In this document: piece after piece, positions 1-47,411 of the stretch
Layout: every line of letters begins with the position of its first letter
How positions within the stretch are numbered: the stretch's first letter is position 1
Virus record (IMG/VR): IMGVR_UViG_3300030380_004378
Span: 1 to 47,411 of that record
Reading direction: 5' to 3' (one strand)
Source: a virus
DNA length: 47,411 bases
Notes under the pieces: model-generated
Databases searched by the model: none
What the model was told of the DNA's origin: nothing
The model's input: the letters and a program-made list of their open reading frames with translations, nothing else
Position numbers and translations under genes: made by a program

Positions 1-612
1 TGACTCTACCTGTAATGCGTTCTCTTGGAACCACTCATCACAGACATACTCTAAGTATGAGTCAACTCTTTCTGTTAGTCCTTTCTTAATGTCATCTAGT
101 TCTTCAACTAGTGCTTGAGCATAGGACTCGTGCAATTCTTCTTTGATTTCTGCAACCTTAGAACGGATTGCTCCTTCAAAGATAGTTCTTGCTTTGTCTT
201 GGAACTCTTCGGAAAGTTCTTCACCTTCGAGTAGAGCCTGAACATCTGCTTCGATGTCAATTGTCTCTTCCTCTTCGATGACCTCTTCCTCTGTTGTTTC
301 CTCTTCGGCAACAACTTCCTCTTCAGAAGTCTCTTCTTCAGCAACAACTTCATCAGTTGCTTCTGCAGTTGGTTCTTCTTCGATTACATCGCCTTCAGGT
401 TCAACAGATTCTGCTTTACCAGCCTTTGCATTTACGATATCCTTGACTTGAGCAAGGGTCGCTGCAGGGTCTTTGAGTTTTGCAGAATCATCATCTGGCT
501 TGTAGTTTTCTGGTGTAGGTCCACCAAGATCCTCTACTGGAATTCCTGATGATGGCATAGGATCAGCTTTTGCTGCTCCTGCGGTGACCTGGTTTTCTTC
601 GATGTTTTCCAT
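1..612 (-). CDS. 22: Prohead core scaffolding protein gp22 (5' part; runs off the left edge)
   Basis: The reading frame starts with ATG at 612 and stays open to base 1, giving 204 codons without a stop, so the 3' end lies outside the window. It begins MENIEENQVTAGAAKADPMP. The middle (about residues 60-125) is dominated by Glu, Val, Ala and Thr, and the visible end is helical and acidic (VDSYLEYVCDEWFQENALQV). T4 gp22 is the main internal scaffold of the prohead; it is degraded by gp21 once the shell is complete. The assignment rests on the acidic helical composition, the position directly downstream of protease gp21, and resemblance to cyanophage gp22 proteins. An exact late promoter lies 53 bases before the start. 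The lysine-rich frame inside it at 108-353 is a shadow. Confidence 0.88.
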   Translation of the reverse strand, partial: MENIEENQVTAGAAKADPMPSSGIPVEDLGGPTPENYKPDDDSAKLKDPAATLAQVKDIVNAKAGKAESVEPEGDVIEEEPTAEATDEVVAEEETSEEEVVAEEETTEEEVIEEEETIDIEADVQALLEGEELSEEFQDKARTIFEGAIRSKVAEIKEELHESYAQALVEELDDIKKGLTERVDSYLEYVCDEWFQENALQVES

Positions 613-664
613 TTCGTGTAAATTGTTACCGAGTTTTTTTGATTGATTCGTAGGAATCTATACT

Positions 665-672
665 TATTTATA
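665..672 (-). promoter_or_regulatory. T4-type late promoter upstream of gp22
   Basis: The minus strand reads TATAAATA exactly, in the gap between the end of gp21 (685) and the start of gp22 (612). This is the -10 consensus used by T4-type late transcription (sigma gp55 with gp33 and the gp45 clamp). It would give gp22 and the capsid genes beyond the window their own late transcript. Confidence 0.75.
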
Positions 673-684
673 GATTTCTTTAAC

Positions 685-1335
685 TTAGAGATTATTTAGA
701 AAATCGTTGAATAGACTTAACTTCTTTTCTTCTAATCTTTTTTGTGTGACAAGTGTATTAATTGTCTTTTGAGTTTTTTCTGCGAGTTCTTCACGAAGAC
801 TACCGCCTTCCCAAATCCACTCTTTCCCTTCCATGATTCCATTTACAAAAGCGTCTGGAGCTGAAGGGTCTGCAACTATGTCCGCTGCAGTTGCTAGTTG
901 GAAATCTTCCCCAACCATTTTACATCCATTACTACTCTCTCTAAGTGATCCAACACCACGAGAAGATACTCCAAGTTTAACCCCCTCATCAATTAATGAT
1001 GAAGCAATCTTACCCATCGGAGTTGATAGTAATTGTGCTTTACCTCTAAAATTATTACCCTCTCTTACAAGAGAAGTAATCTTATGAGATACACGATCTA
1101 AATTAACAGTTGGACCTTCGGGATGTCCCAATTCTCCAAGTGCTCTTCCCTGACTCACAAAAGTTTTAGTGTATCTTCTAACTTCATTTTCTAAAATATC
1201 AACGGGATACATTCTACCATTACGGTTTTTGATTCCACCTTGAAGGAATATGCCTTCAATGCAAAGTCTCTTACCTTTACCAACTTTTTCAGTGATAAAT
1301 TTAATTTGAGAAATTTCTTCTGTGATTAGTTTCAT
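685..1335 (-). CDS. 21: Prohead core protease gp21
   Basis: This 216-residue protein is the maturation protease that cleaves capsid, scaffold and internal head proteins before packaging. The N-terminal half has the family signature GGIKNRNGRMYP (about residues 33-44). The catalytic His is in ELGHPEGP (H71), and the catalytic Ser is in GVSSRG (S124 or S125). A conserved Asp-containing stretch, ADIVADPSAPDA, follows (about 151-162). Length is close to T4 gp21 (212). The order gp20, gp67, small gene, gp21, gp22 is the T4 order. The start follows the stop of the upstream gene by five bases, and the downstream gap carries a late promoter for gp22. All expected catalytic segments are present, so the enzyme looks intact. 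Confidence 0.95.
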   Translation of the reverse strand: MKLITEEISQIKFITEKVGKGKRLCIEGIFLQGGIKNRNGRMYPVDILENEVRRYTKTFVSQGRALGELGHPEGPTVNLDRVSHKITSLVREGNNFRGKAQLLSTPMGKIASSLIDEGVKLGVSSRGVGSLRESSNGCKMVGEDFQLATAADIVADPSAPDAFVNGIMEGKEWIWEGGSLREELAEKTQKTINTLVTQKRLEEKKLSLFNDFLNNL

Positions 1336-1340
1336 TGTTC

Positions 1341-1610
1341 TTAATTCGTATATCCAATGGCAGCAGCTTTAACTCCTGCGTTTGCTGCAAACACTCCGTT
1401 AAGTGGTTCCTTTTCCAATTCAACTACATCACCAGATGGTAATGTAAATGAACCAAGAGTTGATCCACCAACTTCTTCTACAAGTGTGACTAAATGTGCA
1501 GCATTTGTAGTATTCACAACACGAACCAGTCTTGCATTACTAAAAATTTTAGCACCAGCAGTGTTAGTGCCTAATGCTTCCTCTGCACCTTTTAATAAAA
1601 GTCTACCCAT
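1341..1610 (-). CDS. Small conserved phage protein at the gp68 position
   Basis: An 89-residue protein beginning MGRLLLKGAEEALG. Residues 20-65 look like a compact beta structure (ARLVRVVNTTNAAHLVTLVE, then STLGSFTLPSGDVVELEKEP), followed by an alanine-rich end. It overlaps the end of gp67 by 8 bases and ends 5 bases before gp21, so it is translated in the prohead-core operon. In T4 this place is taken by gp68, another prohead core protein, but I see no sequence likeness to gp68, which is larger and helical. A minor head protein is a reasonable inference from position; a function cannot be read from the sequence. Confidence 0.8.
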   Translation of the reverse strand: MGRLLLKGAEEALGTNTAGAKIFSNARLVRVVNTTNAAHLVTLVEEVGGSTLGSFTLPSGDVVELEKEPLNGVFAANAGVKAAAIGYTN

Positions 1611-1836
1611 CTGTTCCCTCTGGTTCTACAGTAGTTTCGTCTTCCACTTCAAGTTCAGATTCTGCTTCGGGTGCATTTTCTAGTTCTGGCACTTCTGTAC
1701 CAAAGACATCAGCACCAACAACTGGTCGTGCTGCGTCTACATACTCTGCTGCTTTGGCAAATAGTCTTTCCTTTATTTTATCGGAAATATCACTAGCACT
1801 AGCGTCAGTAGCGATCAAATCCACAAGATCTTCCAT
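1603..1836 (-). CDS. 67: Prohead core protein gp67
   Basis: A 77-residue protein. The N-terminus MEDLVDLIATDASASDISDK resembles the start of T4 gp67, and the C-terminal half is strongly acidic (residues about 48-77, rich in Glu and Asp), as in T4 gp67. gp67 is a small core protein inside the prohead that is cleaved by gp21 and helps set head length. It follows gp20 and is preceded by an exact late promoter only 25 bases from its ATG, so it heads its own unit with gp21. Its end overlaps the next gene by 8 bases. Confidence 0.85.
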   Translation of the reverse strand: MEDLVDLIATDASASDISDKIKERLFAKAAEYVDAARPVVGADVFGTEVPELENAPEAESELEVEDETTVEPEGTDG

Positions 1837-1860
1837 AAGATTAATTTATTGCAATATACT

Positions 1861-1868
1861 TATTTATA
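1861..1868 (-). promoter_or_regulatory. T4-type late promoter upstream of gp67
   Basis: Exact TATAAATA on the minus strand, in the 37-base gap between the gp20 stop (1874) and the gp67 start (1836). It would drive gp67, the 89-residue gene and gp21. Confidence 0.75.
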
Positions 1869-1873
1869 CTGTA

Positions 1874-3535
1874 TTATAACTCTGCCGATTTAGTATCTTT
1901 TTGATATTGAGCATCTGTAACCTTTGCTGCTTCATTATCTGGATCTTCATCTACAGGAACATTACCTAAATCTTCTCCCTCTTGAGGTAATGGTTCACCA
2001 GTTATAGGATCAACTTCTGCAGGATTTGGAAGAATACCTTTTTCTATTTCATCTTCAATCTGCATATCAATCTCTTCAATTTCTTGGTCTGTTTGTTGAA
2101 GAACTCTCTTACGAACATATTCTGTTGAATAATACTTACCAATATAAGGTTCAATCGTAGCAAGATTACTGAGACGATTTTGTAACATCTCACTTTCTTT
2201 GAGTTCTGCAAACTGATTATCATATAAGAAATCATATTGAATATGATCTTCCATTTGTTTCCAATCTTCTGGAGTAACAATATTCTTAAGAATTAATTGT
2301 GTCTTAAGCATATCATTAAACATATGTGCAAAACGTTTTCTTAAACGTCCTACAAATTTTGCAAATCCAAGTTCGTCTCTCAATATCTCTGATGAACGAC
2401 CTAAATTAAAACCGCTATCAGCACCAATTCTTGATTCTGGAACACCTAACGCACGATATAATTTCTTTTGGAAGTATTCGATATCTGAAAGTTCACCTAA
2501 GTTTTGTCCACCAGGTAATGTTGTGATTTCAGTTCCACGACCACCTTCTCTACGAGGCAACCAGAAATCTTCCATCATTGACATGAACTTACGATCATCT
2601 CTTATCTCACCAGTTTGTGCATTATATACGAGTTTATTACGATAACGATTCATTACCTCTTTAAGGTATTGCTCTGCCTTAATTTTTGGTAGATTACCTA
2701 CATCAATATAAAATATTCTTCTTTCTGGTGCTCTTGATAATCTATAGATTACAAGACTATCCTCAATCATTCTTAATTGATTAAGTGCCTTGATTGCTTT
2801 TTGTAAATATGAAAGAACACGATTTTTATTTCGATCTACTAATCCAGAAGTGCAATATGTAATCGAATCTTTAGATATTTTTACAGCACCTTTTCCTGCC
2901 TGTACCACCATTCCAGTTGGATAGTTTGGTTTTTGAGTATAAAGATAATACTCATCAAACTGTGGACTAGGAACATCATCCTTCTCACTTTTAACTCTGA
3001 TAGTTAAATCTTTTATATTTGATTTCTTTTCTTGACGAACATATTTAATCTTCATCGGATCAATATATCTCAAATCTTGAATACCCTCTTGAGGATTCTT
3101 CATATCAATTACTTTAAGATAATATAATCTTCCATCAATATACCAATTACGGAATATCTCATGAGACTTTTTATCAAAGTCCATTGTTTCTTTTAGATAT
3201 CTAAATTCTTCTCTAATTTTTTTCTTAATACTTTCACTAGCATTAAGGTTAGATAACTCAACCTCTACAGGAGAGTCATATAAATCTGTGACGATTGCTT
3301 CGTTGACGACATCTTCGATAGCTTTATCCACTTCAGGATGAAGTGCCATCTCTCGATATCTTTTTATTAATTCGTGTTCGTTACGATATGCACCTTCAAT
3401 ATCTACGTATTGACCATAAAACCCACTTGCAATATAAGAGTCAACCCCGTCCTCATTATTCTTAGGAACAGGGCTGACTATTTTGGTGGATTTATCTTGT
3501 GAATCCTCAATTGAAAAACCAAAAAGTTTTGCCAT
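1874..3535 (-). CDS. 20: Portal vertex protein gp20
   Basis: A 553-residue protein matching cyanophage gp20, close to T4 gp20 (524). The portal is a dodecameric ring at one vertex that starts prohead assembly, docks the terminase and later joins the neck. Recognisable stretches are the N-terminal segment with MALHPEVDKAIEDVVNEAIV, the central region LSRAPERRIFYIDVGNLPK, the segment around FWLPRREGGRGTEITTLPGG, and ALGVPESRIGADSGFNLGR. The C-terminus is acidic and low in complexity (about residues 505-540). The gene follows gp19 with a 35-base gap that has no exact late promoter, so it probably reads through from gp18 and gp19. This gene is a common marker for marine myoviruses. Confidence 0.97.
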   Translation of the reverse strand: MAKLFGFSIEDSQDKSTKIVSPVPKNNEDGVDSYIASGFYGQYVDIEGAYRNEHELIKRYREMALHPEVDKAIEDVVNEAIVTDLYDSPVEVELSNLNASESIKKKIREEFRYLKETMDFDKKSHEIFRNWYIDGRLYYLKVIDMKNPQEGIQDLRYIDPMKIKYVRQEKKSNIKDLTIRVKSEKDDVPSPQFDEYYLYTQKPNYPTGMVVQAGKGAVKISKDSITYCTSGLVDRNKNRVLSYLQKAIKALNQLRMIEDSLVIYRLSRAPERRIFYIDVGNLPKIKAEQYLKEVMNRYRNKLVYNAQTGEIRDDRKFMSMMEDFWLPRREGGRGTEITTLPGGQNLGELSDIEYFQKKLYRALGVPESRIGADSGFNLGRSSEILRDELGFAKFVGRLRKRFAHMFNDMLKTQLILKNIVTPEDWKQMEDHIQYDFLYDNQFAELKESEMLQNRLSNLATIEPYIGKYYSTEYVRKRVLQQTDQEIEEIDMQIEDEIEKGILPNPAEVDPITGEPLPQEGEDLGNVPVDEDPDNEAAKVTDAQYQKDTKSAEL

Positions 3536-3570
3536 TATATTATTTTGATTGAACTGTTGTTATGTTCTAT

Positions 3571-4161
3571 TTAGCTGATGTTTTCACCGCCTGAAACTGG
3601 ACTGTCTCCTTTTAGGATTTCAATATACTGAACTTGTAGTTCAACAGTGAATTCCTGGATACCAGCAGCATCATACGATAGTTCAATAGGACCGACCTGT
3701 GTTGGGAATGTGTCATAGAAACGATACTTTCTAAGACTCTGACCATCACGATCAAGTTGGAATACAAATGCGTCTGCTTGATAATCTGCTGGATTAACTA
3801 AACCAGTGTTATCACTTAACTTATTAATTGTATTCATCCAGTTCTCAAACGCTGACCTTATTGCAAAGTCTGTGTCGTTGATAACTGTAACTGTCCATGA
3901 ATCGAACGTTCTGTCACCTGCGATTTTAAGAACCCTTCCTCTGAAAGGCACTTCTATCTGTGCGATGTTTGAAGCTGGTAATCTTGCACCCTTAACTAAA
4001 AATCTTGATTTATCAAGAACATCAGAGGGTGGTTGAGCAGCATCTGGAAATGTTAGAACAACTTCAAACAGATTAGCACGAGCACCGCCACCAGTCAACT
4101 TAGTCTTAAAGTCGGAAATCGTCCTTAATGGTGGTGGATTGATCTGATTTCTACTAGCCAT
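3571..4161 (-). CDS. 19: Tail tube protein gp19
   Basis: A 196-residue protein, slightly longer than T4 gp19 (163). It stacks as hexameric rings to form the inner tail tube through which DNA leaves the head. Family-like stretches are FKTKLTGGGARANLFEVVLT near the N-terminus, the middle segment LKIAGDRTFDSWTVTVINDT, and YDAAGIQEFTVELQVQYIEI near the C-terminus. It lies 21 bases downstream of the sheath gene, in the standard T4 order gp18, gp19, gp20. Confidence 0.95.
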   Translation of the reverse strand: MASRNQINPPPLRTISDFKTKLTGGGARANLFEVVLTFPDAAQPPSDVLDKSRFLVKGARLPASNIAQIEVPFRGRVLKIAGDRTFDSWTVTVINDTDFAIRSAFENWMNTINKLSDNTGLVNPADYQADAFVFQLDRDGQSLRKYRFYDTFPTQVGPIELSYDAAGIQEFTVELQVQYIEILKGDSPVSGGENIS

Positions 4162-4182
4162 AGTTGGTTAAACCTCTGTTAA

Positions 4183-6393
4183 TTAAACGGAACCAATTAC
4201 TTCTTCAAATGCAACACCTGTTCTAGTAGCGACAAAGGTTAGACCAATGAAGTTGATAGAACGTGCTGGTTTGATAAAGATGTCAGCAACAAATTCATTT
4301 CGATCAATGACTGCTGCAGTGTTATTTGTTTCATCGCAAATCACAACAAAGTCAAATATACCTCTGTTGGATTGAACCTCTCTTAGGAATGGTTCAATAA
4401 TATTTACGAAGTTTGTTCTTGTTAGTTCATCGTTGAACTCAAAGAGTTGATCCTTAGCCGCTGCTGAAATAGCATCTTCTAAGAAAATGAACAATCTACG
4501 AACGTTGATACGGTCAAATGCTGATGACTTACCAAATCCAGTCTTATCTCCGAAGAGTATAATACCAGCACCAGGTGATTGTATCACAGGGTTAATTCTA
4601 TTTGTGTATAGAATGTCTCTCTGTTTTTTACCTGGATTGTAAATAAGTTTTACAGAATTCAGAATTGATCCTCTTGCTGTTCCAGCAGGTGAGAACCAAG
4701 GGAACTGTTCTATATCAGTTCTAGCACATGTTCCTGCGATATCTCCATTTAGTGGAATATATCTAAAGGTATTATTAAACCTATCAAACATGTATTTGTA
4801 ACCACTATCAAACACACCGTATGTGGTTGATGTGATCGGACCATAGAAATCAACAACATTATTTGTTATCGTGTCTATGTTATTCACAGTTACAGTTCCA
4901 ACTGAACTATCATTCAAGAATGCTTGTCGGAATGGTGAAACAAATGCAACTGCATCTTTTCTTGCTTCTGCAACAGCAATTACTTTTTCGGCAACTGCCT
5001 GTGATTGATGCTTCACATGATGTGCTGCACCCATAAGAATGAAGTCAACTTCAATCTCTTCAGTATTCTCAAATAAAGTGTAACCTGTAATTAGATCATC
5101 TACACCTGAGTTTAATGCACCTGATGTTGTGTAATCTGATTTTCCACCGTAGTTTGTTCCACCTGCGAGTGAACCAGTGAATACTCCAGAAGCACCAAAT
5201 CCAGCACCAGCAGAATCTGCTGCCTGATCCCAACCGTTATCAGTATCTAATGTGTTGGTTGAATCTGTTCCATAACTGATAGTTGTAATACCAGTAGGAG
5301 CACTACCACCGTAGATATACTTAGAGTTAGTTGCTAAGAACTTTCTCCAATATGCAGTTGAACCAACTGAATATTCAGCATCTGTTGCTTTTGATAAGTT
5401 AAGATGCTTCTCAAGAATTGTTCCAGCATTACCTGTGATTTCTCCTTTATCATCTATTACTACAACATGAACTTGGTCAAAGCGACCACCTCTTGATGCA
5501 ACATATGATGATGTGCCAGGTCTTTCTGCAAGTTGATCCCATTCTAATTTAACAGCATTACCGTTCTGGTCTTTACTTGTTAATTCAATGTTCTGTTGTG
5601 AGAACCAATCTACTTGTTGTGTGTATGCTTTTGTTTGTCCTGTTGCTGTGATTGCTTGTCCTGCAGTTGTTAAACCAACATTACCAGAAGCATTAAAGTT
5701 ATAAACACCACCTGGTTTGTAATCTACAGGTGTGATTGTTCCAGCAGCAGATACATGTGAAAGTAATTTAACTTCAAGTGTTGTATCTGTGCTTTCTGTG
5801 ACGATACCTTTTACAAAACCGTCAAGAAGACTTGTTCCAGCAGCACCAGGTAAAATTCTTCCTACTGCAGTTTGTGTAACAGCAGTTCCAACTGGTGTAT
5901 TATTACCAGAGTTAACAGTCAAAATTTGATCTGCCTTACCATCTATTATCGAAACTCTAATTCCATTCGCATAACTACCAGGAGTTTTAGCAGCTACTGT
6001 TACACCAGTAATAGTATTTTCATCATAACCTAACTGATTATAATGTGTGCCACTCTTAATTCTAATGCTTGATGCAGTTCCTACAAATGAATTTTTTAGT
6101 CCAACACCTGTAGCAGTGTTAAAATCATCTGCACGAATAACCTGCAATGTACCACCATATGCTAAAAATGATGATGCAACCATCCAGTATTCATAATGTT
6201 TATCAACCGAATATGGTTGACCGAAAGTTTGTAATAGATCCTCCTCACTCTCAATGAGTTGAGCTTCCTCCACGGGACCTTTCGTAAAGGGAGCAACTAA
6301 TGCACCTATAGAGCCGCTTGTAGCGTCTACTCTACCGATGGTAAGGTCAACTTCTCTTACTACGATACCAGGAGAGGCTAAATTTAAAGCCAT
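4183..6393 (-). CDS. 18: Contractile tail sheath protein gp18
   Basis: A 736-residue protein (T4 gp18 is 659) that forms the contractile outer sheath. The N-terminus MALNLASPGIVVREVDLTIG is the typical opening of phage sheath proteins. The conserved C-terminal domain (about residues 545-736) includes YNPGKKQRDILYTNRINPVI, SPGAGIILFGDKTGFGKSSA and NVRRLFIFLEDAISAAAKDQ, which form the inner core that contacts the tube. The central part (about 100-480) is a variable, surface-exposed insert rich in Gly, Thr and Ser. An AATAAATA element (6439-6432) precedes the ATG by about 40 bases and may be a slightly degenerate late promoter. Confidence 0.97.
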   Translation of the reverse strand: MALNLASPGIVVREVDLTIGRVDATSGSIGALVAPFTKGPVEEAQLIESEEDLLQTFGQPYSVDKHYEYWMVASSFLAYGGTLQVIRADDFNTATGVGLKNSFVGTASSIRIKSGTHYNQLGYDENTITGVTVAAKTPGSYANGIRVSIIDGKADQILTVNSGNNTPVGTAVTQTAVGRILPGAAGTSLLDGFVKGIVTESTDTTLEVKLLSHVSAAGTITPVDYKPGGVYNFNASGNVGLTTAGQAITATGQTKAYTQQVDWFSQQNIELTSKDQNGNAVKLEWDQLAERPGTSSYVASRGGRFDQVHVVVIDDKGEITGNAGTILEKHLNLSKATDAEYSVGSTAYWRKFLATNSKYIYGGSAPTGITTISYGTDSTNTLDTDNGWDQAADSAGAGFGASGVFTGSLAGGTNYGGKSDYTTSGALNSGVDDLITGYTLFENTEEIEVDFILMGAAHHVKHQSQAVAEKVIAVAEARKDAVAFVSPFRQAFLNDSSVGTVTVNNIDTITNNVVDFYGPITSTTYGVFDSGYKYMFDRFNNTFRYIPLNGDIAGTCARTDIEQFPWFSPAGTARGSILNSVKLIYNPGKKQRDILYTNRINPVIQSPGAGIILFGDKTGFGKSSAFDRINVRRLFIFLEDAISAAAKDQLFEFNDELTRTNFVNIIEPFLREVQSNRGIFDFVVICDETNNTAAVIDRNEFVADIFIKPARSINFIGLTFVATRTGVAFEEVIGSV

Positions 6394-6431
6394 ATTCGTT
6401 TCTCCGAATCTCAGGATATTTTTTCTGAAAT

Positions 6432-6439
6432 TATTTATT
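6432..6439 (-). promoter_or_regulatory. Possible degenerate late promoter upstream of gp18
   Basis: The minus strand reads AATAAATA, one base from TATAAATA, in the gap between the zinc-ribbon gene and gp18. Sheath, tube and portal are needed in large amounts late, so a promoter is expected here, but the mismatch at the first base makes this uncertain. Confidence 0.4.
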
Positions 6440-6475
6440 CTTTACCATTATTACACTGGGGAAACAATGCATGAA

Positions 6476-6697
6476 CTACCAATCTGGATACTCCCAATCC
6501 TTGATCTTTGGTTTCTTTTTATTTCTCACTCTTTTAATCGTACATTCCTTACATTCATAAGAGTATGATGATTTAATACTTTTATTTTTTCTTGTAAGAT
6601 AATAACCATCAATTAAATCTTTCATCACACCACAAACTCTACACTTTCTTTCTGAGAGTGTAAAGTGACCGAGTTCTAGTTGTTCGTCGAATTCCAA
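6476..6697 (-). CDS. Small four-cysteine (zinc-ribbon-like) protein
   Basis: A 73-residue basic protein with two CxxC pairs, CRVC (C19, C22) and CKEC (C49, C52), 26 residues apart, followed by a lysine/arginine-rich tail (IKRVRNKKKPKIKDW). This spacing suggests one zinc site of ribbon or HNH-nuclease-like type; no HNH catalytic histidines are evident, so a nuclease call is not supported. Nucleic-acid binding is a reasonable inference from zinc ligands plus basic charge. It overlaps the upstream membrane gene by 22 bases and is the last gene before gp18. Confidence 0.75.
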   Translation of the reverse strand: MEFDEQLELGHFTLSERKCRVCGVMKDLIDGYYLTRKNKSIKSSYSYECKECTIKRVRNKKKPKIKDWEYPDW

Positions 6698-6882
6698 CGT
6701 TCTTCTTCCTCCTCATCAATATCAGCATACGCATCTGGATAATATGGACCGTGAGGTTTCTTTGCTTCCTCTCTGATATACTTAGACTCAAATGTTGTTA
6801 AGGATAACCAAGTTGCAAGTTTCATGACAATGAATATAATCACAATCGGCATGAAGCATAATAAGAGAATAACTGAATTCAT
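6676..6882 (-). CDS. Small single-span membrane protein
   Basis: A 68-residue protein. Residues about 3-28 are a hydrophobic membrane segment (SVILLLCFMPIVIIFIVMKL), followed by a soluble acidic tail with a run of five glutamates near the C-terminus. The ATG overlaps the stop of the NifU-like gene (ATGA), so translation is coupled. I do not recognise a family. The layout suggests an N-terminal anchor with a cytoplasmic tail; it may act on the host membrane late in infection, but this is only inference. Confidence 0.75.
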   Translation of the reverse strand: MNSVILLLCFMPIVIIFIVMKLATWLSLTTFESKYIREEAKKPHGPYYPDAYADIDEEEEERWNSTNN

Positions 6883-7160
6883 AATACTTGAATTACTCCT
6901 ACTATTTCAGGGAAGGTTTGTGTAAGATGTCTTTCAATACCCATTTTAAGTGTTTGAGCACTCATCGCACAAGATTCACAAGCTCCACTTAATCTGACCT
7001 TTACGATTGCTGCTTCTTCACCCTCTCTAACACCATAATACATTCTTACATTCTCATCTAAATTATAATCTAACTCGACAAACTCAAGATATCCCCCATC
7101 AGATTCAATATAAGGACGTATATCATCTAATGATTTATTGACTTCTACTGGATCTAACAT
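6879..7160 (-). CDS. NifU-like iron-sulfur cluster scaffold protein
   Basis: A 93-residue protein that is essentially one NifU C-terminal (Nfu) domain. The N-terminal part (SLDDIRPYIESDGGYLEFVE, residues about 10-29) and the core VRLSGACESCAMSAQTLKMG with the CxxC motif (C61, C64) are diagnostic. The family dimerises and holds a 4Fe-4S cluster between paired CxxC motifs for delivery to apoproteins. Host-like NifU domains are known in some cyanophages. Here it sits inside the late structural block between gp17 and gp18, with start-stop overlaps on both sides (TAATG with the 42-codon gene, ATGA with the membrane gene), so it is made late. A possible role is to keep host photosynthetic or nucleotide-synthesis iron-sulfur proteins working. 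Confidence 0.92.
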   Translation of the reverse strand: MLDPVEVNKSLDDIRPYIESDGGYLEFVELDYNLDENVRMYYGVREGEEAAIVKVRLSGACESCAMSAQTLKMGIERHLTQTFPEIVGVIQVL

Positions 7161-7288
7161 TACAAATCACCCCTCCAAATAATATCAGAACCAGGAACTT
7201 GTGCTGAACGTGATGCTATATTAAAGGCAATATTACAGAAGAAACAAAAATTAAAAAACTGCGAACCAATAAGAAAAAAGTATGCCAT
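7160..7288 (-). CDS. Tiny cysteine-containing hydrophobic protein (42 codons)
   Basis: The frame begins ATG at 7288-7286, overlapping the TAA of gp17 as TAATG, and ends with a TAA at 7162-7160 that overlaps the ATG of the NifU-like gene in the same way. The product starts MAYFFLIGSQFFNFCFFCNI; residues 3-26 are very hydrophobic and rich in Phe, with two Cys, then a polar end (SRSAQVPGSDIIWRGDL). It fills exactly the 129-base gap between two real genes, and both junctions have the coupling pattern used elsewhere in the window. That supports a real gene, probably a small membrane peptide. No family is recognised. Confidence 0.65.
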   Translation of the reverse strand: MAYFFLIGSQFFNFCFFCNIAFNIASRSAQVPGSDIIWRGDL

Positions 7289-8301
7289 TAATAATAATCC
7301 CACATATAGGAACGATCTCCATATTCATCAGTCTTCCATAAATCACCGTCTTTGTCAACAAATGTGTCTTCATCGAAACCATCTGAAATAAAACCAAAGG
7401 GTGCCATATCCTGCTCTATTTGATTTTTTTGTTCTTCATATATTCTCTTTCGCACATCATTATCAGTCATTTCCTTAAAGTAATCTTGTGCCACTAACCA
7501 CGAGAATATTACAAGACACATTGCTAGGTCATCATTACATCCCTCTTCTGCCTCAAATGAATTATGTTTCTGAGCAAATGTTGTAAGTTCTGATATGATA
7601 TCATAGTCACAAACTAATATTTTATCGTCTTCAAGTAATGTTTTGAGATTAGAACATCCTAACTTTTTAACTGCTGCTGTAGTTCTAACTCCAAGTTGAG
7701 ATCTCTTCCCACTAAAACCAGCACCAACAACCTGACCATTACGACCACGTTGTGAACACATTAATAAGTTTTCATACTCTAAATCATAATTTAGAATCGA
7801 TGCTACCTGATCTCCAATATCATTTACTTCGACTAAAACAAATGCCTTATTATATGCCATTGCAATATCGTGTATTACATTTGGAAATAACATCGGTTTG
7901 ATTTCATTATTTCTATATTTACCTACAACCTTATATGGAAACTCTGTGATATCAAATACGAGAAAAGCGGAATAATCATTTCCAAGACCACGAGCAACAT
8001 CGACTGTAATTAGATAATTATGATCCTTTCTTGGTGCCTCATAGATATCAAGACCTGCATTTTTCTGTATTGGGTCATTGAATACGAGAGTTTTTAATTT
8101 AGATGGAGCAATAAGTGTATTAACAGATCCTAGAAATTCACACTCAAACTCAACCTTGAACTGTGCCTCTGATGTGTTGGCAATTGTTTGTTCTTTCCAA
8201 ACCTGATCACGACCTGGCACTTCAGACCAATGAACTTCTGTTGGCACATATTCATTTTTCTTTCTTTCAGCATCGTGCCACATACGGTAGAAATGATTCA
8301 T
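7288..8301 (-). CDS. 17: Large terminase gp17, C-terminal part (nuclease domain), separated by an internal break
   Basis: This 337-codon frame is the C-terminal two thirds of gp17. It holds the RNase H-like nuclease that cuts concatemeric DNA, with acidic residues in YLITVDVARGLGNDYSAFL, FVLVEVNDIGD and CNDDLAMCLVIFSW, matching the three catalytic acidic positions of T4 gp17. The listed ATG (MNHFYRMW) is internal: the same frame continues upstream to 8337 and encodes KTKVIIVSTPRG, the coupling motif that normally follows the ATPase Walker B region. The native protein therefore did not start here. Translation from this ATG might occur, but it would make a nuclease fragment lacking the ATPase. 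Confidence 0.9.
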   Translation of the reverse strand: MNHFYRMWHDAERKKNEYVPTEVHWSEVPGRDQVWKEQTIANTSEAQFKVEFECEFLGSVNTLIAPSKLKTLVFNDPIQKNAGLDIYEAPRKDHNYLITVDVARGLGNDYSAFLVFDITEFPYKVVGKYRNNEIKPMLFPNVIHDIAMAYNKAFVLVEVNDIGDQVASILNYDLEYENLLMCSQRGRNGQVVGAGFSGKRSQLGVRTTAAVKKLGCSNLKTLLEDDKILVCDYDIISELTTFAQKHNSFEAEEGCNDDLAMCLVIFSWLVAQDYFKEMTDNDVRKRIYEEQKNQIEQDMAPFGFISDGFDEDTFVDKDGDLWKTDEYGDRSYMWDYY

Positions 8302-8321
8302 ACCTCGTGGTGTTGATACAA

Positions 8322-8858
8322 TTATGACCTTTGTTTTTTGTCAAGAAAGATGACATTATAGGATCCGCCTCGGACAGCAGATGAAGAAGTAGAGTTAGCT
8401 GAAATTTTGGATCCATTTTCGATCTCCAGTGATCCTTTATTCCAAGATATGATACCCTGTTGCATCCATCTTGGCAAGTTTTCGTATGCTAATTGTAATC
8501 TACCTAATAGATCACGGGCAGTTGATGCCTTGTTTGCAAGTATAGCAATATTAACATTATCATTAAATATTGCATAATGTAGAAGGTATGATACAACTGT
8601 TGTCGATTTACCTGTCTGCCGAGGCATCTTGCATATATTGAAACGGTTTTCATGGAAGTTTTTAATTAATTTTTTCTGAAAATCATATTGCTTAAATGGA
8701 ACTAATCCCTCATCAAGAGATACGATCTTGATATAGTTGTTTGCAAAATAAACAGGATCATCCTTACACTTCAAGAATTCACGGATATTTTCCTCCGTGA
8801 ACTCAATCGGTGTATTTGCTTTTTTTAGATTAGGATTACCAAGATAGACTTCACTCAT
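8322..8858 (-). CDS. 17: Large terminase gp17, N-terminal part (ATPase domain), truncated
   Basis: This 178-codon frame is the N-terminal ATPase part of the DNA-packaging motor. Walker A is MPRQTGKSTT (about residues 78-87), and the Walker B beta strand is NVIFLD (168-173). Cyanophage and T4 gp17 continue with an acidic residue and about 25 more residues before the STP motif. Here the sequence after LD is six A residues and CAAAGG, reading KKQRS and a stop. The rest of the gene resumes in another frame at 8337. The catalytic glutamate after Walker B is thus missing, and the ATPase could not work as written. The start at 8858 follows the upstream mosaic gene by nine bases. Confidence 0.9.
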   Translation of the reverse strand: MSEVYLGNPNLKKANTPIEFTEENIREFLKCKDDPVYFANNYIKIVSLDEGLVPFKQYDFQKKLIKNFHENRFNICKMPRQTGKSTTVVSYLLHYAIFNDNVNIAILANKASTARDLLGRLQLAYENLPRWMQQGIISWNKGSLEIENGSKISANSTSSSAVRGGSYNVIFLDKKQRS

Positions 8859-8867
8859 TTTTCTTTA

Positions 8868-11800
8868 TCAGCAGTTCCAGCGACGTAATGCCTTATTTAT
8901 TCTTGAATCTGGATCTCTACTTGTCTTTGCAGAAGTTAGTTTCTTTTTCATACCTTTCATTCTTCTACAGAATGATAGTCTTCTCTTTGCTGATTTAGAA
9001 CCTTTCTTTAATTTTTTAGGGTCTTTTGTTACAGCAGTCTTTAATTTAGAACCAGGATTTTCTTTCTTATAAGCATTTACTGCTTTTTGACTCATGCCAT
9101 CAGTTTTATCTTTTCGATTAGTTTTTTGCCAATCTTCACCTAAGTCATCTCTCCAATTAGACATATTTTCTTTGAGTGGTTTAGGTTTAATTATATCAAC
9201 AGTTTCAATTTCTGTAAACTTGATATCATCTACATTCCAATCTTGAATTGTAAGTGCCTCATCGGTTATACTTTCACCCATTCCTCTTCTTAATCTAATA
9301 TTTTCATTTTCTTTATCAGCTGCGGATTTCCTTGCTACTTGTTTTGCAAGTCCTAAACCCTGACCTGCAGCTGATACACCTGCAATGGTTAACATAGTTT
9401 TTGGAGCAACAATATAAGGTAGTGATTTACCAACTCCCATACCAAGTCCACCTAGTAAAGATAATCCTGCTTTACTTTTACTTAATTTAAGTGCTCCTAA
9501 AGCAAATTTTCCTAATCCTCCTAAAATACTAGGACTTTCATCAATATTTTCTTCTTTCATTGCTTGTTTGCGAATGGTTGCAAAGTATACTTTCTTACCC
9601 TCCTCTTTACCATATTGTTTCTGCATATTCTTCTTCATATCAGACTTATCATACTTCTTTTTCAATCTATCATCTTTTCTTTTCTCTTTTTCAGTCATTT
9701 TCTTTTCATCAATGACTTCACCTTCTGGTTCATAATGTGCTAGGTTAATATCAGGACCTCCCAATGTTTTTTTAATTTTTTTACCTTTACCTACACCGTG
9801 TATATTTTTATCAATACCATCATCTAGATTTTTCATTGTCCCCTTTATATTATCACCTGTTACATTTTTTTTCTTAGGTGATTCGTCAATAGACTCACCC
9901 TCTGGTTGATAAGATGCACCTAAAAAATTATCACGATATCTTTTTAACATATCAGGTGTCATGTTAGGATCTTTTTTTCTTTTACCCTTTCCTGTTGCAG
10001 TTTTAATTAAAACATCGGTTGCACCTTCAATCACTCCATCGTAATCGAGTTCTTCCTTCCGAGTTTTACTTTTGGACTTTTTTACGCAGTTTGGATACCT
10101 CTTACCGAACATTGTTTTCATGCCTTTCTTTTCATAACCTGCCCAACACTTCTCATCTAAAGTTGATCTCCAATCATAATGATCTTTAGTAACGACTTTA
10201 CCTTTGTTTTTAATAACATTAGCAACTGTTCCAGCAGTGTCAACCTTTCTACCTGTGCCAGGTTTATAATTTGCTTTATCTTTTTCTTTCTTTATTGCTC
10301 CACCTATTGCCATTCCAGCACCCGCCAATCCAGCAAGTGCACCCCCTAAACCTTCTTTCATCTCCTTTTTCTTACCATAAGTTTTGCAAGGTGTTTGACC
10401 ACATCCACAATTCTTATCATCACCTACACCTGCTGCTCTAAGTTCTTTTGCTTGTTTAGTGTGCATTGCAACTGCTTTATCAAGTTGACCTGGTATTGCA
10501 TTTGCTTTCTTTCCAGCATCTTTCTTAAATTCAGGAGACTTTCTTAATCTTTCTGCCTGACTTTTATGTAATGCAACTGCCTTATCTAACTCTGCTGGTA
10601 TTTTATTTACCGCAGAACCATAATGTCCTTCTTTGATATCATCTTCATGAGGTATGGTGTTACCATCTTCATCTTTACGATGATGCTCTGCCAAAGCATC
10701 TCTCCAACGATAATGAGGTGTTTTATAAACCTTTGCTTCATATTCAACTTCTTCTTTACGACTGTTACCCCAATTTGCAGCACCTACCTTACGACATTTG
10801 ACTAATGCACCTGATGCGTATGCACTTGGCCAGACTGAATATCTTGACTTGACTTTATGATAACAAGCATCTTTCGTGCCACTACCTTTACCTTTCTTAT
10901 CTTTTACTTCAGTAATTGTGTCGTGACACTCACACTCACAGTTATCACAACTCTCACCACATTTCTGACAACCTTCTTCCAATATTGCATCTCCTACCAC
11001 CACACCATTCTCAGCAAACCATCCACGATTTACTTCGATTGCATATCTAATATTACCATTTGGATATACTGGTATTGAACTTAATGGATTTAATTCTTTG
11101 ATACTTTCAATGATACCCTCTTCGTTTATAAACGCAATATCAAGAGGTATAAAAGTATTCTTCATATGGAAAGAATGCTGACCTGTCTCCTCAAATATAA
11201 AGAGCATACCACGATCCTGTTCCAAACTTTCACGGAACATCATACCTAACCTAAACTCTCCGTCATTTTGTGGAACCTCAAGTTGAAGTGGTAGTGAGAT
11301 AAATTCTTCTTTCATTTTCTTTTTCTTTTTAGGTTTATCAGTTGAAACATAAGTTGGTTTTGCAGCACCACTCTTACTTTGTTGACCTGGATCTGCCTTC
11401 TTCTTTCTTCTCGCTGCTGATAGTCTTTCTTTCTTACTCATACTTGCTCTCTTTGCAGATGATACACACTTTGGAGTGCCCTCACCAGGTTCGTCACTAG
11501 CACAAGTGCCACCAGTAACTACGTTCACCCATCCACCTTTACCGTCTTTGGATTTAGAACCCTTGAACCATTTGCGGAGTGAACCTTCTTTGACTTCCTC
11601 TTTATCAGTCATATAATCCGCTGCAGTATCAAGATAATCTGCTGCCTTTGTAATTTTAGACTGAACCCACGCTTTTACATCACCCTCACCTTTACCAACT
11701 TTTTTCTTAATTTTCTTCGCAGCAACCATAACATTATCCGTTTGACGACGAATCATTTCGTATTCGTGATCTCCCTTCTTTTCTTCATTCATTGCTTTTG

Positions 11801-12290
11801 TTTTCTTTTTCATTGAGTTGATATACTTTCGGAAGATTGCAGCTTCTGCGGTCTTACCCATCACCCTCGCTCTTTGTTCCATAGCAATCGCTGCTTGGAT
11901 TTTATGAGCATGTTTTCTACTTGATTTACGAATTTTTGCCACGCTTGCTTTAGCAGTAGCAACGTCCTTGAAACCAAGTCCATGAATAGTTCCTTTAGGA
12001 TCTTCATCTGTGTATAAATCGCTATGTTTTTTAGACTTAGCGGGTTGACCTTTTTTACGAGGAATGCGAGGATTTGATTCCTCTGCCATTCTTTTCTTTT
12101 TACCCTGACAATGTGCCTTTTGACTAAATCCTTTTGGATTATTACAGTCAATTGATTTTTTATATTTTCCAGACCAACCCTCTTTAACAAGGAAACCGTC
12201 CTCACGCATTTTATATCCGTCAGGTATTGGTTTACACTTCTTATCGGTGTTGCAGTAGTAAAATCCTTTTTTGCAGGACTTTGTACCCAT
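8868..12290 (-). CDS. 1140-residue mosaic protein with DUF192 domain and several small Cys/basic modules
   Basis: A lysine-rich, multi-module protein placed between gp16 and gp17. Modules visible in order: a Cys motif CKKGFYYCNTDKKCKP (6-21); IDCNNPKGFSQKAHCQGKKK (47-66), a motif I recognise from other viral proteins; a helical basic domain from KHSDLYTDEDPKGTIHGLGF (88-107) to about 165; a Cys pair region (263-275); a DUF192 domain (about 334-437; GMMFRESL, GMLFIFEE, SFHMKNTFIPLDIAFI, AIEVNRGWF); a five-Cys cluster (441-455); a motif with WPSAYASGALVKCRK (487-501); a tandem repeat IPAELDKAVALHKSQAERLR (564-583) and its copy at 599-618; CGCGQTPCKTYG; two Gly/Ala-rich hydrophobic stretches (648-666, 922-980); and a basic C-terminal domain from GMSQKAVNAYKKENPGSKLK (1065-1084) to RRWNC. 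The motif WRxxLxE occurs three times. Similar modules are found in cyanophage structural proteins; virion location is inferred. Confidence 0.85.
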   Translation of the reverse strand: MGTKSCKKGFYYCNTDKKCKPIPDGYKMREDGFLVKEGWSGKYKKSIDCNNPKGFSQKAHCQGKKKRMAEESNPRIPRKKGQPAKSKKHSDLYTDEDPKGTIHGLGFKDVATAKASVAKIRKSSRKHAHKIQAAIAMEQRARVMGKTAEAAIFRKYINSMKKKTKAMNEEKKGDHEYEMIRRQTDNVMVAAKKIKKKVGKGEGDVKAWVQSKITKAADYLDTAADYMTDKEEVKEGSLRKWFKGSKSKDGKGGWVNVVTGGTCASDEPGEGTPKCVSSAKRASMSKKERLSAARRKKKADPGQQSKSGAAKPTYVSTDKPKKKKKMKEEFISLPLQLEVPQNDGEFRLGMMFRESLEQDRGMLFIFEETGQHSFHMKNTFIPLDIAFINEEGIIESIKELNPLSSIPVYPNGNIRYAIEVNRGWFAENGVVVGDAILEEGCQKCGESCDNCECECHDTITEVKDKKGKGSGTKDACYHKVKSRYSVWPSAYASGALVKCRKVGAANWGNSRKEEVEYEAKVYKTPHYRWRDALAEHHRKDEDGNTIPHEDDIKEGHYGSAVNKIPAELDKAVALHKSQAERLRKSPEFKKDAGKKANAIPGQLDKAVAMHTKQAKELRAAGVGDDKNCGCGQTPCKTYGKKKEMKEGLGGALAGLAGAGMAIGGAIKKEKDKANYKPGTGRKVDTAGTVANVIKNKGKVVTKDHYDWRSTLDEKCWAGYEKKGMKTMFGKRYPNCVKKSKSKTRKEELDYDGVIEGATDVLIKTATGKGKRKKDPNMTPDMLKRYRDNFLGASYQPEGESIDESPKKKNVTGDNIKGTMKNLDDGIDKNIHGVGKGKKIKKTLGGPDINLAHYEPEGEVIDEKKMTEKEKRKDDRLKKKYDKSDMKKNMQKQYGKEEGKKVYFATIRKQAMKEENIDESPSILGGLGKFALGALKLSKSKAGLSLLGGLGMGVGKSLPYIVAPKTMLTIAGVSAAGQGLGLAKQVARKSAADKENENIRLRRGMGESITDEALTIQDWNVDDIKFTEIETVDIIKPKPLKENMSNWRDDLGEDWQKTNRKDKTDGMSQKAVNAYKKENPGSKLKTAVTKDPKKLKKGSKSAKRRLSFCRRMKGMKKKLTSAKTSRDPDSRINKALRRWNC

Positions 12291-12295
12291 TATAA

Positions 12296-12727
12296 TTATT
12301 CAGAGCTATTACTATTTAGTATTCCATCTTTTAACATTTTTGAGAGTTCACTGGTAGAACCTACAAATAATGCGTTATTAGTAACAGTATTTTGTTGTTT
12401 AGGATTATCCTCTTCAATCTCTTTTACCTTTTTATGTAAATCTGCTAACTTATCTGTTGTATCTGCAACACTTTTAATTAATTGACCTGCGACTTCATAT
12501 GCTCTCGGACTTGCAGTTTCACCAGCAACCTCCATAATACCATTAATTGCCTCTTGTCCTTTTTCAATCAGTGAGTAAAGATTACCTCTTGTGTAATCAT
12601 AATCTTTACTTACATCATCAGTAAGTTTCTGAATTTGATTTTTTCTTTTTTCATCTTTAACAATATCAGTGTCTTCAACAGGATCAGTGTTGAAAGTATC
12701 ATTTAATGAATCATAAGAATTTTTCAT
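12296..12727 (-). CDS. 16: Small terminase subunit gp16
   Basis: A 143-residue, largely helical acidic protein resembling cyanophage gp16, slightly shorter than T4 gp16 (164). Its core is QKLTDDVSKDYDYTRGNLYS, LIEKGQEAINGIMEVAGETA and SPRAYEVAGQLIKSVADTTD (about residues 33-92). gp16 forms a ring that recognises concatemeric DNA and regulates the gp17 motor. It lies two bases after gp15, as in T4. In T4 gp16 and gp17 are adjacent, whereas here the 3.4-kb mosaic gene separates them. Confidence 0.9.
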   Translation of the reverse strand: MKNSYDSLNDTFNTDPVEDTDIVKDEKRKNQIQKLTDDVSKDYDYTRGNLYSLIEKGQEAINGIMEVAGETASPRAYEVAGQLIKSVADTTDKLADLHKKVKEIEEDNPKQQNTVTNNALFVGSTSELSKMLKDGILNSNSSE

Positions 12728-12729
12728 GA

Positions 12730-13581
12730 TTAAACATCCACACCCCTATTTGGAGCAAAATCTTTAGAGTCACCAAAGAATGTTCTTTCTTCAGTGAAAC
12801 CGAAATCATCACCTGGTTCGATGAATGGTTCGTCTTGTTTATCTATAACACCATCATCGTTATAATCCTTCTTCGCTTTAGGAACCACGGTATATCTTTG
12901 TTCTCTCTTTGCAGTTTTTGTGTCGGTGCTTGAATAGTAATCAACCTGAACCTTACGAATAAGTCCTTCAGGTGTTTTTGCAATATGACCAAACATGAAT
13001 GTTTTTGCAGTAAATGATAAAGTATAAATTAATGCTCTTCTGGTTGACATATCTCCTTCATAATCATCCTGCTGTGATATATTATTTAATATCATCGGCA
13101 CATCTCTTTTTTCTCCAATCGATTTTACTAGATCAATTGAAAGTGTAAATCCTGGTTGGAAAAAAGGTAGTATCTGCTCTAGTATTTGTAATCCATCATC
13201 TTGAAGTTTTACCAAAATATTTAATTCAAAACCTAAATTATATGGAACTGGCATAAAAACTTTTTTTATTTTATCACCATCTTCTTTATCAACTGCCTTA
13301 AATGTTTGTGTTATACCTGCTTTTCTTGTTGAATCATAAGATATATTTGTTATCTCAAAAGACATTCTTGGTAATGTAATTTGAGTTGCCTTATTTAATT
13401 CTGGTTGTTGTTGGATTCTTGCTAGAAACTTTTGTCTAGGACCATATGCAACTGGAACTTTGATTTCTGATATTGGATTACCCGCTTGATCCTCATGACG
13501 CACATGAATATCATTAAACAATGTCCCAAATGCGATAACTGTTTTCCTAATTATTTCGTGATAAAAGTAATTTCCTAACAT
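12730..13581 (-). CDS. 15: Tail sheath stabilizer / tail completion protein gp15
   Basis: A 283-residue protein (T4 gp15 is 272). Gp15 forms the hexameric terminator that caps the sheath and tube and joins the tail to the neck. Family-like stretches are MLGNYFYHEIIRKTVIAFGT and the following FNDIHVRH, KVPVAYGPRQKFLARIQQQP, and LPRMSFEITNISYDSTRK. Its ATG overlaps the gp14 stop as TAATG, so the two neck genes are translationally coupled. The C-terminal part is hydrophilic (DYNDDGVIDKQDEPFIEPGD). Confidence 0.95.
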   Translation of the reverse strand: MLGNYFYHEIIRKTVIAFGTLFNDIHVRHEDQAGNPISEIKVPVAYGPRQKFLARIQQQPELNKATQITLPRMSFEITNISYDSTRKAGITQTFKAVDKEDGDKIKKVFMPVPYNLGFELNILVKLQDDGLQILEQILPFFQPGFTLSIDLVKSIGEKRDVPMILNNISQQDDYEGDMSTRRALIYTLSFTAKTFMFGHIAKTPEGLIRKVQVDYYSSTDTKTAKREQRYTVVPKAKKDYNDDGVIDKQDEPFIEPGDDFGFTEERTFFGDSKDFAPNRGVDV

Positions 13582-14993
13582 TAAAATGTACCAAATGGAT
13601 TAGATTCCGTGAAATCGAGAATAGCATCCGCCTCACTCTCAAAAATGTCACCTTCATTATATTTATCGGTGCGATCTTCATCATCATAAATTGAGACGCT
13701 AAATAATGCCTCTGAAGTGAGACCTTTAATATCCTCTCCCTTAAAGAATCCAGATATGGTTGTTCCAATTCCAACGTTACTAACTCCTAAAATTCCAGTA
13801 TCTTGATCCCAAGATTTAACTCTTGCTTGTGCTCCTGAACGCATTCCTTGAACTATTTCATTAAACAAGTAAGTTCCAACACCACTAATCGTCTCTGGAT
13901 TAGATATTGTGACTGTTGGGTTAGTAGTATAGGCAGTGCCAGGATTTGATACAAAGATTGAATTGACCTGATTAAATCCGCCACCAGCATCACCTATTGA
14001 TGCAATACCAACTGCACGATCACTTGCAATACCAGCAGGAGGAACAGAAACTGTAACAACAGGTGCTGTTCCAAATCCAACACCATTGTCTGTCATAGTA
14101 AATCGTATAACACCCTTGGTTACTGTATTAATAGAACAAGTTGCAGCTGCACCTGTTCCTCCACCACCTGAGAATGTAATTATTGGTGGAGTGGTATAAT
14201 TTGCACCTGCGTTTGTAAGTAATATTTTTTCAATTGATCTTACTCCTGCTCTTTCTGTAGTAAATGCAACTGCGGTAGCATTATCACCAGATAAACCACT
14301 AGGCGATGTGCTAATTGCAACAGTTGGTGTTCCAGTGAACCCAGAACCATCGTCATTCAAGAATATCTCACGAATATATCCACTACCAATAGATGCAACT
14401 GCTGTCGCTGTTCTACCAACACCTACTAATTTAAGCGTAGAAATAAACCCTTCTTCTTGAACCTGAGTGTCGATAAGATCGAGAGAAGTGTCAATAACTT
14501 CATCCTCATACTCGAATAACTCACATTTAAGTTTATAGACATAATTTTTGCCTAATTGATAGAATGGATCTTCATGTTCTACAAATTTTATTTCAAATAA
14601 TCTAGCACCTAATGGAAAAAATACTAGATCACCCTCTCTTGGTCTTGATGATAAATCAATATCACCTGATGACTCCATAAATGGTGCTATAAATTCCTCA
14701 AACCTTTCTTTTGATACAGTGAGTTCAACTTCATCTCTGAGACTCATACCAAATTTAGTTAAGACATCACCAGCTCCTGAGTATCCATCATATGAATTAA
14801 CATACATTTCAACAGAAAAGTTATCATCAAACTTTGATGCTGTTACTTCTTCAATAATTGTTGCTTTATTTACAAATTTTCTTGGTATATAAGTTACTTC
14901 TATACCATAAAGTCTTAGTTGTTCATTAATTAAATCTTGAACTAATCTTTGCTCTCCTTGAGTTCCCTGTTGAAAATACGGATTTAATGCCAT
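13581..14993 (-). CDS. 14: Neck protein gp14 with a large beta-repeat insertion
   Basis: The N-terminal 185 residues (MALNPYFQQGTQGEQRLVQD, EVTYIPRK, KFGMSLRDEVELTVSKERFE, GDLVFFPLGARLFEIKFVEH) and the C-terminal part from about 370 match gp14, which with gp13 forms the neck between portal and tail. The protein has 470 residues, against 256 in T4. The extra length is residues about 190-368 and holds four degenerate copies of a short beta unit: GSGFTGTPTVAIS, GANYTTPPIITFS, GVGFGTAPVVTVS and GTAYTTNPTVTIS. The insertion probably projects from the neck. Related repeats occur in gp8 and the two giant proteins of this window. Confidence 0.93.
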   Translation of the reverse strand: MALNPYFQQGTQGEQRLVQDLINEQLRLYGIEVTYIPRKFVNKATIIEEVTASKFDDNFSVEMYVNSYDGYSGAGDVLTKFGMSLRDEVELTVSKERFEEFIAPFMESSGDIDLSSRPREGDLVFFPLGARLFEIKFVEHEDPFYQLGKNYVYKLKCELFEYEDEVIDTSLDLIDTQVQEEGFISTLKLVGVGRTATAVASIGSGYIREIFLNDDGSGFTGTPTVAISTSPSGLSGDNATAVAFTTERAGVRSIEKILLTNAGANYTTPPIITFSGGGGTGAAATCSINTVTKGVIRFTMTDNGVGFGTAPVVTVSVPPAGIASDRAVGIASIGDAGGGFNQVNSIFVSNPGTAYTTNPTVTISNPETISGVGTYLFNEIVQGMRSGAQARVKSWDQDTGILGVSNVGIGTTISGFFKGEDIKGLTSEALFSVSIYDDEDRTDKYNEGDIFESEADAILDFTESNPFGTF

Positions 14994-14999
14994 TATACA

Positions 15000-15821
15000 T
15001 CACCCAATAAAGTCAAGAGGAGGCATCTCATAATCTTGTGCCATTCTGTTTCTTAATTGTTCTAATTCTTTAACTCCCTCATCATATATTTCTCTACCAT
15101 TGAGTTCTATACCACCAGGTAATTTAGTTCCTCTAAATTTAATTAAATTCTGACCCCATTGTTTTTTAATTAATGCAGTAAAATATCTCTTAACGAAGGG
15201 ATCATTATATATCTGTTCTGTATCTATCGCACGAAGACAATCAATAACTATAAAATTATCCACTGTTTCTGCACCCCAATCAATATCAAGATATAATCTA
15301 TCTTGTCTCATGTTAAATCTGATCTGTTTCTCTGTTGTTAACAAAAAGTCAATATCTTCTAGATATGTTTTTGTCATTGCAAATTGTAAAAGATTAACTG
15401 AGTTAAAGTAGTATAAGTCATTTAAGAATAACTGATACTTAATACTAAACATTCCTCCAGAAATAGAACTACTATCAAACTTGAATATACGATGCACTCC
15501 TAATATATTTTCTGGGACTGATAAGAAATTAGATGTCTCATAAAAATCGCTTGATACAGTTACATTTGATGTCTGAATACCAGACGTAGTAACTATACCA
15601 ACTCCATCTGTTCCTTTTGCTGTACCTCTATCAATATCATCCTGTGTTATCTTATACTTTAAATATATTCTTTCAATACCATCATAATGACGCTCCTGAT
15701 ATATTTGCACTGTATCATTTACAGCATCATGGAGTTGATCATCATCAATATTGATCTCTAAGACAGGTGCTCCTAGTTGACGCAATCCGTAGTTTATAAG
15801 TTGTCCTCTATTACTTGGCAT
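15000..15821 (-). CDS. 13: Neck protein gp13
   Basis: A 273-residue protein (T4 gp13 is 309). Gp13 binds under the portal and, with gp14, closes the filled head and gives the tail a docking site. Family-like stretches are QLINYGLRQLGAPVLEINID, the following DDQLHDAVNDTVQIYQERHY, and YNDPFVKRYFTALIKKQWGQ near the C-terminus (about 205-224). It precedes gp14 by six bases and follows a 58-codon coiled-coil gene by five bases. Confidence 0.95.
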   Translation of the reverse strand: MPSNRGQLINYGLRQLGAPVLEINIDDDQLHDAVNDTVQIYQERHYDGIERIYLKYKITQDDIDRGTAKGTDGVGIVTTSGIQTSNVTVSSDFYETSNFLSVPENILGVHRIFKFDSSSISGGMFSIKYQLFLNDLYYFNSVNLLQFAMTKTYLEDIDFLLTTEKQIRFNMRQDRLYLDIDWGAETVDNFIVIDCLRAIDTEQIYNDPFVKRYFTALIKKQWGQNLIKFRGTKLPGGIELNGREIYDEGVKELEQLRNRMAQDYEMPPLDFIG

Positions 15822-15826
15822 GGTTA

Positions 15827-16003
15827 TTAATCACCTTTTAGATTTGCGATTTCTTCTAGAAGTAATTTTTTTTCTTCCTCAAAATCATTTTTTAGAGTCT
15901 GTAATTTTGCCTCTAATAATACGTTTTGGTTTAATGCTGATGCTAATTTAGAATTATATAAGTTGACGAGTATGTTTACGTCCACTTCACTGTTTTGTGG
16001 CAT
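15827..16003 (-). CDS. Small coiled-coil protein (58 residues)
   Basis: The ATG at 16003-16001 directly follows the TAA of the fibre-like gene (TAAATG), and the stop at 15827 is five bases before gp13. The sequence begins MPQNSEVDVNILVNLYNSKL and continues with a run of Leu/Lys/Glu heptads (LQTLKNDFEEEKKLLLEEIA), giving a clear amphipathic helix from about residue 10 to the end. It fills the gap with no wasted bases, which supports a real gene. Such a protein could be a trimerisation or assembly factor for the neighbouring fibre-like protein, but this is inferred only from fold and position. Confidence 0.75.
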   Translation of the reverse strand: MPQNSEVDVNILVNLYNSKLASALNQNVLLEAKLQTLKNDFEEEKKLLLEEIANLKGD

Positions 16004-17704
16004 TTAGAAAGTTCCTCCGTCTAGGGTCGATGTCCAGTGTGGTTTATTAACATATGTAGTCGCTACACTAGATGGTGCTGCAAGGTTTGCAGTTCCACCA
16101 CTTTGTCCTTCTCTAACAAGTGTGTTTGAGTTATTAAATGTTCCCTCGACACCTACAAGAGGAACAGATGTTGCTGCATTAACAGCACTCTCAACAACAC
16201 CAAAAGCATTTGTAGTTGCTTGCTTAACAATATCACCTTGTGCAAGTGTTACGTTACCAGGCATTGTTAGAACAATCTTTGTGACAGCTGTTAATACTTG
16301 CTTAGATGTAATAGTTGGTGATGCAGGAGCATTTGTTGATTGCTGCAGACCCTCACTATCAAACCAAACAACTCCACCAGAAGCAAAGTTACCAGATTGA
16401 TAGTAGATACCTTTGATATCTAAGAAACCTTTTGTTCCAGAGACAACACTTGCTGATATAGTAGCATCAGGAACATAAGTCCATCTACGACTGTTATCGC
16501 CATGAGTTCCATGATTACCTGTTCCAGCAGTGCTAGATGCAATTGAACTATCGTCTAATCCAAAGAAACCATCAGTTGAGTTTGCAGTTCCTACACCAAC
16601 ATTATAAGTGAATCCTAATCCACGGTCAGTATTAGTGTCTGTTGCATGAACGACTGTTATTTCAGTTTGTGTGCTGATTCCAGCAGTGGTTGTACCTTGG
16701 AAGGTAAGCATTTTTGCACCACTGTTAATCGCTGTAACAGTTGTAATACCACTTGCAGAGAAGTTTGCATGTAAAAGAGTATCATTAACTGCAATACCTG
16801 TTACCTGATCAACTATAACTGTAGAAACACCAGATTGAACTGTTACCATAACAGTTCTTGAACTGGTGGTATCACCAACCATCATGATTGGATCATTAAC
16901 AGTTGTCTGAGTTGAGTTAACTGTGGTGGTTGTACCATCAACTTGTAAGTTACCTTTGATGATAACGTCACCTTCATTACTTAGACCATCTGGATATGGG
17001 TCAATGTATATCTTATTACCTGCACCTGCTAATGATGCGATAATATTATTTTCAATTCTAATATTACCTAACTTAGAATTTCCACCAGATACAATTAAGT
17101 CACCACCAATAACAGCGTTCTTAACTACTCCAATACCACCATCAAATGATACTGCTCCATCTGTTGTGCTTGTTGCTTGAGTTGAATTAGAGAATCTTGC
17201 TCTTGCTCCACCCACTTCAAGTTTATCTTGACCTGCCTCATCATATCTTATAAAACCATCAACTGCTGCTTGTCCATTTGCACCTCCACCAAAACCAAGT
17301 TTAGTGTCATCAGGAAGAACGACATCACCAGTTCCGTTTGGATTTATTACAATATCACCATCAGTATTTTGTGAGGAAAATTCATTACCATCTAATCTTA
17401 GATTATCTACATTCCATAAATCTATCTTTCGATCACTGTCAAGAATTGCTACGATACCGCCATCACTATTTCTTGTATTGGTTACACCTGCAAGAGTTCC
17501 TGCTGTGTGTTCCATCATTGACGTATAGAAATGACCCGCAACTGGGTTTACATTTGTACCATCATCTCCTAAGAATACTCTATCCTTATATTGATTAGTG
17601 CCACCAAAGCTACCTATACCAGTAACGTATGCTAATTCACCCCAATTCAAACTACTGGGTTTGGCTGTACCCGATGATCGTTTGATTCTAATAATACTAG
17701 CCAT
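16004..17704 (-). CDS. Fibre-like virion structural protein
   Basis: A 566-residue protein beginning MASIIRIKRSSGTAKPSSLN and WGELAYV, a type of opening common in phage tail-fibre or appendage proteins (a strand ending in GELAY, then FLGDDG). The middle is Gly/Asn/Thr-rich, with short beta repeats such as GDIVINPNGTGDVVLPDDTK and GDVIIKGNLQVDGTTTTVNS (about residues 116-270), typical of beta-helical or trimeric fibres. The C-terminal third (from about 410) continues with WTYVPDATISASVVSGTKGF and ends WTSTLDGGTF. It is one base after a 76-residue structural gene that ends with a similar GGNF. Its exact place on the particle is unknown; a baseplate- or neck-attached appendage is likely. Confidence 0.75.
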   Translation of the reverse strand: MASIIRIKRSSGTAKPSSLNWGELAYVTGIGSFGGTNQYKDRVFLGDDGTNVNPVAGHFYTSMMEHTAGTLAGVTNTRNSDGGIVAILDSDRKIDLWNVDNLRLDGNEFSSQNTDGDIVINPNGTGDVVLPDDTKLGFGGGANGQAAVDGFIRYDEAGQDKLEVGGARARFSNSTQATSTTDGAVSFDGGIGVVKNAVIGGDLIVSGGNSKLGNIRIENNIIASLAGAGNKIYIDPYPDGLSNEGDVIIKGNLQVDGTTTTVNSTQTTVNDPIMMVGDTTSSRTVMVTVQSGVSTVIVDQVTGIAVNDTLLHANFSASGITTVTAINSGAKMLTFQGTTTAGISTQTEITVVHATDTNTDRGLGFTYNVGVGTANSTDGFFGLDDSSIASSTAGTGNHGTHGDNSRRWTYVPDATISASVVSGTKGFLDIKGIYYQSGNFASGGVVWFDSEGLQQSTNAPASPTITSKQVLTAVTKIVLTMPGNVTLAQGDIVKQATTNAFGVVESAVNAATSVPLVGVEGTFNNSNTLVREGQSGGTANLAAPSSVATTYVNKPHWTSTLDGGTF

Positions 17705-17705
17705 T

Positions 17706-17936
17706 TTAGAAATTTCCTCCGTTGATGTCTAAATTCTGTGCTGCACCTGGCGTAAGTTCTAAGGTTGCATCAAATTTTTTCGTAACACCATTAAAAACAA
17801 GAACCATACCGTTTTGTAAGGTTCCAGAAACATTCACATCACTTAATTCTGTTAATGATAGAGTTTGGGCACCTGCCAGAGATGAAATCACCCTTGTGGC
17901 ATTTTGTTGTCCAACTCTGACTTTTATATCTGCCAT
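17706..17936 (-). CDS. Small structural protein preceding the fibre-like gene
   Basis: A 76-residue protein, MADIKVRVGQQNATRVISSL to LTPGAAQNLDINGGNF. It is beta-rich, with no Cys and no membrane segment. The segment LSLTELSDVNVSGTLQNGMV (about residues 26-45) resembles stretches in phage fibre proteins, and the ending resembles that of the next gene. An exact late promoter lies 29 bases before its start, so it heads the unit that runs through gp13 and gp14. It is probably a minor structural protein or an N-terminal partner of the fibre-like protein. Confidence 0.75.
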   Translation of the reverse strand: MADIKVRVGQQNATRVISSLAGAQTLSLTELSDVNVSGTLQNGMVLVFNGVTKKFDATLELTPGAAQNLDINGGNF

Positions 17937-17964
17937 CTATTAAAAAGCAATTCAGATCTGAAAG

Positions 17965-17972
17965 TATTTATA
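17965..17972 (-). promoter_or_regulatory. T4-type late promoter upstream of the 76-residue structural gene
   Basis: Exact TATAAATA on the minus strand, in the 37-base gap between the 71-residue gene (ends 17974) and the 76-residue gene (starts 17936). Confidence 0.75.
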
Positions 17973-17973
17973 T

Positions 17974-18189
17974 TTACTGAGACGTTATCTTTGAGGCAAG
18001 GTCATTTAGAAGAGATTTGAGTTCATCAAGTTCTTTTCTCATACCATCTATTTCCGCTTGCTTATCATTATTTTTATCTCTTAGGGCGATATAATTACGA
18101 TAACCTGCATCATCTGTATTAAGGATAGCATTTGATTCTTCATCTCTATAAAGATTCTTATGACCTTCAACTGGGATCATTTTACTCAT
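17974..18189 (-). CDS. Small coiled-coil protein (71 residues)
   Basis: A 71-residue protein. The N-terminal half, VEGHKNLYRDEESNAILNTD, is followed by a heptad-rich helix (EIDGMRKELDELKSLLNDLA, about residues 46-65). The ATG overlaps the stop of the upstream 166-residue gene by four bases (ATGA). I recognise this type as a small conserved protein of T4-like cyanophages without a known function. The coiled coil and position suggest a minor tail or assembly role. Confidence 0.75.
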   Translation of the reverse strand: MSKMIPVEGHKNLYRDEESNAILNTDDAGYRNYIALRDKNNDKQAEIDGMRKELDELKSLLNDLASKITSQ

Positions 18190-18686
18190 TTCTTACCCAA
18201 ATATTTCTTGAGCAATTCCTTTAATCTTGCTCTTTTTGCACCAGGCACCTGATCACCTGGACCTTTATTTGCTAATTCGCTATCTCTCTTACGTATCATC
18301 TCTCTCTGAGCAGATATTTTTCTATCTTTCTTTTGTTGTTTAGATAATTTGTTCGATGGAGGTAAACCGAGATATTGACGTTTAGTTCGTGACTTTGATG
18401 CATCAAAACCACCAGTGTCTGCAAATGGTCCTCCTTTCATTTGTTTTTTCTGTTCTCTTCTTTTTAATATTTCACCATCAAGTTTTCTGCCTGTTTTATC
18501 TCTAAAAACAGCATTCTCAAGATTCTTTAAATTTCTAGGTGTTATATTAATGCCATCATTATCCTTTTTCTTGGATTTCATAATCATACCAGCAGCACCA
18601 ATACCAGTCATCAAAGCTGGAATAAGTTTACTTCCTCCCATAACTGCAGTTGCAACACTTTCTTGAAATTGATTAAATGTTTTCAT
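18186..18686 (-). CDS. Basic protein with N-terminal KTFNQFQE motif and hydrophobic helix
   Basis: A 166-residue protein. It begins MKTFNQFQE, an opening that recurs in cyanophage proteins. Residues about 12-36 (ATAVMGGSKLIPALMTGIGA and on) are a Gly/Ala-rich hydrophobic stretch, short for a membrane span. The rest is very basic (Lys/Arg with few acidic residues), ending RARLKELLKKYLGKK. Hydrophobic glycine-rich segments beside lysine-rich ones also occur in the 1140-residue mosaic protein. The gene starts on the last base of the DUF4815-type gene and overlaps the next by four bases. Possible roles are a packaged DNA-binding or injected protein; neither is shown. Confidence 0.75.
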   Translation of the reverse strand: MKTFNQFQESVATAVMGGSKLIPALMTGIGAAGMIMKSKKKDNDGINITPRNLKNLENAVFRDKTGRKLDGEILKRREQKKQMKGGPFADTGGFDASKSRTKRQYLGLPPSNKLSKQQKKDRKISAQREMIRKRDSELANKGPGDQVPGAKRARLKELLKKYLGKK

Positions 18687-21600
18687 TATGCTAAGGCTAT
18701 TGCTCTAAAGTCTTTTAATTTCACAGGTTGTGATTCATTCGTTGAACTCATTACAATCTTAATTACAAATCCCTCAAATTGTTCTAAATTATCAACAGAG
18801 AATTGATATTCAGAAAACTCATTAAATCTATTAGGTCCTACAAAAGCATCAGCACTACCGTCATTAAGACCTAAATCAATTATCTCATCACCAAATCCAT
18901 CTCCATCAGTATCTTTCATATTCTTGAAACCAGGAAACGCTCTGTAAGTTTGTGATACTTCACTTGAATCATTACTGAATAATCGATAAAATACTCTGAA
19001 ATCAGCATCAGGTTCAACACTCGCACCAACTAAAACTCTCAATGATGTTGCAGGTTGATTAAGTCTAATAATGTTAGAAACAAATACAGATCCATGTGGG
19101 TCATTTTTCAATTGTCGAGTTAGACCGTCAATTGAATAATCACTTATAGGTTTGTTAATTTTATTTCTTCCAAGAATGAATATAGCATTTTTAACATCAA
19201 GTGCTGGAGATAAGTTAGGATCATCAGTGCTCATATCAACAGCAAGAGTCAATGATTTTTTCTTAGGAAGATCCTCTAGTCTTGCATCTTCATTTATTTT
19301 AGATGCAACCAATCTTGGAGTTGGGAAGAATGTAGTTGCATTTAATGTTGTAGGCTCAAAACCTTGATCTATAAATGATACCTCATTTCCTCCAGAACTT
19401 GTTCCACTTACAGTTCTAACAGATGCATTAACTCTTGTTGTTTTACCTGGTGTAATGCAATTAAATTGTGGTGAAAATGAACTGAATTGGTGATTTTGTG
19501 ATATTTGAATATTATTACCACCGAATGCCTTTTCATTTGTGAATGAAATTTGCTGAACTCCTTGAGTGAAGTTTCTTTGGGCATCAGCAAATAATGATCT
19601 ATCGACTTCAACAAAATAATTATCAAGACCAACTGGATCTGATGAGACAGTGAACGTTGTATTAATACCAACTAATGATATACCACTATTTTCATAAGTT
19701 TGTATATCCGTTCCTTCTGGATGAGGGAATGCATTAGTTCCTACCTGTGCTCTGGTTATTGTGAGAGAACCAGTGCCTAATGTATAGGTAACAACCTCTT
19801 CTCCTAGTAATGCCTCTCCTCTAAATGTCGTTATACCATTAAACGAGGCAAATGGAGTTGTATCAGCAATAGAAACAACTGTTGCATCTGCTGCAATCGC
19901 TTGTGTTGTTTGTGTAATTATCGTATCTGGTTTAACACCTTTTATTCTAACTTTATTAATACCTGAGTGATGAGCATGATTGTATTGTGTAATTTGAATC
20001 TTATTACCAGTGAATTGAGTTCCATTTACAACTGAATCAGTATTAACTAATACATCTGTAACAACTGTTCTAGTATTATTTCCAGATCCATATTGAATCA
20101 TTTGAGCATTATTGGTGAATTTTTCACCCTGCACATCTGTAAGGAATAAAGTATCAAATGTTGTGTTAATCGCAGTTACGACTAACTGGAATCCCTGTCC
20201 TCCTTTTACTTTTACATCACTATTATCAATTGTAAGCACTTCGCCAACTTGATAACCTGTTCCTAAAGTTAAATTACTAATTCCATTAGCATCAACTACA
20301 CCATTTGAAATGGATACAGAACATTGTGCTCCTGATCCACTTCCTGTTAATGATTTTAATGGAATATTATTAGTATTAGTAAATCTATACCCTGTTCCAC
20401 GAGTTACGATATTAAATGATGTGTTGTTTGCTATTGGTGCTCCCTGACCTTCAATAATACCTGTAATATTATTATCATCACCACCAGTTGCATCACCTGT
20501 GCTTACTTTTCTACCTATTGGGAATACAGCATTTGTTCTTGTGCCTGAACCATCAATTTGCACCTTTAATTTTCTAGGTAATGAACGAAGTGCATTATCA
20601 GATATAAGTTGTGTGTTAAGATTACCAGCTTCAATAGGTGTGTTAAAGAATGTCGCTGTTCCTGAACGCACAAAAGATGCTTTACGTAACTTGAACTTCA
20701 AATCTTGATATTGACTTGCAGTCCAAATAGTACCATTTTGGGATTTAAATAAACTACCACCAATATATTGTTTAGATACAATTACATTTTCTACGTCAGG
20801 TAATGTTGCTGTGCCAACTGTCTTCTCTCCCATAGTTGCAGTCCACATTTCATACTTATCTGATGAAGGTGCTAAGAATACTAAAGCATACTCTTTACCT
20901 GGTTCTAAGTAAATTGGAGATTTAAATCTAATAGTAGTAGGAACTGATGCATCATCAGATACATTTATTTGAGATGGATTTAATATTACCTCACCATAAT
21001 CCTGAACTATGAAATTAGTAGGTGTGCCAAGTTCAACACTTCTTATCTGCACAAATAATTTTGCCTGTGGATCCTTTGATGCAAAGAATACGTCAAATGA
21101 AGTTATGAAAGCACCTGTTTCATCACATCTAAAGGTTTGTGCTAAAGGATCATGATGCCCTGACTCTCTGAATCTTTCATCTTCTCTTGTTGTTGTATTG
21201 ACCTGTATGGTTACTTCATTTGGTCTAGCTGCTGGTGGTGGTGGAACTCTTAAAGCAACAGTAGATGTATTTTGAGTAACAATGGTGCCTGTTCCTGTAA
21301 AGGTTCCCTGAGACTCACTAGCGAACGCAGTCTGACCTGGCACTGGAATCACTCCCTCTGCAGAAGCAGTCACTCTGAAAGTCATAGTGCCTGATCTGAA
21401 GACTCTAGGTGGTTCTGGTGTTGTATTTGGATCCCTAAAGAAAAATGCTCCTACAAGATCACCCCAGTTATCTGAAATTAGATCAACATTTGTTACAGAT
21501 GCAATTGCACCACTGGTTTCTCCAACTATTTGTGCTCCCTTAACAACATATCCAAAATATTCTTCTAGAGTTCCTAAACCTCTAACATCGATGTTTAATA

Positions 21601-24600
21601 ACTGTGAAGTCGCTGAATATGTTGTTGATGGTGCTGGTCTACTTCTATCATATGGGTCAACCTGATATTCTTCAACTGTAACTGATGGTGATCCTAATCC
21701 TGCACCTATATCAGGTCGAGTTGTATCACCAAATTTTTGATTAGGTCTTTGGATTCTTATATAACCAATCTGTTCTCCATTAAGAAGTATTTTTGCATTC
21801 TCAAAAATAATGAATGATCCTGCAGTCATACTAATTTCAACAATTTTAGGAACTATATCAATCGCTCCATTATCCATGTAAGTAAAATGCTTTGTAAACG
21901 GTTTTAGACCATTAGTATTGAAATAAACATTTCTTGATCTCATATATGGATCCGCTTCTGCAGTTACTTTTACATCTTCAATGAAATCAAATTCTTTTGA
22001 TGGTCCCTCTAATACGTTTGTAAAACTCCTTTCAGTTCGTGTGGTTCTTGTAGTTGTAGTTATATTTAAGTCTTCAGTTTGTCTAAAGTCTACCTCAGTT
22101 GTAGTATCTCTAGAAACTAAATTTGTTTGTTCTACCCATCTTGCACCTGTAGATTCAATTCTAGTATTATTGATGTAAATAGTTCTCGCCCAATTATCTG
22201 AAGGAGGATCCATAGTAATGTTACCCATGAATACTAATACATTAAATGGGTTTACATTCTCTACATTTGTAGCTTGTGGTTGATCAATCCAATCTATTTC
22301 ATCATATGCTAATGTGATAACATCACCAGTTTTTTGACAATTAGTATCTAATAATTGTAAGTTAGCATCTAAGTCAGATGTTGCTGTATCAATAGCAGGA
22401 TTGAGTGCCAATTCAGCTCTCATAGACCAGAAATCAACTGCAGATATTAATTCACGATTAAAAGTATCAACATCGCACTTTGATCCACCCTCTGGATTAA
22501 AGTTAATGAATCTTCTATCTTTAAAGTTATTAACAGCAAATCCTGTCTTAAATCTATCTAATCCAGAAGAATCTCTTATTTGGAATGTTTTTGTATCGAG
22601 TTCAAGAGCGTTTAATGTTGTTGTAGTTTCAAGATTTATTATTCTTTTTTCAAGGGCAGCTATATCTCTCATCGTAAATCTACGATTATCTTTCATCTTT
22701 ATAGATGGTTGAGTATCAGTCTTATAAAGATATGGAGGTAAGTTTATCTCAGCGATTTCCATTGAATCACCAAGTTCAGTTGGTGGTGTTGGCACTTCCG
22801 CTGATTCACCTTTTATTAATTTAACTTCTTCAAATCGATTGATAACCAATTTATCAATTCTAGGAAGATAGAAGTTATATCCCACTAATGAACTTTCGTT
22901 TGGAGTAATAATAAATGAATTTTCGGTAGTAAATATACGATTATTAAATGCAAATGGTGAACCAGTATTTGTTGCAACAGTGTAATCTTTAACTCTAGGT
23001 CTAAAATCTATGAGATCAGATGCTCTATTATTTCCTATACGAGGTATGTCTTTACTAAATCTATCAGATGTATAAGAATTTACTGAGAATGCATCACCAC
23101 TTGCACCTGCAGAAACATCATACTTATCAAAGATGATTAATAGTTTTTTCGATGGAACTGAAGAATTTGCTTTTCTAATAATTCTTGAAAAATCGCAATA
23201 TTGAAGATTATGTCCCTTCTCTAAATCATAGTTTGTTGTTCTATCAACATAATTACCTGTTGTCAAATTTTGTAGTATAGATTGTATTGATGATTCCTCA
23301 AATTTGACCTGCTCTCCAATAACAAATTTATTTGCATTAAGATATACAAAACTAATTGTATTTGAGGTTCTAGAAACAACTTGACCTACTGCACGACTAT
23401 CTTGACCTTTTATTTTTTCACCAATAATTGCATCAGTATTTAAATTTAATCCACTCACAAACGTTAATTTATCTAATACAGGAGTGCTTGTATTTTTTGA
23501 TTCCAGTATTGCTACTATATTGACAACATCTGGTGTGTTTAATGATATTTCTTCGTCCTCAACTCTTAAACCATACCTAGATGAAGCAGTTAAATTACTT
23601 GTAGCAGTTGATATACCTGTGCTTCTTGTGATCTCAAGTTGTTGACTTCTATTAAATAATTTTGGTTTACTGGTTATTCCAATTTTTTTAAGTGTAACAT
23701 TTACAGTAGCATTTCCACTATTTTTAGATAATCCACTAAAAACAATATCATTGCCATTATTTGTAATAGTAACTTGATCTGATGTCAAAGTTTCTGTTGT
23801 ACCATCAGTATAATGAATTGAATATTTCTCTGCATCAAAGGGTTCAAAGAAAGCACTAGTGATACCTGTAGTTGCTGCTATACCTGCTTGTGATGTTATT
23901 GTAATTGATCCAAGATTATTTCCATCATTAGTAATACCTTGATTAGTTAATTGACGAGATATTGTTAAATTTGAGTTAGATGTATTGATTAAAGATATAT
24001 TATTTTTAGGTAATTTCGTAAATAAACCTGTATCTCCTAGATTTGTTATTTTTGGAACTTTAACTCTAAAAGTTGAGTTTGTAGATATACCTGCTGCCAA
24101 TATACCACCATTATTCACACCTGTGATACTTTGACCTACCGCAACTAAAGTTAATGTTTCCCCATCCGCTGAAATATTGCTAACACGATTAAATATTGGA
24201 TCTGCAAATGTTCCATGATTATATGCAATAATAGCATCAGTTTTTATACCAACTTTTCCACTAAATCTCCTATTAGATACAGTTGCACTATTACTTCCTA
24301 CTCCACCTAATACTGAAAGATTGTCTGTTAATGAAAAATTAGGTAATACTCTATCATAGAGAACAGTATCAGCACTAAAATTAGAAGATAATGCTGTTAT
24401 TTTCTTAACTTGAAATACTGATTTAATGTCATCAATTGTATATGCATGTATATCAATGATTGAGACTGGAGTATTAGATAATTTTTCATTTACAATTAAT
24501 TGTTCACCCTCTATAAATGTTCCTGTTGTCTCCGTTAAATTTATTTCTGTAGCATTGTTTGGTGTATCTGCAGCAAATCCTATTGCTCCACTTCTCAATC

Positions 24601-26083
24601 CTCTAACTCTTGAACCAACACCAATCTGACCAGTATTTGTCAATTTTAATGTGGTAAATGTTTGGATGTCATATAAATGTAAATCAAATTCTGTTGAATC
24701 ACCAGAGTATGCAGCATCGGATACACCATATGAGTAAACTCTTGCCTGACCTATTTTTATACCTCTATTTGCTTCAGCACCATCATTTGTACCTCTTTGA
24801 TTATACAGATCAATTGTATTGTTATTTGATCCACCGAGACTAATATACGGTGATCCAAATACATTATTCACCTTTAACAAACTACCCATACTAAATGAGA
24901 TGGATGATGCTCCTATTGTTTTTACATCTCTAGGTTTTTCTACATCAAGAACAGTTGTGCCTGGTAAATAAACATCAAATCCTCTCACATATGCCTTACC
25001 TGGTGACAGTTTAACGCACATTAAATCATCAGAAGGTGTATTACCTTTATCTGTTAGTTGATCTGATGTGTATAAACCTCTTGAATTTATCTCATCATTT
25101 AGTGAATTTTGAGTGTTAACACGGAATGGTTCTACAGCATAATTACCAGACTCATCAAATGTTCTTGCAGCAAAATATTTTTTAATTTCAGAGTATACAG
25201 TGGTATCCTGTAATTTTTTAGTCTCACCATCTCTTACTCTAAACAACTCAACAAAGTTTGTATCGTTAAAATCTTGAAGAGATTTTTTAGCTAATTTAAC
25301 TGATATTTTAAATCTATCAGCACCTGGTGCAGCAAAGTTTGTAAATCCTTTTGCATTATCGTATAATGAATCATCCTCACTAGCGTTTATAACTTCTTCT
25401 ATAACTTCAAATCCAACTCTGTATGATGGTGTATTAGAATATGGTTCAAGTATGATTAATGATGTGGGAACATCTACAAATATACCTCTTATAAAGTAGA
25501 CACCCTTACTAATACCTAATGCAGATCCAGTAGCTGTTGCTTGTTCGGAAACTAAAGTAAGTATAGTTTCATTTTCATTTAACGTTGTGTTTCCGTAAGT
25601 TAAATTTTCTTCTAAAATTAAAACCTCTCCGCTAGGAAATGCAACACTTTCACTATTAGTTCCAGATTGATTATATTTGACAAATACAGTAATATCATCA
25701 ACACCCTCTGAAGGAGGTAAGATAAAATTCTTTATTGTTGCTACAATTCCTGAAGACTGACCTCTAACTCTTGTTCCTTTACCATTATTATTAGCTATAA
25801 TTTCACTCAAATAAACTGACACATCAATGCCCAAATGTGCTGCATTTACTTTAACTGCGAAATAAGAGGGGTCATATTCAATAGCACCAGGTATTACCAT
25901 TGAACCTTCTTTAAATATGTGCTTACCAAATGATTCAATTTGGTTTTGCAACATAGATTGTAATCCAGTTAGTTCTCTTGCTTGAACTGGATGACCTGGT
26001 CGAAATAAAGTCTTATAGAAATTTTTCGCCTTATCAAAATCATCATAATAAGGATTAATATTTAAATTTGTCTTTTGTGGCAT
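18686..26083 (-). CDS. DUF4815-type giant baseplate/tail structural protein (2465 residues)
   Basis: The N-terminus (MPQKTNLNINPYYDDFDKAK, then FYKTLFRPGHPVQARELTGL, QSMLQNQIESFG) is the DUF4815 signature found in cyanomyovirus baseplate-region proteins. Further conserved stretches are SDDLMCVKLSPGKAYVRGFD (about 350-369), a region near residue 1640 with DPLAQTFRCDETGAFITSFD, and YLEPGKEYALVFLAPSSDKY. The C-terminal part contains PRLVASKINEDARLEDLPKK. The bulk is beta-rich, with repeats such as GTGYRFTNTNNIPL. It lies directly after gp8 (2 bases), where T4 has gp9 and gp10, so it may do the work of those baseplate-fibre connectors; I do not assign a T4 number. Confidence 0.85.
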   Translation of the reverse strand: MPQKTNLNINPYYDDFDKAKNFYKTLFRPGHPVQARELTGLQSMLQNQIESFGKHIFKEGSMVIPGAIEYDPSYFAVKVNAAHLGIDVSVYLSEIIANNNGKGTRVRGQSSGIVATIKNFILPPSEGVDDITVFVKYNQSGTNSESVAFPSGEVLILEENLTYGNTTLNENETILTLVSEQATATGSALGISKGVYFIRGIFVDVPTSLIILEPYSNTPSYRVGFEVIEEVINASEDDSLYDNAKGFTNFAAPGADRFKISVKLAKKSLQDFNDTNFVELFRVRDGETKKLQDTTVYSEIKKYFAARTFDESGNYAVEPFRVNTQNSLNDEINSRGLYTSDQLTDKGNTPSDDLMCVKLSPGKAYVRGFDVYLPGTTVLDVEKPRDVKTIGASSISFSMGSLLKVNNVFGSPYISLGGSNNNTIDLYNQRGTNDGAEANRGIKIGQARVYSYGVSDAAYSGDSTEFDLHLYDIQTFTTLKLTNTGQIGVGSRVRGLRSGAIGFAADTPNNATEINLTETTGTFIEGEQLIVNEKLSNTPVSIIDIHAYTIDDIKSVFQVKKITALSSNFSADTVLYDRVLPNFSLTDNLSVLGGVGSNSATVSNRRFSGKVGIKTDAIIAYNHGTFADPIFNRVSNISADGETLTLVAVGQSITGVNNGGILAAGISTNSTFRVKVPKITNLGDTGLFTKLPKNNISLINTSNSNLTISRQLTNQGITNDGNNLGSITITSQAGIAATTGITSAFFEPFDAEKYSIHYTDGTTETLTSDQVTITNNGNDIVFSGLSKNSGNATVNVTLKKIGITSKPKLFNRSQQLEITRSTGISTATSNLTASSRYGLRVEDEEISLNTPDVVNIVAILESKNTSTPVLDKLTFVSGLNLNTDAIIGEKIKGQDSRAVGQVVSRTSNTISFVYLNANKFVIGEQVKFEESSIQSILQNLTTGNYVDRTTNYDLEKGHNLQYCDFSRIIRKANSSVPSKKLLIIFDKYDVSAGASGDAFSVNSYTSDRFSKDIPRIGNNRASDLIDFRPRVKDYTVATNTGSPFAFNNRIFTTENSFIITPNESSLVGYNFYLPRIDKLVINRFEEVKLIKGESAEVPTPPTELGDSMEIAEINLPPYLYKTDTQPSIKMKDNRRFTMRDIAALEKRIINLETTTTLNALELDTKTFQIRDSSGLDRFKTGFAVNNFKDRRFINFNPEGGSKCDVDTFNRELISAVDFWSMRAELALNPAIDTATSDLDANLQLLDTNCQKTGDVITLAYDEIDWIDQPQATNVENVNPFNVLVFMGNITMDPPSDNWARTIYINNTRIESTGARWVEQTNLVSRDTTTEVDFRQTEDLNITTTTRTTRTERSFTNVLEGPSKEFDFIEDVKVTAEADPYMRSRNVYFNTNGLKPFTKHFTYMDNGAIDIVPKIVEISMTAGSFIIFENAKILLNGEQIGYIRIQRPNQKFGDTTRPDIGAGLGSPSVTVEEYQVDPYDRSRPAPSTTYSATSQLLNIDVRGLGTLEEYFGYVVKGAQIVGETSGAIASVTNVDLISDNWGDLVGAFFFRDPNTTPEPPRVFRSGTMTFRVTASAEGVIPVPGQTAFASESQGTFTGTGTIVTQNTSTVALRVPPPPAARPNEVTIQVNTTTREDERFRESGHHDPLAQTFRCDETGAFITSFDVFFASKDPQAKLFVQIRSVELGTPTNFIVQDYGEVILNPSQINVSDDASVPTTIRFKSPIYLEPGKEYALVFLAPSSDKYEMWTATMGEKTVGTATLPDVENVIVSKQYIGGSLFKSQNGTIWTASQYQDLKFKLRKASFVRSGTATFFNTPIEAGNLNTQLISDNALRSLPRKLKVQIDGSGTRTNAVFPIGRKVSTGDATGGDDNNITGIIEGQGAPIANNTSFNIVTRGTGYRFTNTNNIPLKSLTGSGSGAQCSVSISNGVVDANGISNLTLGTGYQVGEVLTIDNSDVKVKGGQGFQLVVTAINTTFDTLFLTDVQGEKFTNNAQMIQYGSGNNTRTVVTDVLVNTDSVVNGTQFTGNKIQITQYNHAHHSGINKVRIKGVKPDTIITQTTQAIAADATVVSIADTTPFASFNGITTFRGEALLGEEVVTYTLGTGSLTITRAQVGTNAFPHPEGTDIQTYENSGISLVGINTTFTVSSDPVGLDNYFVEVDRSLFADAQRNFTQGVQQISFTNEKAFGGNNIQISQNHQFSSFSPQFNCITPGKTTRVNASVRTVSGTSSGGNEVSFIDQGFEPTTLNATTFFPTPRLVASKINEDARLEDLPKKKSLTLAVDMSTDDPNLSPALDVKNAIFILGRNKINKPISDYSIDGLTRQLKNDPHGSVFVSNIIRLNQPATSLRVLVGASVEPDADFRVFYRLFSNDSSEVSQTYRAFPGFKNMKDTDGDGFGDEIIDLGLNDGSADAFVGPNRFNEFSEYQFSVDNLEQFEGFVIKIVMSSTNESQPVKLKDFRAIALA

Positions 26084-26085
26084 TG

Positions 26086-27681
26086 TTAGAATTCGAGTAT
26101 GATTTTAATGTCTTCCTTTTGACGAGAGTTTCTCACGATTTGGGGTCTATTGTCTAAGTAGACGATATCTCCCGACCCTTTATTTATCTCAGATTCAGAT
26201 AACCCTGCATTGAAATTAACCCCTAAATTGATTAATTTATTACCTGTTGGGTTATCAGTTCCTTTACTAAATGATAAATCAATTGATCCAGAAAAACCAG
26301 ATGTTTTTCCTTCAACGTCATTTGCTGTATTTGATGACTCAAATTGATATATTCTACCTGTAGTAGAAATACCAGTGTAATCAGTTTGGTCGTATGAAGA
26401 TTTATTGAAATGTAAAGAACGATCTCTAAAATATTTTAAGACTTTTGTTTCTTTATCATAAGATGCAATAAATCCAGTTGCTACTTTTCCTGCATTAGGT
26501 GATACAGTAAGAATTTGACTTATTTCCTCTCCAACCTGTGGAGTTCCAGTAACTGTTGAAAACTTAAATGCCTTTAAAGATGAGTAGGTGGAATCAGAAT
26601 ATACCGTATCTGTACCGACTTTAGTAGGATTTTTAACAATTCCAACCTGTGCAAATTTAGTATCAATTGGAAAATCTTTTGTTGAATCATCAAATCTCGC
26701 ATAAATTATGACTTTATCAGTTCCTAATTCTGAATATACATCTGATCCATGCCCCAATCCTGGTGGAATAATTGGGATTAATTTTGCTCTACCAGTTGCA
26801 CTTACATTGCTATTCAGAGTTCCTAAATCTACTAAACCATAAGTGTAACCTTTACCTCCAGAACTTACAGTAACATCGGTTATTTTACCATTTACGACAT
26901 CAACTCTTGCTTTTGCACCTGTGCCATCACCAAGTATATCAACTTCTTGTGCTAATCCATTTGCGTATCCAGTTCCAGCATTTTCGATATATACATGTTT
27001 AATTTGATTCAAGTTTACATCAGAATTACCATTCTCTCTAACCGCCCTAATTTGAGAATCAGTTGAAGTAGACCAATTATTAGGAACAGTGATAAATTCT
27101 GTTGAGTCAAATTTTATAATATCACTTGGTGAAACAGTAAATAAGTATTTCCATAGATAACCATCACCACTATTACCTGCTTTTGATGGTTCTAAATCTG
27201 TAAAAGTAGGTTCATCTTGTGATATATTTCCTAAAACATTAGTTCCAGAAGAACCATTATCAATACATACATACACCTTAAAATCAGAATTTAAGACATA
27301 ATAATTAGCATCATATAATCGATTTGCTTGTGTTAATGGACTTTGATTTGTCGCACTATAATCATCTCTATAAATTTCATATCTTGATCCTGAAGTCCAA
27401 TCTACTCTTCTTATAATTCTTCTTATATTTGCTGATGATACTTTTTTACCAAACATCATAGTGTCACCAGAGTGAGCACGATATGAGAAACTATCTGTTG
27501 GTGCGGGTGTTTTACTACTACTATTCCAATCTGATGTTCTACCATAACCAACAAGAGTGGGTGCTCCTGTAGGATTAGATAGACCTATAAAAACATAGTA
27601 AGAATTATTTGTATTTTCGACTGATTCTACAAAATTATTTGCGTTCAGGATTCTAAACTGATCAGTAACAATTGCTGGCAT
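26086..27681 (-). CDS. 8: Baseplate wedge protein gp8
   Basis: A 531-residue protein, longer than T4 gp8 (334). The N-terminus MPAIVTDQFRILNANNFVES, with YYVFIGLSNPTGAP, and the region SGDGYLWKYLFTVSPSDIIK (about 172-191) are typical. The C-terminus DIVYLDNRPQIVRNSRQKED (about 505-524) is also conserved. Gp8 dimers bind gp7 and gp6 in the wedge. A central part (about 225-290) contains the short beta repeat AGTGYANGLAQEVDILGDGT and GGKGYTYG. An exact late promoter is 21 bases before the start. Confidence 0.95.
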   Translation of the reverse strand: MPAIVTDQFRILNANNFVESVENTNNSYYVFIGLSNPTGAPTLVGYGRTSDWNSSSKTPAPTDSFSYRAHSGDTMMFGKKVSSANIRRIIRRVDWTSGSRYEIYRDDYSATNQSPLTQANRLYDANYYVLNSDFKVYVCIDNGSSGTNVLGNISQDEPTFTDLEPSKAGNSGDGYLWKYLFTVSPSDIIKFDSTEFITVPNNWSTSTDSQIRAVRENGNSDVNLNQIKHVYIENAGTGYANGLAQEVDILGDGTGAKARVDVVNGKITDVTVSSGGKGYTYGLVDLGTLNSNVSATGRAKLIPIIPPGLGHGSDVYSELGTDKVIIYARFDDSTKDFPIDTKFAQVGIVKNPTKVGTDTVYSDSTYSSLKAFKFSTVTGTPQVGEEISQILTVSPNAGKVATGFIASYDKETKVLKYFRDRSLHFNKSSYDQTDYTGISTTGRIYQFESSNTANDVEGKTSGFSGSIDLSFSKGTDNPTGNKLINLGVNFNAGLSESEINKGSGDIVYLDNRPQIVRNSRQKEDIKIILEF

Positions 27682-27701
27682 CGAATCTTAACTTTTCTTT
27701 T

Positions 27702-27709
27702 TATTTATA
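27702..27709 (-). promoter_or_regulatory. T4-type late promoter upstream of gp8
   Basis: Exact TATAAATA on the minus strand, in the 40-base gap between the giant gene (ends 27722) and gp8 (starts 27681). It allows gp8 and the DUF4815-type gene to be made independently of the 12.8-kb gene upstream. Confidence 0.75.
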
Positions 27710-27721
27710 GTGGTTCATGAA

Positions 27722-30700
27722 TCAAAGTCCAAATACTCTTATTGCACCAGTGGATCTCAAACCTCTAACTGAAGTGTTAACGTGATTTTTACGTTGAATA
27801 GTTGGGAAGGTTGAAAGACCAGCATCAACTGTTAATCCTGTAACGCCAATTGATATTGGATTTGCTGAACGCACAAGGTTTGCACCATATAGTCTTCCCC
27901 AATTAATTGTTCCAAGAGAAGTTGTCAAACCAGACTGACCAGTTGAATGGAATCCAACTGTATTAATACCTGATATAGATGACGCACTATTTGTATGAAC
28001 ATCACAAACAATTTCTCCTAATGAACCATTTTCAGAAATGGTCTTTACAACATAGATATTATCAATAAATGTAGTTCCTATACCTACAGTTGATGCGTTA
28101 ACTCCGTTTATAGATGTTAAACCATTACCAACTTTTGTTCCTGTAACCAATATTGGATAACCAACTTTTAATTTATCAGCATCAACATTTTCCAATACTC
28201 CGTTAGCATTTTGTGTAACTGCATTGAAGAAGAATTTAAGTGCTGGACCTCCACCCGATCTTGTTGTTTGTTGAATACCTGTAATAATACCTGTATAACC
28301 TTCTACATTTGCAATGGTATTAATTTTTTCAGTTTGGAATGATGGTAATTCTATGATAGTTTGTGGTGGATTTGTGAATGTATAACCAGCACCTGCATTT
28401 GTAATTGTTGTAGATGTAACTGAACCATTAGTCACTACAGCAGTGGCAGTAGCAGTTGTGCCAACACCAACTGGATCAGCAAACTTGATAGCAACATTTC
28501 CTGAATATCCTGAACCAGCAGTTCCTATTGTTAATGCTGTAATTGAACCAAGACCAGAAACTGTAGCAGTTACAGCTGCACCAACACCAATACTACCTGA
28601 AGAAATTAAAGCATCAACTTTACCATCACCTGACTGACTATATCTTTCTTTTTCATAATGGAATGATGTTGCATCATCTACAAATATACCATCATTTGCA
28701 CCTGTTCCTTTACCACTTGTAACTGATAAATCTCCAATTATTTTAGCAGTAGGGTATATTTGCGGTTCAATAGATGATCTTGTCTTATTGACAACTTCAC
28801 CATTTAATACTATATCAACTTTTTGTTTCTCCCATCTTACTGGTTTATTATTTGTTTCATCAACACCTATTCCAGTATAGATATCAGTTTCAACTAAATC
28901 AGCACCTAATATTTGTTTTACAATCCTATCACTTTGCTGTGATGTTGTAATTCCAATCGCTTCATTTTTTAGAACTCTAAATTCATCACCAATTTTTACA
29001 AATTCCTGAACATCTTGGATTAAAACATCAACTCCATCTTGACCTTTATAGAAGAATATATCAACTTTATCACCAGAATCAGGTGGTTCGCTAAATGTAA
29101 ACGTTGATCCACCCTCAAATTGATATGACTCCTTTGGTTTTTGTAAAACACCATTAATGAATATTAACAATACTGCATCAAGATCAATTAATTGTGATGT
29201 TGCATTGGATAAATCTTTCTCAAAACTAAGTATTTGACCATTAAAGAATAACGGGAACCTCACTTTCTGACCATCTTGAAGATTAGATATGCTGTCTATA
29301 AAATCAATTTCTCCAAACTGCCAAGCTGAGAATTTGTCTCTGAATACTTCAAGAACTTCTAACTCAAACTCTTGAATTGGTGCAGATAAATGAGATGCTG
29401 TAACTAAACCAACTGGTCTAAATTTATCCCCAATCTTAAATGAGTGACCTGGTCTTGTAATGCTAAACTTATTAATCTCAAATAATGTTGATCCAATACC
29501 AACTGAAGTTCTCGATGCACCAACTTCAACATTTAATAATAGATTAGAACCTGTATCTGTTGTTGCTCCTATACCTAATCTTGATATACCCTCAACCTGA
29601 AGATTCTCATATATTGGTTCAGGTATGATTAATCTTGGATTTACATAACTTGTGCCAGCAGAAACAATGTTAAATGCAAGTGTTCCACCAACACCAACAG
29701 TTGCTGTGATATTTGCACCATTACCACCGCCACCACCTTGTCCTACAAAGATGGTAATTGTATTTGTTGTAACCTCTCTAATTGCTGTTTGTATTCCTGC
29801 AATAGGATCTCCATTTGGATTACTTGTGATTGAAAGTCCTCTAGGATATGGGTGATTACCAAAGAATCCATCTTTAGAACACTTGAATACTAATCCACCA
29901 GTATCAATACCCACAGTGTCACTTGTTGTTAAACCATGACTTGGAATAGTTAATTTAAGAAGACCACTATGTGACTCGTAATCAGCATTGGTGGCTGTAA
30001 ATGCATTTCCACCAGATGCAGCAAAACTACCCTTACGTATTGAACCAATACCAGAACTAACAAAACGATGCACGTATGCTTGGTCTGTTACTCCAATTGC
30101 AACTGTGCCACCACGATATCCCGAACCAAATGTATTATCTTCAAAGAACTCAAATGCATTACCACCACCAACATATGTGTGAACGATAGTGCTTGGTCCT
30201 GCTTGAACCTCAAATGTTCTCTCAGAAACAATACCTGTTAAGAATAATGGTCTCTCATGGTCTTGGAATATCGTTGTAGTTACACCACTGTAACCAACAC
30301 AACTAAATTCTAAGTCTTTTAGTTGAACAGTATTTGGTCTTTCAAGTGCAAAACCATGAACCTTATTAGTAGTAACAGTAATAATACCTGTAATATTATC
30401 ATATGCTGCAGTGCTTATACCGTAATTAACACCTGAAGTTGTTGCAATACCAACCACACTTGTAATCGCTCCTGATGCATTCTTGAATAGTGATGCTTTT
30501 GCACCTACAAGTGGAGCATATCCAAGACCTGGTGTAGATCCAAGTGATACAATTAATCCACCTCTTGGAACTTGGTTTTGATTTATGTCTGATTCGGATA
30601 TAATAAACTGACCATTTTCTGAGGTAATACCTGTGAATTGAACTGTTGAAACACCAGCAGTCGTATCTGCAATAAATTCGTAATTATGTCCATCATTATT

Positions 30701-33700
30701 AGTTGTTAATGGTGTTTGGAATATACCATTAATGAATAATACTCCATTTCCTACACCAATACCAGAGGATGTATTTGCTCCACCAACAGTTAAACTATAA
30801 GTCTTACCTATTCCAGTAAAGTCATCTGATACATCATCAAACAACATATTAGTCGTATAGTCACTTCTAAGGAACGTTCTTCCACTAAAGTCTGCTTTTA
30901 CGAATGGTAGATTAGTGTCGGATCTCCTAGATCTTGTATTTCCTTTTGGTGGTTCAATAAAATGAACTGAACTATCAACAATATTAAATGATCCTCTATG
31001 TACTCTTGCATTATCGCTTGCAGAGTGTGTTGCTGCATTCACACCCAATACACCTCTTTGCACTTTTACCACTGGTAGAGTTGCAATACCAGCAGCAACA
31101 TCTTCAGCATCATTAATAATTCCAGTTGGTAGACTTGAGAAACCAACCTGTTCTATTTTCATGAATTCATTATTCACTTTAAGAACATCACTAGGTTGAA
31201 TCGAACCTATACCACTAAGAACAAATTGAGTATCAGTTGCACTAATATTTGCATCAAGTGTATGTGCGATTGATGTAAAGGTAATTGGTTGCTGAACTAC
31301 ACCATCAAGACCAATAATAGTCTTTGTAAGTTGTTTGTTCATTGTCAACTTGTGTGCGTTACCAGTTCCTATTCCTGTAAATGTGATTGCTGCACCTGCT
31401 GCAACATACTCTGGTCTTGAGAATAACTGGAATTGATTTTCATCAATGACTTTAGCAAAAACTGTGGTTGGTAGAATGGTTGTAACAACACCTGCAGTGT
31501 TTGCTGTTGAACCAATTGATAAAGCTGTTGCTGCAATTCCAATAAAGGTTGAGTCAAAAGTATAAGTTAGTTCTTCATTTGTGTTAAAGAAATGATTTGG
31601 AATTGTGAATACACCAGTTGATGTGCTTAATATACCTGAATTAGGATTAAAGATCTTACTGTAAATTGGTGTTCCATCAAATTTTAGATCAAATTTAGTT
31701 TTGTTTGCTCTTCTTCCTTCTAAACCATCATATGTTGATAAAAATACCTCTTGAGAAACAGTTCCATGAGATAATTTAGGAGGTGTATTATCAAAATCAT
31801 TATCTGTGTAGAAAATTTGATTATATGATTGAACTTCAATAAGAGATGTAAATTCAGAGTCTGGATAAAAACGTAGATTTATGTCATTACCACTTATTTC
31901 ACCACCAAATGTTCCAATACCCGTTGTTGAACCCATTGAAACAAATGGATACTGAACTGTGAGAATATCATCTGCATCTCTAATAGAGACAATTTGATGA
32001 ACTGCTGATGTTTCGCCACAAGAAACTCTTACAAGAGATTTAGAGGTGCTATCAATAAGTTTATTAAGGGTAGCGTATGTGATTACACTTGATGTTCCAG
32101 TTGAATATCCAGATTCAAGTCTTACACTTCTCTCTGCACCTGCTGGTTGATCTGATACAGAGAAACGATAAGTTCCTATTCCAGATGTTGTGGTTCCTAA
32201 TCCGACAATATTTGATCTAACTTCTAGTGAGTTGTTTAAATTATTATCAACTTGTAATTTAATTAAATTATTTTCGAGTTTTGCAGTAATGATGCCAACA
32301 GCACTTTGACTATTCGATAATTTTTTATCAACATAAATTTGTGATATAGATGTATTATTTCCATCAAAGTCAACTATAACCTCATTATAATTTACATCCT
32401 TAGTTACAGAATCTTCAACATAAATGTTTGCGTATAAAGTATTAAAATCACTTCTAGGAAATTCTACAATACTTGCAGTTGTTCCAGATGTAACTCCAAT
32501 GTTTGATCCAGTCTGTTTAACACTACCAATTGAATTGGTATTAATACCAACTAGATCGGTATTAAAGTCTATTTTTAAGATCTTAATGTCATGATCTTTA
32601 GTAAATTTCTCTACAGGTTCAAATAGTAGATTCTTATCACCACCAGCAGTGATTTCAGTCTTTAAGTCACCTAATTTAAGTGTTGTAAAATCTAATGTCT
32701 TATCAAATAATATTATATCATCTTCATCACTTAAAACTACTACCTCACTAAATTGAGTATCAAAAGTATCAGGATCAACTATCTGAATAAGATAATTACC
32801 AAAGTCTGCAGTAATTTTTTCTATAACACTATTATTTGCAGAAAAACCAACACTTGAAAATTCTGAACTAATATCATCATGTATTAAAACTCTATTGGAA
32901 ATACATCTTGAAAAATCAGTTAATATTTTAGTTGTAAATTGTAAATTTTTAGATTTATTGTTTAATATATCAAAGTCTTTTACATAATCAAAATTATTAA
33001 TTGCATCAACTCTACTATTTTCATTTACAACATCGAGTATAATTGTTGATAATGAAGTAGAAGCAGTTCCGATTTTTATCTTTGCATTATTTTGTATTGA
33101 CGCATCAGCAAAATTTTTCAATCCTGCTGGATGCAATAGACGATTAACTGGACTTACAAAATCATCCCAAACTATTGGACTTTTTACTGAGTATGATAAA
33201 TTTTGATAATAATCATTATCTGGTATAACTTGATAATCTTCACTTAACTTTCCAGTATCATCCAACCATCCATATTCTTGTCTATTTGAGAAATCTATCT
33301 TAAATTTTGCTTTATTATCAATTATAGATAATATTTCAGCGGAGACACCACTTATTATTCCCTTTATTCTATCTCCTTTTTTGATTACAAACAGACCATC
33401 TAATTTAATATAATCATCTCTTATTTCAACAACAGTTAAATCAGTTTTTTGATTATCAATAATAATTCTTTCATTTAGCTCAAATTGACCTCTTTCTTGA
33501 ATAGGTCTTATATCAGGATAATTTTTCTTATTAATTAATGTTGCATAACCTGACTGGAATGTTTTTGCAATACCAGGATTTGTTGTTAATCCAGCTAAAC
33601 TGAATATTAATTGTGAAGGAGTTCCTGCAATATAATTAACTACATCAAAGAATTCATAATTATGATTTTCAGAATTGAATCCATCACCTGTAATGGTTGT

Positions 33701-36700
33701 ATTAGTTGTTATTCCACCCTGTGTAGCACCTATACCTGCCTCTCCAATGCGTAATAATCCTTCAACAAACACTTCATCACCAATTGCAAAAGGTTCGGTT
33801 ACAAATCCATTTGTAGGTGTTTCAATGAAACATGTAATAATACCAGCATTTGGGAAAGGTGCTTGAATTACAGAATTTATTCCGACACCATTGGAATTAT
33901 TAATCGCAACAACTTTATGAATAACTGAATCTAAACCGTTAATTGGTGCGATAACTTCAACATCTGAAACTGTTTGATTTGGAGAAATTGCTTTTAGAGA
34001 GGAATCGTCAATAAGTGTATTAGATACTGGATTGAATAGTAATAAATTAGGTGCACTTGAATAGTTACTACCACCGCTTACAATTTCCACATTGTTTACG
34101 ACATCTAAATTATCAATATTTACAATTGGTGGTATAAATGCTTCAGGACTTAAAGTTTTATCGGAAGAATATTCATATCCAATATCAACAATTCTTACCT
34201 TTTGTATTCGACCAACATCACCAGATAGTGCTTTTATATTTGCACCCGCACCATTTTTACTTGCAACAGTATTAAATTGTGGTAATTTTTTATAATTAAA
34301 TCCTGATGATAGTATTTTAAATTCTTTTATTGTGCCTACAACATTTTTTGATCTAGTTGAATATTCAAGTTTATCACAGTCTAATTCTGTATATCTTAAA
34401 AATTCAGGAACATTTGGTGATATATTAAATGTTTCAGAAGTCACTCCAGATATTTTATACTCTCCATTATAAATGCTATCAACAAATCTTATTTCAGAAT
34501 AATTCTGAACGTCTGTATCTGAAGTGCTTATAAATCCACCTTTTGATAAACCATAATATAATTTTTCAGGTGAAGATGCTGAATATTGAATAGTTAAGGC
34601 AGCACCTACAATCGGTCTGTCTGGAGATGTTCCAATACCTATTGTTCCAACACCCACTACGTTAAAATTGGTAGAATCTTGTGAACTTAAATATTCATTT
34701 GTAAGTTCTCTATCATAGAATAATTTAAAGTCAAAGTCTGCAAGTGTAGTGCTAGATAAACCAAATGTTAGTTTTTGATTCTTTACTACAGTAATTCTTG
34801 GATTTATTGGTGCTATTGACTGATTTGCACCACCACTATTAGCAGTTATTGAGACTGTTTGTATAGGACTTACAGTTACATCTGTGAGTGTCTCTCCTAA
34901 TTCAATTCTTCTATCACTAACTTTATAGACATAATAGAGACCTGTTGATAATCCAGTTGCATTACCATCATATAGGACTTTATCTCCAGTTTCAAATCCA
35001 TGATTTATCAGATCTAAACGATTAGTTTCTACATCTGCAGCAGCAAAGGTTGTTGGATCAATGATTAGTTTCTCAAATTCAGAATTATATCTAACTGAAA
35101 TTGGAGTTGTAGTGCCGATTCCCACTGATAAATTGGGAACCACGTTCATTTTAATTACATCACCATTTTGCAAATTATGAGTTGTTGTATTCGCAGCTGC
35201 TACTTTTGTTGTTACTGTGCTAACAACTTTATCAACATCACCAAGAACCTGCTCATACTGTGTTGTAAAATTATATAATCCTGAACCTATACCTGAATTA
35301 ATACCATTTCCTAAGAAATATAATCCATCACTAGTGTTTGCAACACCAGCTCTTGTAGTTACAATACCTATGTAATTCTCATCCTTTTTAATTACAAATA
35401 CATCTGTAGATGTCTGACCTGAAAATGGCAACTCAAAAGATCCAGCAGCACTGTCATTAGGAGATACATCAAACTCTGCATTTGATACATTTGGTCTTGT
35501 CAATGTTACTTTCTGACCAGTTACAAAGGGATGATCGGGAAGATAAATTGCTCTCTCTGGTATAGAAACTTGAGTAATTGTTTCACCAACAACATAACTT
35601 GTTGTATATCCAACACCATCAGTTCCAACACCCACGGATTCAACACCATTAAAGAAAACAATATCATTTACTTTAGAGTCAAATTTATTGACTTTAACAG
35701 GAATTGTAAATCTATTATTGAGTATATCAACATTAGATCCAAAAGTATGTGCTACACCTGTATTTCTGAATACTCTTAGTATCTTATTAGTATTGTAAAT
35801 ATTGAGAACTTTAAGATTTTCAGTTGAATTACCTACACCGATTCTTATTGAACCACCTACTGAGACAGTGCTTGGTATTTTATTCACAAAAATGTCTTGT
35901 ATCAATCCGTTTAAATTACCAACGGTCATTGATTTCCCTAATGAAACTGTATCAGTGCTTACTCCAATTGTGAATGAATCTGTTAAACCACTTATAGATG
36001 TGCTAAGTCCAGATATAAAAACTGAATCTTCATTATTAATTTCAAGAACTGGTAGATAATTTACTTGAACTTCATTGGAATTATTCCAAGTAAATATTGC
36101 ATTATTAAATCTTGTTAGAGAAGTTTCAATATTTGATATTCCAATACCTACAATCTCTGAAACTTCAGCACTAAAACCTGAACCCTCTGTATCAGTATGA
36201 TCAAATGATGTTAAATCTCCAACTTTGTAACCTGAACCACCATTTAAAATTTGTATATTATTAATACCGCCTTTTGTAACTGCCTCAACATTTGATATTT
36301 GTCTTATAGTTTCATTTGATTCTACAATAAAATCATTATCTGCAAATTCTTCACTAACATTATATGGTTTAGTATTTCTTCTTAAATTTGATTTATTAAA
36401 ATCAAAATCATGATTCAATATTAAATTATCATTGATAAGAGGAGATCTATAAGTATCACCAACAAAATATGGATATAATCCTTCAATCTTGTTTGTAAAA
36501 GTGCTTAATCCTACTGTAGCAAAATATGCGTAGATACCATTAGGAAATTCTGGAGTTTTACAGAATCTACCGTTATGAATGTCCAAATCACCACTACCAT
36601 CAAATATAAAGTCATTAACAAAAAATCCATCATTGAATCCAGTTGGACGATTAGTAACCTTTGCTAGATCCTTCTTATATGATGATGAAATAATTTTGAG

Positions 36701-39700
36701 TGCAGAGTTAATGTTATCGGGATCAGAATATCCAAATGGTCCATAGATTGGATTACCATCATAAGCCCAACCAATTATAGGAGAGTGATCTGTAATTTTA
36801 TCAAATTCACCATTTGCTTTAATATCAAATGTTTCTTCAATATTCAATGCTGATGCCTGTGAATAACCATATACTGCAAAGGAAAGAGAATCTTCTCTTG
36901 AAGTAAGATTAATATCACCAAATCTCTCAGTGGTATTAACAGTAAGATTTCTTACTCTTGCACCAAATAAAGCATTTTTACCAGTCTCAATGACTCTAAC
37001 TTCTGTTGATAAACTATCATACCCAATACCAGAATTGATAACTACAGTATCAATAAGAAAACCATTACTAATAACAGGTCTAATTATTGCTCCTATACCT
37101 TGACCTGTTGTTTCAATCACAATATCAGGTATTGAATTATACTGACTTCCTTGATTAGTAACTATTACATCCTCTATTTTTCCGTTACTTATTACTGCTC
37201 TTAATTCTGCATCCTTACCATTTTGTATTGATATGTTAGGTTGAATTTGATGATTAAGAATAGTAGAACCATAATCAGTTCCTTTTTCATACAAATAAGC
37301 ACCTGTAAATGAACCTTTTACAATCGGAGTAAAGTTTATTGTGCCAGTAACAGTTGATCCATATGAAACTTCAACGTTTACCTTAATTTCAGGATATGTA
37401 AAAGTTTGATATCCAGTTCCAGTAGATCCTAAACCTACAAATTTACCTCTGTTAAAGTTACTTGTTACAGTAGCACCAATACCAGCATCAGATAATCTAA
37501 AGGAATCATCATCAATTTTAAAGACATAATAAGATGTAGTTGTAGATAAACCTTGTATTGCTTTTGGAGTTGTGCTCCCTAAACCAACTGTAGGAGAATA
37601 TTCGACTATATCTCCATGTGAAAAACCATGATTAATATAATTGATAGTATTATAGGAAGTTGATATGCCAGCAGGATCCACTCTTAGTTTGCGGTGCTGA
37701 TATCCAGAACCACCATTTATCACTCTTACTTTGAGTAATGTATTTTTTGTTTCAGTTCTAAATTTATGAATACCACTTGCAGCTGTGTCAGTTGCTAATC
37801 CAACAGTGTTGATACCTGCAATACCAGTTAAAGCATCAACTCTATTATTAAATATTCTGACAGTGGTTGGATTAACGACTCTTACAAAATAAGGATCTCC
37901 ATCTGACAAAGTTCCTGTAATAGTATTAGATGAATCATAAGCATTTCCAATACCTATTGATGCATTCCCTTCATTTTTATAAAATATTTTTTGACCATTT
38001 TCTAAGTTATGTTGTGTCTTAAATGTAATTGTTTCATCATCTTTGTCGATACCACCATTAAAAAATATATCTCTACTATCAAATGATATCTCTCTAAATC
38101 TTGCTCCTAATACTGGTTCTAGTGAACAACCACTTCCATTACCACCTGTTAATGATATGTTTATTATTTCATCAATATCAAATTCTTGTGGGTCAACAAA
38201 TATTTCTTTAACACTACCTGATAAAATTGGTTCTACTAATGCTGTTACTCCTGAACTTGATTCAACATTAATTACAGGTGGATTAATAATATCATATCCT
38301 TCACCTGAATTTAATACCTCTACATCCTTTAATGGTCCAAAGAAGATGTTATCATCTGATATTGGCGAATGAATTTGAACTCCATCAATTAAAATACCAA
38401 CATCATTTACTGTATTATCATGATTAGATGTAACAAATAAATTTTGAGATAATGGTATTCTTCTTAAAATTTTATCACTATCAAGTTTTCGATTTGCATG
38501 TCTTTGTAATATGAAATTATGACTACCTACCGTTGTTGAACCAATACCTACTTGTATAGTGCTTGCAGATCCAATCTGACTTCTTGAATTATATAATGCA
38601 ATTCTAGATATTTGAGAACCTGCGGATTCTGGTTGTGGATCAACATAATATACCCTTCCCGATGATAATCCAACAATCTGTTCACCGTCAGGTTGATATA
38701 CTACAACATCACCTTGTATTAATTTTATATTTGTATTTGCAGGAGGATTAAATCGAATAAAACTATACAAGTTGTTTAATGGATTCAACCCATCAAATCG
38801 AGCAGAATTGCCAGCACCTATAAAAGATTCTTCAGTTACATTTGCAGTAATATCATAACTAGGCAAAGAGTTGGACGCTACATATCCATCAATATTTGAG
38901 TCATTGTAAACATTAAGAACATCAGAAATTAAAGTTTCATTACCTGCTTGTATCTCTACACCAGTGCTATTTGCTTTTTGGATTACCCTACGAATGTCAT
39001 AATTTTCATTTGATTGAAACGGAATGGTAAGGTTTTGATTCTCTACATCAATAGTGTTTAATGTTGTGTCAATACTTTTAACATTAAATGATCCAATTAT
39101 AACTTGCTCATTTCTTTTTAAGATTACAAACTCATCACCTACTTTTAATGAAGATTTATCAATTGGTGTTTTTAATGTATAAGGACCTTGTCCCTCAACT
39201 TGAAATCTTGAACTTGTATTATATTTCCAAGAATTTGCAAAAATCTCTTTATAATTTGCATTATTATTGTTTATTTTTTCACCAACATTTTTAACAAAGA
39301 GATTTTCTCCTTCATTTACTAGATTAATATCAGATTCAGTAACTAACTCAGATAGCACACCAGTGATTCTTAAATCTACTCTTTTTGATAAATTACCATT
39401 CTCATATCCAAAAATAGTTTCATTAGATCGAATATCATCAGATGTATTGATACCAACGTTTATTCCACTACATCCAAAGAATTGATTAATAGTCTTTGAT
39501 GTATAGTCAATAATATTTGACCCACTTATAACAGTGCCAGTTGTTCCAAATCCAACAGTCGAATCAACAGAAATGACATTAGCATTTACTTGGGAATTAA
39601 AAAGTGCTTTAGTTTTGCCTGGTATTGTAAATATACCTTGAATTAAATCTCTATCATTAAATCCAACAAATAGTGATAATTTGTAATATGACTTACTATC

Positions 39701-40564
39701 TCTTGTGAATATTTCAACTTCTGATACAGAAGCACTTGTATTTAAGTCATTTGATTTGAATATTGTTTGACCCACTAAATTTTGTGGTTCACCAGAGGAT
39801 ACTACTTCAGCAACTATGACTTCTCTACGAATAAATTCAGAACTGGACGGTTTGATTAAATTATTCTCTAAATCTAATATTTTTGCTTCTACACCGTATA
39901 ATACCTTGAATAAAATCCTGATTGATTCTTCAATACCTTTTGATTGATAAAATGATCTAGCAAATTTAACAAAGTTACCAACATCTAAATCAGATGTAAA
40001 ATCATTATTTTCAAGACCTGGTAAAAAGGTTTTCTTTAATTTCTTATAAAACTCTTGAATGAATAGAACAGATAAATTTGTAACTGTATCTCCAGATTCA
40101 TGATTTGATGATAATGTGTCCTCAAATGTTAATTTTTCTTTGTTGACATCTATTAAAGAAGAAGATACACCAACGCTATAACCTGTTATTCCACTAAAAC
40201 CACGAATACAACCCGTAAAGGATGTAGATGTAATACCAGTATAAGTTATTATTTCATCATTAATTTTTAATAAACCATATTCGTCTGGAAAACCTTTCGT
40301 GCTAGGAACACTTATAGTTGTATCAGTTGTATTAACTGCAGATGAAATACTCGTTACACCTACTATAACTTCAGGAACTAAATTATCAACTTTCAGATAT
40401 TGATCGAGATTATTAATTAAATCACTAGGACCACCTTGAAATTCCTGTGAAATGTAGTATTGTTTAAAAAATTCAACCGCATTAGGAAAATCAGCGAGTA
40501 CAAACTCAGGTAACTGATTTTCAATAATCGTATTGACCTTTATTCTTTTGTCAAATTGTGGCAT
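27722..40564 (-). CDS. Giant baseplate-region structural protein with YHYH domain (4280 residues), at the gp7 position
   Basis: A single uninterrupted frame of 12.8 kb, over a quarter of the window. The N-terminus MPQFDKRIKVNTIIENQLPE, FVLADFPNAVEFFKQYYISQ and LDVGNFVKFARSFYQSKGIE look like the start of cyanophage gp7-position proteins. A YHYH-type domain lies at about 1265-1345 (GWAYDGNPIYGPFGY, later NGRFCKTPEFPNGIYAYF). The remainder is beta-rich and repetitive: many copies of a unit like GSGYDxxPxVxxxxxGxGA, and repeated GVGT/GIGT turns. The C-terminal 300 residues again carry GSGY repeats and end RGLRSTGAIRVFGL. T4 gp7 (1032 residues) starts the wedge; the order gp25, gp6, this gene, gp8 is the T4 gp25/gp6/gp7/gp8 order, so a gp7-like role with large decorations is inferred. 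Confidence 0.85.
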   Translation of the reverse strand: MPQFDKRIKVNTIIENQLPEFVLADFPNAVEFFKQYYISQEFQGGPSDLINNLDQYLKVDNLVPEVIVGVTSISSAVNTTDTTISVPSTKGFPDEYGLLKINDEIITYTGITSTSFTGCIRGFSGITGYSVGVSSSLIDVNKEKLTFEDTLSSNHESGDTVTNLSVLFIQEFYKKLKKTFLPGLENNDFTSDLDVGNFVKFARSFYQSKGIEESIRILFKVLYGVEAKILDLENNLIKPSSSEFIRREVIVAEVVSSGEPQNLVGQTIFKSNDLNTSASVSEVEIFTRDSKSYYKLSLFVGFNDRDLIQGIFTIPGKTKALFNSQVNANVISVDSTVGFGTTGTVISGSNIIDYTSKTINQFFGCSGINVGINTSDDIRSNETIFGYENGNLSKRVDLRITGVLSELVTESDINLVNEGENLFVKNVGEKINNNNANYKEIFANSWKYNTSSRFQVEGQGPYTLKTPIDKSSLKVGDEFVILKRNEQVIIGSFNVKSIDTTLNTIDVENQNLTIPFQSNENYDIRRVIQKANSTGVEIQAGNETLISDVLNVYNDSNIDGYVASNSLPSYDITANVTEESFIGAGNSARFDGLNPLNNLYSFIRFNPPANTNIKLIQGDVVVYQPDGEQIVGLSSGRVYYVDPQPESAGSQISRIALYNSRSQIGSASTIQVGIGSTTVGSHNFILQRHANRKLDSDKILRRIPLSQNLFVTSNHDNTVNDVGILIDGVQIHSPISDDNIFFGPLKDVEVLNSGEGYDIINPPVINVESSSGVTALVEPILSGSVKEIFVDPQEFDIDEIINISLTGGNGSGCSLEPVLGARFREISFDSRDIFFNGGIDKDDETITFKTQHNLENGQKIFYKNEGNASIGIGNAYDSSNTITGTLSDGDPYFVRVVNPTTVRIFNNRVDALTGIAGINTVGLATDTAASGIHKFRTETKNTLLKVRVINGGSGYQHRKLRVDPAGISTSYNTINYINHGFSHGDIVEYSPTVGLGSTTPKAIQGLSTTTSYYVFKIDDDSFRLSDAGIGATVTSNFNRGKFVGLGSTGTGYQTFTYPEIKVNVEVSYGSTVTGTINFTPIVKGSFTGAYLYEKGTDYGSTILNHQIQPNISIQNGKDAELRAVISNGKIEDVIVTNQGSQYNSIPDIVIETTGQGIGAIIRPVISNGFLIDTVVINSGIGYDSLSTEVRVIETGKNALFGARVRNLTVNTTERFGDINLTSREDSLSFAVYGYSQASALNIEETFDIKANGEFDKITDHSPIIGWAYDGNPIYGPFGYSDPDNINSALKIISSSYKKDLAKVTNRPTGFNDGFFVNDFIFDGSGDLDIHNGRFCKTPEFPNGIYAYFATVGLSTFTNKIEGLYPYFVGDTYRSPLINDNLILNHDFDFNKSNLRRNTKPYNVSEEFADNDFIVESNETIRQISNVEAVTKGGINNIQILNGGSGYKVGDLTSFDHTDTEGSGFSAEVSEIVGIGISNIETSLTRFNNAIFTWNNSNEVQVNYLPVLEINNEDSVFISGLSTSISGLTDSFTIGVSTDTVSLGKSMTVGNLNGLIQDIFVNKIPSTVSVGGSIRIGVGNSTENLKVLNIYNTNKILRVFRNTGVAHTFGSNVDILNNRFTIPVKVNKFDSKVNDIVFFNGVESVGVGTDGVGYTTSYVVGETITQVSIPERAIYLPDHPFVTGQKVTLTRPNVSNAEFDVSPNDSAAGSFELPFSGQTSTDVFVIKKDENYIGIVTTRAGVANTSDGLYFLGNGINSGIGSGLYNFTTQYEQVLGDVDKVVSTVTTKVAAANTTTHNLQNGDVIKMNVVPNLSVGIGTTTPISVRYNSEFEKLIIDPTTFAAADVETNRLDLINHGFETGDKVLYDGNATGLSTGLYYVYKVSDRRIELGETLTDVTVSPIQTVSITANSGGANQSIAPINPRITVVKNQKLTFGLSSTTLADFDFKLFYDRELTNEYLSSQDSTNFNVVGVGTIGIGTSPDRPIVGAALTIQYSASSPEKLYYGLSKGGFISTSDTDVQNYSEIRFVDSIYNGEYKISGVTSETFNISPNVPEFLRYTELDCDKLEYSTRSKNVVGTIKEFKILSSGFNYKKLPQFNTVASKNGAGANIKALSGDVGRIQKVRIVDIGYEYSSDKTLSPEAFIPPIVNIDNLDVVNNVEIVSGGSNYSSAPNLLLFNPVSNTLIDDSSLKAISPNQTVSDVEVIAPINGLDSVIHKVVAINNSNGVGINSVIQAPFPNAGIITCFIETPTNGFVTEPFAIGDEVFVEGLLRIGEAGIGATQGGITTNTTITGDGFNSENHNYEFFDVVNYIAGTPSQLIFSLAGLTTNPGIAKTFQSGYATLINKKNYPDIRPIQERGQFELNERIIIDNQKTDLTVVEIRDDYIKLDGLFVIKKGDRIKGIISGVSAEILSIIDNKAKFKIDFSNRQEYGWLDDTGKLSEDYQVIPDNDYYQNLSYSVKSPIVWDDFVSPVNRLLHPAGLKNFADASIQNNAKIKIGTASTSLSTIILDVVNENSRVDAINNFDYVKDFDILNNKSKNLQFTTKILTDFSRCISNRVLIHDDISSEFSSVGFSANNSVIEKITADFGNYLIQIVDPDTFDTQFSEVVVLSDEDDIILFDKTLDFTTLKLGDLKTEITAGGDKNLLFEPVEKFTKDHDIKILKIDFNTDLVGINTNSIGSVKQTGSNIGVTSGTTASIVEFPRSDFNTLYANIYVEDSVTKDVNYNEVIVDFDGNNTSISQIYVDKKLSNSQSAVGIITAKLENNLIKLQVDNNLNNSLEVRSNIVGLGTTTSGIGTYRFSVSDQPAGAERSVRLESGYSTGTSSVITYATLNKLIDSTSKSLVRVSCGETSAVHQIVSIRDADDILTVQYPFVSMGSTTGIGTFGGEISGNDINLRFYPDSEFTSLIEVQSYNQIFYTDNDFDNTPPKLSHGTVSQEVFLSTYDGLEGRRANKTKFDLKFDGTPIYSKIFNPNSGILSTSTGVFTIPNHFFNTNEELTYTFDSTFIGIAATALSIGSTANTAGVVTTILPTTVFAKVIDENQFQLFSRPEYVAAGAAITFTGIGTGNAHKLTMNKQLTKTIIGLDGVVQQPITFTSIAHTLDANISATDTQFVLSGIGSIQPSDVLKVNNEFMKIEQVGFSSLPTGIINDAEDVAAGIATLPVVKVQRGVLGVNAATHSASDNARVHRGSFNIVDSSVHFIEPPKGNTRSRRSDTNLPFVKADFSGRTFLRSDYTTNMLFDDVSDDFTGIGKTYSLTVGGANTSSGIGVGNGVLFINGIFQTPLTTNNDGHNYEFIADTTAGVSTVQFTGITSENGQFIISESDINQNQVPRGGLIVSLGSTPGLGYAPLVGAKASLFKNASGAITSVVGIATTSGVNYGISTAAYDNITGIITVTTNKVHGFALERPNTVQLKDLEFSCVGYSGVTTTIFQDHERPLFLTGIVSERTFEVQAGPSTIVHTYVGGGNAFEFFEDNTFGSGYRGGTVAIGVTDQAYVHRFVSSGIGSIRKGSFAASGGNAFTATNADYESHSGLLKLTIPSHGLTTSDTVGIDTGGLVFKCSKDGFFGNHPYPRGLSITSNPNGDPIAGIQTAIREVTTNTITIFVGQGGGGGNGANITATVGVGGTLAFNIVSAGTSYVNPRLIIPEPIYENLQVEGISRLGIGATTDTGSNLLLNVEVGASRTSVGIGSTLFEINKFSITRPGHSFKIGDKFRPVGLVTASHLSAPIQEFELEVLEVFRDKFSAWQFGEIDFIDSISNLQDGQKVRFPLFFNGQILSFEKDLSNATSQLIDLDAVLLIFINGVLQKPKESYQFEGGSTFTFSEPPDSGDKVDIFFYKGQDGVDVLIQDVQEFVKIGDEFRVLKNEAIGITTSQQSDRIVKQILGADLVETDIYTGIGVDETNNKPVRWEKQKVDIVLNGEVVNKTRSSIEPQIYPTAKIIGDLSVTSGKGTGANDGIFVDDATSFHYEKERYSQSGDGKVDALISSGSIGVGAAVTATVSGLGSITALTIGTAGSGYSGNVAIKFADPVGVGTTATATAVVTNGSVTSTTITNAGAGYTFTNPPQTIIELPSFQTEKINTIANVEGYTGIITGIQQTTRSGGGPALKFFFNAVTQNANGVLENVDADKLKVGYPILVTGTKVGNGLTSINGVNASTVGIGTTFIDNIYVVKTISENGSLGEIVCDVHTNSASSISGINTVGFHSTGQSGLTTSLGTINWGRLYGANLVRSANPISIGVTGLTVDAGLSTFPTIQRKNHVNTSVRGLRSTGAIRVFGL

Positions 40565-40567
40565 AAA

Positions 40568-42514
40568 TTATTTCCTCTCTAAGACTCCATTTGAGTAACT
40601 TGAAGTAAAGTAATCTCTTGTAAATACAACACCTGAAACATCCTCTCCTGATGCAATTACGTCTCTCACCATATTTATGGAGCTATTAGAAGTGTTAAAA
40701 CTGACAAATAAATCTTTTAATCCAACAACATCATTTGATTCAGGAAATGCCTGAACTTCAACTATATTGTTTTCTGATTGTGTTGATGCAAAATTAATCG
40801 TGTTTAGTAGGACTTCACCTTTTTTATAATCTACACCACCAGCATCTTTAACAAGCACAACTTGTTGATTTTTATTATTTTTAGCAACAACACTTATTTT
40901 TCCCTTAAAACTACCATCTAAGTTGCCTGATGCGTCTTTGTTTGGAACATCGGTTAAGTATGCTATTTGATTTGATCCTGTCAATGTAAATCCTGTGCTC
41001 TTTATATTAAATCCTGCAGGATTAATGTTAAATCGATTTCCAAAACACAATTCATACTGAGCAAATTGATTCAATAATGCCTTTAAGTCTCTTCTAATTA
41101 TTACTTTTGTGATGTTTGATGTAATACCATCATCAACACGGTCAATTAATTGGTTTATTTTACTATATTTGAATCTTCCTCCAAATTTGTTTATTTCAAC
41201 ATTGTCGGCATACAACTTCAATGAGGATATAATAGATGATCTTAAATTATCTGGTGATGCCACCTGTGCTGGATTATAATATACAGTTGAATCAAGTTCC
41301 ACATATAGTATCTTCAAGTCAACTATTTCAGAATTGATACCAGCAATAGCGTAACTCTTGAGTTTGTTTTTAATTTGTGTTTTATCAAAATCTGATACAA
41401 AAGTTCCATTTTTTGGTTTTATGCTAATCTGCACTTTTCCAAATTGTGGGGGATCTAACTCTTCACCTCCTATGACTGCAACTGACTCAGTTTGTGGATA
41501 TATTTGAGAAATAATTGCTTCATAATCTCTTGGTGTAACTGCCCTGTATTGTGCTGAATAGAGTCTAGGAGCAAAATACTTAATAGACGACACATCTTCA
41601 ACTTCAGAACCATTAGAAGCGTTACTGACAGTCGTTATGTTGATGTTGTCGATTGGCACAAAGAAGTCACCGCTATCTTTTACAAAAGTTCCTTGAAAAC
41701 TGAAATTAGCAGGACCATTACCTTCGATTCCATCAGTAACAATGTAAGTTGCTGTTACTGTTTGACGATTTTCTAACTTTTTACCAAAAAAACCATCTCC
41801 GAATAATATTTCGTATTTTTCATCTTGAACCTCTTGCACCAAATAGATTTCAGATGTTTTATTCAGTGATAGTATATTATCAACTTGCGAATATTTACGA
41901 CCAAGAGATGTTTCATCAGGAAGTGACACGTAAACTCTTAAACTTGAACTATCAATGTTTGGAGAATCAATGATAAATCTTTGATCTAAACTTGTGTCAA
42001 CAAGATAGGTGCGACTTAAGTAAGTTCCCTCAAAAATTGTTATTTCATCATCAAACTGTGCAAAAGAATTGCCTCCGACCAACTTTACTCTTGAAGAGGT
42101 TATCTCATCGGGTATTGAAAATCTAAAGGTGGTGTTATCATTATTACCGACACATATTAAACCAGGTCTTAGTTTAATGAAGGCAGGAGTGGCAGAATTT
42201 GTTGGTCCTAAATTTATATCATCAATCTTAATCCTCGCTGTTGCAGCGGTTCTAGAGCGTGGTACATATCCAATGTTACGAGCAAGTGAAACAACATTCT
42301 CACGAACTGTAGCAGAGTCTAAAAAAGACTCATTAACGACTAGATTAGCGTTGAATGCATTAATATAGGTATTATAAGCAAGGGTATCAATTAAAACAGA
42401 AAAATTAGAACCCTCAAAATCAAAATCAGTGAAATTCGAGTTTGATCTTAAAAAATCTTTGATTTGTACTTTGATTTCATCAAAGTCTAAATTAGTAAAT
42501 TGAAAAGCGGGCAT
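40568..42514 (-). CDS. 6: Baseplate wedge protein gp6
   Basis: A 648-residue protein, close to T4 gp6 (660). It opens MPAFQFTNLDFDEIKVQIKD, with FLRSNSNFTDFDFEGSNFSV, and has VVNESFLDSATVRENVVSLA and RNIGYVPRSRTAATARIKID (about residues 80-119), typical of gp6/J-like baseplate proteins. The central part includes YEILFGDGFFGKKLENRQTV and APRLYSAQYRAVTPRDYEAI. Gp6 dimers form the continuous ring that holds the six wedges together. It is separated from gp25 by one base and from the giant gene by three, so all three are probably cotranscribed. Confidence 0.96.
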   Translation of the reverse strand: MPAFQFTNLDFDEIKVQIKDFLRSNSNFTDFDFEGSNFSVLIDTLAYNTYINAFNANLVVNESFLDSATVRENVVSLARNIGYVPRSRTAATARIKIDDINLGPTNSATPAFIKLRPGLICVGNNDNTTFRFSIPDEITSSRVKLVGGNSFAQFDDEITIFEGTYLSRTYLVDTSLDQRFIIDSPNIDSSSLRVYVSLPDETSLGRKYSQVDNILSLNKTSEIYLVQEVQDEKYEILFGDGFFGKKLENRQTVTATYIVTDGIEGNGPANFSFQGTFVKDSGDFFVPIDNINITTVSNASNGSEVEDVSSIKYFAPRLYSAQYRAVTPRDYEAIISQIYPQTESVAVIGGEELDPPQFGKVQISIKPKNGTFVSDFDKTQIKNKLKSYAIAGINSEIVDLKILYVELDSTVYYNPAQVASPDNLRSSIISSLKLYADNVEINKFGGRFKYSKINQLIDRVDDGITSNITKVIIRRDLKALLNQFAQYELCFGNRFNINPAGFNIKSTGFTLTGSNQIAYLTDVPNKDASGNLDGSFKGKISVVAKNNKNQQVVLVKDAGGVDYKKGEVLLNTINFASTQSENNIVEVQAFPESNDVVGLKDLFVSFNTSNSSINMVRDVIASGEDVSGVVFTRDYFTSSYSNGVLERK

Positions 42515-42515
42515 A

Positions 42516-42917
42516 TTATCTTGTTGGTTCTAAAATAAATGTGAATTCTTGAGGTGGAGTCTCTAAACCATCGATAGTAAAGATAACTTTTACTTCAAGT
42601 GCATTACGATCAGGTAGTCCATCAACCTCAATACCAATGTTATCTACTCTTGATTCATATCGTCTAATCGTAGATCTTATTTGATCTTCGATTATAGTAA
42701 CTGTAGTAGATTGAAAGTTGTCAAAGAGTGAACTTCTTATATCTGTACCAAGTTTAGAGTCAAAAAACCTTTCAGAAGGTATTGTTTCAACCAAATTCCT
42801 AACTGATCTGGCAATTGCACGTTCATTTAGAATTACAGGAAGATCTTTTGTCACTGGATGAGGTGAAAAAGACAAACTTATATCCTTAAATCTTCTTGAT
42901 GTGCGTTGAGTCGCCAT
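42516..42917 (-). CDS. 25: Baseplate wedge protein gp25
   Basis: A 133-residue protein, equal in length to T4 gp25 (132). It has SFSPHPVTKDLPVILNERAI, ARSVRNLVETIPSERFFDSK and LGTDIRSSLFDN, the conserved core of the gp25 family, which starts sheath assembly on the baseplate by offering a sheath-like handshake fold. Despite the old lysozyme label, no catalytic function should be assumed. An exact late promoter is 20 bases upstream, and gp6 follows by one base. Confidence 0.96.
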   Translation of the reverse strand: MATQRTSRRFKDISLSFSPHPVTKDLPVILNERAIARSVRNLVETIPSERFFDSKLGTDIRSSLFDNFQSTTVTIIEDQIRSTIRRYESRVDNIGIEVDGLPDRNALEVKVIFTIDGLETPPQEFTFILEPTR

Positions 42918-42936
42918 TAAATGATACTTTTAGATT

Positions 42937-42944
42937 TATTTATA
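42937..42944 (-). promoter_or_regulatory. T4-type late promoter upstream of gp25
   Basis: Exact TATAAATA on the minus strand, between the end of the speD-like gene (42953) and gp25 (42917). It marks the start of the late structural block in this window. Confidence 0.78.
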
Positions 42945-42952
42945 CCCAATCA

Positions 42953-43735
42953 CTAACGATTTAATAATCTAATTCGATGTTTTTTTGATTTTAATGCTTC
43001 AATCACATATTTTGCGATTATTTCTGGATCTTTATCCCCGCAAGTGTAAAAATCAGCAGTAAAACACCCTTTTTCAGGCCATGTATGAAGAGAAACATGA
43101 CTTTCTGCCAGTGCAAAGAGGATTGTAACACCATGCGGAGTAAATTTATGGATTATAGTGTTTAATATTTTGCTTTTTGACTTGATTATACCATTGAAGA
43201 AAATATCCTTCATAAATTGATAATCATTTAAGGTATCAGAGTCAACATCATACACTTCAAGAAGCAAATGTTTGCCCATAGAGTGAAAAACTTTGTCAAA
43301 ATCATCTTCGAGAACTTCTTCAAGGTAATTTTCGTCCCAATAATCGTAATATTTTGTTTTTGCAAGTTTTTTTCTTGCTTCTGTAAGATCTTCCTTCGGT
43401 TGACAGAGAACTAAGTTGTATTTTCCGTTATTTGTCTGCACACCATTGATAAAAGTTTTGGATTTTCGATGATCTGCAATGAATTTATGTGTTTTATAGA
43501 CTCGATTATAGTCATCTACCATTGCATAGAGGAAATCTGAGTCATGATCGTCTTCAACAGCGTAAATTACAACGTCCCAACCAACTCTTGGACGCACTTT
43601 TCTTAATTCTTCTTCTAAAATGATAAATTTTGATGCTGATGCATAAGGACACACCGCAAAATTACCTAATTCTGGTCGAATTTCAGATAATTTAGTTATC
43701 CAATCTAAAATATACTTATTTTTCTTCTCGTTCAT
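42953..43735 (-). CDS. speD: Fusion of an unknown N-terminal domain with S-adenosylmethionine decarboxylase (SpeD)
   Basis: The C-terminal part (from MGKHLLLEVYDV) is the bacterial AdoMet decarboxylase proenzyme. AESHVSLHTWPE holds the self-cleavage site between Glu and Ser, the Ser becoming the pyruvoyl cofactor; the catalytic His and the Cys of DFYTCGDKDPE are present. The enzyme makes decarboxylated AdoMet for spermidine synthesis; speD is a known metabolic gene in cyanophages. The first 145 residues (KYILDWITKLSEIRPELGNF, CPYA, DYYDYWDENYLEE-like acidic end) form a separate domain I do not recognise. I use MNEKKNKY at 43735, which overlaps the upstream gene by 20 bases. A start nine codons earlier at 43762 has a good GGGAG ribosome site but a 47-base overlap, so either may be used. 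Confidence 0.88.
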   Translation of the reverse strand: MNEKKNKYILDWITKLSEIRPELGNFAVCPYASASKFIILEEELRKVRPRVGWDVVIYAVEDDHDSDFLYAMVDDYNRVYKTHKFIADHRKSKTFINGVQTNNGKYNLVLCQPKEDLTEARKKLAKTKYYDYWDENYLEEVLEDDFDKVFHSMGKHLLLEVYDVDSDTLNDYQFMKDIFFNGIIKSKSKILNTIIHKFTPHGVTILFALAESHVSLHTWPEKGCFTADFYTCGDKDPEIIAKYVIEALKSKKHRIRLLNR

Positions 43736-44372
43736 CAGGTGTAGTCCAGAAATAATCATCACAATCTCCCAATCGACCCCAATTTACGTCATTTTCAACC
43801 TCAAAGATGCGTGTTGATACCTTAAAGTCAGGAGTTTTAACAGGATCAGGTGTCATTGAAGTATCAAAGATGCGACAACGGTTGTTTGGATAGAGACAAT
43901 ACTGCCCGTTACGAAGTTCAATCAAATTAAATGACTTATGTTCGTCAGGCATCTCACTTGTTGATGGATCAATCTGGTCAAAGTCACCATGATAGTTGTC
44001 TAAAGTGCAAATATACTGTCCTTTTTGATTGCCAAAGTGTCTTGTGCGACATTCCCACTCCATTGGAGCAACAAATTGCTTGACAATCACTGTAAAATCA
44101 TAGTCCATACAGTTCCAAAACTGTAGATTCACCAAATCCATATCAGGATCTGGTTTCTCAGGTCGTGATAAAAAGGCAGAGATAGGTAATTTATCATACA
44201 TTGCACCATATTCAGGTAGATAAGTCTCAAAATAGAAGGCACGACCTTGTATTGACTTGGCACATACCCAGATTCCCTCTACAAATTCACCATGTCCTGA
44301 TTGAAAGTCAGTTAAATATTCTTTTCTTACCCATACCTTTTTGGTTGGAAGGTTTCCAATTAGTTTTGCCAT
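43716..44372 (-). CDS. Conserved cyanophage hypothetical protein (218 residues)
   Basis: A 218-residue soluble protein, MAKLIGNLPTKKVWVRKEYL to DYFWTTPDEREEK. Aromatic-rich beta segments (AFYFETYLPEYGAMYDKLPI, MDLVNLQFWNCMDYDFTVIV) and a region with GQYCLYPNNRCRIFDTSMTP are visible. There is no signal peptide or membrane segment. I recognise it as a protein of T4-like cyanophages found beside speD-like genes, without an assigned function. It overlaps the upstream gene by 13 bases and the downstream speD fusion by at least 20, so translation of the cluster is coupled. Confidence 0.8.
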   Translation of the reverse strand: MAKLIGNLPTKKVWVRKEYLTDFQSGHGEFVEGIWVCAKSIQGRAFYFETYLPEYGAMYDKLPISAFLSRPEKPDPDMDLVNLQFWNCMDYDFTVIVKQFVAPMEWECRTRHFGNQKGQYICTLDNYHGDFDQIDPSTSEMPDEHKSFNLIELRNGQYCLYPNNRCRIFDTSMTPDPVKTPDFKVSTRIFEVENDVNWGRLGDCDDYFWTTPDEREEK

Positions 44373-44800
44373 GTCTCAAAGAAGTTAGAAATTTCGTATC
44401 CGTCTAATTTTTTCTTATATTCCGCCTCTTCACCCAAATAATAGTAATCATATCCCAATTTCTTATACATTGCAATTTCACTTTGATTTGCAATATGTCC
44501 CAGTCTCAGTTTTTTATTCTTATAATCCCATGCAAACTGATCTGCCCAAACACTATTTACACTCTTAAATTTATAAGCAAGAGTAAATGCTGCAAGTTCA
44601 TTTCCATCATAGTAACCGATGATATCCGTATGAGGTAACTCAAACTCTTCAAGAAAGATTGGAACCACATCCGTAAACTTTTTATAGGTAACATACTTCC
44701 GATATATCTCAAGACATTTATGAAAAGCAGAACTATCAAGAATACGGTAGTTATGATACTCTTGATAGTTCGTGTCCTGAAGTCGTATTCGACAATACAT
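44360..44800 (-). CDS. Acyltransferase-like (GNAT or arginyl-transferase fold) protein
   Basis: A 146-residue protein. The segments VPIFLEEFELPHTDIIGYYD, GNELAAFTLAYKFKSVNSVW, QFAWDYKNKKLRLGH and YKKLGYDYYYLGEEAEYKKK follow the pattern of acyl-CoA or aminoacyl-tRNA transferases: a strand with a self-description (GYYDGNELAAF), a Q-F-A-W-D-Y strand, and an A-x-Y-K-K-x-G-Y-x-Y-Y-Y-L-G helix-strand. The YYLG followed by a Lys-rich loop is also seen in the C-terminal part of arginyl-tRNA-protein transferases. The fold is inferred and the substrate unknown. The ATG overlaps the stop of the 48-codon gene (TAATG). Confidence 0.7.
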   Translation of the reverse strand: MYCRIRLQDTNYQEYHNYRILDSSAFHKCLEIYRKYVTYKKFTDVVPIFLEEFELPHTDIIGYYDGNELAAFTLAYKFKSVNSVWADQFAWDYKNKKLRLGHIANQSEIAMYKKLGYDYYYLGEEAEYKKKLDGYEISNFFETWQN

Positions 44801-44946
44801 TATTTGTGTTTTAAGTAAATTGAGGAACGATAGTCAGTAATTAAATACCGACAATATTCGTTCCCATTGTGATAAAAATCGTCAGACATATCAACGGGTA
44901 TATTACCACGTTGTCCATACTTATCGATTCTTTGAAGTCTTTTCAT
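44800..44946 (-). CDS. Tiny hypothetical protein (48 residues)
   Basis: A short frame: ATG at 44946 overlapping the TGA of the preceding 46-codon gene, and a TAA overlapping the ATG of the acyltransferase-like gene (TAATG). The product is MKRLQRIDKYGQRGNIPVDM, then a Tyr/Asp/Asn-rich part (DDFYHNGNEYCRYLITDYRS) and YLKHK. No hydrophobic segment is present and no family is recognised. Exact start-stop overlaps on both sides in a tightly packed cluster argue that it is translated. Confidence 0.65.
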   Translation of the reverse strand: MKRLQRIDKYGQRGNIPVDMSDDFYHNGNEYCRYLITDYRSSIYLKHK

Positions 44947-45083
44947 CCTTGTCCACGGTATCTCTTACGAGCCGAGTTACGAGAGGTCGCTGAGTATTTA
45001 GAGTGCTTTCCTCTTCCTTGTCGAGTCTTTTTCGGACGAGCATCACGATTATAAGATGCTCCGCTTAACATTCCCTTTGCCAT
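44943..45083 (-). CDS. Tiny very basic protein (46 residues)
   Basis: ATG at 45083 overlaps the TAA of the preceding gene (TAATG) and the stop at 44943 overlaps the next ATG. The product MAKGMLSGASYNRDARPKKT and RQGRGKHSKYSATSRNSARK is almost all polar, with about a quarter of residues Arg or Lys and no acidic stretch. It is probably disordered and nucleic-acid binding. The coding signal is the exact coupling on both sides. No family is recognised. Confidence 0.65.
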   Translation of the reverse strand: MAKGMLSGASYNRDARPKKTRQGRGKHSKYSATSRNSARKRYRGQG

Positions 45084-45244
45084 TAATTTTCCTCCTTGAT
45101 AGGTTCATAAGTAATTTGTTTGCTGATCTTCTCACCAGTAACGTATTGTTCGACAGCAAAATCTTCAAGACGATCAAGTAATTCACTCTCTGATAAATCC
45201 CAGAAAATGATCTTACCGTTGCGTAGAAGGTTGTAACGTGTCAT
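45083..45244 (-). CDS. Small hypothetical protein (53 residues)
   Basis: I start at MTRYNLLRNGKIIFWDLSES (45244), whose ATG overlaps the stop of the glycosyltransferase-like gene (TAATG), rather than 48 bases upstream inside it. The product is small and acidic (SELLDRLEDFAVEQYVTGEK), with a helix-forming middle and no Cys. Its stop overlaps the next ATG, continuing the coupling chain. I do not recognise a family. Confidence 0.75.
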   Translation of the reverse strand: MTRYNLLRNGKIIFWDLSESELLDRLEDFAVEQYVTGEKISKQITYEPIKEEN

Positions 45245-46137
45245 TAAATGATTCTTGTTTTCTCGTGACCGACTCGAATTCTTGGATCGCACCAGATCTC
45301 GAATCCTGCTTCTTTTGCATCGAGACAGAATGAGACATCCTCACCGCACATATCCTGAACCTCTCCTGATTCAAATATCTGCATCTTTGGAGCAAACCAA
45401 GGATAAGGTAAACCTTCACTCTCGAATACTCCATTCTTAATCAGTAACCAACCAAAACCTGTATAGTCTACAGTGAAAGGTTTCTTTCTCTTACTGATAC
45501 TTTCTATGGTTTCATGATTCATTACACCACCATTGGTTCTGAAGTCATCTTCATCTAACCAGTGAGCAACGGAAGTTGTTTTTCCATCTTCGGTGCAATA
45601 CCATCCAGCAACAATTTGCTTTTCCTTCGATTGATCCACAATTAACTTGTAACCTGCAAGTTTTGTAGCATCACTTCCATCCTTATTCTTTACGACTTCT
45701 CCCTTCTCATTCTTCATTGGTTCGAGCACTTCTTCCTTTGTAACAGCATCTGCTGGAATTGCATTCAGCACTAACTGATAGAACTTCTCTGTGTTGAATA
45801 CAATATCTGAGTCAATCCAGACCTGATAATCATATTTGAGTTTACCATCCCAAGGTAACTGATTTGGTCCTCTTAATACATTCGCTCCAAGACATTTGCA
45901 TCTTGCAAAGTTTACCATCGAAGAATAATCCTGAGATATCTGAATTGCTGCTCCGTTCTGCACTAGATCAAATGATAGTGATACAAAACTCTTCAGAAAA
46001 TTATAAGATACTCCACGACCTGGTAAACAAAATACAAAAGTCTTTCCACGAACTAACTGTCTTGCTAAATTATAATCCCACTCAGGTGCTTTCTTTGCTA
46101 CTGGTGACTTTGCTTTAACTGTAAATCCTTTCGCCAT
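45244..46137 (-). CDS. Glycosyltransferase-like protein (GT-A fold)
   Basis: A 297-residue protein. The segment YDYQVWIDSDIVFNTEKFYQ contains a DxD motif (D109-D111) of the type that binds the divalent metal and sugar-nucleotide, after a Rossmann-like N-terminal part (KTFVFCLPGRGVSYNFLKSF, about 32-51). The C-terminal part has MCGEDVSFCLDAKEAGFEIW, CDPRIRVGHEK, which resembles the GED/H region of GT2-like enzymes. About residues 125-190 include a low-complexity insertion (KNEKGEVVKNKDGSDATKLA). Substrate unknown; it could modify virion proteins or host surface glycans. A near-consensus sigma70 promoter is immediately upstream. Confidence 0.85.
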   Translation of the reverse strand: MAKGFTVKAKSPVAKKAPEWDYNLARQLVRGKTFVFCLPGRGVSYNFLKSFVSLSFDLVQNGAAIQISQDYSSMVNFARCKCLGANVLRGPNQLPWDGKLKYDYQVWIDSDIVFNTEKFYQLVLNAIPADAVTKEEVLEPMKNEKGEVVKNKDGSDATKLAGYKLIVDQSKEKQIVAGWYCTEDGKTTSVAHWLDEDDFRTNGGVMNHETIESISKRKKPFTVDYTGFGWLLIKNGVFESEGLPYPWFAPKMQIFESGEVQDMCGEDVSFCLDAKEAGFEIWCDPRIRVGHEKTRII

Positions 46138-46159
46138 AATGTGTTGTAATTACATTCAT

Positions 46160-46188
46160 ATCATACTGTAATTTATACACTTTGTCAA
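46160..46188 (-). promoter_or_regulatory. Sigma70-type promoter for the glycosyltransferase-like cluster
   Basis: On the minus strand: -35 TTGACA (46188-46183, exact consensus), a 17-base spacer, and -10 TATGAT (46165-46160, one base from TATAAT). The start of transcription would be near 46153, about 15 bases before the ATG at 46137. The TGA stop of the upstream 58-codon gene lies inside the -35. A TATAAATT, one base from the late motif, lies within the spacer. Confidence 0.8.
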
Positions 46189-46361
46189 TCTATCTTTTTA
46201 TTGCTTGGTTCGGCAAACAAGAAAGGTTTATAGGATATTAATAACTTCTGTTTTCTACCTGTTATCTTACTTACAGCATCAAAGGTAATATTAAATCTTA
46301 CGTGACGACTCTTGAAGATTACTTTACCAAGTCGAAACTCTTCATTTCTTGGTTCAGTCAT
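46185..46361 (-). CDS. Small hypothetical protein (58 residues)
   Basis: A 58-residue frame from ATG at 46361, overlapping the end of the AbrB-like gene by 8 bases, to a TGA at 46185. Sequence MTEPRNEEFRLGKVIFKSRH, followed by a basic beta-strand-like segment (VRFNITFDAVSKITGRKQKL) and LISYKPFLFAEPSNKKID. It looks soluble and two-stranded. Not recognised. Confidence 0.65.
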   Translation of the reverse strand: MTEPRNEEFRLGKVIFKSRHVRFNITFDAVSKITGRKQKLLISYKPFLFAEPSNKKID

Positions 46362-46566
46362 TTATCTGCTGTATATGAATACCACTATTATCTACATGCC
46401 ATACTAATTCTGTATCCTCATACCAATCAAATTCATTGACCACCCATTCTGGCACTGTGATCTTGTATTCGTTTGTGACTGGATCTGTATTCAATGATAC
46501 TTTAGAATCTTCGTATTTCTTCATAAGGGTCATATTTTTCACTTTTCCAGTATATAGTATATGCAT
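46354..46566 (-). CDS. AbrB/SpoVT-like swapped-hairpin small regulator
   Basis: A 70-residue protein. The C-terminal half, NEYKITVPEWVVNEFDWYED followed by TELVWHVDNSGIHIQQIND, fits the AbrB-type swapped-hairpin pattern: strand, proline-containing loop, short helix, acidic turn and strand. Members are dimeric DNA-binding transition regulators or antitoxins. No partner toxin gene is evident nearby. I keep the first ATG, preceded by GGAG seven bases away; MTLMKKYEDSK (12 residues later) is the alternative. An 8-base inverted repeat lies just upstream. Confidence 0.6.
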   Translation of the reverse strand: MHILYTGKVKNMTLMKKYEDSKVSLNTDPVTNEYKITVPEWVVNEFDWYEDTELVWHVDNSGIHIQQIND

Positions 46567-46595
46567 ACTTTCTCTCCAAATCCTGTGTGGGCATT

Positions 46596-46632
46596 TTTAC
46601 ACACGAAAAAATTTCTGTGCCCCCTGTGTAAA
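46596..46632 (-). promoter_or_regulatory. Inverted repeat upstream of the AbrB-like gene
   Basis: TTTACACA (46596-46603) and TGTGTAAA (46625-46632) form a perfect 8-base inverted repeat with a 21-base middle, ending 30 bases before the ATG at 46566. It may be an operator for the AbrB-like protein or a leader hairpin. Confidence 0.4.
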
Positions 46633-46704
46633 CTCTTTGCGTTTTTCATAGAGAGGTCGATCTGGGTCGTTTATAGCTTAATGGTACCTTGCGTTTTTAT
46701 ATAA

Positions 46705-46724
46705 GGGGGACGGGCGACCCCCCC
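46705..46724 (-). terminator. GC-rich hairpin downstream of the 64-residue gene
   Basis: GGGGG (46705-46709) pairs with the C run at 46718-46724 around a short GC-rich loop. On the minus strand it lies after the stop of the 64-residue gene and before the AbrB-like gene, followed by TTATATAAAAA rather than a pure U tract. It may be a weak terminator; it also resembles the GGGG/CCCC hairpins over two promoters nearby. Confidence 0.4.
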
Positions 46725-46748
46725 ACTGCTCCTCACGCACGAAGAGGG

Positions 46749-46943
46749 TTAGAAGACCCTCTGTCCAAGTGCTGCGGGTCTGTCGCCATACTCACCAGCG
46801 TGGCGACCCCAAGCGTCTAAGGTTTCAGCGTATCCGTAAAGCATGGAAAGGTCTAAACAGATTTCGGTTGCTGCCCAACTGTCAGTCTGTGTATCTGTTT
46901 CCTGTGCTTCGCCAAGTGTGTTATAAGCAGTAGTTGTAAACAT
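46749..46943 (-). CDS. Small hypothetical protein (64 residues)
   Basis: A 64-residue acidic protein, MFTTTAYNTLGEAQETDTQT to PAALGQRVF, with a helical middle (TEICLDLSMLYGYAETLDAW, about residues 26-45). GC content is higher than in the structural genes. A sigma70-type promoter with a hairpin lies 33 bases upstream, so it is likely transcribed early as an independent unit. I recognise only its character as one of many small early genes of marine T4-like phages. Confidence 0.7.
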   Translation of the reverse strand: MFTTTAYNTLGEAQETDTQTDSWAATEICLDLSMLYGYAETLDAWGRHAGEYGDRPAALGQRVF

Positions 46944-46975
46944 ATTCTTAAGGGGTGTTTGTTTGTTATGTACTT

Positions 46976-47004
46976 ATTATAGTCTGGGGTTACGAATTAC
47001 GCAA
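46976..47004 (-). promoter_or_regulatory. Sigma70-type promoter with hairpin for the 64-residue gene
   Basis: On the minus strand: TTGCGT (47004-46999), a 17-base spacer and an exact TATAAT (46981-46976). The -35 is inside an imperfect inverted repeat GGGGTTGCG-TAATT-CGTAACCCC (47008-46986). The same layout precedes the next gene to the right. Confidence 0.72.
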
Positions 47005-47015
47005 CCCCTGAAATG

Positions 47016-47030
47016 TTAAGACTTTCTTAA
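47016..47030 (-). terminator. Short perfect hairpin at the end of the 85-residue gene
   Basis: TTAAGA-CTT-TCTTAA (47016-47030), a perfect 6-base stem with a 3-base loop that includes the TAA stop of the upstream gene (47029-47027). The stem is AT-rich with no U tract, so it may be chance or a weak RNA end. Confidence 0.3.
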
Positions 47031-47284
47031 GCGTAACGACCTGCGGGGTGTGGGTTATCAGGTGTGCAACCGAAAGAAGCAAAGAAACCGTCAAGGGCAT
47101 CTAAGTCTAAATCTGGGTTTGGTAGAAATCCGCATCCGTAGAGGTCAACTCCTCCGATGTGATCGACTCCCCATTCGTTGATTTCATCGCAGAAAGTTTG
47201 GAAGTCTTCGCAAAGGTGGGCAATGTCCAAGAATGATTCTTTCTCTTGGATTCTGTCAATTAGTCTTTGTGTTAATTGGTTCAT
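47027..47284 (-). CDS. Small acidic hypothetical protein (85 residues)
   Basis: I start at MNQLTQRLIDRIQEKESFLD (47284), preceded by AAGGA about nine bases upstream, rather than 54 bases earlier where the frame runs through a promoter. The product has an amphipathic N-terminal helix, a Cys-containing middle (AHLCEDFQTFCDEINEWGVD, about residues 22-41) and an acidic end (NPDLDLDALDGFFASFGCTP). A single-protein early unit; function unknown. Confidence 0.72.
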   Translation of the reverse strand: MNQLTQRLIDRIQEKESFLDIAHLCEDFQTFCDEINEWGVDHIGGVDLYGCGFLPNPDLDLDALDGFFASFGCTPDNPHPAGRYA

Positions 47285-47309
47285 AGGGGAAAATCCTTTA
47301 ACTAATATT

Positions 47310-47338
47310 AGTATAGCGAAGGGGGTGCAATTATGCAA
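47310..47338 (-). promoter_or_regulatory. Sigma70-type promoter with hairpin for the 85-residue gene
   Basis: On the minus strand: TTGCAT (47338-47333), a 17-base spacer and TATACT (47315-47310, one base from TATAAT). The -35 and spacer lie in an inverted repeat GGGGG-TTGCA-TAAT-TGCA-CCCCC. It nearly copies the promoter at 46976-47004. Confidence 0.72.
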
Positions 47339-47349
47339 CCCCCAATATG

Positions 47350-47411
47350 TTAAAAGTTGTTACTGAAAATATAACCGTTAATCTCTGTATAATCATAACT
47401 CAAGTTGTCCC
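47350..47411 (-). CDS. 3' end of a small gene running off the right edge
   Basis: The last 19 codons of an open frame (DNLSYDYTEINGYIFSNNF) end with a TAA at 47350, followed within 12 bases by the promoter of the next gene. Composition is reasonable for a protein, but the fragment is too short to assign a function or to be certain it is coding. Confidence 0.4.
   Translation of the reverse strand, partial: DNLSYDYTEINGYIFSNNF

Follow-up and report, generated by a model that had tools for sequence, protein, structure and literature searches.

A 1140-residue mosaic protein of a T4-like cyanophage as a candidate prohead-core polyprotein with putative protease sites between its modules

In phage T4, the prohead protease gp21 cuts after Glu at L/I-x-E, and ten N-terminal residues are enough for packaging; positions 4 and 7 matter to targeting, 8 and 10 to processing (PMC9026906). 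Such capsid-targeting sequences (CTS) open the products of ipII and ipIII, which start MKTYQEFIAE|A, and that of ipI, which starts MKTFKEF. IPI inhibits a restriction enzyme, and internal proteins differ widely between T-even phages (PMC3012670). Within the capsid-targeting literature, we found cyanophages mentioned in the T4 review only.

The window analyzed here, 47,411 nucleotides of virus record IMGVR_UViG_3300030380_004378, is a contig of a marine T4-like cyanophage with the gene order gp13-gp16, X, gp17, gp18, gp19, gp20, gp21 and partial gp22. Protein X is encoded by an ORF at 8868–12290 on the minus strand, with an ATG start, 1140 codons for amino acids and no internal stop; that it is an ORF chimera or frameshift artifact was ruled out by the single open frame and by similarly built relatives of up to 994 residues. 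As a first-pass annotation of this DNA had stated, without giving the strand, X sits between gp16, the terminase small subunit (12296–12727, minus strand, directly upstream), and gp17 (8322–8858 plus 7288–8301, minus strand, directly downstream). The presumed cleaving enzyme, prohead protease gp21 (Peptidase_S77; 685–1335, minus strand), shares 42% identity with T4 gp21 over 146 columns, and the gene for the scaffold protein gp22 (1–612, minus strand), open at the window end, encodes a product rich in L/IxE. Two neighboring features deserve mention in their own right. The gp17 gene (7288–8858) is broken into two ORFs: set against its relatives, it carries a frameshift and lacks about 25 codons surrounding the Walker B glutamate, either through a contig assembly error or as a genuine lesion, and just downstream of it lies a gene for a NifU-like Fe-S scaffold protein (6879–7160, minus strand; PF01106, E 3e-21; PHROG 29737).

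X had been described as a mosaic of at least eight short modules, and we found it to be real, intact and mosaic, counting 16 modules, all on the minus strand; homology defines nine of them (A, B, C, D, E, F, H, K and Q, each matched by at least 13 ORFs in related loci), and the rest were delimited by eye. From the N-terminus, these begin with a Cys hairpin, module A (C..G.YYC.TDKKCKPIP; residues 6–32, 12195–12275), and module B (WSxKYKKSIDCxNPKGFSQKAHC; residues 39–67, 12090–12176), followed by module C (NPRIPRKxGQP...; residues 73–167, 11790–12074), helical by homology and model, the helical module D (residues 174–227, 11610–11771), the basic module E (LRKWFKGSKSKDGK...; residues 238–322, 11325–11579), the acidic DUF192 module F (pI 4.4; residues 331–436, 10983–11300) and a short cluster of six Cys, module G (residues 440–457, 10920–10973), for which a search of the related-locus set found no homologues. 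Module H (DACYHKVKSRYSVWPSAYASGALVKCRK; DUF5872-like; residues 468–509, 10764–10889) precedes the tandem helical repeat, module I (residues 552–621, 10428–10637; homology and model), and a Gly-rich hydrophobic stretch, module J (residues ~647–672, 10275–10352). Module K (KCWxGYEKKGMKTMFGKRYPNCVKK; residues 714–739, 10074–10151) is followed by modules L (residues 750–798, 9897–10043) and M (residues 809–857, 9720–9866, between SIDE| and VIDE|), both with boundaries set by eye, by module N (MKKNMxxQYGKEEGKKVYFATIRKQAM; residues 869–911, 9558–9686), recognized by homology to locus L037, by a second Gly-rich hydrophobic stretch, module O (residues 921–1004, 9279–9530), and by the basic C-terminal module Q (pI 10.9; residues 1054–1140, 8871–9131). 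Every part noticed on first reading was thus present, and the basic domain ending RRWNC proved to be DUF6321 (PF19846; residues 1059–1137, E 1e-11, 45.8 bits against a cut-off of 28.5). The three WRxxLxE motifs reported to recur between modules were likewise located, at residues 529 (WRDALAE|, 10686–10706), 707 (WRSTLDE|, 10152–10172, directly before module K) and 1046 (WRDDLGE|, 9135–9155, before DUF6321), with 0.003 expected in shuffled sequence.

No module received a function from searches of Pfam, NCBIfam and PADLOC, and the only names returned were DUF192, DUF6321 and DUF5872. The DUF192 match is at residues 335–435 (E 2e-27, 95.5 bits against a cut-off of 27, profile positions 2–94 of 96), and the fold search returned significant matches only to DUF192 structures of unknown function (3pjy, 3m7a). 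Foldseek also gave a weak, non-significant match between the DUF192 model and an iridovirus histone H3 binding protein, 3rj2 (E 0.11, prob 0.90). The AlphaFold model of X, built from a shallow, mosaic alignment, comprises folded islands, DUF192 among them, amid low-confidence linkers, as would be expected of beads on a string.

Matches to X were found in 471 phage records, almost exclusively from T4-like cyanophages, and by synteny, its C-terminal DUF6321 and the shared modules A-F, H and K, X is to be placed in the cyanophage T4-GC119/DUF6321 family (PF19846; PHROGs 727/3477), whose member in S-B43 bears a structural-protein annotation. In most relatives, as in X, the gene occupies the gp16-gp17 gap. 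We mapped profiles of the X modules onto 80 metagenomic loci, found through terminase, and onto annotated genomes. Homologues with a conserved single-domain architecture would have spoken against a shuffled mosaic; instead, the same modules appear in other orders, combinations and genes, with A N-terminal, internal or C-terminal, D before or after E, and H before or after D. In P-TIM68, modules C, B and A form a separate gene adjoining gp23, and a second mosaic gene bearing H, I, Gly-rich or K modules (P-TIM68 gp159, S-SZBM1_139, PSSM4_156) adjoins a cytidylyltransferase gene. The presence of DUF192 had been called unusual for such a locus, which is half right: the domain is missing from most relatives but is a recurring module, found in about 20 related ORFs. 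Module H reaches 95% identity between phages. In one GC119 relative (L085 7159–9756, plus strand), an insert of about 275 residues splits the module; the insert matches Hint below threshold (E 0.003) and is probably an intein lodged within a putative virion polyprotein. A further copy of module H lies outside the cyanophages, in an unannotated gap of the 53-kb Roseobacter phage CRP-901 (L093 ~4001–4114).

Relatives of X have been found in purified virions. The label "virion protein" is given to S-SCSM1_29 (modules A, E, H, K and Q) in a phage for which 45 virion proteins were identified by mass spectrometry (PMC9602691), and in S-CREM2 both the DUF6321 protein ORF137, at a low peptide coverage of 4.1%, and its neighbor ORF136 are in the MS table (Table 3), from which gp16 and gp17 are absent (PMC10665884). 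The accessible part of the S-SZBM1 MS table (PMC9146016) includes S-SZBM1_139, which has a K-like module and WRREMGVDE, and does not include S-SZBM1_192. In S-SM2, the annotation "similar to S-SM1 protein" is borne by GC119 and by known virion proteins and not by gp16 or gp17; we infer that this label records detection in S-SM1 virions (PMC3037559). This evidence concerns the proteins of relatives, X being known from metagenomic sequence alone, but because those relatives were detected by MS in purified virions, a virion role for X is very likely, and we hold with high confidence that it belongs to a virion protein family.

Several modules also exist as stand-alone genes with T4-type leaders. 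Stand-alone genes of module B, 51 codons long, start MKTFKQFQE|DWTNKYKKS, module A occurs alone behind a CTS in locus L052 (MKSFDRFIEE|), and S-SZBM1_192, a 165-residue DUF6321 homologue, starts MKTFKQYITE|A. Relics of such leaders are seen at points of fusion; P-TIM68 has NMKNFTSFME|ASKTC ahead of module A, and RKTFGQFQE|GWS stands ahead of module B. X itself starts MGTKSCKKGFYYC and has no N-terminal CTS of the form MKTxxxFxxE; since it thus fails one defining feature of T4 internal proteins, we do not assign it to that class. Our guess would be that its entry into the core depends on CTS-like motifs in its interior, or on the attachment of its basic modules to the acidic scaffold. Elsewhere, the window encodes a basic 166-residue protein (18186–18686, minus strand; pI 10.6) with the leader MKTFNQFQE|SVATAV and a Gly-rich hydrophobic stretch, a candidate second internal protein of this phage; it is nearly an orphan, with one distant match, in the single-cell marine virus AG-345-E02.

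The leader is not confined to GC119 modules. In S-CREM2, where 52 of 219 CDS were detected in virions by MS, all four proteins with a leader of the pattern MKx[FYL]xxF were among them (p 0.003), a pattern narrowed after relatives had been seen, and a looser pattern gave a modest 6 of 10 (Fisher p 0.013). Its virion SAM hydrolase, kinase, cytidylyltransferase and two hypothetical proteins bear T4-type leaders, its Cas9-like virion protein has a leader-like motif near the N-terminus (RFASFMAE|AA, residues 18–25), and its virion protein ORF155 contains SWREELSE. Of the two ORFs returned by the strict scan of S-SCSM1, one has a hypothetical annotation and one is the NMNAT, a reported virion protein. 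CTS-like leaders open the virion NMNAT/cytidylyltransferase proteins of S-SCSM1 (MKSFLQFLKE|A; L120 820–2049) and S-SZBM1 (MRFRQFIIE|A; L121 8390–9478). A different kind of N-terminus is found in three small proteins (L004 12680–13108, L044 259–693, L054 1737–2171), which reproduce the cleavage junction of gp23 (E|QPTN..GNGGYT..GPVAG), as though the processed N-terminus of the capsid protein were reused.

The joins between modules carry a similar signal. Using 64 dereplicated module-bearing proteins, which are phylogenetically related, and shuffling each linker of at most 30 residues between homology-defined modules, we found [LIMVF]xE in 64 of 76 distinct linkers as compared to 29.8 (sd 3.5) after shuffling; the strict form [LI]xE occurred in 26 (11.9 shuffled). 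Near-variants were unremarkable: [LIMVF]xD in 12 (11.1), [LIMVF]xxE in 29 (26.7), Ex[LIMVF] in 31 (29.8) and [AGST]xE in 32 (34.5). A random-placement test of [LIMVF]xE gave 70 of 84 against 16.7. The motif stands directly before 46 of 47 copies of module K, after otherwise dissimilar sequences, and is often missing directly before D (present in 5 of 22) and Q (24 of 51). Over all linker sequence, the density of L/IxE was 1.28 times shuffled and not above that of LxD (1.57 times), a test we set aside because it does not discriminate, the specificity being positional, in short linkers between homology-defined modules. Cyanophage gp23 leaders have an L/I-x-E motif at the expected junction. The linkers of X contain 22 such sites, 11 of L/I-x-E and 11 of M/V/F-x-E, the latter outside the T4 consensus of L/I at P3; with L/I sites only, residues 1–438 (modules A-F) would remain a single piece. 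The WRxxLxE motifs are three of these putative hydrophobic-x-Glu sites, and their spacing matches Y4...I8.E10 of the T4 leader. We found no earlier report of protease-site linkers in T4-GC119.

One could envision instead an uncut protein of the virion head, its modules fixed within an extended protein of internal or decoration type, with the linker motif serving as some other signal, such as one for core binding. The presence of relatives in virions would suit such a protein, cleavage of X and its relatives is a prediction, the gp21 motif is short, and many X sites lack L/I at P3. However, enrichment of the exact hydrophobic-x-Glu spacing and not of its near-variants, together with the existence of the same modules as small genes whose leaders end in a predicted gp21 site, makes this unlikely. 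Less likely again is a prohead-core protein degraded by gp21 like gp22, gp67 and gp68, whose pieces would mostly exit the head and serve no purpose once assembly is complete. T4 core proteins are indeed cut into many fragments that leave (PMC9026906), the X gene sits in the head-packaging region, and the low coverage of S-CREM2 ORF137 is what such degradation could produce, but conserved modules (H, up to 95%) and a folded DUF192 would be unneeded in a disposable scaffold, and peptides of relatives persist in mature virions. A terminase-associated factor, which the first-pass annotation had proposed and which the gp16-gp17 position of most relatives would suit, is very improbable, as the S-SSM7 and P-SSM4 genes lie in regions far from terminase genes, relatives are present in mature virions, and the same modules adjoin cytidylyltransferase in P-TIM68 and S-SZBM1. 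Its other suggestion, an assembly platform, is at odds with an order that is shuffled between phages and with linkers resembling protease sites, so of the roles first offered only that in the virion is supported, by the MS data on relatives.

We therefore consider it probable that X is a polyprotein of internal-protein modules that is cleaved by gp21 in the prohead core. Mosaicism with shuffling, linker motif enrichment and the CTS on stand-alone modules are computed here and the presence of relatives in virions is published, while cleavage, how many pieces result, their injection and what each does are what we infer from them. X would be incorporated into the prohead scaffold core, where gp21 would cut after Glu at the hydrophobic-x-Glu sites of the inter-module linkers and release some 10–17 small pieces (~2.4–12.6 kDa if all sites are used). 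The module-bearing pieces would be mostly basic and of 3.5–12.6 kDa (G, 2.4 kDa), 13 of 15 having a pI of at least 8 and 3.5–11 kDa if every site is cut; several would be Cys-rich and possibly metal-binding, and one, the DUF192 domain, acidic. Because the module joins resemble head-protease cutting sites, X is probably packed into the head, cut there and delivered with the DNA, and those pieces retained in the head would be interspersed with the packaged DNA and pass into the host together with it. They may condense DNA, or may act in early host takeover or counter-defense, the latter roles being reasonable by analogy because IPI blocks a restriction enzyme and T-even internal proteins vary. 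X probably originated by fusion of separate internal-protein genes, whose targeting and cleavage sequences would persist as linkers.

T4-like cyanophages are among the most abundant viruses in the ocean, and GC119 genes occur in hundreds of genomes. The chances seem to us about even that, in these phages generally, one gene encodes a changeable set of injected effectors, cut by the prohead protease in the head and delivered together, and that the same CTS code loads cytidylyltransferase/NMNAT, SAM hydrolase, kinase and probably the Cas9-like nuclease into the same virions. T4-GC119 had been described before as a structural cluster; new here are the hydrophobic-x-Glu linkers and the proposed polyprotein and targeting reading, which our literature search did not find elsewhere, nor did it find a paper on DUF6321. 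If correct, this reading would explain the mosaic nature of X and offer an exact cleavage prediction that can be checked in existing proteomics data. It would also provide a short sequence code for packaged and injected cyanophage proteins, explain how metabolic enzymes come to be in virions, where they have been reported with no packaging mechanism, and reveal one way for phages to build a cargo set, through gene fusion with cleavage sites retained.

Among known systems, the closest are the T4 internal proteins IPI, IPII, IPIII and Alt, which are CTS-targeted, processed by gp21 and injected. The stand-alone module genes share their leader of 9–10 residues ending in a gp21 site, and small, mostly basic pieces (predicted for X) and presence in virions (of relatives of X) are further likenesses; X, by contrast, is long, joins many modules, has its sites inside and lacks an N-terminal CTS; the sequence comparison is one of leaders. 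In phiKZ and SPN3US, many internal head proteins of the inner body or ejection apparatus are cut after Glu by a gp21-type protease, at S/A-x-E or A-x-E (PMC9026906, PMC5694885), but these are separate proteins with removed propeptides, whereas X is one candidate polyprotein of recurring small modules. To DUF192 (PF02643, COG1430; 3pjy, 3m7a) X has a full-length, high-scoring match, the domain being here one acidic module of a candidate virion polyprotein. As compared to its T4-GC119 relatives, X has the extra modules G, I, J and L-O and exceeds every other member of the set in length.
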